Shown here one piece after another: positions 1-32,144 of a stretch of DNA of 32,144 nt. Source of the stretch: a virus; the IMG/VR virus record IMGVR_UViG_3300032282_000107, positions 1-32,144 of that record; one strand, given 5' to 3'. The first letter of the stretch is position 1; each line of letters begins with the position of its first letter. Below the pieces are notes generated by a model, which was not told the DNA's origin, did no database searches, and saw only the letters and a program-made list of their open reading frames with translations. Position numbers and translations under genes: made by a program.

Positions 1-44
1 ACGTGTTCATATTGGTATGCGTAAGGTGTATTTATTCCACTCAT
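1..44 (-). CDS. 5' end of the gene after the large terminase, probably the portal (partial)
   Basis: An ATG at 44-42 overlaps the terminase stop codon (41-43) in an ATGA junction, and the frame stays open to the window edge. Only 14 codons are visible (M-S-G-I-N-T-P-Y-A-Y...), too few to recognise a family. The portal normally follows the large terminase in this type of phage, and the portal at the right edge of the window lacks its 5' end. I therefore infer that this is the start of the same gene and that the molecule is circular or circularly permuted. Joining the two ends directly does not keep the frame, so some bases between them are missing. Confidence 0.5.
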   Translation of the reverse strand, partial: MSGINTPYAYQYEH

Positions 45-1381
45 ATTCGATTGCTCCTAGCGGTTTGTTTGTGGATTGCCCACATATCGTTCATTGTGAC
101 TTCGTTTTCGGGGCCAACAATCAACACTTTACTCGGGTCTGGCGGTTTATCTTTCGGTTCTTCCCGCCAACTAATTGCTAACATCCTCATTGCATCTGCG
201 GGGTGACTTGTCCAATCGTGCTTGGGCGTTTGCCTGAAAGCCTTTTTGTCCTCGTCATACTCACGCTGATACTGTCTCAACGCCTCAATCCCATCCGCGC
301 ACTTCTCGGCATCAAACCAACATCTTGGCAATGCCATCCTCACGGCTTGAATACCATCTTGAACGGTCAAACTAGGCACAATTGCTAAGTTGTTAATGCC
401 CAAGTGTGCGGCCATTTGCTCAATTACCGACTTCCCACCGCTTGCCAAAGTCCTAGCTCTCGCATCATGCGGTAAGTAGTGTTTTCCGTAATTGTAGGGT
501 TTTTCTTTGATTTTGGTAACAAATTCTTCAATTGTTCCACCAGAAAGGGCAAAAAAATCAACAATATGGATTTCGCCCGCAATGACTTGATACCACCAAA
601 TGGCCGTGTCATCGGTGTGACCTAAGTCCCAAGCCGTGTGTGTCTTGACCTCAATTTGATTCTCAACCTTGGTTATGCGCCCGTCCTCGCTTACCTTGCG
701 CATCTCCGTGCCCCATATCGCACCAACGATGGCCGCCTCAAAGCTGCACTCATACTCTTGAAGATATTGATCTTCCGCTAGTTGTGCCCGAGCCGCATCT
801 AACTCGGTTTCGGGCAATAACTTTGACTTGCTTGCGGGTAAGGATAGGGAAAACCACTCATTCGGTAGTTTCTTGCTTGTTTCGTAGATGTTCCAAAACT
901 GATTCTTGCCCTTGGGCGTGCCACCAAAGACGCACCACCCTTGTTTATCGGATAGTGCTGGCCTCACCACGTTACCCCACACGCTAGGCTTGAAGTCGCC
1001 ATATTCGTCTAGGTAAAGGCCATCAAAGCCTAATCCACGCATGGCATCGGCATTGTCCGCACCAAATAGCCTGATCTTTGCACCGTTTAGCAGTTCAATG
1101 ATTAAGTCGGCCTCATTGCTTGACTTGGTTATTGGACGTGAAAAGTATTTAAGGTAGTCCCATGCCACGCTCTTGGCTTGGCTTCTATACGGGGCAACAT
1201 ACCCAAACAAGGGCATGGGGCTTTTGCAAGTGATGGCCGCCCTAATAATGTCATTGATGGCCGCCACGGTCTTGCCCGCCCTTCGGTGAGCTACCAAGCA
1301 AGCCCATCTCTCGGTTCTAGCGTGAAACTCCCTAAATTGCTTTCTAGGGCTATACGGTATTTCTATGATTCCGCTTGCCAT
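41..1381 (-). CDS. terL: terminase large subunit
   Basis: This is the packaging motor: an ATPase that pumps DNA into the procapsid plus a nuclease that cuts the concatemer. The ATPase half has a Walker A motif AHRRAGKT at residues 31-38 and a Walker B LYLDEYGD at 122-129 with the catalytic Glu. The C-terminal nuclease half shows the expected spaced acidic residues in TAWDLGHTDD (about 249-258), HDARAR (305-310) and HDWTSHPADAMRM (388-400), consistent with an RNase H-like nuclease. The length (446 residues) is normal for the family. The ATG at 1381 lies inside the end of the small terminase gene, a 19-base overlap that suggests coupled translation. The product should act at the portal vertex. 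The family assignment is secure. Confidence 0.95.
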   Translation of the reverse strand: MASGIIEIPYSPRKQFREFHARTERWACLVAHRRAGKTVAAINDIIRAAITCKSPMPLFGYVAPYRSQAKSVAWDYLKYFSRPITKSSNEADLIIELLNGAKIRLFGADNADAMRGLGFDGLYLDEYGDFKPSVWGNVVRPALSDKQGWCVFGGTPKGKNQFWNIYETSKKLPNEWFSLSLPASKSKLLPETELDAARAQLAEDQYLQEYECSFEAAIVGAIWGTEMRKVSEDGRITKVENQIEVKTHTAWDLGHTDDTAIWWYQVIAGEIHIVDFFALSGGTIEEFVTKIKEKPYNYGKHYLPHDARARTLASGGKSVIEQMAAHLGINNLAIVPSLTVQDGIQAVRMALPRCWFDAEKCADGIEALRQYQREYDEDKKAFRQTPKHDWTSHPADAMRMLAISWREEPKDKPPDPSKVLIVGPENEVTMNDMWAIHKQTARSNRI

Positions 1382-1695
1382 CTGATAACCATTTCAGACC
1401 CATCTGGGCCGCTAAGTTCTACCGCTTGGGTTTCTTTCCATCTAGCCCGTGTTTTTAACCAGAAAATAGCCGCAGCAGTATTGCCTTTTTTTGCCTGTTG
1501 AAACAACGTCTGTCCAATGCTTGCATTGGCATCAATGCGCCCATCGTCCAGTTCTTTCTTGTAATACTTCACAAGCGTATCCGAGCTAATCTCTAGCTTG
1601 GTCGCTATGTCTTCAAAGGTAATGCCAACCGCTGCCAATGTCTTTACTAGCTTCTTGTTTTCAATAGTCGGGGTATATTTTTTGCCTTGCTGCAC
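1363..1695 (-). CDS. terS: terminase small subunit (DNA-binding)
   Basis: A 110-residue protein directly before the large terminase. Residues about 24-45 (GITFEDIATKLEISSDTL...) look like a helix-turn-helix, followed by a helical stretch ending in AIFWLKTRARWKE, a pattern common in small terminases of this group. It should recognise the packaging site and load the large subunit. The start is a GTG (1695-1693), supported by a GGAG ribosome-binding sequence 8 bases upstream. It sits one base after the stop codon of the Mom-like gene. The assignment rests on position and fold-like pattern. Confidence 0.85.
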   Translation of the reverse strand: MQQGKKYTPTIENKKLVKTLAAVGITFEDIATKLEISSDTLVKYYKKELDDGRIDANASIGQTLFQQAKKGNTAAAIFWLKTRARWKETQAVELSGPDGSEMVIRWQAES

Positions 1696-1696
1696 T

Positions 1697-2404
1697 TTAT
1701 ATCTCCGAAAGTTCTTCTGTCAATATGGAGCGTGAAGGTCGGTGACGCACCGCCGCTGTGTCGAGGGAATCGACCATCGCCTGCTTTTCACGCTTAGGGT
1801 AAGGCTTTGCTAACTTTGCAACTTGATTTCTCATTTCATCATCAAGTGGCATTAAATATCTGTGCTTACCTACTGTTTTAATAATTTTACATTCACTAGG
1901 TTTTACAGTCTTGCGTTGTTGACCTTGTTGAATGTTCCATCCTTTTTCGCTAACTTGTCGAGAATGTAACCTTTTTCCCTTATGCCAATATTCAACGCTT
2001 GGTGCTGTATCTCCGCAATATACCCAATTCCCCGCTTGATAGACACCTCCATGATGACCATATTGAGGGTCCGCAAAAGAAACAATCAATTTTAAATTAG
2101 GACTATTCTTTTTTAAAAACATCAAAGCAAATTTTACTATTCTGCTAACAGGGCTTTTGTGCGCAGTCAAAGCAATTCTAGTTAATTCACATCCTTCATC
2201 TTGTTTTAACCCGTAGGGAGTCATTAAATTAGATGACGCACCTCTGCTAAAAACAACTACACCGATAAACTTTCCATCTTCCCAAGCGCCAATCTTTACT
2301 AATGGCGGCACAGGAATTGATTTGCTGTAATGCCACGTTGTGCAAGCGTATTTAGTTGCTTCATGGCTTGCCCAATCAATTTTTAAATTAACTTTGTCTA
2401 GCAT
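1697..2404 (-). CDS. mom: Mom-like DNA modification protein
   Basis: This 235-residue protein resembles the phage Mu Mom family, GNAT-fold enzymes that modify adenines in phage DNA and so protect it from host restriction. Visible signatures are WHYSKSIPVPP (about 24-34), the central LTRIAL (74-79) and the block SFADPQYGHHGGVYQAG (109-125) followed by NWVY, characteristic of the family. A longer frame reaches 2449, but the ATG at 2404 has a GGGAAAG ribosome-binding site 6 bases upstream and a longer start would overlap parB further, so I use 2404. The gene overlaps the ParB-like gene by 17 bases. In Mu, mom is tightly regulated; no equivalent control element is evident here. The exact chemical modification cannot be read from sequence. 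Confidence 0.85.
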   Translation of the reverse strand: MLDKVNLKIDWASHEATKYACTTWHYSKSIPVPPLVKIGAWEDGKFIGVVVFSRGASSNLMTPYGLKQDEGCELTRIALTAHKSPVSRIVKFALMFLKKNSPNLKLIVSFADPQYGHHGGVYQAGNWVYCGDTAPSVEYWHKGKRLHSRQVSEKGWNIQQGQQRKTVKPSECKIIKTVGKHRYLMPLDDEMRNQVAKLAKPYPKREKQAMVDSLDTAAVRHRPSRSILTEELSEI

Positions 2405-2897
2405 CAAATTCTTTCCCGCAATGTGGGCAAGCAATCCATTTAGGGTCAAGTTGATCTAATTTACCTTGCTCATCCTCTGTTGCTGGCTCAAAGTCTGGAC
2501 CGCCATTTATTAAGGTTTGTATTTCAGTAGGGTCAAACCCTAATATGTCCAAGGCAAACCCGTCAGCCAACAAGTCGTTTAACTCAATAGTCAGCATTTC
2601 ATTGTCCCACCCTGCGTTCAGTGCCAGGCGGTTGTCAGCAATGATGTAAGCCTTGCGTTGGGTTTCTGTCAGGTCTTTTAACTCAATTGTGGGGACTACC
2701 TTGTATTTCAGCTTTCGGGCTGCCATTACCCGTCCATGACCCGCAATGATGCCGTTTTCCCCGTCAATCAGGATTGGGTTAGTCCACCCAAACTCTTTAA
2801 TGCTTGCCGCTATTTGAGCAATTTGGTCTTCCGAGTGGGTGCGGCTGTTTTTAACATAAGGAATTAAATCTTCTATCTTGCGTTCAATTATTTGCAT
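2388..2897 (-). CDS. ParB/Srx-domain protein with C-terminal zinc knuckle
   Basis: A 169-residue protein with a ParB N-terminal (ParB/sulfiredoxin) fold: an N-terminal strand plus IPYVKNSRTHS (about 12-22), then PILIDGENGIIAGHGR (41-56) with the GHGR signature, and RKAYIIADNRLAL (81-93). Phage proteins of this type often sit beside, or are fused to, DNA methyltransferases. Here the partner is the Mom-like gene, which overlaps its 3' end. The C-terminus carries CPHCGKEF (157-164), a two-cysteine zinc-ribbon half. ParB domains in other systems bind CTP or act as ATPase or nuclease; which applies here is unknown. A role in guiding or assisting DNA modification is an inference from the neighbourhood. 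Confidence 0.85.
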   Translation of the reverse strand: MQIIERKIEDLIPYVKNSRTHSEDQIAQIAASIKEFGWTNPILIDGENGIIAGHGRVMAARKLKYKVVPTIELKDLTETQRKAYIIADNRLALNAGWDNEMLTIELNDLLADGFALDILGFDPTEIQTLINGGPDFEPATEDEQGKLDQLDPKWIACPHCGKEFDARQS

Positions 2898-2995
2898 TGA
2901 GTCATTGCCTTTTTGGGTGAGGGCGTTGATTTGGTCTTTGCTTATGTGTGCGAGAAAACAGGAAAATTACACACTCGACATCCTCAATTGCCTGT

Positions 2996-3175
2996 TTAAC
3001 CGCCCTCGTTCTTTTTTCTATCCATTGCCTTCATTGCCTCGGCTAGGCGTTTACCCTTATCCGCTTGATTGTAGTCTTTCGCTACGCTTACGGGGATGCC
3101 CATCTTTTTGGCAAACTCGGGGTTATGCGCGGCTGCGGCCATCATTCTTGCTTGTGCGGGTGAATGGCTTGGCAT
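2996..3175 (-). CDS. small conserved phage protein, 59 residues
   Basis: An ATG-started frame (3175-3173) of 59 codons that begins M-P-S-H-S-P-A-Q-A-R and continues MMAAAAHNPEFAKKMGIP, then VAKDYNQADKGK. This sequence type recurs as a small protein of unknown function in many tailed phages (for example forms starting MPMKSKAQ...). It is basic, probably helical, and has no membrane segment. It starts 3 bases after the stop codon of the Dps-like gene and belongs to the leftward operon. Its ribosome-binding site is weak, so translation may depend on the preceding gene. About 100 bases between its stop and the ParB-like gene hold no convincing gene. Confidence 0.7.
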   Translation of the reverse strand: MPSHSPAQARMMAAAAHNPEFAKKMGIPVSVAKDYNQADKGKRLAEAMKAMDRKKNEGG

Positions 3176-3178
3176 GGC

Positions 3179-3550
3179 TTAGTCCAAGAATTTAAGTTTG
3201 TATAGGGTAGAGTCTATGTTCTCTTGAATGTTATCCACAAGCTGATTAAGTTCCGAGTCTTGGGGTAGCTCTTTCCTTATGTCCATCACGAACTTGGATA
3301 GCACTTCAAAATACTTTACGGGATCGTTGTTTGGGGGATGGTACTCATTGGGAAACTTCTTTAGTTGCCCATACTTGCCCATATAAGCCTCGGCATAAGC
3401 ATCCGTTTGCTCTACGATTAGGTCATAGAACGTGCCAAGAGCCATGTGTTTGCTAAAGCTACTAGTTGTCCAGTGCATCAAATGGGCGTTTGTGCCGCAG
3501 TGCAGTAGTGCAAGGACAAAGTTTGACACATAGCCCGAATATTTATCCAT
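3179..3550 (-). CDS. Dps/ferritin-like phage protein (DUF5856-type)
   Basis: A 123-residue helical protein. The stretch from about residue 19 to 53 has the spacing seen in Dps and ferritin-like proteins: H..L.HW, then FS.HMAL, FYDLIVEQTDAYAEAYMG. His, Asp and Glu fall at positions that bind iron in Dps. Proteins of this kind in phages are usually filed under the unknown family DUF5856; I assign it by recall of that pattern. A role in iron or oxidative protection, or in DNA binding during infection, is only inference. The ATG at 3550 has AGGA about 7 bases upstream, just after a strong hairpin and U-run (3561-3601), so expression may differ from the upstream recombination genes. Confidence 0.6.
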   Translation of the reverse strand: MDKYSGYVSNFVLALLHCGTNAHLMHWTTSSFSKHMALGTFYDLIVEQTDAYAEAYMGKYGQLKKFPNEYHPPNNDPVKYFEVLSKFVMDIRKELPQDSELNQLVDNIQENIDSTLYKLKFLD

Positions 3551-3560
3551 GCTTTTTCCT

Positions 3561-3601
3561 AAAAAAAGTGGTGAGATTGCATTTTAGTACAGTCTCACCA
3601 C
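3561..3601 (-). terminator. rho-independent terminator between recombination genes and the parB-mom-terminase block
   Basis: On the minus strand a perfect 9-base stem GTGGTGAGA/TCTCACCAC (3601-3593 with 3576-3568, 16-base loop) is followed at once by seven T residues (3567-3561). The plus strand has no T-run after the stem, so it works leftward only. It lies between the HNH gene (stop at 3617) and the Dps-like gene (start 3550), inside one long same-strand run. It would reduce or switch off read-through toward the terminase, or act as an antitermination target. Confidence 0.75.
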
Positions 3602-3616
3602 AAGGCAACTACAATT

Positions 3617-3937
3617 TTAGTATATAGGAATTGGAACATCTTTGGGCCATTGATTGCTCTCAACCAAATTATTTATGGTTTTTTCATGGGCTTTTTGCCA
3701 CATATCCTTGCGTTCATCCTTGGATAAATGCGCCCCTTGGTCAATCTCGTAGTGGCACTTGAGACAAAGCGCAGCCACTAGGTTGTCATCGGCCTTGATG
3801 CCCCGTCCTTTGCCACCATTCCAATTAGTGTGTGCCGCTTGAACGCCATTGTCCATGCCACAACTTTGACAAGAGAGAGCCGCCACTAGCTTTAGAAGTT
3901 TTTGACTCCTCACATATTGGTGTTTCAGGTATTGCAT
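3617..3937 (-). CDS. HNH-type nuclease, NinG/DUF1364-like
   Basis: A protein of about 106 residues with a zinc-bound HNH-like core: CQSCG (Cys 23 and 26), AAHTNWNGGKGRG (His 36), then DDNLVAALCLKCHYEIDQG (Cys 58 and 61, His 62). The order and spacing match the small phage nuclease families (DUF1364, NinG-like) found in lambda-type nin regions, where they assist recombination. The frame opens further upstream at 3991, but the ATG at 3937 begins just before the conserved core. From 3937 to 3825 it overlaps the zinc-ribbon gene in another frame, by 113 bases. The ribosome-binding site is weak (AAAGA), so coupling to, or frameshifting from, the upstream gene is possible. Confidence 0.75.
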   Translation of the reverse strand: MQYLKHQYVRSQKLLKLVAALSCQSCGMDNGVQAAHTNWNGGKGRGIKADDNLVAALCLKCHYEIDQGAHLSKDERKDMWQKAHEKTINNLVESNQWPKDVPIPIY

Positions 3938-4055
3938 ATTCTTTAGTGTAAAACTTGTGATTGTTGGCACATTGGCGTTTTCGGCTGACAAATTCGGGGT
4001 TTGAACGGGTATCTAAGACTTTAAGTTGATCAGATTCACAAAGGGGACACTTCAT
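3825..4055 (-). CDS. NrdR-like zinc-ribbon protein, overlapping the HNH gene
   Basis: A 76-residue frame whose first 40 residues form a zinc ribbon like that of NrdR regulators: MKCPLC...VLDTRSN...RKRQCANNHKFYTKEY, with Cys 3, Cys 6, Cys 29 and His 33 as likely ligands. The ATP-cone domain of real NrdR is missing, so this is a stand-alone zinc ribbon, probably nucleic-acid binding. The ATG at 4055 overlaps the NinB stop in an ATGA junction, which supports translation. Residues after about 40 run across the N-terminal codons of the HNH gene in a different frame and look like by-product sequence. A genuine overlap or a programmed frameshift that fuses the two domains are both possible. Confidence 0.65.
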   Translation of the reverse strand: MKCPLCESDQLKVLDTRSNPEFVSRKRQCANNHKFYTKEYAIPETPICEESKTSKASGGSLLSKLWHGQWRSSGTH

Positions 4056-4453
4056 GTCTCAATCCCTTTGTCTGCCATCCAGCACAATAGCCATTCAATA
4101 AACTCCGAACCTTCCTCTTTGGTGAACTTGTGGCTTTGAACCCCTAGTTGCACCACCCTTTGTCCATCTAAACTAGGGACAACCCTACCAATCTTGCGCC
4201 CCGTGTCGTTTGCCCAAGCATCGATAAGCAATCTTTTCCAACACTCCGCATCCCAATCCGAACCCACAACCTTCATTTCTTTGGTTATTTTGTCAATCAA
4301 GGCGTGAAACATATCGTTTTGCTCATTGCTTCGGTTAGCTTTTTTGACCTCAAGGCGCAATTGCTTGCCCGCTTGCAAGGTTTCTTTGATCTTTGGCCAC
4401 AAGTCTTTTAGGACGGTGTGGGCTTGTTGGCTATTGTGTAGGGTGAAAATCAT
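4052..4453 (-). CDS. ninB: NinB-like recombination mediator
   Basis: A 133-residue protein matching the NinB (lambda Orf) family: a short N-terminal strand, a basic helix LRLEVKKANRSNEQNDMFHAL, then DWDAECWKRLLIDAW, and a C-terminal KFTKEEGSEFIEWLLCWMADKGI. Lambda Orf binds single-stranded DNA and SSB and helps load annealing proteins, so a partner in the ERF pathway on the other strand is likely. A longer frame begins at 4489, but the ATG at 4453 has TAGGA 8 bases upstream and overlaps the stop of the tiny membrane gene before it. RusA and this gene sit together as in lambdoid nin regions. Confidence 0.85.
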   Translation of the reverse strand: MIFTLHNSQQAHTVLKDLWPKIKETLQAGKQLRLEVKKANRSNEQNDMFHALIDKITKEMKVVGSDWDAECWKRLLIDAWANDTGRKIGRVVPSLDGQRVVQLGVQSHKFTKEEGSEFIEWLLCWMADKGIET

Positions 4454-4539
4454 GGCTTGAATCCTATAAAGTAAGCAACCAATCCCCAATGGACAATGAG
4501 CAAGATAACCAAAATGGTGTAAACGGCTTTATTGCTCAT
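4450..4539 (-). CDS. 29-residue single-span membrane protein
   Basis: A very short frame, MSNKAVYTILVILLIVHWGL then VAYFIGFKP, that is one hydrophobic helix with a basic N-terminus. Both ends are locked to neighbours by ATGA overlaps: its ATG overlaps the RusA stop (4536-4538) and its stop overlaps the NinB start (4453). These two junctions, in a genome that uses the same arrangement throughout, are the main evidence that it is translated. No function is recognisable; a cell-envelope or host-takeover microprotein is a guess. It sits between two cytosolic recombination proteins, which is odd for a membrane protein. Confidence 0.6.
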   Translation of the reverse strand: MSNKAVYTILVILLIVHWGLVAYFIGFKP

Positions 4540-4955
4540 GCTTGCCTCACCATCACTTCAACCTTTGCAACTTCCCCATAAACCTTTGTGGCGTGAATTG
4601 ATGTAATTTGGGAATCGTTGTCAAACACAATTTTGTCCATGCCATCAATTACGCACTTAACCACGTTATCCAAGTCGGGCTTTTTTGTGTGTTTTTCAGA
4701 ACCGCTTAAACAGGCTTCTAAGCGTTTTTTTGAGTAAGACTCGGGAACGGCAAAGGTAACGTAAATAAACGCCTCTAACGCCCCTTTTAATGGCTTTGAG
4801 CCGCCCATTGCCGCCAATGCCATCATCCCAACTTCAAATTCATAGGCTTTTGTCTTTTCGGGTGTGTAAGCAACGGGAAATTTGCCCCTTGTCGAAAACC
4901 TTGGTCTGCCTTTAGCTACTGGCTCACCGTACACTGTGAACATTATTTGAATCAT
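4536..4955 (-). CDS. rusA: RusA-like Holliday junction resolvase
   Basis: A 139-residue protein with the RusA pattern: N-terminal basic GEPVAKGRPRFSTRG (10-24), then KKPDLDNVVKCVIDGMDKIV (91-110) carrying the catalytic Asp pair of DLDN and the following Asp, and FDNDSQI (111-117). RusA dimers cut four-way DNA junctions, here likely to clear branched replication or recombination products before packaging. The ATG at 4955 overlaps the previous stop in an ATGA junction. Alternative start MFTVYG four codons later is possible. The assignment is firm. Confidence 0.92.
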   Translation of the reverse strand: MIQIMFTVYGEPVAKGRPRFSTRGKFPVAYTPEKTKAYEFEVGMMALAAMGGSKPLKGALEAFIYVTFAVPESYSKKRLEACLSGSEKHTKKPDLDNVVKCVIDGMDKIVFDNDSQITSIHATKVYGEVAKVEVMVRQA

Positions 4956-5131
4956 TTTTTGTCTTTCTGTTCGTTCATGCGTTTGCGTAAGTCATCGGCA
5001 GCCGCTTGTCCACGTTTCTTGGCAATGTCCGCTAGGGTCTGTTGCCACCAGTAATGCGCTTCCCCCCGTCCTTCCTCTAGCGCTTTCTTTTTGAACCGCC
5101 TGATCCACTCCATTGCTTCCGTTTGTTTCAT
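4952..5131 (-). CDS. small conserved phage protein, 59 residues
   Basis: A charged, helical protein starting M-K-Q-T-E-A-M-E-W-I-R-R-F and continuing KKALEEGRGEAHYWWQQTL, ending in DLRKRMNEQKDKK. The MEWIRR...WW pattern is one I associate with a small phage family of unknown function next to RusA and replication genes. The frame opens upstream to 5221, but the ATG at 5131 has GGGAG close by and starts at the conserved part. Its first 140 bases overlap the preceding gene in another frame. The stop overlaps the RusA start (ATGA). Confidence 0.65.
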   Translation of the reverse strand: MKQTEAMEWIRRFKKKALEEGRGEAHYWWQQTLADIAKKRGQAAADDLRKRMNEQKDKK

Positions 5132-5231
5132 AATCTCCCGTAAGTTCAAGCGCTCTTGTGATGACAAAATGGCTAAATTGTTGGCCTTCTCTGACACGAT
5201 TAAGGATTGCCGTTGCTTCATGGTGTGTCAT
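4992..5231 (-). CDS. small phage protein (MTHHEA... type) with an extended overlapping tail
   Basis: The start ATG at 5231 overlaps the stop of the replication gene (ATGA). The first 35 residues, MTHHEATAILNRVREGQQFS then HFVITRALELTGDY, resemble short phage proteins of about 35-40 residues that normally stop at this point. Here the frame continues 44 more codons through the next gene in a different frame, and that tail (Gly, Thr and Ser rich) looks like translated noise. A small deletion at the GGAGATTATGA junction could have removed an ancestral stop. Function unknown. Confidence 0.55.
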   Translation of the reverse strand: MTHHEATAILNRVREGQQFSHFVITRALELTGDYETNGSNGVDQAVQKESARGRTGGSALLVATDPSGHCQETWTSGCR

Positions 5232-5920
5232 GCCTTTTTCCTTAGTTGAGCCATTCTTTCTAAATCCGCAAGGTTTGGTGGTCTTGTTATGCGTTCATCG
5301 GCTTTGATTTTTTCAAGTGCGGGGTCGGGCTCATTTTTGCTTGGAATTGTGAGCCTTACAACGTCATAAGGGTTTTGTTTTGGTGCATTGGTGCTTCTCA
5401 CCCAATTGCGCCATGTTGCAAACCAATCTAGCTTTGTGCCTTTAGGTTGCGAAACCCAATAATCTTTAAATTGGTCAAAGGTTTTGACGGGGTTAAGTTC
5501 TGGCCTTGTCTGTTGGCAGAACTGCTCCCATTCCAATGGAAAACTAAAATCAATGGCGAGGCGTTTGCCGAGCGATTTCTTCTCTTTCTTTGTCTCTGTC
5601 TCTCTCTCTGTCTCTAGTAGATCAACTTGATATCCATCTGATATCAAGCCGATATCATCTTGTTCCAACCAATGAGACAACTTAATAACAATTTCTTTGG
5701 TTTTAATTTCTGTCAATCTAAGACGAAATGCAAGAGTTTTGGTGTCGGGGATGCGCCCATCATTCTCACTAGCGATTAACCAAAGCATAACCAACACTTT
5801 GGCGGCCAAAGGGTCTAATTCATGCCATTCAAGGTCGTCAAGGATGTCACGGTATAACTTCACCCAAGGAGGCCGCCTATCCTTGAAATGCTGAAACTTT
5901 GTCCAGTTTTTAATTTTCAT
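5228..5920 (-). CDS. phage replication initiation protein (lambda O / DnaT-like)
   Basis: A 230-residue protein in the position of a replication initiator. The N-terminal part (about 1-100), opening MKIKNWTKFQHFKDRRPPWV, is a winged-helix-like DNA-binding domain typical of phage replisome organisers. A Glu/Thr/Lys-rich linker (103-115) follows. The C-terminal segment FDQFKDYWVSQPKGTKLDW (148-166), with FATWRNWVR, resembles the DnaT/primosomal C-terminal motif that contacts the host helicase loader. No helicase or polymerase is encoded nearby, so host replisome recruitment is expected. The start is fixed by the conserved N-terminus; it lacks a good ribosome-binding site and lies 3 bases after a hairpin, so the structured leader (5921-6045) probably controls it. 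GATATC repeats inside the gene may be the origin. Confidence 0.75.
   Translation of the reverse strand: MKIKNWTKFQHFKDRRPPWVKLYRDILDDLEWHELDPLAAKVLVMLWLIASENDGRIPDTKTLAFRLRLTEIKTKEIVIKLSHWLEQDDIGLISDGYQVDLLETERETETKKEKKSLGKRLAIDFSFPLEWEQFCQQTRPELNPVKTFDQFKDYWVSQPKGTKLDWFATWRNWVRSTNAPKQNPYDVVRLTIPSKNEPDPALEKIKADERITRPPNLADLERMAQLRKKA
5629..5656. repeat. three GATATC repeats at 11-base spacing, possible origin iterons
   Basis: GATATC occurs at 5629, 5640 and 5651, exactly 11 bases apart, so all three sit on one face of the helix. They lie in the middle of the replication gene, next to a CT/GA-rich tract (5589-5615). Lambda-type origins use iterons inside the O gene, which makes this a candidate initiator-binding site. 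Each repeat is itself a palindrome. Chance cannot be excluded with only three short copies. Confidence 0.35.
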
Positions 5921-6036
5921 AAAAGCCCAAAAAAAAGGGCTACACCTGAAGTCTCACCCTTACGGATGTTGGCGGACTGGCACAGTACCAGCAGACTTCA
6001 TGTGTAACCCTACTGTGAAACACCGCCAAGTGTCTT
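5921..6036 (-). ncRNA. structured leader RNA upstream of the replication gene (riboswitch-like)
   Basis: Read on the minus strand. A long closing stem pairs 6010-6002 with 5945-5937 and 6000-5993 with 5954-5947, 17 pairs with one A/G mismatch between the two halves. Inside it are a hairpin CUGG/CCAG (5991-5977) and a hairpin CAUCC-GUAA-GGGUG (5968-5955) with a GNRA-type tetraloop; together they make a three-way junction. Upstream, AGACAC/GUGUUU (6035-6018) forms a hairpin whose loop UUGGCG complements CGCCAA in the junction strand (5974-5969), a possible pseudoknot. The G-U pairs in the closing stem and GUAA hairpin become A-C mismatches on the plus strand, so the fold favours the minus-strand transcript. 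No known riboswitch or ribozyme core was recognised. Confidence 0.6.
5924..5941 (-). promoter_or_regulatory. alternative hairpin at the replication start codon
   Basis: On the minus strand AGCCC (5941-5937), eight U and GGGCU (5928-5924) form a hairpin that ends 3 bases before the ATG at 5920, followed by UUU. The same AGCCC is the last part of the closing stem of the upstream RNA, so the two structures exclude each other. It could mask the initiation region or act as a weak terminator (only four U follow). Confidence 0.5.
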
Positions 6037-6045
6037 TTCATAATT

Positions 6046-6201
6046 TTACTCTAAAAACCAACTAGGCCGCAACACCATCAATTGATAAAGCCGCCCATTT
6101 GGAATGGTTTTCCAATTATTAACTGCCGCCCTAGTGATGCCCAAGATGCGGGCTAGCTCACTCTGTGAGCCTGCAAGTGTGATAGCTTTTTGTTTATCCA
6201 T
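6046..6201 (-). CDS. Cro-like helix-turn-helix repressor
   Basis: A 51-residue protein with a helix-turn-helix at about 12-31 (SQSELARILGITRAAVNNW), the style of Cro/YdaS-type regulators; the recognition helix would be TRAAVNNWKT. It is the first gene of the leftward unit and lies beside the divergent control region, so it likely autoregulates and represses the rightward unit. The frame opens 13 codons further upstream, but MDKQKAI at 6201 is the expected start. No Shine-Dalgarno sequence precedes it; a TATACT box 7 bases before the ATG suggests a leaderless mRNA. No CI-type partner is seen. Confidence 0.75.
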   Translation of the reverse strand: MDKQKAITLAGSQSELARILGITRAAVNNWKTIPNGRLYQLMVLRPSWFLE

Positions 6202-6292
6202 TAACAAAGTATAGCAAAATAAACAAATAAACATTTGCAAAAATACAACGAGTAAAAATATTTTTATAAAAATCTTTGTTTTTGTTAAGATT
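6189..6292. promoter_or_regulatory. divergent control region with TTTGTT operator-like half-sites
   Basis: TTTGTT or its complement AACAAA occurs at 6189, 6203, 6222, 6275 and 6281. The first two make a 20-base imperfect palindrome (6189-6208) over the Cro-like start codon. CAAAT-AAAC-ATTTG (6224-6237) and AATCTT...AAGATT (6271-6292) are further inverted repeats. The region is very AT-rich. They are candidate binding sites for the Cro-like protein; the low complexity of the region means some repeats may be chance. Confidence 0.45.
6208..6213 (-). promoter_or_regulatory. -10 box of the leftward promoter
   Basis: TATACT on the minus strand, one base from the consensus TATAAT. No good -35 lies at 16-18 bases; the best candidates are ATGTTT at 15 bases and TTGCAA at 21. 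The box ends 7 bases before the ATG of the Cro-like gene, so transcription would begin at or next to the start codon. Confidence 0.4.
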
Positions 6293-6302
6293 AGTTTACA
6301 AT
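6275..6302 (+). promoter_or_regulatory. rightward promoter
   Basis: TACAAT at 6297-6302 is a good -10 box; TTTGTT at 6275-6280, 16 bases upstream, is a weak -35. The -35 overlaps two TTTGTT operator-like half-sites, so the Cro-like protein could block it. The predicted start is near 6309, just before the leader hairpin. Confidence 0.45.
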
Positions 6303-6311
6303 TGCGTCATG

Positions 6312-6335
6312 CCCCAAACATCTTGGGGTCTTTTT
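6312..6335 (+). terminator. leader hairpin with T-run before the rightward operon
   Basis: CCCCAA (6312-6317), loop ACATC, TTGGGG (6323-6328), then TCTTTTT. It has the form of a rho-independent terminator but lies only a few bases after the predicted start site and before the first ATG (6346). It may be an attenuator, an RNA-stabilising 5' hairpin, or a terminator overcome by antitermination. Confidence 0.5.
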
Positions 6336-6345
6336 AGGAAACCTT

Positions 6346-6603
6346 ATGAAACATAACTTGCAACACAATTTTCAAGACGCAGTGTCATTTGATGACGGTG
6401 AGACGGTTCAAGTCGTCACCGTTGGCTATGACCACTTGCCCGAGGAAATCAACTACCCTCATGACCACAACTTTGCGGAAATGTTTGATGTGTTTGTGTT
6501 TGACGCAAACGACAAGGACATTACCTATGACATCCCAAATGACGAATACAAGCGTTTGATGGATGAGGCAAAGCGTCACTTCTACACTTGCGAGGCCGTA
6601 TGA
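6346..6603 (+). CDS. hypothetical protein, first gene of the rightward operon
   Basis: An acidic 85-residue protein with no recognised domain. It contains EEINYPHDHNFAEMFDVFVF and a C-terminal KRHFYTCEAV, with no signal peptide or membrane segment. The ATG at 6346 has TAGGA 6 bases upstream. Its stop overlaps the next ATG (6600) in an ATGA junction. As the first early gene of the recombination operon it may be a host-takeover or regulatory protein, but that is only position-based. Confidence 0.6.
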   Translation: MKHNLQHNFQDAVSFDDGETVQVVTVGYDHLPEEINYPHDHNFAEMFDVFVFDANDKDITYDIPNDEYKRLMDEAKRHFYTCEAV

Positions 6604-6692
6604 AACACAAAATTATTCAAACCCTTGTTGAGTGCTTATTAGCCATCGTTATCTTTGGCGGCATTGGCGTAATGTTAGCTTGGAGGGGATGA
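6600..6692 (+). CDS. 30-residue single-span membrane protein
   Basis: A short frame starting MKHKIIQTLVECLLAIVIFG and ending GIGVMLAWRG: a basic N-terminus and one hydrophobic helix. The ATG overlaps the previous stop (ATGA), and its 3' end carries the GGAGG ribosome-binding site of the next gene. It resembles in layout the 29-residue membrane protein between RusA and NinB on the other strand. Function unknown. Confidence 0.55.
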   Translation: MKHKIIQTLVECLLAIVIFGGIGVMLAWRG

Positions 6693-6877
6693 TGATTGAC
6701 CACCTTAAAGATTACTTTCGCTTGCCATCGGCCAAAGAGTTGGCGGCCAAAGAACTTGAAATGGCACAACGCAAGCTATTAGAGGCACTTAGCGCCCAAG
6801 AATACGCAAAGCGCATGGGTGACTATCACTCGGATCGAATCAAACGCCTCACGGCTTATTTAAAGGATGAAACATGA
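6692..6877 (+). CDS. small helical phage protein, 61 residues
   Basis: A charged helical protein beginning MIDHLKDYFRLPSAKELAAK and rich in Ala, Lys and Glu; the repeated ELAAKELEMAQRKLLEALSAQEYA suggests a coiled coil. The frame opens at 6632, but the GGAGGGG at 6682-6688 fits a start at 6692, where two ATG codons are adjacent (6689 and 6692). The stop overlaps the ERF start (ATGA), so it is likely co-translated with the annealing protein. I know of similar small proteins beside phage recombinases but no function. Confidence 0.6.
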   Translation: MIDHLKDYFRLPSAKELAAKELEMAQRKLLEALSAQEYAKRMGDYHSDRIKRLTAYLKDET

Positions 6878-7434
6878 AAAACCTAGCAACCGCATTAGTC
6901 AAAGCACAAAAGGCTTTTGGCCCCGCCCTCAAAACATCTACTAACCCGCACTTCAAATCGCGTTACGCAGACCTTTCCGCTTGCGTTGAGGCGGTCATTG
7001 ACGCTCTGAATGACAACGGCATTGCCTTGATTCAAAAAAACTACGATTGCGCCAACGGTGTGATGATTGAAACTATGTTTATTCACGAATCGGGCGAAAT
7101 GCTTGAGTGTGGGATTCTCCATGTACCCGCCAACAAACAAGATGCCCAAGGTTATGGCAGCGCTTTGACTTACGCTCGCAGATATAGCTTGATGGCCGCT
7201 TGTGGCATAGCCCCCGAGGACGATGACGGTAACGTAGCAAGTCGCAAGACGGTTATTGAAAAGCCATCGGTTAATGAAAACGCCCTCACAGACCATTTGG
7301 CGGCTATTGAGGCATCTACCGATCAAGACAGTCTAAAAAGTGCCTACAAACTCGCTTATGCGGCTTGTAATGGCAACACGGATTGGCAAAGCAAAGTCAT
7401 AGCCGCCAAGGACAAAGCCAAGGCGAAACTTTAA
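6874..7434 (+). CDS. erf: ERF-family single-strand annealing protein
   Basis: A 186-residue recombinase of the ERF family (as in P22): N-terminal LATALVKAQKAFGPALK, then NPHFKSRYADLSACVEAV (24-41), and the family signature QGYGSALTYARRYSL (92-106) followed by MAACGIAPEDDDG. ERF proteins form rings that anneal complementary single strands, here probably made by the YqaJ-type exonuclease downstream. P22 Erf promotes circularisation of the injected genome. The C-terminal 60 residues are helical and less conserved. The ATG overlaps the previous stop. Firm assignment. Confidence 0.93.
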   Translation: MKNLATALVKAQKAFGPALKTSTNPHFKSRYADLSACVEAVIDALNDNGIALIQKNYDCANGVMIETMFIHESGEMLECGILHVPANKQDAQGYGSALTYARRYSLMAACGIAPEDDDGNVASRKTVIEKPSVNENALTDHLAAIEASTDQDSLKSAYKLAYAACNGNTDWQSKVIAAKDKAKAKL

Positions 7435-7463
7435 TGTGGCGTAAACGTGAAATAGGAAAAATT

Positions 7464-8090
7464 ATGATTGAAATGATTGAACAACGCTCGGACGCATGGT
7501 TTGAGGCTCGTATTGGCAAAGTCACCGCATCCCGTGTGGCCGATGTGATTGCCAAGACCAAGACGGGCTATAGCGCAACCCGTGACAACTACATGGCTCA
7601 ATTGGTGTGCGAACGCCTAACGGGTGAAAAAGGTGATAGTTTCACCAATGCCGCAATGCAACATGGAACGGAAACCGAGCCGCTTGCCCGTATATCGTAT
7701 GAAGTCGCTCAAAACGTCTTAGTCGATGAAGTGGGGTTTGTCCCTCACCCAACGATTGAAATGGCGGGTGCGTCCCCCGATGGGCTTGTGGGGGATGATG
7801 GCTTGCTAGAGATCAAATGCCCTAATACGGCCACACACATTGAGACTTTGCTAAGTCAGACAGTACCAGGCAAGTACAACACCCAAATGCAATTCCAAAT
7901 GGCTTGTACGGGGCGGCAGTGGTGTGATTTCGTCAGCTTCGATAACCGCCTACCCACAGAACTTCAATTGTTTGTTAAACGTGTCCCACGGGATAATGTG
8001 TTTATCAGGCTAATAGAGGGCGAAATTGTCCAATTCCTTGCCGAGTTGGATGACAAAATTAACAAACTTATGAAAGTCAAAAATGTCTAA
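7464..8090 (+). CDS. YqaJ-type viral exonuclease (lambda Exo-like)
   Basis: A 208-residue nuclease of the PD-(D/E)XK superfamily. Signatures are RSDAWFEARIGKVTASRV (8-25), HGTETEPLAR (68-77), SPDGLVG (104-110) with the metal-binding Asp, and LEIKCP (115-120) with the catalytic Glu and Lys. It should resect 5' ends so the ERF protein can anneal the exposed strands. The frame opens at 7383 inside the ERF gene, but the ATG at 7464 has TAGGA 7 bases upstream and sits before the conserved start. A second ATG at 7473 is possible. The 3' end overlaps the next gene by 8 bases. Confidence 0.93.
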   Translation: MIEMIEQRSDAWFEARIGKVTASRVADVIAKTKTGYSATRDNYMAQLVCERLTGEKGDSFTNAAMQHGTETEPLARISYEVAQNVLVDEVGFVPHPTIEMAGASPDGLVGDDGLLEIKCPNTATHIETLLSQTVPGKYNTQMQFQMACTGRQWCDFVSFDNRLPTELQLFVKRVPRDNVFIRLIEGEIVQFLAELDDKINKLMKVKNV

Positions 8091-8319
8091 AATTTACGAA
8101 ATTTCCGTTGTAAATGGGAAATACAAAAACAAAGATGGTGTGGAAAAATCCCGCTATCAAATCATTGGATCGGTCATTGAGACTAAAAATGGGCCAATGC
8201 TTAAATTAGACAGTGTGCCTCTTATGGATGGCGGTTGGAACGGTTGGGCATATCTCAATACCCCCAAGCCCAAAGATGATTACAAAGGATTGCCAAAGGA
8301 CGATGACATCGATTTTTGA
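8083..8319 (+). CDS. small protein with SSB-like acidic C-terminus
   Basis: A 78-residue beta-rich protein: YEISVVNGKYKNKDGVEKSR, then YQIIGSVIETKNGPMLKLDSV and GGWNGWAYLN, ending PKDDDIDF. The tail closely resembles the DDDIPF tip by which bacterial SSB proteins bind their partners. Together with its place after ERF and the exonuclease, this suggests a minimal single-strand-binding or recombination accessory protein. A full OB fold is not demonstrable by eye. It overlaps the exonuclease by 8 bases. Confidence 0.65.
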   Translation: MSKIYEISVVNGKYKNKDGVEKSRYQIIGSVIETKNGPMLKLDSVPLMDGGWNGWAYLNTPKPKDDYKGLPKDDDIDF

Positions 8320-8389
8320 TTAACGGGGGAAAGCCATGCAATTTTGCTTGCGGACGAATGGTTAGTACCCCACCCAATAAGGAAACATC

Positions 8390-8716
8390 ATGGACTATAA
8401 AGAAACATTTAAACGCATTTTTGCCATGCCCGAATTCCCAAGAGTTCGTGCGAATGATCCCTTAACATCGTTTGAGGCAGCGGAGTCGATTAAAGACGCT
8501 GCTTCCAAACACCACCAAGTTATTTTTGACTGCCTCAAGTTTTACGGGCCACTAGGCAAAGATGGAATTTCGGCTTTGACAATGCTAGACGGTAATCAAG
8601 TCGCTAGGCGCTTAAACGAAATGAAAGTCATTGGGCTTATCCAATTGACGGGCAACACAGTTAAATCCAATTCAGGGCGAAATGAAAGAGAATGGCAATG
8701 TATCCAATCGGACTAG
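8390..8716 (+). CDS. winged-helix DNA-binding protein (putative regulator)
   Basis: A 108-residue protein with RANDPLTSFEAAESIKD, then HHQVIFDCLKFYGPLGKDGI, LDGNQVARRLNEMKVIGLIQ, and NEREWQC at the end. This is the layout of a small winged-helix domain as found in many phage accessory proteins. A role in regulating the rightward unit is likely but not shown. AAGGA lies 7 bases before the ATG. The 70-base gap before it contains a 9-codon frame with a strong ribosome-binding site (8336-8365). Confidence 0.6.
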   Translation: MDYKETFKRIFAMPEFPRVRANDPLTSFEAAESIKDAASKHHQVIFDCLKFYGPLGKDGISALTMLDGNQVARRLNEMKVIGLIQLTGNTVKSNSGRNEREWQCIQSD

Positions 8717-8877
8717 GCGGCAATCAGCCCGTTCACAAACTTAAAACTTGTAATAAATGTGATGAAACCAAACCACCTGAAGGCGGTATTGACATGGGTC
8801 ATAAATGGATTTGTCAAACTTGTTGGATTCTCAGAACCACAGGTAGGCATCAAAGGCAAACCCTGCCCACCTTGTAA
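8698..8877 (+). CDS. small zinc-ribbon protein
   Basis: A 59-residue protein with KTCNKCDETKPPEGGIDMG followed by KWICQTCW, four cysteines in two CxxC pairs, typical of small phage zinc-ribbon proteins. ATG codons at 8692 and 8698 are both in frame; AAAGAG at 8685-8690 fits 8698 better. It overlaps the winged-helix gene by 19 bases. It probably binds nucleic acid or a partner protein; no closer function is recognised. Confidence 0.6.
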   Translation: MYPIGLGGNQPVHKLKTCNKCDETKPPEGGIDMGHKWICQTCWILRTTGRHQRQTLPTL

Positions 8878-8909
8878 TGGTAACTGTAACCAAGGAAGGA
8901 ACTGCCCAA

Positions 8910-9104
8910 ATGACCAAAGACGATCTAGTTAACTTGCTACGCATTACAGGCGCTCAGGAAACCGCCATAGACGCTGTGTGTGCGGCTTACGATGCGGGTT
9001 GGAACGATGCCCTTGATGACTACTCCAAACGCCTTGTAGGGCTTCCATTTGGCAAAGACACGCTTGATAGTTTTAGCGTGTTTATTAAGTTAGCTAAGAA
9101 ATAG
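8910..9104 (+). CDS. small conserved phage protein, 64 residues
   Basis: Starts MTKDDLVNLLRITGAQETAI and continues CAAYDAGWNDALDDYSKRL. Short phage proteins beginning MT..DL..LLR.. are common at the ends of early operons; their function is unknown. The frame opens at 8877 right after the previous stop, but the ATG at 8910 has GGAAGGA 9 bases upstream and matches the usual start. It ends 15 bases inside the 3' end of the endolysin gene on the other strand. Confidence 0.55.
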   Translation: MTKDDLVNLLRITGAQETAIDAVCAAYDAGWNDALDDYSKRLVGLPFGKDTLDSFSVFIKLAKK

Positions 9105-9566
9105 CGCTCGCTCGTCTAATCTACGGTTTTGCAAGCCTTTGAGGACTTTTCCACCCGCCATGCAATACTTCAGAAGTTCCTCGGCAGCGCCCTCCATGTC
9201 ACCACGCAACACTTTTTGACGCATGGTTGACCTCTGGAGAGTGCCCAAACCTACATTGAAAGAAAATGAAACGAGCGAATCAAACTGTCCTTGAGTAAGA
9301 GGAACAGGACAATAAGTAGCCACTCCCTTCTCAAACCTAGCAAGATCAAGCCTAAGTATTTCATTAACTTCCTCCATGCTGTATTTGCGCATGGCCTCTT
9401 GAGGGGGTGTAAACGCATCACGTTGCTCTATTTTTAGCTTGCCTTGCTCGGGAAACATGACATGGCCAACCCCCACAGTCCAAAGTTTTGCGGGACATTT
9501 ATACGGGTTCTGCCTCACACCTTCATGGTGCGAAATCATCTTGATGGCTTTAGGGCTGACGTTCAT
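9090..9566 (-). CDS. endolysin, GH24 lysozyme (R21-type)
   Basis: A 158-residue muramidase that cleaves host peptidoglycan at lysis. The catalytic pattern E-x8-C-x5-T is present at Glu15, Cys24 and Thr30 in HHEGVRQNPYKCPAKLWTVG followed by VGH, as in R21/P21-type lysozymes where Cys replaces the T4 Asp. FDSLVSFSFNVGLG is another family block. The frame opens at 9638, but the ATG at 9566 overlaps the stop of the holin-like gene (ATGA). No signal-anchor or signal peptide is seen, so release likely needs a holin. It is the last gene of the leftward unit. Confidence 0.93.
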   Translation of the reverse strand: MNVSPKAIKMISHHEGVRQNPYKCPAKLWTVGVGHVMFPEQGKLKIEQRDAFTPPQEAMRKYSMEEVNEILRLDLARFEKGVATYCPVPLTQGQFDSLVSFSFNVGLGTLQRSTMRQKVLRGDMEGAAEELLKYCMAGGKVLKGLQNRRLDERALFLS

Positions 9567-10078
9567 TTGCCAAAGGCTCTGCCGCCAAAATGAAAAGCAA
9601 TAATTGAGGCAAAAAGTGCTTGGGTATCGTTGTCCCACAACATATCAAGCAATTCATTAAAAGGCACGCTTGTATAGTAACCATACCAAAAGCCGCCAAT
9701 ATCCACAAAAACCAATAGAAAGAAAAAGCCATAAGTAATAACGGGACGAACACTTGCTCTAAGGTTTTTCATCCATTGGCTAGTGCCTTCATTAAGGGAT
9801 GTGTCGTGAGCATAGATGGCTTGCATTTCGGCTTGTTGCGCACCCATTAAGACTTGGGCAGTATTGGCAGCGCTTTCGGTTGCTAGTTGTTCGGAACGGA
9901 TGTTTTCGATACGCTCTTGAGCCTCAAAGCCCGCTTTGCGTAGTTCAAGCTCACGGGTTATTTGCATTTGAGCCAAAGCAAGCTCATGCGCTTTGTCTTG
10001 CCTTCCTTGAAAAAACTCTAGCAACTTAGGCAAACCGCCCATTAAAAAAGAAATTAAGGTTGAAAGTAGTGTCAGCAT
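9563..10078 (-). CDS. holin-like membrane protein (3-TM/GTA-holin type)
   Basis: A 171-residue protein with an N-terminal hydrophobic stretch (1-18), a charged coiled coil (about 25-85), a strong membrane segment around PVITYGFFFLLVFVDIGGFW (112-131), and a C-terminal hydrophobic FASIIAFHFGGRAFGK (156-171). This layout matches three-segment holin families found next to phage lysozymes. It would form lesions in the inner membrane that release the endolysin. The stop overlaps the endolysin ATG and its own ATG overlaps the previous stop (TAATG). The holin role is inferred from topology and location. Confidence 0.75.
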   Translation of the reverse strand: MLTLLSTLISFLMGGLPKLLEFFQGRQDKAHELALAQMQITRELELRKAGFEAQERIENIRSEQLATESAANTAQVLMGAQQAEMQAIYAHDTSLNEGTSQWMKNLRASVRPVITYGFFFLLVFVDIGGFWYGYYTSVPFNELLDMLWDNDTQALFASIIAFHFGGRAFGK

Positions 10079-10227
10079 TAAAGTCCAATCATTCCAAGTA
10101 GTTTATTAACGATCTTATCCGCAATGGCATCGGGAATGTGCTTCAGCAAGCCTAGCACCCATATCACAATACACAGCCTGACAAAGACTTTGAGGAATTG
10201 GTCAAATTGTTTTTGATACTCATTCAC
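10078..10227 (-). CDS. 49-residue membrane protein with GTG start
   Basis: A short frame beginning with GTG (10227): M-N-E-Y-Q-K-Q-F-D-Q, one hydrophobic helix FVRLCIVIWVLGLLKHIP, and a C-terminal helix IVNKLLGMIGL. Its GTG overlaps the previous stop in a GTGA junction and its stop overlaps the holin ATG, which supports translation. Its position in the lysis cassette suggests a holin partner or antiholin. It is too short and divergent to name. Confidence 0.6.
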   Translation of the reverse strand: MNEYQKQFDQFLKVFVRLCIVIWVLGLLKHIPDAIADKIVNKLLGMIGL

Positions 10228-10718
10228 CGCCCGCACCTTGATCGGGCGCACATTTCAGAAATCTCGGAGATTCCCCAACCAACCGCACCCAACAACATAA
10301 CAATAATTACAATCCCAAACGCCCAAGCTAATTGTTCTTGTTCTTCTTCTTTGCGTTTCTTTTCATCCGCTTTGGCTTGGCGTGCTAAATGAGCATCCTC
10401 AACGTCCATGTGTTGTTGGCGCTCTTTGATCTTTTGCCACACGTCCGCACGGCCAGTGGCTTGGAAAAGCAGCATCAATTCGGCCTCAAACCGCTTGGCC
10501 TCGTCAAGAGCCATTTCGATTTGTAAAGCAACGCCAAGATTAGATTTGTTGCCCGAGCGCTTGGCCTCAACCATAGATCGGGTAGCCACGCTTTTGGCGT
10601 CAAACATCTTAGCGATCATGGGGGTTAAGCCCGCTAGATCGTTAGCAACTTTACTTGCCTTTTTGACAAGTCCTATGGCTTGTTGTAGTCCTTCCAAAGC
10701 AATTAAAGGGTCTATCAT
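10224..10718 (-). CDS. coiled-coil protein with C-terminal membrane anchor
   Basis: A 164-residue protein starting MIDPLIALEGLQQAIGLVKK, with a mid-region EIEMALDEAKRFEAELMLLF, then a highly charged helix RQAKADEKKRKEEEQEQ and a membrane segment AFGIVIIVMLLGAVGWG (about 132-148). Similar proteins occur in other phages, including cyanophages, near structural and lysis genes, with unknown function. A lysis or virion-membrane role is plausible. The frame opens upstream at 10748; the ATG at 10718 overlaps the previous stop. Confidence 0.6.
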   Translation of the reverse strand: MIDPLIALEGLQQAIGLVKKASKVANDLAGLTPMIAKMFDAKSVATRSMVEAKRSGNKSNLGVALQIEMALDEAKRFEAELMLLFQATGRADVWQKIKERQQHMDVEDAHLARQAKADEKKRKEEEQEQLAWAFGIVIIVMLLGAVGWGISEISEMCARSRCGR

Positions 10719-10855
10719 TTCCGTACAACCTTTTCCCACTGTAGGCAAACAACTTTGCGGTTATAAACATCACCCGTCCATGCCCACTTAACACATCGAT
10801 ACTCGGTTGATGAGGCTTGCAAAAGTATTAAAACAATTGCAATCGCCCATTTCAT
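10715..10855 (-). CDS. 46-residue secreted or membrane-anchored small protein
   Basis: Begins MKWAIAIVLILLQASS, a short signal- or anchor-like helix, then TEYRCVKWAWTGDVYNRKVV and CLQWEKVVRK. Two cysteines (21 and 36) could pair in the periplasm. It overlaps both neighbours by ATGA junctions. In a lysis cassette without a recognised spanin, a small periplasmic protein could take part in outer-membrane disruption, but that is a guess. Confidence 0.55.
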   Translation of the reverse strand: MKWAIAIVLILLQASSTEYRCVKWAWTGDVYNRKVVCLQWEKVVRK

Positions 10856-11055
10856 TTTGACCAGTAGTGTGAAATATACCCAAGAACCGTGGAAGTTGCA
10901 GAAACAAACACCATGCCCATCCAAAAACCGCCACGGCCTTTGTTAGCAAGTTCAATCAATTTATCTAATTGGGCTTCCATTTTGTCAATTTTGGCTTCCA
11001 TTGATTCAACTTTTTGTTGAAGCACTCCATATTGCACCAAATCAATGTTAGACAT
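10852..11055 (-). CDS. XhlA-like coiled-coil/membrane protein of the lysis cassette
   Basis: A 67-residue protein with an N-terminal coiled coil QQKVESMEAKIDKMEAQLDK (heptad pattern, 13-32) followed by GRGGFWMGMVFVSATSTVLG, one membrane helix near the C-terminus. This layout resembles XhlA-type proteins (haemolysin-associated lysis proteins) and class III holin-like proteins. It probably assists the holin. Its ATG at 11055 lies 3 bases after the stop of the adhesin gene. Confidence 0.6.
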   Translation of the reverse strand: MSNIDLVQYGVLQQKVESMEAKIDKMEAQLDKLIELANKGRGGFWMGMVFVSATSTVLGYISHYWSK

Positions 11056-11057
11056 GA

Positions 11058-11948
11058 TTAGAAAGTAATTGAGCCAGAGGCGGTGAATTGGTACACCCTA
11101 AACCCACCCGCTGTCGTAATTGTTGGTGAACCTGTTGTGCTTGTTGCGGCAGCAAATAAGTCGGGATAGCGGAGGATTACGATACCGCTACCTCCAGCAG
11201 CGCCAGAATTAGATGAACCTCCACCCATTCCACCGCCTCCACCGCCTGTGTTTGTAGTTCCTGCGACAGCGTTAACTAAACCACCGCTGTTATACCCACC
11301 CGCACCGCCACCGCCAACACCACCAGGAAAAGGTGTTGTGCCACCATAGCCACCACCACCACCGCCCGCATAAGTTGTTACTGTGCCAGAAATGGCAGAG
11401 GCAATGCCAACACCACCCGATGAATAACTTGATGTAGTTGTTTGGGCAATAGTACCCGCGCCACCGCCAGAGCCGCCTACGCCTGATGTATTGGCATTAG
11501 AACCCGCGTTTCCTTGTCCTGATACTCCTGAGCCGCCAGAGCTAGATGTTCCACCGCCACCGCCACCAGAGCCACCAGAAGTACCAGCACCACTATTGCC
11601 GCCACCACCACCGCCATTAGCAACAATATTTCCTGTGGCCGCACCAGAAGATGTAGCCAATAAAACTGAATTTCCACCCGTACCGCCAGCACTACTTGAT
11701 GCCGCAGAACCAGCAGCACCTACAGTAACCCATAATTGAGTTCCAGAAGTTACACCAGAAAAACCCGCAAGCAAACCGCCACCGCCACCGCCAGCGCCTT
11801 GATTTGTTCCAGCAACACCCGCAGCGCCACCGCCACCACCCGCAACAATCAAATACTCCACATTAGGCGGTGTGATGCCCGTCCAGTTGTTGTCCTTAAT
11901 GGCTTGGGATGCCTGAGACAGCGTATAAATGCCGCTATATTGAGCCAC
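11058..11948 (-). CDS. glycine-rich tail adhesin (paralogue 4, type A N-terminus)
   Basis: A 296-residue glycine-rich protein. The N-terminus AQYSGIYTLSQASQAIKDNN is followed by VEYLIVAGGGGG, long Gly/Ser/Ala runs, and a C-terminal SGIVILRYPDLFAA block ending in an SGSITF strand. This matches the phage glycine-rich domain family, and by analogy with glycine-rich adhesins the runs may pack as polyglycine helices that expose host-binding loops. The start is GTG (11948). The four paralogues in this region share the middle and C-terminal parts and differ in the N-terminus. Confidence 0.8.
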   Translation of the reverse strand: MAQYSGIYTLSQASQAIKDNNWTGITPPNVEYLIVAGGGGGAAGVAGTNQGAGGGGGGLLAGFSGVTSGTQLWVTVGAAGSAASSSAGGTGGNSVLLATSSGAATGNIVANGGGGGGNSGAGTSGGSGGGGGGTSSSGGSGVSGQGNAGSNANTSGVGGSGGGAGTIAQTTTSSYSSGGVGIASAISGTVTTYAGGGGGGYGGTTPFPGGVGGGGAGGYNSGGLVNAVAGTTNTGGGGGGMGGGSSNSGAAGGSGIVILRYPDLFAAATSTTGSPTITTAGGFRVYQFTASGSITF

Positions 11949-11950
11949 GA

Positions 11951-12295
11951 TTAAGCCCCTTGAGTTACTTCAACCCATGACAATGTTGGCTCATCCCATT
12001 TGTACATACCCGTTTTAGGCATAGGCGTTGGGGCTTCCCAAAGGTATGTCTCAGCGTTCTTTGTCCATGATGCAAATGGTTGTGGGGGGGCAAAGCCCGT
12101 GCCGTCCCATGTGTAACCAATGCCAGCATAGTTCTTATGCAATGGGCGGCCTTCAGGGTGTTGGTTGCCTTGTGTGTTATAGGATGTCTGAACCCACTTG
12201 GATGGATCACCCCAATGACCCGTTGCCAAAGTCTCAGCATCAATGACAATAACTTGGTCAACAATGCCGTTTGTGATGTGTGCGAAATGTGCCAT
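11951..12295 (-). CDS. tail-associated protein (fibre-accessory type)
   Basis: A 114-residue protein beginning MAHFAHITNGIVDQVIVIDA, with SKWVQTSYNTQGNQHPEGRP and AGIGYTWDGTGFAPPQPFAS, ending WDEPTLSWVEV. It belongs to a family common in marine and freshwater phages next to tail fibres, often annotated as a virion structural protein. It probably attaches to or caps an adhesin. It lies between adhesin paralogues 3 and 4, and AAGGAAAATC precedes the ATG. Confidence 0.75.
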   Translation of the reverse strand: MAHFAHITNGIVDQVIVIDAETLATGHWGDPSKWVQTSYNTQGNQHPEGRPLHKNYAGIGYTWDGTGFAPPQPFASWTKNAETYLWEAPTPMPKTGMYKWDEPTLSWVEVTQGA

Positions 12296-12304
12296 GATTT
12301 TCCT

Positions 12305-13150
12305 TTAAAAAGTTACAGTTCCAGATGATGTCCAAGTGTAGATTTGATAGCCATCAGCGTAGTTTATTTGGGGTGAGCCAGTTGTTGCAGTTGGTGCTGA
12401 TTGTGTTGCAGGGTATCTGAGGATTACGATGCCAGAACCTCCAGAGCCGCCCGTACCCGATCTAGCAGAACCACCGCCTCCAGAGCCTGAGTTTGCCGTA
12501 GCTGAAGTTCCATTTCCAGTTGCACCACCTATGCCATTTCCCGCATTGCTAGATCCTCCAATGCCATTAGCATTTGCGGTATCGCTACCGCCACCGCCAC
12601 CAGCGGCATAAAAAATTCTTGCGCCAGTTATGGTGGATACCATTCCAGCACCACCATTTCCAGATATAGATGCTGCCGCAATAGAAACATTACCCCCAAC
12701 ACTTCCCGCACCGCCACCGCCCGCACCTCCACCGACAGTAGCAGTTCCATTTCCTCCGGCAAAGCCTTGTCCTGAAGTTCCCGCACCGCCAGTTCCAACA
12801 ACAACGGCATAACCCGCGCCACCGCCAGAGCCGCCAGCGGAACCATTTGCAGAACTAAAAATGCCGCCTTTACCACCGCCCGTAGAAGTAATAGAGCTAA
12901 ATACTGAATCTGCACCGTTAGCACTTCCCGCACCGCCAGCGCCCACAGTTATGGTTAAAGCAGAACCCGTAGCCACAGAAAATGATGCGGCTTGCAATAA
13001 ACCACCCGCACCGCCTCCACCGCCTCCACCGCCAGTTGCATTAGACCCACCACCACCGCCACCAGCCACGACAAGGTATTCCACGGCAGTAGGAGCGCCA
13101 CTTAAAGGGTTAAATGTTGCGGACAAATAGCCGCCTAATAGGTTGCTCAT
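12305..13150 (-). CDS. glycine-rich tail adhesin (paralogue 3, type B N-terminus)
   Basis: A 281-residue glycine-rich protein beginning MSNLLGGYLSATFNPLSGAP, then VEYLVVAGGGGGG, a glycine-rich body and the common end GIVILRYP...YTWTSSGTVTF. The N-terminus resembles paralogue 1 (14028-14903) more than 2 or 4. The ATG at 13150 overlaps the stop of paralogue 2 (ATGA). Likely exposed at the tail tip. Confidence 0.8.
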   Translation of the reverse strand: MSNLLGGYLSATFNPLSGAPTAVEYLVVAGGGGGGSNATGGGGGGGGAGGLLQAASFSVATGSALTITVGAGGAGSANGADSVFSSITSTGGGKGGIFSSANGSAGGSGGGAGYAVVVGTGGAGTSGQGFAGGNGTATVGGGAGGGGAGSVGGNVSIAAASISGNGGAGMVSTITGARIFYAAGGGGGSDTANANGIGGSSNAGNGIGGATGNGTSATANSGSGGGGSARSGTGGSGGSGIVILRYPATQSAPTATTGSPQINYADGYQIYTWTSSGTVTF

Positions 13151-14019
13151 ATTGTGATTGACCCGCTAGAAGTGAATGTGTAAATCGTGTAGCCGTTAGC
13201 GGTTGTCTTTGTGCCGTTTGTCACGCTTGCCGCATCAGCAAATGTGCTTGGATAGCGAATGATTACGATACCAGAGCCGCCAGCACGAGCAGTTGTGTTA
13301 TTACATGAGCCACCCCCTCCACCTCCTGTGTTTGCGGTTCCAGCAACTCCTTGGTAGGAATTATTTGTACCTCCACCCGCGCCACCACCACCAACTCCAC
13401 CAACACCACCATTTCCAGTTCCATTTGAAGAGCCGCCACCGCCCCCACCACCAGAATATGTAGTAACAGTTCCGCTAATTGCAGATGCTATACCAGCACC
13501 ACCATTACCGCCAGAAGTTGACACCGCATTTAAACCAACAGTTCCAGCACCGCCACCTCCTCCACCGCACCTAGGGTAAGTTGCGATGCCAGTGCCATTT
13601 CCACCAGCATTGCCTTGACCTGATGTACCAGCGGCTCCATTTGGATAACTTGAGTAACCATCACCGCCACCACCAGAACCACCTGAATTAGCGCCATAAG
13701 TAACAACAAAAGAACCATAACCACCACCCAAAGCAGTAATGTTTCCAAAAACAGAATTTCCACCATTTGTAGTAGATGCCGCTGTACCGCCAGCACCTAT
13801 GGTTACAGTAATTGCAGAACCTATAGCGACACCAGCAAATCCCGCAAGCAGTCCACCAGCACCCCCGCCACCTCCAGCATTATTAACATCGGTTACTGCC
13901 GCACCACCGCCACCAGCAACAACTAAGTATTCAACAAAGTTAGTCTTTTGCGTGTTTGTCCAAGCACCTTGTCTTAAACCTTGGTTTTGTTGTTTAAGAG
14001 TAAATAATCCTGTAGCCAT
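13147..14019 (-). CDS. glycine-rich tail adhesin (paralogue 2, type A N-terminus)
   Basis: A 290-residue glycine-rich protein beginning MATGLFTLKQQNQGLRQGAW, then FVEYLVVAGGGG, and the common end SGIVIIRYPSTFADAAS...YTFTSSGSITI. The frame opens at 14073, inside paralogue 1, but the ATG at 14019 has AAGGG 5 bases upstream. The N-terminal F-T-L-K-Q-Q...W pattern is shared with paralogue 4. It has a Cys in the glycine-rich part, CGGGGGGAG, not seen in the others. Confidence 0.8.
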   Translation of the reverse strand: MATGLFTLKQQNQGLRQGAWTNTQKTNFVEYLVVAGGGGAAVTDVNNAGGGGGAGGLLAGFAGVAIGSAITVTIGAGGTAASTTNGGNSVFGNITALGGGYGSFVVTYGANSGGSGGGGDGYSSYPNGAAGTSGQGNAGGNGTGIATYPRCGGGGGGAGTVGLNAVSTSGGNGGAGIASAISGTVTTYSGGGGGGGSSNGTGNGGVGGVGGGGAGGGTNNSYQGVAGTANTGGGGGGSCNNTTARAGGSGIVIIRYPSTFADAASVTNGTKTTANGYTIYTFTSSGSITI

Positions 14020-14027
14020 ATCTACCC

Positions 14028-14903
14028 TTAGAAAGTAATCGTGCCAGAAGCAACGAATCTGTACACACGCCAAAAGCCTGTGACATAAGTTTCTGGTGAG
14101 CCTGTTGTTGATGTAGCGGGGGCTAAATAAGAGGGATAGCGGAGAACTACAACTCCAGAGCCGCCTGCCCCACCACCTCCAGCTCCGTTTGAGTCACCTC
14201 CTCCACCTGAGCCAGAGTTTGCCAATGCGCTTGCGCCTTTACCTGCGCCTGTTCCATTAACACCTGCCCCATTACCACCGCCTGCAACCCCAATCCCACC
14301 AGCGTTTGTAGTGGAATTAACGCCACCACCACCACCGCCAGCGTACATAATTTGCGATCCTGTAATACCCGATACTTGACCCGTCCCACCATTACCGCCA
14401 GCCGATGTAGCAGCAGTTCCACCACTGGAATTAAGCCCAACTGATCCCGCGCCACCGCCTGCGCCCGCATTGTTGTAAGTTCCAGTATTTGATCCCGTGC
14501 CTCCTGCGTACCCTTGCCCTGAAACACCCGTGCCGCCAGCGGAGGGAGCTACTCCACCTCCACCGCCACCAGAGCCGCCATTACCTCCAGCAGCACCATA
14601 ATACGCACCGTAGCCCCCGCCAGTTGAAGTGATAGACGAAAATACTGAATTAGCACCAGCAGAGCCATTATTTGCTCCCACTGCACCGCCCGCACCTCCC
14701 GCACCAACTGTTATTGTGTAAGCAGTTCCAATGACAACAGAAAGTCCCGTGGCAGTTAGTAACCCACCCGCACCACCGCCACCGCCATTTGATCCACCAC
14801 CACCACCACCGCCAGCCACAACAAGGTACTCCACCGATGTGACGGGGTAGTTGATGCCGTTAAGACCAGCGGAGACAATGCCACCTACATATCGGAGTCC
14901 CAT
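14028..14903 (-). CDS. glycine-rich tail adhesin (paralogue 1, type B N-terminus)
   Basis: A 291-residue glycine-rich protein beginning MGLRYVGGIVSAGLNGINYP, then VEYLVVAGGGGGGG and the common end GVVVLRYPSYLAPA...YRFVASGTITF. It is the first of four tandem copies on the minus strand. The repeated GGN-codon runs make the DNA highly repetitive and prone to recombination between copies. Host-range diversification is an inference. Confidence 0.8.
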   Translation of the reverse strand: MGLRYVGGIVSAGLNGINYPVTSVEYLVVAGGGGGGGSNGGGGGAGGLLTATGLSVVIGTAYTITVGAGGAGGAVGANNGSAGANSVFSSITSTGGGYGAYYGAAGGNGGSGGGGGGVAPSAGGTGVSGQGYAGGTGSNTGTYNNAGAGGGAGSVGLNSSGGTAATSAGGNGGTGQVSGITGSQIMYAGGGGGGVNSTTNAGGIGVAGGGNGAGVNGTGAGKGASALANSGSGGGGDSNGAGGGGAGGSGVVVLRYPSYLAPATSTTGSPETYVTGFWRVYRFVASGTITF

Positions 14904-14912
14904 AGGATGCCT

Positions 14913-15308
14913 TTAGGAAATAACTTCGTAGCTAATTGAATATGTGATGCCGCTTGCCGTTCCGCTTGTAACCGTAATGGATTGGCCTTCCATCAAGTAA
15001 ATTGCCGTTGTCTTGTCGGTAACAATCAATGAAGCTGTTGGCGGTACTGAAACAACCGATGCAATTGGGTAAGCCGTTCCACCGCTAGGGGCAGAACCTT
15101 GCGCAACCGCACCGTTTGAGTAAATGGAAACCGTGGTATTCACTGCGGCAGAACCATTGACGTTGGCCGCAACAATTTGGTTGATTTTCATCACCGTGCC
15201 AGAGGATGCGGCATTGGGTAACAACACAACCGCAGAAGTGCCCGAGGGTGTTAAATAAGTAGTTGTGCCAAGAATTGACGTGGCGGCAGCAATGTTTGGG
15301 TTTGCCAT
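14913..15308 (-). CDS. virion structural protein, 131 residues
   Basis: A beta-rich, Thr/Ser/Ala-rich protein: MANPNIAAATSILGTTTYLT, AVVLLPNAASSGTVMKINQI and a C-terminal GITYSISYEVIS. Such proteins are common near phage tail fibres and likely form a small beta-sandwich attached to the tail. No catalytic residues are visible. It lies between the fibre-like protein and the adhesin array and has TAAGGA before its ATG. Confidence 0.65.
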   Translation of the reverse strand: MANPNIAAATSILGTTTYLTPSGTSAVVLLPNAASSGTVMKINQIVAANVNGSAAVNTTVSIYSNGAVAQGSAPSGGTAYPIASVVSVPPTASLIVTDKTTAIYLMEGQSITVTSGTASGITYSISYEVIS

Positions 15309-15317
15309 AATTTTTCC

Positions 15318-16034
15318 TTAAAGTCCAAATACGATTGAAAAAGCAATTGCATTACCTTTTGTGGCAACTGTTCCGCTAGTGGGAAGCGTAATTGCGGTAG
15401 TGCCAGTGACAGTGAGCGTTGAGGCATAGTTACCCGAGATTGTAAGCGTACTAGCCGCATTGTTGGCTATGCCCGTTCCACCACTAGCGGGGGGCACAAT
15501 ACCTGAAGCAGAAAAAGTGCTAGGGTTAAGCAATTGGAATCGAGTTCCATCGTATTCAATTAAATACAATCGACCACTTACAATGTCATTTGCCGCCAAA
15601 GCGGTTGTGCCTGATTTTGTGATGCTTTTAGCACCCAAACTATTTAGGTTGATTGTGGCCGCACCCGTGTTTGTGTTAGCCGCAACAAATGAAAACAAAT
15701 TACCCGTTGCATAAGCGGCAATAGCGGGCGTTAAAGAACCCGTTAATGTGTCCGTACCCGTAACGGTTGCAATAGTGGTAGCACCCGCTTGCAATTGGCC
15801 GTATTGAGCCGAATCGGTTGCATTAGTACCCGCGCCCAAACCCGTTAACTTAAACGTCCCCATTGGGATGTTTGCCGTTGCCGTGGTTTGACCATCTTTG
15901 GTCATTGCGGTAGATAGACCAGTGGCTAGGTCGGAAGTCAGCAAGTTAAATGCCGTGCTTGATATGACCGTGCCCGTAACAACGGGTTGACCCGCTGTGT
16001 TGATATTGAACGTGCCTGAACCGTTGTAACTCAT
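15318..16034 (-). CDS. tail fibre-like protein, 238 residues
   Basis: A Thr/Ser/Ala/Gly-rich protein beginning MSYNGSGTFNINTAGQPVVT, then DGQTTATANIPMGTFKLTGL and QYGQLQAGA, a pattern typical of short phage tail-fibre shafts. The C-terminal half is repetitive beta sequence with IVPPASGGTGIANNAASTL. It lacks an obvious receptor-binding tip of its own, and the next gene may supply it. TAAGGACACAAA precedes the ATG. Confidence 0.75.
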   Translation of the reverse strand: MSYNGSGTFNINTAGQPVVTGTVISSTAFNLLTSDLATGLSTAMTKDGQTTATANIPMGTFKLTGLGAGTNATDSAQYGQLQAGATTIATVTGTDTLTGSLTPAIAAYATGNLFSFVAANTNTGAATINLNSLGAKSITKSGTTALAANDIVSGRLYLIEYDGTRFQLLNPSTFSASGIVPPASGGTGIANNAASTLTISGNYASTLTVTGTTAITLPTSGTVATKGNAIAFSIVFGL

Positions 16035-16043
16035 TTTGTGTCC

Positions 16044-18083
16044 TTATCTTCCGTATTGGTCAAGATTTTGCCCAATTATTGAGCCACCACCCGTTTGCAA
16101 TTGCGTTGATCGTTGGTTTAAAGCACGAATCAAAGCCGCTGTGTTCTCTACCTCTAATTGCCCCGTTGGGCCACGCAATAACAACATTTTAGCCAGTTCA
16201 TTGCGTGTTGTCTCAGGCATTTGGTTGATTACTTGACCAATCCTGTTTTTAACATTTGTTGCCTCACCCATAGCCGCCATTGGGTTGCCCGTGGCCGCAT
16301 TAGCCACCGCTTTGCCCGCAGCCATTGTGGTTGGCATAACGCCCAAATCTTCCGCGCCCGCCATTCTAGAGAACGTGCCCGAGCCTCTACCCACTTGTTC
16401 TAAGGGTTTTAATCTAGCCTCTTTGGCAACTTCTTGAGCAAATTTTTGATAGTTGTCGCCAAATATCTCTTTGAGCCTATTGCTTGTGGCGGGTTCTTTC
16501 CACATTTTTAGCAAAGACGTTTGACCCGCTTCCGTGCCAACTTTGTCTTTCAAAGATTGCAACGCACCTATGCGGAAAGCCTCTAACTCGCTTGCCGACA
16601 TATTGCCCATCAAGTCGGACAAGGCAATATCGTCTTGCTTCATAGCCGTTCTACCCTTGACAACGGCATTGCCTAGTTGTGACGGGCCAGCGTAAGCATC
16701 CAAGGCTTGACGGTAAATTGAACCGTTTTTATCAGTAGGGGATAAGGCTTCAAGTTTCTTTGTCAATGCCACTCGCAAGTCATCATATGCTCGGCTTGTG
16801 TTTGTTGCTTTGCCAAACTCACCACGGGACGATTCGCCCAAGTCATAAAGTGATTGTTTGACAACATCCAAGACTTTGAGTGGGACATCATCGCCCGCCT
16901 TTAGCTTAGAAATATCAAGTGGCAACTGTCTATTTAATTGCGTCAATAACTCGGCTTTACCATGCGCAGATGTTGAGGCTTGGATCAAGGCTTGCAAATC
17001 GGGGTCAATTTTGACCGATACGTTTTCAAGTTTTTTATACAAAGGCGTAGATTCTGCTTTTTTAATTGCAGTCAATGCGTCTAATGTGGCCGTGAAACCC
17101 TTACCTTGAGTGCCTAGAGCCTCGTCAGCGGCATTTGCAAGTCGTTCGGGTCTAAATGTCTGTTGCTCACGAATTCTTCGCTCCACAAGCGTTTTGGCTT
17201 GGCCTGGCATCGATGCCAACACATCCAATTGAGCCAACGCACTCGGGCCACCCGCTTGTGCAATGCTTGCGTTAGGGTTTAACCCCATTTCACGCTCAAC
17301 ACGGCTTAAAACGGTGTTTGAACCATCCGCACTTGAGCCACGTTGTAAGGCTTGAGCAAGTTTGATTCGTGCCGCATCTTTGGCACTTTCTGGGATGTAG
17401 CGTTGTGCGACATTGCTACCCACGTTGTAAACGGCTTGTCCACCACCCGATAAAACACCACCAGAGGCGGCAGCAATTGCCGCTTTTTTGGCAATATCTT
17501 GAGTGTATTCTGTAGGGTTAGTGACGGGGTTGATGTCGGATGCGCCAACGGCTGAAATAGTGCCTTGCGTACCCGCCATTTTTGCGGCCATTGCAATTTT
17601 CTCAGCCGCTGACAACGCATCTGCGGTTTGCTTGGCCTTGCTTGTCATTCCCAAAGGTGTGAGCAAAAGCGGCAATCCACCAACTAATTCACTTGCAAAT
17701 GCCGTTTTGGGGTTGGTTTCCCTAAATTGCTCATTTACGCCTTTGATGTAATCACGGGTGTTTGCGTAAGTTTCGGTTGGAGTGGAATCAAAACCACGTT
17801 GCAAGATGTCCATCCCCGCTGCGCCCGCACCCGCAATCTTTGGGGCAAAGTTAAAGGTTAGACCTTGAGCCGCTGCCAAACCCATTTTGCTTGGCATAGA
17901 TAAGTCGGCTTGGCGGCCTTGCACCATAGCGGGGGATTCAACCGTTTTGTCTACTGCGGGTTGAGATGGCGGGCTTTGCGTAATTTTAAAAATGGCAGCA
18001 TTAACTTGGTCATCCGACATCGTGAGGGGAAAGTTAACAGGCCCAAAATTTGGGATTTCTACGGTTTTAAATGCTTCGGACAT
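16044..18083 (-). CDS. large internal virion / DNA ejection protein, 679 residues
   Basis: A long, mostly helical Ala-rich protein. After an N-terminal EIPNFGPVNFPLTMSDDQVN, it has a hydrophobic stretch ASELVGGLPLLLTPLGMTSK (about 128-147), Ala-rich hydrophobic segments (AAIAAASGGVLSGGGQAVYN), then long charged helices. Its size and place after the tail hub match the ejection-protein group of P22-like phages (gp7, gp16, gp20), which are released from the capsid to form a channel through the envelope. I cannot say which of them it resembles, nor see a lytic domain. Its start overlaps the previous stop (TAATG). Confidence 0.65.
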   Translation of the reverse strand: MSEAFKTVEIPNFGPVNFPLTMSDDQVNAAIFKITQSPPSQPAVDKTVESPAMVQGRQADLSMPSKMGLAAAQGLTFNFAPKIAGAGAAGMDILQRGFDSTPTETYANTRDYIKGVNEQFRETNPKTAFASELVGGLPLLLTPLGMTSKAKQTADALSAAEKIAMAAKMAGTQGTISAVGASDINPVTNPTEYTQDIAKKAAIAAASGGVLSGGGQAVYNVGSNVAQRYIPESAKDAARIKLAQALQRGSSADGSNTVLSRVEREMGLNPNASIAQAGGPSALAQLDVLASMPGQAKTLVERRIREQQTFRPERLANAADEALGTQGKGFTATLDALTAIKKAESTPLYKKLENVSVKIDPDLQALIQASTSAHGKAELLTQLNRQLPLDISKLKAGDDVPLKVLDVVKQSLYDLGESSRGEFGKATNTSRAYDDLRVALTKKLEALSPTDKNGSIYRQALDAYAGPSQLGNAVVKGRTAMKQDDIALSDLMGNMSASELEAFRIGALQSLKDKVGTEAGQTSLLKMWKEPATSNRLKEIFGDNYQKFAQEVAKEARLKPLEQVGRGSGTFSRMAGAEDLGVMPTTMAAGKAVANAATGNPMAAMGEATNVKNRIGQVINQMPETTRNELAKMLLLRGPTGQLEVENTAALIRALNQRSTQLQTGGGSIIGQNLDQYGR

Positions 18084-19696
18084 TACTCAACCCTCCCCGT
18101 TGCGGGATTGTAGGTAGGAATTCGCCCTTTGCCCGCTTTGGTTGCGGCCATGTCCATGCCCGTTTGAATAGCATCTCTAAACTTAGACATTTCTTTTCTA
18201 AACGCATCGGGAGATTGTGCGGTTGAGGCTGCCGTCAATGCGGCCGTAGCTTTAGTTCCTTCGATCTCGGAAATCGCGCCAGTGCCTTTCATGCGTTGAA
18301 CGGCCTCAAGGAAAGCACCACCTTTGACTTGATCGTAAAGGGATTTGAAGTCAGCGGCAGGGGTTCCGCTTTGGCCTAGCTTGTATTCATAAGGAATCAT
18401 TGTTCCAACAACGTCTTTTAAACCTTTGTGTTCAGGAACAATAACTTTGCCTTGTGCATCTTTTGCGCCAATCATTTCATTGATTGAATTTATTAAAGTT
18501 TTACCTTGTTGCATCACTTGTGGCAATGCTTGAGCCGCAGCTTGTTGGTCTTTCAATTGGGCAACTTGCAACTCTTGTTGTGCTTTTGGTGACAAAGCAT
18601 TAGCCAACGCTTGATTAGGCGATACAGGAGGCGCAACGGGAGGCGCAACGGGAGGCGCAACGGGTCTGGGTTGCATAGGCGCTTGCGCAACGGGCTGGGT
18701 AGCGGGTTGTGCAAGTGGTTGAGCCATAGGTTGCTGAACGGGTTGCGCCATAGGTTGTGCAGTTGGTTGAGCTATGTTTGGCGCACCGCCCGCTTTCATT
18801 CCCGTGTTGAAGAACAGATCAGCCGCACTAATTCCAATCCTTGCCGCATCATTAGCAAGAGAAGCCTTTTGATTTGCACTCAAACCATTAAATGCACGAT
18901 CAGAGATTTCACGTTCTTGTTTCAATCTTGCTGCATTTTGTTCTGCCTCTTGCTTCAGTCTTGCTTGGGTATCCGCGCCAACTGCGGGGACTAATAAGGA
19001 GAAATCATTACCGCCACCCGCACTAAATGCTTTCAAGCTCTCGGGCGTAAATGAGGCGGGGTTAACATTGCCAAAAGGAGATTTTGCATTAGCCGCAAAC
19101 ATTTTTTCGCCCGTTGTTGGGTGAAATGCAACATCGCCTTCTTTGAGAATCAAAGGCGCTTTAGGTGCAAGTTGACCCATGTACATGGACAAGGCTTGTT
19201 GTTGCATACCAGGCGTTTTGAACTCCCCAATCAACGATGGATCAATCGCACCCGCTGCCTTTGCGGGCATAGCGGGCATGGTAAACGCCTTTTGTTGGTC
19301 AGGTTGCATCTGAGCAAATGTTGGCGCAAGGTTTGGATTATCTTCAAAATCCCTTGCCGTTGGCTCTTGCTTCATCTCTGGTGTGGCCGCTTTGCCTTGC
19401 AAGCCTTGAATCAATCGCTGAATATCCGCAGAAGTATCCGCACGATACTGCTCACCCAAGGCTTTTTGCTCTGTTTTTATACCTTCTTGGTTTTTGTTTG
19501 CCAAGTACATTTGAAGCACTTTAGCCAGACCTTGAACGGGGCTAATTGGGGCTTGGATGCCTTGGTAAGAACCCGCTTGAACAGGCTCAAAGGCTTGTTG
19601 TTGGAGAATCTCGGCCATTTTCTGGCGTCTATCCAACTCTTGTTGTTGCAACTGATAAGGATTGGCAACGCTAAATTGTTCGTATTGATTAGCCAT
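18083..19696 (-). CDS. internal virion / ejection protein with Pro/Gln-rich linker, 537 residues
   Basis: A helical N-terminus rich in Gln, MANQYEQFSVANPYQLQQQE, and a central linker of MAQP and APPV repeats (about residues 310-365), partly encoded by 12-base tandem repeats. The C-terminus, VQRMKGTGAISEIEGTKATA followed by PDAFRKEMSKFRDAIQTG, is a helical domain common in proteins of this position. The linker suggests two domains joined by a flexible arm. Ejection or capsid-internal role is inferred from order in the P22-like block. It is followed by the 679-residue partner in a TAATG overlap. Confidence 0.6.
   Translation of the reverse strand: MANQYEQFSVANPYQLQQQELDRRQKMAEILQQQAFEPVQAGSYQGIQAPISPVQGLAKVLQMYLANKNQEGIKTEQKALGEQYRADTSADIQRLIQGLQGKAATPEMKQEPTARDFEDNPNLAPTFAQMQPDQQKAFTMPAMPAKAAGAIDPSLIGEFKTPGMQQQALSMYMGQLAPKAPLILKEGDVAFHPTTGEKMFAANAKSPFGNVNPASFTPESLKAFSAGGGNDFSLLVPAVGADTQARLKQEAEQNAARLKQEREISDRAFNGLSANQKASLANDAARIGISAADLFFNTGMKAGGAPNIAQPTAQPMAQPVQQPMAQPLAQPATQPVAQAPMQPRPVAPPVAPPVAPPVSPNQALANALSPKAQQELQVAQLKDQQAAAQALPQVMQQGKTLINSINEMIGAKDAQGKVIVPEHKGLKDVVGTMIPYEYKLGQSGTPAADFKSLYDQVKGGAFLEAVQRMKGTGAISEIEGTKATAALTAASTAQSPDAFRKEMSKFRDAIQTGMDMAATKAGKGRIPTYNPATGRVE
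18627..18662. repeat. three perfect 12-base tandem repeats (APPV linker)
   Basis: GGAGGCGCAACG is repeated three times without change (18627-18638, 18639-18650, 18651-18662). It encodes the APPVAPPVAPPV linker of the 537-residue virion protein. Copy number can change by slippage without breaking the frame. Confidence 0.9.
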
Positions 19697-19700
19697 GTTT

Positions 19701-22142
19701 TTACCCGTTCAATAAACCATAGTTGACCATTTTGTAACCGCTTGGGTGCATCGAAACGGCTTGTGGCATGACTTTCTCGGCTTCATCGGCCATTACGCCT
19801 TGTTGACGCTCGCCAAAGATGTCATATTCATACAAACCGATGCCAAGTTTATGAGTGCCAATGCGTTCAATGTTTGACTTTAGTTTGCGGTCAGAGAACA
19901 TAATAGGAGCTGCTGCACCCGCAAGGCTAAACAATCCACTTGTTGCCGCATTAGCACCCGATTGCTGAATTCCATAGTTCTGCATATTAGCCGCACCTTG
20001 TGCTTGCGCACCCGCAAACACGGGGGCGGGGGCAATATTCGTTGGGTTGTAACCTTGAAACTGAGGCATTTGCAATTGTGAGCCACTCATCAAGCCCGTG
20101 ATTTCATTTAAAGGTTGATTACGCAATTGCAATTTTGCTTGTAAATCTTGCAAAGCCGCATTGTTACTAAACTGCGCACTACCAAGATTTTGGTTGTATT
20201 GCTGAAGCACTGCGGCATTAGCCAATTGTTGTTGTTGTGCGGCAATGGCTTGGTTTTGAGCAAGTGCTTGGTTCTGCGCTGATTGCGTCCCCATACCTTG
20301 TTGGTAGTTTTGAGCCGCAGCCGCATTTGCAAGTTGTTGGCTTGTTACGTTCTGACCAAAGTTTTGTGAAATTGCTTGGTTTTGAGCTTGTTGCGTAGCC
20401 AACGCATTGTTGAAATTCTGCTGCGTTGCCTGATTTCCAAGTTGCTGATTGGTCACATTCTGACCAAAGTTTTGCGCGGCCGCTTGATTTGCAGCGGCTT
20501 GAGAACCCATGCCTTGATTATAATTTTGCGCAATAGCTTGATTCTGTGCTTGCTGATTTTGCAAGTTTGCACCAAATCCCGACAATTGGGCTTGATTGGC
20601 AAATTGCGCATTAGCTTGCGCTTGTGCGTATTGTTGGGCTTGTGCTTGGTTAGCAGCGGCTTGTTGTTGCAGTGCCGCATTTTGATTTTGTTGCACTGCC
20701 GCATTTGCCGCATTAGATGCTGCCATGCCTTGACCAAAGTTTTGTGATACGGCCGCATTTCCTGCATTTTGAGCCGTAATTCCTTGACCAAAGTTTTGAG
20801 CAACGGATTGGTTTGCCAATTGTTGCGCACTCAAACCTTGGCCGTAATTCTGAGCAATTGCTTGATTTTGCGCTTGTTGGTTTTGCAAATTAACACCAAA
20901 ACTTGCCAATTGAGCTTGATTACCAAATTGACCCGATTGAAGTTGTTGGTTAAAGCCTTGACCTTGAGCCGCATTTTGGGCTTGTTGAGCCGCCAAAGCA
21001 TTAGCAAAGTTTTGTTGTTGTCCAAGATTGCCAAATTGACCCGATGCCACGGCTTGATTGAAGCCTTGTTGATTTGCGGCAGTGTCCAAGCTAATGCCTT
21101 GCAAAGCCGCTTGGGTCAACAAATCATTTTGTTGTTGGGCTTGATCTCGCATTGCATTTGTATACGCCTCACCGCCCGCCACTAAGCCTTGGTTTGCCAA
21201 ACTTTGAGCAGTTAGTTTTTGTTGGCGTTCCAATTGAGGCGCAAGGCGAGACATGATTGCCGCTTGTCCCGTAGTACCCGCATTAACGGGCATTTGGGCA
21301 ACATTTCGCAAATCTAATTGATTGCTAGAAAGGTAATTATTGGCGTTCAAATTTTGATTGATTGGGCCAATATTGCCTAATGATTGTTGCAAATTGACGC
21401 CTTGAACACCGCCTTGTGCCAATCCATATTGAGACGGGTTGATGCCTCCCGCCAAACCATATTGATTTGCCGCAACATCGCCTTTGGCTAATCCATAAGC
21501 ATCCGCGCCAATCGAGGAAGCCGAGCCATAACTACCCAAATCGGGTGCGCCTTGGACAGTTCCATAACCGCTATAGCTTTGTTGCAAATTCGGGCCAGTT
21601 ACCCCGCCCATTGCTTGACCACCTTGAAAGTTGGCGGTAGCTTGTGGATTGGTCACAGAGCCGTATGCTTGACCGCTTTGCGCATTTCCTAGAGCCGTGC
21701 CGCCCGTAACATTACCAACGGCTTGAGTGCCTGTAAATCCACCCGTAGCCGATCCCATTGATGCTAAATCAGGCGCACCTTGAATTTTTCCAGAATCAGC
21801 AAGTGAGAAAATCCCCGCTGGCCCTGTATATTGAAACGGTGTGCCAATAATTTTTGATGCACTTGCAAGACCTTGCTCACCAAGGTTTGCCATTCCTTGT
21901 TGAACCCGTTGTTGTGCTTCCAACGTGCTTTGACCCGTTGGGGTCAAACTTTGGTTAATCGTTGGTTGACCCGTAACGGCATCAAACGTAACGGTTTGAT
22001 TACCCAAAGGGCCATTGACGTTAGGGTTGTTTAGATAACCTTGTTGGAGCGCAGTTTCCTTGTTTGCTACGCCTTGGGCGGTAGCGGCCGCAGCGTAATC
22101 GGGCGTTGCGGGCGCGGATGGTTGAGGGCATAAGAAAGCCAT
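19701..22142 (-). CDS. Q/N-rich virion protein with C-terminal S74 (intramolecular chaperone) domain, 813 residues
   Basis: The last 64 residues start SDRKLKSNIERIGTHKLGIG and include GVMADEAEKVMPQAV and SGYKMVNYG. This is the peptidase S74 type, a chaperone that trimerises tail proteins and then cuts itself off next to the conserved Ser. The middle (about 320-690) is very rich in Gln, Asn and Ala with repeated QNFGQG, QNYQQGMG and NLQNQQAQNQ units. The N-terminus holds Gly/Tyr-rich repeats such as QYGLAQGGVQG. It lies between the tail hub and the ejection proteins. The S74 part is shorter than in endosialidases but like those in many podoviruses. Expected role: a tail-associated or ejected protein matured by cleavage. 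Confidence 0.7.
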   Translation of the reverse strand: MAFLCPQPSAPATPDYAAAATAQGVANKETALQQGYLNNPNVNGPLGNQTVTFDAVTGQPTINQSLTPTGQSTLEAQQRVQQGMANLGEQGLASASKIIGTPFQYTGPAGIFSLADSGKIQGAPDLASMGSATGGFTGTQAVGNVTGGTALGNAQSGQAYGSVTNPQATANFQGGQAMGGVTGPNLQQSYSGYGTVQGAPDLGSYGSASSIGADAYGLAKGDVAANQYGLAGGINPSQYGLAQGGVQGVNLQQSLGNIGPINQNLNANNYLSSNQLDLRNVAQMPVNAGTTGQAAIMSRLAPQLERQQKLTAQSLANQGLVAGGEAYTNAMRDQAQQQNDLLTQAALQGISLDTAANQQGFNQAVASGQFGNLGQQQNFANALAAQQAQNAAQGQGFNQQLQSGQFGNQAQLASFGVNLQNQQAQNQAIAQNYGQGLSAQQLANQSVAQNFGQGITAQNAGNAAVSQNFGQGMAASNAANAAVQQNQNAALQQQAAANQAQAQQYAQAQANAQFANQAQLSGFGANLQNQQAQNQAIAQNYNQGMGSQAAANQAAAQNFGQNVTNQQLGNQATQQNFNNALATQQAQNQAISQNFGQNVTSQQLANAAAAQNYQQGMGTQSAQNQALAQNQAIAAQQQQLANAAVLQQYNQNLGSAQFSNNAALQDLQAKLQLRNQPLNEITGLMSGSQLQMPQFQGYNPTNIAPAPVFAGAQAQGAANMQNYGIQQSGANAATSGLFSLAGAAAPIMFSDRKLKSNIERIGTHKLGIGLYEYDIFGERQQGVMADEAEKVMPQAVSMHPSGYKMVNYGLLNG
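20073..21185. repeat. degenerate Q/N-coding repeat tract
   Basis: Many imperfect copies of a motif encoding QNFGQG/QNYQQG, ANQAAAQN and related blocks, reading on the minus strand as Gln-, Asn- and Ala-rich sequence. Units are of several lengths, so no single period holds throughout. Long frames on the plus strand here are by-products of this composition. Confidence 0.8.
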
Positions 22143-22144
22143 GT

Positions 22145-22582
22145 TTATTCCTTAAATTCGTATGTTTCGCCTGACGGCTCATAGTTTGCTCTTTGAAGCA
22201 ACACGCTCAAATCTTGATTTTTCTTGTGGCTAATCATGACTTGGCTAACACCATTGATTTTGAGCATTTGCCCCGCTAATTTGAGCAGTTTGCAAATTCC
22301 AAGACCGCCCCGATGCTCGGGCAATACATAGTAAAAAACGTCTAGCGCTTGCATTGCGCCATAAAAAGGCGACCTAAATACCATGAATCCCGCATGACCC
22401 GCCAAATCACCCGATTCGGTGCGCAATGTGAAGTATGCAAAATTGCCCGTTCTTTCTAGCTCAATCATGCCGCCTAAATCGCTTTTTAGGTTGGCATTTC
22501 CGTAAAGCTCTGTCCAATGTTTGCCAATAAGCACCACGGCCTCGGCTGAAACATCTGCAAATCTCTCCATCTTTGCGTTCAT
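22145..22582 (-). CDS. GNAT-family acetyltransferase
   Basis: A 145-residue GNAT protein. Motif A is LDVFYYVLPEHRGGLGICKL (80-99), with the RGGLG loop that binds acetyl-CoA, followed by a helix and VSQVMISHKKNQDLSVLLQR. The central strand-turn FAYFTLRTESGDLAGHAGF fits the fold. The frame opens at 22627, but the ATG at 22582 overlaps the stop of the tail-hub gene (ATGA). Enzymes like this occur in some phages between virion genes; the target (protein, small molecule or a virion component) is unknown. A link with Mom, also a GNAT-type fold, is only formal. Confidence 0.8.
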   Translation of the reverse strand: MNAKMERFADVSAEAVVLIGKHWTELYGNANLKSDLGGMIELERTGNFAYFTLRTESGDLAGHAGFMVFRSPFYGAMQALDVFYYVLPEHRGGLGICKLLKLAGQMLKINGVSQVMISHKKNQDLSVLLQRANYEPSGETYEFKE

Positions 22583-24123
22583 ATGCCGGCCCATCCTTGT
22601 TGGAACACCACATCGGTTGAAGCCCACTCAATTTGCAAGCCTTGTGAGGCCGATTTTAGTTGAATACCCGCACAATATCCAATACCCGTGACGCCTTGCC
22701 AGTTGTTTGTGATGATGGTATTTCCAGCCCACAATCCCGTGTCCCAATATGATGTATCCCAAAATCCATAGGTCGTTGGGCTAAAGTTCAAACTTCCCGT
22801 TGTGTCCGATAAATCAAAGTCAACATTCATTCCCACCACAATGGCGGGAGAGCCATCCGTAAAGATTGATGGTCTTGCCCTTGTAAAGTATTTCTTTACA
22901 CCACGGCTTTCATAATAGTTAAACGCTTGCAAAGCAACCGCATTGATGTCGTTTACATCATCGGTGTAGCCATCCCAAGCCAAACCAACATATCCATTAC
23001 CACCAAAATAGGGATTATCGTCAAATGTCTCCCAACAATTTGCCGCCCATCCCGTAAACCTTGTCCATGACTTTGTAATGGTGTTCATCACAAATTGCTC
23101 TTGTGAGCCAACACTAACGGGGACGTTGATCCACAAAGCATTGTTTTTGGCGTGATAAAGCAAAGCCCAACCAAATGAGTTTTGGTAAGCCGTTGTCACC
23201 TCGGTAATAGCGCCTTGAATCTTGTCGGATAAGTTAACCCTTGGGTCAAGTCGGCTTGATTGCAAAGCCGAGGCCAATGGCAACAAACCATCCAAACTCA
23301 AAATTAGTAAGTCGCCACTATACTTATACAAACAACGCTTAGAAACGGGCGCTCCGAGCTTCCAAACGCCCGCTAAAGCCCAAGTGCTTGCGGATGAGGG
23401 GTCTGTGCCTCGGTAAACAATAATCTCGCCCTGAGACGTCACAAACACAAGGTTGTCGTCTACGCCATAACCCGCATCAATTGTCCAAGCACTAAGCGAA
23501 ACAATATAACCGCCCATTCGGGCAATGGAACTCAAGTCTAAAACCTCGGCCGCACCGCCCACCGAGTTAGTTGGCAAATACCATGCTTTTAGACTTTCTT
23601 CCTCAACAAACCACACACGGTTTTTAAACAATGTGACGTTGTTGAGTTTGTTTGTCGTTACACCCGTGATTGCAATCGGTGAGCTTGAGCCGTTAATGCT
23701 TGACCAAGTTGTGCCGTTGTAAAGCAATGGGTCATCCGCGCCATTGCAAGCGTAGAGGAAACTCCCGCCCGCAGTGGTGACGTTGATATGCTCGAAACGG
23801 CTATTGATTAAGCCCGTTTTTTCGGCAGCGCCAACCGCGCCTTGGGTTGTGCAGTTGTAGATTGAGCCATTGGCAATCCCAAATAATTTGCTTACAGAAC
23901 CCGTCTCATACGCCATTAGCGTTTCAACTTGCCCCGAAATCCCCGTTGACCACTTGGTATATCCACCGCGCAAATTCACACTTGACACCGTTGGAAAAAA
24001 GTTGGTCATCGTCACCGCATCGGTTGGTGACATATTTGCCAACGAATCACGGACATTCCAACCCCCAACGGGCGCGGGAATACTCGCTACGTTAGCGGCA
24101 GTCCTTTGGGCAATTTTTGGCAT
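22579..24123 (-). CDS. P22 gp10-like tail hub / DNA stabilisation protein, 514 residues
   Basis: A beta-rich protein with repeated WxTG and YxGT blades: PVGGWNVRDSLANMSPTDAV at the N-terminus, then LFKNRVWFVEEESLKAWYLP, SAWTIDAGYGVDDNLVFVTS, and ARPSIFTDGSPAIVVGMNVD. It matches the P22 gp10-type packaged-DNA stabilisation proteins, which close the portal after packaging and form the tail hub. The N-terminal motif and the five or more blade-like repeats are the main support. Its ATG overlaps the adaptor stop (TAATG). Confidence 0.85.
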   Translation of the reverse strand: MPKIAQRTAANVASIPAPVGGWNVRDSLANMSPTDAVTMTNFFPTVSSVNLRGGYTKWSTGISGQVETLMAYETGSVSKLFGIANGSIYNCTTQGAVGAAEKTGLINSRFEHINVTTAGGSFLYACNGADDPLLYNGTTWSSINGSSSPIAITGVTTNKLNNVTLFKNRVWFVEEESLKAWYLPTNSVGGAAEVLDLSSIARMGGYIVSLSAWTIDAGYGVDDNLVFVTSQGEIIVYRGTDPSSASTWALAGVWKLGAPVSKRCLYKYSGDLLILSLDGLLPLASALQSSRLDPRVNLSDKIQGAITEVTTAYQNSFGWALLYHAKNNALWINVPVSVGSQEQFVMNTITKSWTRFTGWAANCWETFDDNPYFGGNGYVGLAWDGYTDDVNDINAVALQAFNYYESRGVKKYFTRARPSIFTDGSPAIVVGMNVDFDLSDTTGSLNFSPTTYGFWDTSYWDTGLWAGNTIITNNWQGVTGIGYCAGIQLKSASQGLQIEWASTDVVFQQGWAGI

Positions 24124-25034
24124 TACGGTGAAGCCCCATATCCGCTATCAGGGATATTGTCGTATCCCACCAAAATTGTTCCTGGCCTTGGTGCAAACGA
24201 CAAATTAGCCGCAGACATATCCAAAGCAATTGCCGCTTCCATTTCTTCCAAATAGTTGCGGTACATGGCCGTTGTGTCAAAACCTTTAGCCTCAAAGTAT
24301 TTGAGCTTGGTTGACAGAACCATTAAACGGTCAGGATATATGCAAGTATCAGAGTCGGCAGTAAACGATGTCTTGGGAATATCCGTAGAGCTATTTGCCC
24401 AAGAGTTTGAACGGTATTCGTAACCCAAGAACTCAGCGTTGGAAAAGCCAGGCCAAATTTGGAAATACTTGCTAAACAAACGCCACCGAATCCTCGGGCC
24501 TGTTGCAATGTAGCCAGAAAGCAACCACTCCCATTGTTGGGCATCTTCAGGGCCGAGCATCTCCCAATGCTTGTCCTTATCCCACATTGTCCTTGGGATG
24601 ATCGCCTCATAGTCGCTTGGAAACGCATACTTCATCTTTTGGAAGTACACGGTTGCACCCGTTTGTGCGGTAGTTGTTCGTCTATTGATGGTGACGGATG
24701 TTCCCGAATCCACCGTTTCAATAAAGGTGTTTTGGTCGATACCCGTACCAACCACCATGTAAGTGCTATCTAGACCCGTTGTAGATGGAATTCCCGTAAT
24801 GGATGTTCCATCATCGCTCCATGTGCCCGTAGTGGTTAAATATTCGGTGTAGAACTGCTTTTGCTTTGTAAGCGTTCGCCAAGGATGTTTGCGCAAGAAT
24901 TCGTATCCACTTGCGTTCATTAACGCAAGAATTTGAATAACGTCTTGATTAGTATTTCCAGCAACACTTGTCGGTGTTGTCACGCCTAATTCATTGGTAA
25001 CTTGCTGCACTAACTGGAGCATAGTGCTAGACAT
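24123..25034 (-). CDS. head-to-tail adaptor protein, 303 residues
   Basis: Begins MSSTMLQLVQQVTNELGVTT, then LMNASGYEFLRKHPWRTLTK, a middle beta-rich part TTTGTWSDDG...VTINRRTTT, and LGYEYRSNSW, TDIPKTSFTADSDTCIYPDR and ALDMSAANLSFAPRPGT. This is the tail-adaptor type (P22 gp4 / T7 gp11 position) with helices at both ends around an inserted beta-rich domain. It should attach under the portal and receive the tail hub. AGGTGTAAATT precedes the ATG. Confidence 0.8.
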   Translation of the reverse strand: MSSTMLQLVQQVTNELGVTTPTSVAGNTNQDVIQILALMNASGYEFLRKHPWRTLTKQKQFYTEYLTTTGTWSDDGTSITGIPSTTGLDSTYMVVGTGIDQNTFIETVDSGTSVTINRRTTTAQTGATVYFQKMKYAFPSDYEAIIPRTMWDKDKHWEMLGPEDAQQWEWLLSGYIATGPRIRWRLFSKYFQIWPGFSNAEFLGYEYRSNSWANSSTDIPKTSFTADSDTCIYPDRLMVLSTKLKYFEAKGFDTTAMYRNYLEEMEAAIALDMSAANLSFAPRPGTILVGYDNIPDSGYGASP

Positions 25035-25037
25035 AAT

Positions 25038-25568
25038 TTACACCTCTTTTTTAGGGCGGCCTCTTGTTTTTTCGGACAACAAGGCTTTCATTTGCTCTTG
25101 TAATTCTTTCAATTCAGAACGGGTTTGCTCTAATTCAAATGAACTCTCACTTTGATTGCGTCTAAGGAGATATGCTCTTGCTTTCTCGCGCAATCCGACA
25201 GCGCCCATGCCTACGCGCTGCAATTGAGCATCACTTGCCGTAGCAACTTGCTCAACAGTTTGAAACTTTAGAATTTGCAGTTCAGCCATTTGACTGTCTG
25301 TAAATTCTTCAGGGCGGTCTAGATGCCAATTTTGCAAAGTTGTGCCAATGATCGGCCCACCTTCTGAGTTTTGCATTTGATAGTGCAACCATTGACGGGG
25401 AAAGCGCTCTTTATGGTCATCACGAACGGGTTGTTCGATGATGTTGTACTTATCGCCTGGAACCATAATTCGCACAAACGGAATGTCTTTATAGGGTGCT
25501 TTGTCAAATGTGTAAAACTCAACGTGCAGATGTGTATCTGCGTTTGCAATATCGGAATCTAGTGCCAT
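25038..25568 (-). CDS. conserved structural-region protein with coiled coil and basic tail, 176 residues
   Basis: Starts MALDSDIANADTHLHVEFYT, with KDIPFVRIMVPGDKYNIIEQ and RQWLHYQMQNSEGGPIIGTT, a helix-rich middle, a coiled coil SSFELEQTRSELKELQEQMK, and ends KTRGRPKKEV. The RGRPKK tail resembles an AT-hook and could bind DNA. I recognise the family only as a protein between capsid and adaptor genes in podoviruses. ACAGGATAAAAA precedes the ATG. Confidence 0.65.
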   Translation of the reverse strand: MALDSDIANADTHLHVEFYTFDKAPYKDIPFVRIMVPGDKYNIIEQPVRDDHKERFPRQWLHYQMQNSEGGPIIGTTLQNWHLDRPEEFTDSQMAELQILKFQTVEQVATASDAQLQRVGMGAVGLREKARAYLLRRNQSESSFELEQTRSELKELQEQMKALLSEKTRGRPKKEV

Positions 25569-25585
25569 TTTTTATCCTGTGGGGA

Positions 25586-25948
25586 TTAAGCTGAAGTGAC
25601 GGATGCCCAAGTTGTTGCGCTTGGTGCAAAAAGAATCATGCTCTTTGCAGTTGCCAATGTAACAGATGTCGCTGCTGCATTGATTGTTGAACTTGTATTG
25701 TAAGGGTAAACAGTAATCGTTTGACCTGAATCATTACGAATACCAACCATTGCGCCCGCTTCTGTAGGAGGCAATTTAACGCCCGTAGAAGCAGATGAAG
25801 TTGTGATTGTGTTAAATACCGCAGACAATAGTTTTGCATCAGCGGCAGTTGAACCCGTTGCAACAATGCCCACCGCACCATCGCCAGCGATAGAGAGTGT
25901 AGACAAAGGCGAGTTACCCGCGCCAAGAATTCTTGATGGAATAGCCAT
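25586..25948 (-). CDS. small structural protein, probable capsid decoration, 120 residues
   Basis: Beta-rich, Thr/Ser/Ala-rich: MAIPSRILGAGNSPLSTLSI, VGIRNDSGQTITVYPYNTSS and SMILFAPSATTWASVT. Such proteins next to the capsid gene are usually decoration or head-fibre proteins. It begins after a transcription terminator (25964-25990), so it may be expressed less than the capsid gene. AAGGAACTAAT precedes the ATG. Confidence 0.55.
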   Translation of the reverse strand: MAIPSRILGAGNSPLSTLSIAGDGAVGIVATGSTAADAKLLSAVFNTITTSSASTGVKLPPTEAGAMVGIRNDSGQTITVYPYNTSSTINAAATSVTLATAKSMILFAPSATTWASVTSA

Positions 25949-25963
25949 ATTAGTTCCTTAATT

Positions 25964-25990
25964 AAAAAGAGGCGGTTTTTATGCCGCCCC
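25964..25990 (-). terminator. terminator after the capsid genes
   Basis: On the minus strand GGGGCGG (25990 to 25984) pairs with CCGCCTC (25975 to 25969) over an 8-base A-rich loop, followed by five T (25968-25964). A T-rich stretch on the other side (25991-26000) could make it work in both directions. It separates the capsid pair from the downstream tail genes. Confidence 0.75.
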
Positions 25991-25998
25991 TTTTATTT

Positions 25999-26295
25999 TT
26001 ACACAGATGCTTTAGAGAACCATGCAACGTCACCAGATGCTAGGGCAACTGCGGGAGATGTATAAGAACCTCCAGAAGCTGTCACCAAGAATGTGGTTGC
26101 GTTAACGGTGCAAGCGGTTGTTGAGGCGGTAATTGTTGCATTGGCTTGACCCAACACATAAATTTTGCCATCAGAACCGAATACTTCAGCACCCAAAGGG
26201 CCAAATGTAGGAACAGCCGTTCCTGCGCTGTTTGTGTTGGTGTTAACAATGTTATTAAAGTCAATACCAATGAGGGGGGTGATTGTATATGCCAT
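25999..26295 (-). CDS. small capsid-associated protein, 98 residues
   Basis: A beta-rich protein immediately after the major capsid gene: MAYTITPLIGIDFNNIVNTN, PLGAEVFGSDGKIYVLGQAN and SPAVALASGDVAWFSKAS. Its size, place and composition fit a head decoration protein. AAAGGAG lies 9 bases before the ATG. No family name is secure. Confidence 0.6.
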   Translation of the reverse strand: MAYTITPLIGIDFNNIVNTNTNSAGTAVPTFGPLGAEVFGSDGKIYVLGQANATITASTTACTVNATTFLVTASGGSYTSPAVALASGDVAWFSKASV

Positions 26296-26309
26296 GATTA
26301 CATACTCCT

Positions 26310-27311
26310 TTAAGCGATCAAGACGCCACAGAACTGTGGGCCTGAGCTAGTCAAATTACCCGCCCAACCAATCAACTTCACGATTGCGTCTTGGTTGACG
26401 GCTTGACGCTCACCACCAATAGGCACAAAGTTGCGGTCAACGTGAGGACGGAACATCAAATATTTGGTGTTCAAGAACCACATATGGTTTGCAGTAGCGT
26501 TTGAACCGATACCACCATCAAGCACAACATCGGATGCCATGCCAGCGCCATAGTATTTCAAGGAAGCGAAACCCGCGCCTTGAGTGGAATTGCCACCATC
26601 GGTAACACGTTGGATTGATTGCATTGACTGCAAATACAAACGGTAGTAATTACTGTCGGCAACGATCAAGTCAGGCTTGTCTGTACCACGAATCAACTGA
26701 ACGGCCAAAGAATCCATATAAGATTGGATGTTTGAGGCTGAAACAGCAGAGCCGCCATCGGTCACGCCAGAATACTTTTGTGAGCGCCAAAAGCTATAGT
26801 TAGCACGGTTGATGCCGCCATAAGTACCTGTTGAGGGTGCGTCAGGAACTGCTGCGCCCAAGCCAGTGATGTTTTTACCGCTATTGCCTGTGCCATCTGT
26901 GTAGATGTCAGCGCCAATGCGGTTAGCCAATTGAGCTTCGGCAACCATCATGCGGCCATCAAGCAAGTCAATAATAGCTTCTTTGCCCGAGTTCTGGATC
27001 ATTTCCAAGCCAGAGATGGACACAGCAGCGGCATATTGAGTAATGCTAAATTGAGCAGAACTGATAGGGCTGTTTTGTGACACGTTCAACACTTCGTAAC
27101 CAGAATAAGAATTCGTGTTATTTGTGGTGCTGTCGTTGTACATAATCTCTTGCAAGATCACATTACCGCCCGAAAATGTCTTCACATTTCCACGGTCTTT
27201 GAGTCTACGCAAAAGGGCGTTGTTGTTTGTGACGTTATCAGCTAACTCACCAGTACGGCTTTGAATGTTGGTCGCAATGATGTCGCTGATACTGGAATTG
27301 GCAAATGCCAT
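26310..27311 (-). CDS. major capsid protein, 333 residues
   Basis: A 333-residue protein of the size and place of the major capsid protein, directly after the scaffold. Key stretches are MAFANSSISDIIATNIQSRT, NVILQEIMYNDSTTNN, FSITQYAAAVSISGLEMIQN, EAIIDLLDGRMMVAEAQLAN and VNQDAIVKLIGWAGNLTSSG at the C-terminus. This is a common podovirus capsid type with an HK97-like order. ATAGGAG precedes the ATG with good spacing. It assembles on the scaffold and portal. Confidence 0.85.
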   Translation of the reverse strand: MAFANSSISDIIATNIQSRTGELADNVTNNNALLRRLKDRGNVKTFSGGNVILQEIMYNDSTTNNTNSYSGYEVLNVSQNSPISSAQFSITQYAAAVSISGLEMIQNSGKEAIIDLLDGRMMVAEAQLANRIGADIYTDGTGNSGKNITGLGAAVPDAPSTGTYGGINRANYSFWRSQKYSGVTDGGSAVSASNIQSYMDSLAVQLIRGTDKPDLIVADSNYYRLYLQSMQSIQRVTDGGNSTQGAGFASLKYYGAGMASDVVLDGGIGSNATANHMWFLNTKYLMFRPHVDRNFVPIGGERQAVNQDAIVKLIGWAGNLTSSGPQFCGVLIA

Positions 27312-27330
27312 AATAATTCTCCTATATCAA

Positions 27331-28290
27331 TTAAAGTCGTGCAGCTATTTGGTCAAATTGCTCTGCCAATAAACTGCGCCTATCTTGAGCATTGTTCTTG
27401 GTAGCCATTCCTGGTGTGGAACTCTTTACCGAAACCGCATTAGCCCTTGCAGATTTCGCTGCTCGGTCTGCCGCTACTCGTTTTGCGTTTTCCAATTCGG
27501 CCTGTTTGCTGACTTGTACGCTGTCAAATAACTCAGGGTCGAGGCGCACCGCTTTTTCATATGCGTCCTCTAACGTATGCGCCACGCCACTCTGTAGGAG
27601 TTGGATCATGGTCGGACGTGCTTCTTCAAAATGTTCGGCTTTAGAGCTAAATTTTTCAATTTCGCCTAGAAGCTGCTGATTTTGAGCTTGCTCTTGTTGC
27701 TGTTTCCAGCCTATCACCTCGCCACGAACATTATTTAGCTCGTTCTGAAGTGCATAAATCGTTGGGTCAACCCCTTGTGGGAAATTGACTTCATTTAAGT
27801 TTACTCCATATTGTTGCGCTAATCTACTAAATAATTGCAATTTCTCTTGCCCATTAGTAGTTCGCAACATATGGTCGGCCTCTAACAAGGCTTTGACCGC
27901 TTTGGGAGTATCTAAACCCATCCCTTGAATGGTTTGCAAATAAGGATTAACAACCTCGTTAATCTGATCCGCAAACTGCGCCTTAGAGATTAAAGGCTCA
28001 ACGCCCTTGCGCATTTGTTCTTCACGTTGCCAAGCATACTCCTGCATCCTTGGGTCGGCCGTTTGCCAAACTTCGTGATAATCCTTCTTCCAACTTGCGG
28101 GCGCACGCTTCCAAACGGGTTCTTCTGCGGGTTCTTCTAAGGGTTTATCATTAGTAGATGCAAACTTGCCCCCATCATCACGTTGGTACTTGGCGGGTTC
28201 TGCTTGCGCTACCTCATCAAATTGTTGTGAAAGCAATTCACGCCTGTTGTCGGGCGCTTCCGTTGGGACAATGGGTTCTGTAGTATCCAA
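27331..28290 (-). CDS. scaffolding protein, 319 residues, TTG start
   Basis: An acidic, helical, Gln/Glu-rich protein located just before the capsid gene, as scaffolds are. The N-terminus is disordered and acidic (EPIVPTEAPDN), the middle contains WKRAPASWKKDYHEVWQTAD, and the C-terminal third is a long charged helix. The start is TTG (28290), with AGGAG 6 bases upstream and no in-frame ATG nearby. The motif RRELLSQQFDEVA (16-28) recurs as RRSLLAEQFDQIA (304-316) at the other end, a duplicated short helix. The scaffold should leave the head on maturation. Confidence 0.85.
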   Translation of the reverse strand: MDTTEPIVPTEAPDNRRELLSQQFDEVAQAEPAKYQRDDGGKFASTNDKPLEEPAEEPVWKRAPASWKKDYHEVWQTADPRMQEYAWQREEQMRKGVEPLISKAQFADQINEVVNPYLQTIQGMGLDTPKAVKALLEADHMLRTTNGQEKLQLFSRLAQQYGVNLNEVNFPQGVDPTIYALQNELNNVRGEVIGWKQQQEQAQNQQLLGEIEKFSSKAEHFEEARPTMIQLLQSGVAHTLEDAYEKAVRLDPELFDSVQVSKQAELENAKRVAADRAAKSARANAVSVKSSTPGMATKNNAQDRRSLLAEQFDQIAARL

Positions 28291-28292
28291 AG

Positions 28293-28634
28293 TTATCTCC
28301 TGTGATATTTCATCTGATTGGCTTGCTCACGCAATGAATTCATTATCTTGTTGGCTTCATTGTGGGTCATGTTGCCCAATTGTTGAGCCAATACCTCACG
28401 CCTTTTCTCGCTTGAGGGGGCGGTGAGCTTTGTTTCCATTGATTCATTGCCCACCTCGATACATCCATTTGCTTTTAGATGTTCACGGTGTCGGCTTCGG
28501 CTCTGTATCATAGAGCCATCAATCATTGATTTGTAAGGAGCAATGTCGCCCATAATCATAGGGGCGTCAACTTCATCATTGGCTTTGTGTTTTTCAACCA
28601 ATTCGCCATTACGCATAACGTAAGTTGTTCTCAT
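28293..28634 (-). CDS. hypothetical protein of the head gene cluster, 113 residues
   Basis: Starts MRTTYVMRNGELVEKHKAND, with PMIMGDIAPYKSMIDGSM, and HREHLKANGCIEVG in the middle. Near the C-terminus, KRREVLAQQLGNM (77-89) resembles the duplicated motif of the scaffold encoded next. The end is basic (QMKYHRR). Proteins of this size commonly lie before the scaffold in podoviruses, and their function is unknown. The ATG overlaps the previous stop (ATGA). Confidence 0.6.
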   Translation of the reverse strand: MRTTYVMRNGELVEKHKANDEVDAPMIMGDIAPYKSMIDGSMIQSRSRHREHLKANGCIEVGNESMETKLTAPSSEKRREVLAQQLGNMTHNEANKIMNSLREQANQMKYHRR

Positions 28635-29410
28635 AGTAGCAAAATTTCCTCGTCATCTGATTCGATGTGGTCGTCCCAAATTAACTGCATTTTGTCCAAA
28701 TTTGACACCATTTTTTGGATGTCTGTCAATGTGACATTTTGCTTGGTTGCGATTGTAGCAAATGTTTCAACGTAAGGCGCAATTATTTCTTCGGGGATTT
28801 TGCCCTCAACAATGCGCTCGTATGCCGCAATGATCTCATCCCTGCGCTTTTTGTTCTTCTCTTGCTCACGTTTTAGTTGTTTTTTGAGCTTATCAGGGCC
28901 TGGGTCATGGGTGTCATCAAGATAAATGACGGGAATTGGAGGCGTGACATTGCCCACCGATCCAACCGCTTGAACACCCGTTAATTGGACAACTTTTGTA
29001 ACTACGGCAACAACATCACCAACCGCGCCCGTTGCCGATACGCCATTTAGGGCTAATGTACCACTTGAAACGGGAGAGCCAACCGATCCCGTAACCGATA
29101 CGCCACTCAAGCCAACGGTTATGGATTCGCTCTCATTGCCCGCTAAACCCGAGGCTTGGACGCCCGTTAACTCAATGCTTATGTTGTTAGCAAATGAGCC
29201 AACCGCGCCCGTTGCGCTTACGCCCGTGATTTCGGTTGAAATTGCGTCTGCTAAAGTCCCCGCTGCGCCCGTAGCTTGGACACCCGTTAGTGCGACTGAA
29301 ACTGCAATACTCGGGCTGCCAACGCCACCCGTAGCTTGATTGCCCAATATGGGGAGACTATCCCATTGAGCATCGTCCCAAGTACCCGTGCCCCAAGGCC
29401 CTTGTGCCAT
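28631..29410 (-). CDS. repeat-containing virion protein, 259 residues
   Basis: Begins MAQGPWGTGTWDDAQWDSLP, then six to seven copies of a 20-residue unit of the form (L/I)xGV(Q/S)ATGAVGx at residues 41, 61, 81, 101, 121 and 143, with a partial copy at 22. The C-terminal part is a charged helix KLKKQLKREQEKNKKRRDEI and a tail SNLDKMQLIWDDHIES. The repeats probably form a beta structure or fibre on the head. The ATG overlaps the previous stop (TAATG). Confidence 0.65.
   Translation of the reverse strand: MAQGPWGTGTWDDAQWDSLPILGNQATGGVGSPSIAVSVALTGVQATGAAGTLADAISTEITGVSATGAVGSFANNISIELTGVQASGLAGNESESITVGLSGVSVTGSVGSPVSSGTLALNGVSATGAVGDVVAVVTKVVQLTGVQAVGSVGNVTPPIPVIYLDDTHDPGPDKLKKQLKREQEKNKKRRDEIIAAYERIVEGKIPEEIIAPYVETFATIATKQNVTLTDIQKMVSNLDKMQLIWDDHIESDDEEILLL
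28940..29350. repeat. 60-base in-frame repeats of the 259-residue virion protein
   Basis: Degenerate 60-base units, each encoding 20 residues with a GVxATGxVG core, spaced exactly 20 residues apart from residue 41 to 121, with a slightly longer last unit. Expansion or contraction by slippage would keep the frame. Confidence 0.75.
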
Positions 29411-29856
29411 TATGCAATGCGCAAAAGACCTGTGGTCGCATCATTAGTGGGCATGGTCAACGTGAAAGTGCCAGCCGTTACCGTTTGCGATCCAAAGTTG
29501 TGAACGCTAACCGCTTTATTACTAGCGCTTGAGTTATAGATTAAAACGGCATCAAATGCCGTTGTCACCGTCAAAGCAGTCCATGTAAAGCTAGCCGAGG
29601 GTGTCCAATATGCCGTTGTGCCGCTTGTTGCGGGTGCATTTGCATTAGTAACCGTCACCCCGCCCGCTGTGTAACCCGTGCCTGAAGTGTTTGTCACTTC
29701 ATTGGTTGTTGAGTAAACAGTGGTTGCCGCACCCAAACTACCCGTTGCAAAGTACAAAGCCGCTTTAAAGGTGTTGCCCGTGCTAGGCGTGAAGTTGTGA
29801 GTTCCTGTGAGCAATTCGCCCTTGAAACTTGTACACATTGCCGTTGTATTTGCCAT
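29410..29856 (-). CDS. virion structural protein, 148 residues
   Basis: A beta-rich Thr/Ser/Ala-rich protein starting MANTTAMCTSFKGELLTGTH, with NTFKAALYFATGSLGAATTV and FDAVLIYNSSASNKAVSVHN. I recognise the M-A-N-T-T-A-M-C...K.ELL..H.F pattern as a recurrent phage structural protein of unknown exact role, usually between portal and scaffold. TAAGGA precedes the ATG. Confidence 0.7.
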   Translation of the reverse strand: MANTTAMCTSFKGELLTGTHNFTPSTGNTFKAALYFATGSLGAATTVYSTTNEVTNTSGTGYTAGGVTVTNANAPATSGTTAYWTPSASFTWTALTVTTAFDAVLIYNSSASNKAVSVHNFGSQTVTAGTFTLTMPTNDATTGLLRIA

Positions 29857-29865
29857 TTTGATTCC

Positions 29866-30051
29866 TTAAAAAGATGAAGCAGCGCCATCAGCAACGGCTG
29901 CGTGTTTGAGTTTCACATGAACCGAGCGATGGACTAATTCACCATCTAACCAATATTCAACCCACTCGATTGTCTCGGTGTCGGTGTCGGATTGACCTTC
30001 TCGCTTTTCAAGCAAGGATTCATCCATTTGGCCTTTAGTGGTTTCAATCAT
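29866..30051 (-). CDS. hypothetical protein after the portal, 61 residues
   Basis: A short acidic protein: MIETTKGQMDESLLEKREGQ, then DTDTETIEWVEYWLDGELVH and RSVHVKLKHAAVADGA. No membrane segment. The ATG overlaps the portal stop (ATGA). It has no recognised family; a small head-assembly factor is possible from its place. Confidence 0.55.
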   Translation of the reverse strand: MIETTKGQMDESLLEKREGQSDTDTETIEWVEYWLDGELVHRSVHVKLKHAAVADGAASSF

Positions 30052-32144
30052 TTAATCACCTCCATGCCCACGGCCTTACCGTCAGGGCCACGCACGATTC
30101 TTTTTGGCGCTGAGATCAGATCAGCCACGTTTTTCATCACTTGCGTGTTGTCGCTTTGGTTTTTGAGCATTTCTTGCATCGTGCCAACGCTATTATTATG
30201 GCTTTGCATGACTTGTTGGTGCGAATTGTTCACCGTGTTCATCATTGCCTCAATCATGCCCCGTAAATCTTGATTCAATGTGGCGTGCATCTGTTGTTGC
30301 GCATCCATATCCTCGGGCAAGATAGACGCTGAATGGCTGATCTGAGCCACACGAATCTTGGTATTAGCATCCAACTCGGCTTTGAAACGCTCCATTTGTT
30401 GCTCACGCTCAAGTTTTGCACTCTCAAGTTGAGCCGTAAACTGTAGTTGTTGGGCATCCGCTTGGAGTTTGGCTTGTTGCAATTGAGCCTCAAATTGCGC
30501 TTTGGCCTGTGCCACTTGCATATCGGCTTGAACCCGCATTTGGTCGGCTTGTTGTTGCGCTTGCAATTTCATCATCTCGGGGTTAGGTTTGGGTTGTTGC
30601 GGTTGAGCCATCTTTTGCTTGATTTGGTCAAGAGCTTGGTCAATAACGCCCTCAAGCTCTTGAGATGACTTAAACGCACTCACGCCAAACTTCATAACTT
30701 CCATCAATACGGGTGTCATTTCGGGGCTTGCTTGTGCAACGGGCATGGCTTGTTGTAGGAAGCCCGCAAACGCACCAATAAACTCGGTACGCTCACGCTT
30801 CATGGCCGCCTCGTCCAATTGAACCAAGCTATCCGCTGCCACCTCAATCCTAAAGTTACGCAATGGCTTGTCTTTAATCAATGCCAAAGCCTGTGGAATC
30901 ATCTGCTGATCCACGGGTTGCATCTGACTTGCGCCCGCATACATAACGATTGTTTGCGGTTGGAACTTGGTGCAAATGATTTGCGCTTTAAGTCTAATCA
31001 AATCGGAGGCAAATAATGCCACTTCCTCTTGCATAGAACGGAGTCTAATGCTTGCAAATTGACCCTTAATTTGTTGGGCGGTAGCGGTTTCGCTTGCTTG
31101 TGACGCACCCCTCAAAATGTCCGACAAACCCGTGATTTCATAGATTTGTTGCTTAATTTCTTGTCTTGCTCGGTAGCATTGGAGCAAAGCATTGGCTAAA
31201 GTATCCAAAGGCAATAGGTCAATTGCACCCTTTAAACCGCCTTTTTCGCTAAACGCCATCCACTTATCAACGGGAATCAATGTGTTGTTGTCACCCTCGG
31301 TCAACAATCGTTGCAATGCGGGCACGCTTGAGTCGTAGACACCACGAACACGCAAAGACTTAACCAAACCATCAATACGGTCACTCAAGATGTCCAACTC
31401 GTTGGCTTGGTCTTGATAGAGTACGAAATCTGGCACGGGCACAAGGCTATCACTTGTCATCGTTGCATACAAAGGCTTGCAACATGGAAAGAATTGCTCT
31501 AGCTCTAACGGATCATCCCGTACATCAATAAACTTGTTGCCTTGTTTGCTGAACCAATAGACCTTGGCGGTTTCTTTGTCCCACAACTCGCAAATCTTTG
31601 CCCGTGTGTATTCTCTTTGATTGCTTGCGTAGTTTGACAAGGGATCAGGGCCACTATCCAAGGGGATGTTGCGTGCCGCTTCCTCACCAAAACGCTCAAC
31701 CAATGCGTCTTTGGTCATGTAAACCCAACGCCATACTTGGGTCACTTCCTCCCATGTACGGGCAACGCTATGGCCGAAATCAGCCCAATGGACGTAATCA
31801 GTTGGTGCGCACTCGTACTCAATCTGCTCCATTGGCTCAACTTGACCCGCAGTGTAATCTTTGGTTTCTGCCTCGTCCGTATCTTCGGTGACTTGCAAGC
31901 CATCATCGTTTTCGGGGGTTTCGGGCATACCAGGCACTTGGACAACGTGCGGCTCATAACGAACCCATGCCACGCCACGGCCACCCAAGAACCGATCCTC
32001 TACGGCATGACGCATCGTGCTTCTAAAGTCGGTGTAATGCTCAATCTCAAAGTCCAATGCACGCTCAACCAATGTTGACGCTACACGGCCAATCGGGTCA
32101 TTGTCCCCAAACCTTCGGCTTACATCGGCCTTGGGCATCTTGCT
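30048..32144 (-). CDS. portal protein (5' end cut by the window edge)
   Basis: The frame is open to the right edge and shows about 698 residues. Key stretches are SRRFGDNDPIGRVASTLVER, FRSTMRHAVEDRFLGGRGVAW, YVHWADFGHSVARTWEEVTQ, QANELDILSDRIDGLVKSLR and EITGLSDILRGASQASETAT, all in the pattern of P22-type portals. The C-terminus (about residues 505-600) is a Gln-rich coiled coil, KLQAQQQADQMRVQADMQVA, which may form a barrel. The first ATG seen is at 32138, but homologues carry more residues before it, so the real start lies outside the window, probably at position 44 of the other end. It forms the 12-subunit DNA gate of the head. Confidence 0.9.
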   Translation of the reverse strand, partial: SKMPKADVSRRFGDNDPIGRVASTLVERALDFEIEHYTDFRSTMRHAVEDRFLGGRGVAWVRYEPHVVQVPGMPETPENDDGLQVTEDTDEAETKDYTAGQVEPMEQIEYECAPTDYVHWADFGHSVARTWEEVTQVWRWVYMTKDALVERFGEEAARNIPLDSGPDPLSNYASNQREYTRAKICELWDKETAKVYWFSKQGNKFIDVRDDPLELEQFFPCCKPLYATMTSDSLVPVPDFVLYQDQANELDILSDRIDGLVKSLRVRGVYDSSVPALQRLLTEGDNNTLIPVDKWMAFSEKGGLKGAIDLLPLDTLANALLQCYRARQEIKQQIYEITGLSDILRGASQASETATAQQIKGQFASIRLRSMQEEVALFASDLIRLKAQIICTKFQPQTIVMYAGASQMQPVDQQMIPQALALIKDKPLRNFRIEVAADSLVQLDEAAMKRERTEFIGAFAGFLQQAMPVAQASPEMTPVLMEVMKFGVSAFKSSQELEGVIDQALDQIKQKMAQPQQPKPNPEMMKLQAQQQADQMRVQADMQVAQAKAQFEAQLQQAKLQADAQQLQFTAQLESAKLEREQQMERFKAELDANTKIRVAQISHSASILPEDMDAQQQMHATLNQDLRGMIEAMMNTVNNSHQQVMQSHNNSVGTMQEMLKNQSDNTQVMKNVADLISAPKRIVRGPDGKAVGMEVIK

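Follow-up and report, generated by a model that had tools for sequence, protein, structure and literature searches.

The Cro-like/replication gap and its fold

The window, meaning the whole 32,144-nt stretch analysed here (IMG/VR record IMGVR_UViG_3300032282_000107, positions 1 to 32,144), comes from a lake phage. On its minus strand, a structured RNA of about 105 bases (5929–6036) precedes a replication gene. The RNA lies in a gap between a Cro-like ORF (6046–6240) and the replication ORF (5228–5920), both on the minus strand; the gap measures exactly 125 nt, the length given in the initial annotation. Read along the minus strand, the locus contains the following.

6046–6240, minus: Cro/YdaS-like regulator ORF upstream of the RNA (Pfam YdaS_toxin 3.4e-9, P22_Cro 3.7e-9; phrog_409)
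6067–6072, minus: putative -35 box TTGCGG, 18 nt before the -10 box and overlapping the end of the Cro-like gene; weak by consensus, with comparative support
6043–6048, minus: putative -10 box TAAAAT, whose TAA doubles as the Cro-like stop codon
6034–6036, minus: predicted transcription start, at the base of H1 and 7 nt past the -10 box
6019–6034, minus: 5' hairpin H1, stem GACAC/GUGUU and loop UUGGCG; double changes in 5 of 5 pairs, with 95% paired cells
6024–6029, minus: 5' strand of pseudoknot PK1, UUGGCG, pairing with 5969–5974
6011–6017, minus: 5' strand of pseudoknot PK2, CACAGUA, in the linker abutting P1; complementary to loop A sequence by sequence
5993–6011, minus: 5' strand of the closing stem P1; double changes in 17 of 19 pairs, with 93% paired cells
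5977–5991, minus: hairpin A, a 4-bp stem CUGG/CCAG with its loop engaged in PK2; 3 of 4 pairs change on both sides
5981–5987, minus: 3' strand of PK2, UACUGUG, which is the loop of hairpin A; complementary to the linker sequence by sequence
5969–5974, minus: 3' strand of PK1, CGCCAA, between hairpins A and B, pairing with 6024–6029; compensatory changes
5955–5968, minus: hairpin B, loop GUAA here and GCAA, GAAA or UUCG in relatives (fold and alignment)
5936–5954, minus: 3' strand of P1, pairing with 5993–6011 and sharing the P1 covariation
5929–5936, minus: U8 tract directly after P1, a predicted intrinsic terminator (sequence, and a U tract in the aligned members)
5924–5928, minus: GGGCU, covering the Shine–Dalgarno (SD) region and complementary to AGCCC in the 3' strand of P1
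5228–5920, minus: replication gene (PHROG 26426 replication protein 1.2e-13; PHROG 3992 primosomal protein 3.5e-10), start codon 8 nt past the U tract

The initial annotation described the gap as folding almost completely on the minus strand, with a closing stem at 6010–5993/5954–5937, two inner hairpins, one of which carries a GUAA loop, and an upstream hairpin whose UUGGCG loop complements CGCCAA in the junction. The computed minus-strand fold contains every one of these elements at −47.3 kcal/mol (z −3.68), and none of 200 shuffles folded as well. That anatomy was right in its stems and in the UUGGCG:CGCCAA pairing and had missed three things: the second pseudoknot (6017–6011 with 5987–5981), the U8 tract after the closing stem, and the putative promoter upstream. 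The closing stem, P1, spans 18 bp and ends in the U8 tract.

The plus strand of the gap also folds better than chance (−37.1 kcal/mol, z −3.01), so energy alone leaves the strand unsettled. We assign the RNA to the minus strand because of the U8 tract, the position of the putative promoter, and an excess of G·U over A·C cells in the alignment of relatives (47 versus 22), which is what is expected if the minus strand is the RNA. The earlier assertion that the fold is strand-specific stands on these three observations and does not stand on energy.

Relatives, covariation and the two pseudoknots

Relatives were collected as tblastn-confirmed homologues of the replication and Cro-like proteins, supplemented by a pattern on the conserved core of the RNA. 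From freshwater viral contigs this yielded at least about 95 different versions of the element, and a covariance model recovers members at E values of 1e-13 to 1e-24. The loose pattern TTGGCGG..TCCGCCAA was discarded as a finder, as it returns mostly chance palindromes; of 80 such matches in bacterial genomes that were checked with the covariance model, none was accepted. Among bacterial genomes the model was positive in one of 399 Burkholderiales (L510), in none of 274 Gammaproteobacteria and in none of 190 Alphaproteobacteria. In BLAST searches of phages and plasmids, the only carriers were two near-identical Manatee Spring genomes. The annotation of the Manatee Spring phages MW202462 and MW202544 places a hypothetical protein across the element on the opposite strand and leaves the replication gene downstream of it without an entry.

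The RNA falls outside the known families, as had been supposed. There is no gathering-level Rfam 15 match anywhere in the window; at E ≤ 10 the only match in the window is a chance one to mir-87 at 14.9 bits, and seven divergent loci gave only chance matches. A tRNA identity was also considered, and no tRNA was found in the window. A literature search of partial coverage turned up no description of such a double-pseudoknot RNA.

The covariation check proposed with the initial annotation came out strongly in its favor. In alignment A1, made of 30 divergent sequences, 91.6% of the cells are standard pairs, 32 of the 45 pairs change on both sides, and all of the nested helices covary. The covariation score is 0.515, versus 0.179 for shuffled alignments and 0.06–0.12 for slid controls; together with the shuffled folds, these results rule out a chance fold. 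The sequence of P1 can be wholly replaced with the fold retained, as when GGGUUACAC/GUGUAGCCC becomes AAGCCUUAG/CUAAGGCUU.

The two pseudoknots required different treatments. The PK1 hexamers UUGGCG:CGCCAA are invariant within the main subfamily, and the compensatory changes lie beyond it: a structure-only descriptor scan, which had zero matches in 3.7 Mb of shuffled sequence, found a subfamily of 14 loci with UUGGUC:GACCAA and one member with CUGCAA:UUGCAG. For each of the two inner PK1 pairs, a joint alignment shows double changes in 15 of 31 sequences. PK2 was scored sequence by sequence because MAFFT misaligns the columns where loop A varies in length. All 32 distinct hairpin-A loops complement their own linker by at least 5 bp (range 5–8 bp), and 30 of the 32 true loop/linker pairs reach at least 6 bp, versus 18% of mismatched pairs. 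The fold and both pseudoknots are established by this comparative evidence, and by the same sequence comparison the fold is maintained through paired mutations in well over 100 related phages; the function is what we infer. The claim of a conserved structured RNA preceding replication genes is thereby borne out. What has been added is a well-supported RNA class new to Rfam and widespread in freshwater phages, unusual in that its double pseudoknot is arranged around a predicted terminator, within a broader kind, the phage leader/terminator RNA, that was already known.

Putative promoter, predicted terminator and the gene behind them

Among 59 non-redundant members, about 83% have a -10-like hexamer starting 16–20 nt 5' of UUGGCG, with other single offsets at about 0–7%, and in many of them a TTGnnn lies 17–18 nt before that hexamer. 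Since these boxes sit at a fixed distance, transcription is expected to begin at the base of H1. The putative promoter of the window itself is a poor one, with 8 of 12 consensus positions, and it does not appear in the list from a generic promoter scan. At the other end, P1 followed by U8 would constitute an intrinsic terminator; it is absent from an automatic terminator scan that allows loops of up to 8, and P1 encloses a region that is unusually long for a terminator hairpin. Both the promoter activity and the termination are predictions.

In 89 of 89 members the next ORF has the same orientation as the RNA, and in essentially all of them it starts about 10–15 nt past the U tract (8 nt in the window). 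A further promoter would not fit into this interval, and the gene behind it is apparently expressed solely by readthrough of the predicted terminator. That gene is a replication-type ORF in 57 of the 89, and in 29 more such an ORF comes second, behind one small gene and no more than about 1 kb away; since five of the query ORFs are of uncertain function and match themselves (L423, L435, L451, L454 and L460), about 80 of 89 is the safer count. The small intervening genes are homing-endonuclease-like or other small ORFs. Insertions placed precisely between RNA and replication gene recur (L056, L407, L413, L420, L453, L465, L468, L479 and L496); we judge their ORFs by sequence to be HNH or GIY-YIG homing endonuclease-like. 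Often the first gene past the RNA encodes a small protein of about 60–75 aa with a shared core, ..ITQ..VWLTVHQFE.. (L187, L402, L430, L431, L445, L446, L452, L455, L456, L463, L474, L494 and L507).

A location nearly always near replication genes would also suit a replication primer or an origin element, RNA II-like or a single-strand origin, rather than a gene-control RNA. We regard this as extremely improbable. The excess of G·U pairs indicates selection acting on an RNA, the placement of the terminator and SD sequence suits gene expression, and the new RNA adjoins several types of replication protein instead of one.

The reading that we favor, and hold to be moderately probable, is that the RNA is a leader/sRNA attenuator of the replication operon, composed of a promoter, a double-pseudoknot RNA and the P1-U8 terminator. 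The unit of about 105 nt would comprise the promoter, the double pseudoknot (H1, PK1 and hairpin B, with hairpin A and PK2 around P1) and the terminator. Transcription begun at the unit's own promoter, or coming through from the Cro-like gene upstream, would mostly end at P1-U8 and give a stable small RNA as the main product; the minority of transcripts that continue would serve as mRNA for the replication gene. The fold of the RNA would in this way set or switch the amount of replication protein. The initial annotation had suggested a regulatory RNA, ligand-sensing or protein-binding, controlling the onset of replication; its placement before the replication gene is kept, and we extend the leader fold to a self-contained, predicted promoter-RNA-terminator unit in a slot common to interchangeable terminator RNAs.

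Three candidate routes to readthrough might be imagined, attenuation and its regulation both being predicted from sequence and fold. First, PK2 may fold before the last strand of P1 emerges and oppose the full formation of P1. Strict mutual exclusion of PK2 and P1 was discarded, as PK2 can form in a coarse rigid-body model once about 2 outer P1 pairs have opened. Since PK2 abuts P1 and these pairs must open, it could work weakly against the base of the terminator, and with so small a steric conflict we retain this opposition as a weak possibility. Second, the 3' strand of P1 may pair with the SD region. Across members, the leader past the U tract scores a mean of 9.5 against its own P1 3' strand versus 7.1 for shuffled leaders, with 7.9 the highest of 200 shuffle means; this complementarity of the SD-region leader is suggestive only. 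Third, the terminated RNA may act back in trans.

The leader position, the predicted terminator and the elaborate conserved tertiary fold would also be expected of a metabolite- or protein-sensing attenuator of the riboswitch type, in which the double pseudoknot would be the aptamer and P1-U8 the expression platform. This seems improbable to us. The conserved unpaired junction bases in the main subfamily are few (G47, U63 and C64 in element numbering) and, as far as the alignment can tell, leave little for a metabolite pocket. The downstream genes are replication genes, homing-endonuclease-like genes and small phage genes; they include no metabolic set and are coherent for replication only. 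No alternative antiterminator pairing was found ahead of the U tract.

Exchange of RNAs in the slot

Where relatives of the same replication gene do not have the new RNA, another structured terminator RNA occupies its slot. In L019 (3900–3975), it matches the int-alpA RNA (RF02996) at 36.0 bits with a gathering threshold of 35.8; other records with this slot mate score 28–35 bits, under gathering. Of 80 replication loci, 27 have the new RNA, 48 have the int-alpA type and none has both. RF02996 was not detected in 25 new-RNA records, and the new RNA was not detected in the slot-mate records, apart from one 15-bit match at chance level. On the tree of the replication proteins, the new-RNA label needs 6 changes, at least 5 of them forced by supported branches, and a poorly resolved Cro tree agrees with repeated exchange of the RNAs. 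From mutual exclusion and repeated exchange, we conclude that the slot RNAs behave as exchangeable cassettes. In the int-alpA-type slot RNA, the loop of hairpin B complements two repeats past the U tract, one of them near the SD sequence (for example CCGCACCC with GGGUGC and GUGCGG).

After Cro-like genes in general, one finds the new RNA, the int-alpA type, or one of two further unnamed types, 3 and 4. In both, the promoter is near consensus (TTGACA-N17/18-TATAAT), the terminator stem is strong, and an internal strand complements a segment or the loop of a 5' hairpin. Neither has an obvious start codon right past the terminator, an arrangement more in keeping with a trans-acting RNA than with a leader. 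The type 3 RNA of L107 (4119–4290) combines the promoter TTGACA..TATAAT with a terminator stem and a long stretch of complementarity, GUGACGCUAAUCA:UGAUUAGCGUCA, and an Rfam search with it gave no match; the type also occurs in L108, L109, L110, L119, L123, L125, L136, L140, L143, L145 and L148. In type 4, which also has a near-consensus promoter, the 5' hairpin loop GUAGGAA pairs with an internal UUCCUAC, the pairing changes in concert to GUGAGAA:UUCUCAC, and the terminator is CGGCUUUUUUU (L112, L113, L115, L121, L128, L135, L137, L138 and L139). A second, similarly built RNA is found elsewhere in phages carrying the main RNA, at L484:6330–6470 (plus), L478:3978–4120 (plus) and in L452 (minus). 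It has a loop GUGCGGGC complementary to an internal GCCCGCAC and a terminator AGGGGCUUUUUU, and it too had no match in an Rfam search.

Could the new RNA be a stand-alone trans-acting sRNA, serving superinfection immunity, host takeover or lysis-lysogeny control, that only incidentally lies before the replication operon? The close start codon would then reflect the compactness of the genome, and OOP adjoins lambda O in the same manner. The RNA has its own promoter-like boxes, a predicted terminator and a very compact fold, its slot mates of types 3 and 4 have near-consensus promoters and no start codon directly past the terminator, and the cassette-like exchange resembles that of immunity regions. 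We nevertheless judge it rather unlikely. Action in trans does not need the tightness with which a same-strand ORF follows the U tract in 89 of 89 members; the pseudoknots consume both main loops and leave little single-stranded RNA for antisense pairing; and no known sRNA family in Rfam matches.

A broader proposal, which we advance tentatively as possible and short of probable, is that the slot is a general replication-control RNA locus. It would be occupied by sequence-unrelated, pseudoknotted RNAs bounded by promoter and terminator, functionally equivalent and exchanged like immunity modules. Its members would be the new family, int-alpA and at least two more, and swappable attenuators, rather than protein alone, would set replication. 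Since the new RNA is tied to replication genes and is interchangeable with the functionally unexplained int-alpA RNA, the pair offers a route to both functions.

Comparison with known systems

The new RNA belongs to no family tested. The int-alpA RNA occupies the same slot in close relatives and is likewise a three-way junction closed by a terminator stem. It differs in its CUAG/CGAAAAG core, in its other sequence and junction, and in having no UUGGCG 5' hairpin; the RF02996 covariance model, with its CUAG...CGAAAAG core, has no match in the window. The slot position is common to the two, and this is position and not homology.

HK022 put RNA, which folds at the beginning of an early phage transcript, affects termination, and a put-like reading of the new RNA would have it bind RNA polymerase in cis so that terminators, its own included, are ignored. 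In its favor are the position at the start of an early operon, the folded RNA near the 5' end, and the fact that put RNA works without a phage protein (PMC9378689). We consider it very improbable, as put is about 70 nt with two stem-loops and occurs in two copies per genome, putL and putR (PMC9378689), whereas the new RNA ends in a predicted terminator and is present once per phage in 36 of 36 records. The same count rules out multiple copies in the manner of nut or put sites.

IsrK of the Salmonella prophage Gifsy-1 arises from one promoter that gives both a terminated sRNA and a readthrough mRNA (PMC4825925). At the sequence level only, the new RNA is alike in its promoter-like boxes, predicted terminator and ORF reached by readthrough. 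It is unlike IsrK, which acts on antQ/orf45, in preceding a replication gene, and it has no Rfam match of any kind.

An RNA pseudoknot also precedes the replication initiator gene repZ of ColIb-P9 and the IncI plasmids (PK-repZ; PMC12370729). The likeness is a loop-junction pseudoknot, PK1, before a replication gene, and it is confined to PK1 and position; here a U8 terminator lies between PK1 and the SD sequence, and there is a second pseudoknot. In the plasmid, the repZ pseudoknot promotes translation, and an antisense RNA counteracts it. We take the hexamers UUGGCG and CGCCAA to be the same as those of ColIb-P9 and the IncI plasmids.

Finally, in satellite phage P4, the replication genes are shut off by premature termination in the leader, with a small RNA involved (PMC4825925). 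Both systems would have a replication gene downstream of a leader terminator, predicted in the present case. P4 relies on a processed RNA and on antisense pairing (seqA-CI-seqC), in contrast to the single compact double pseudoknot with its own putative promoter; the only complementarities found in the new RNA are internal ones, namely PK1, PK2 and the P1 3' strand with the SD region. RNA-based replication control is already known from P4 and plasmids, and if the attenuator reading is true, such control of phage replication would be far commoner than has been recognized and would evolve by cassette exchange.
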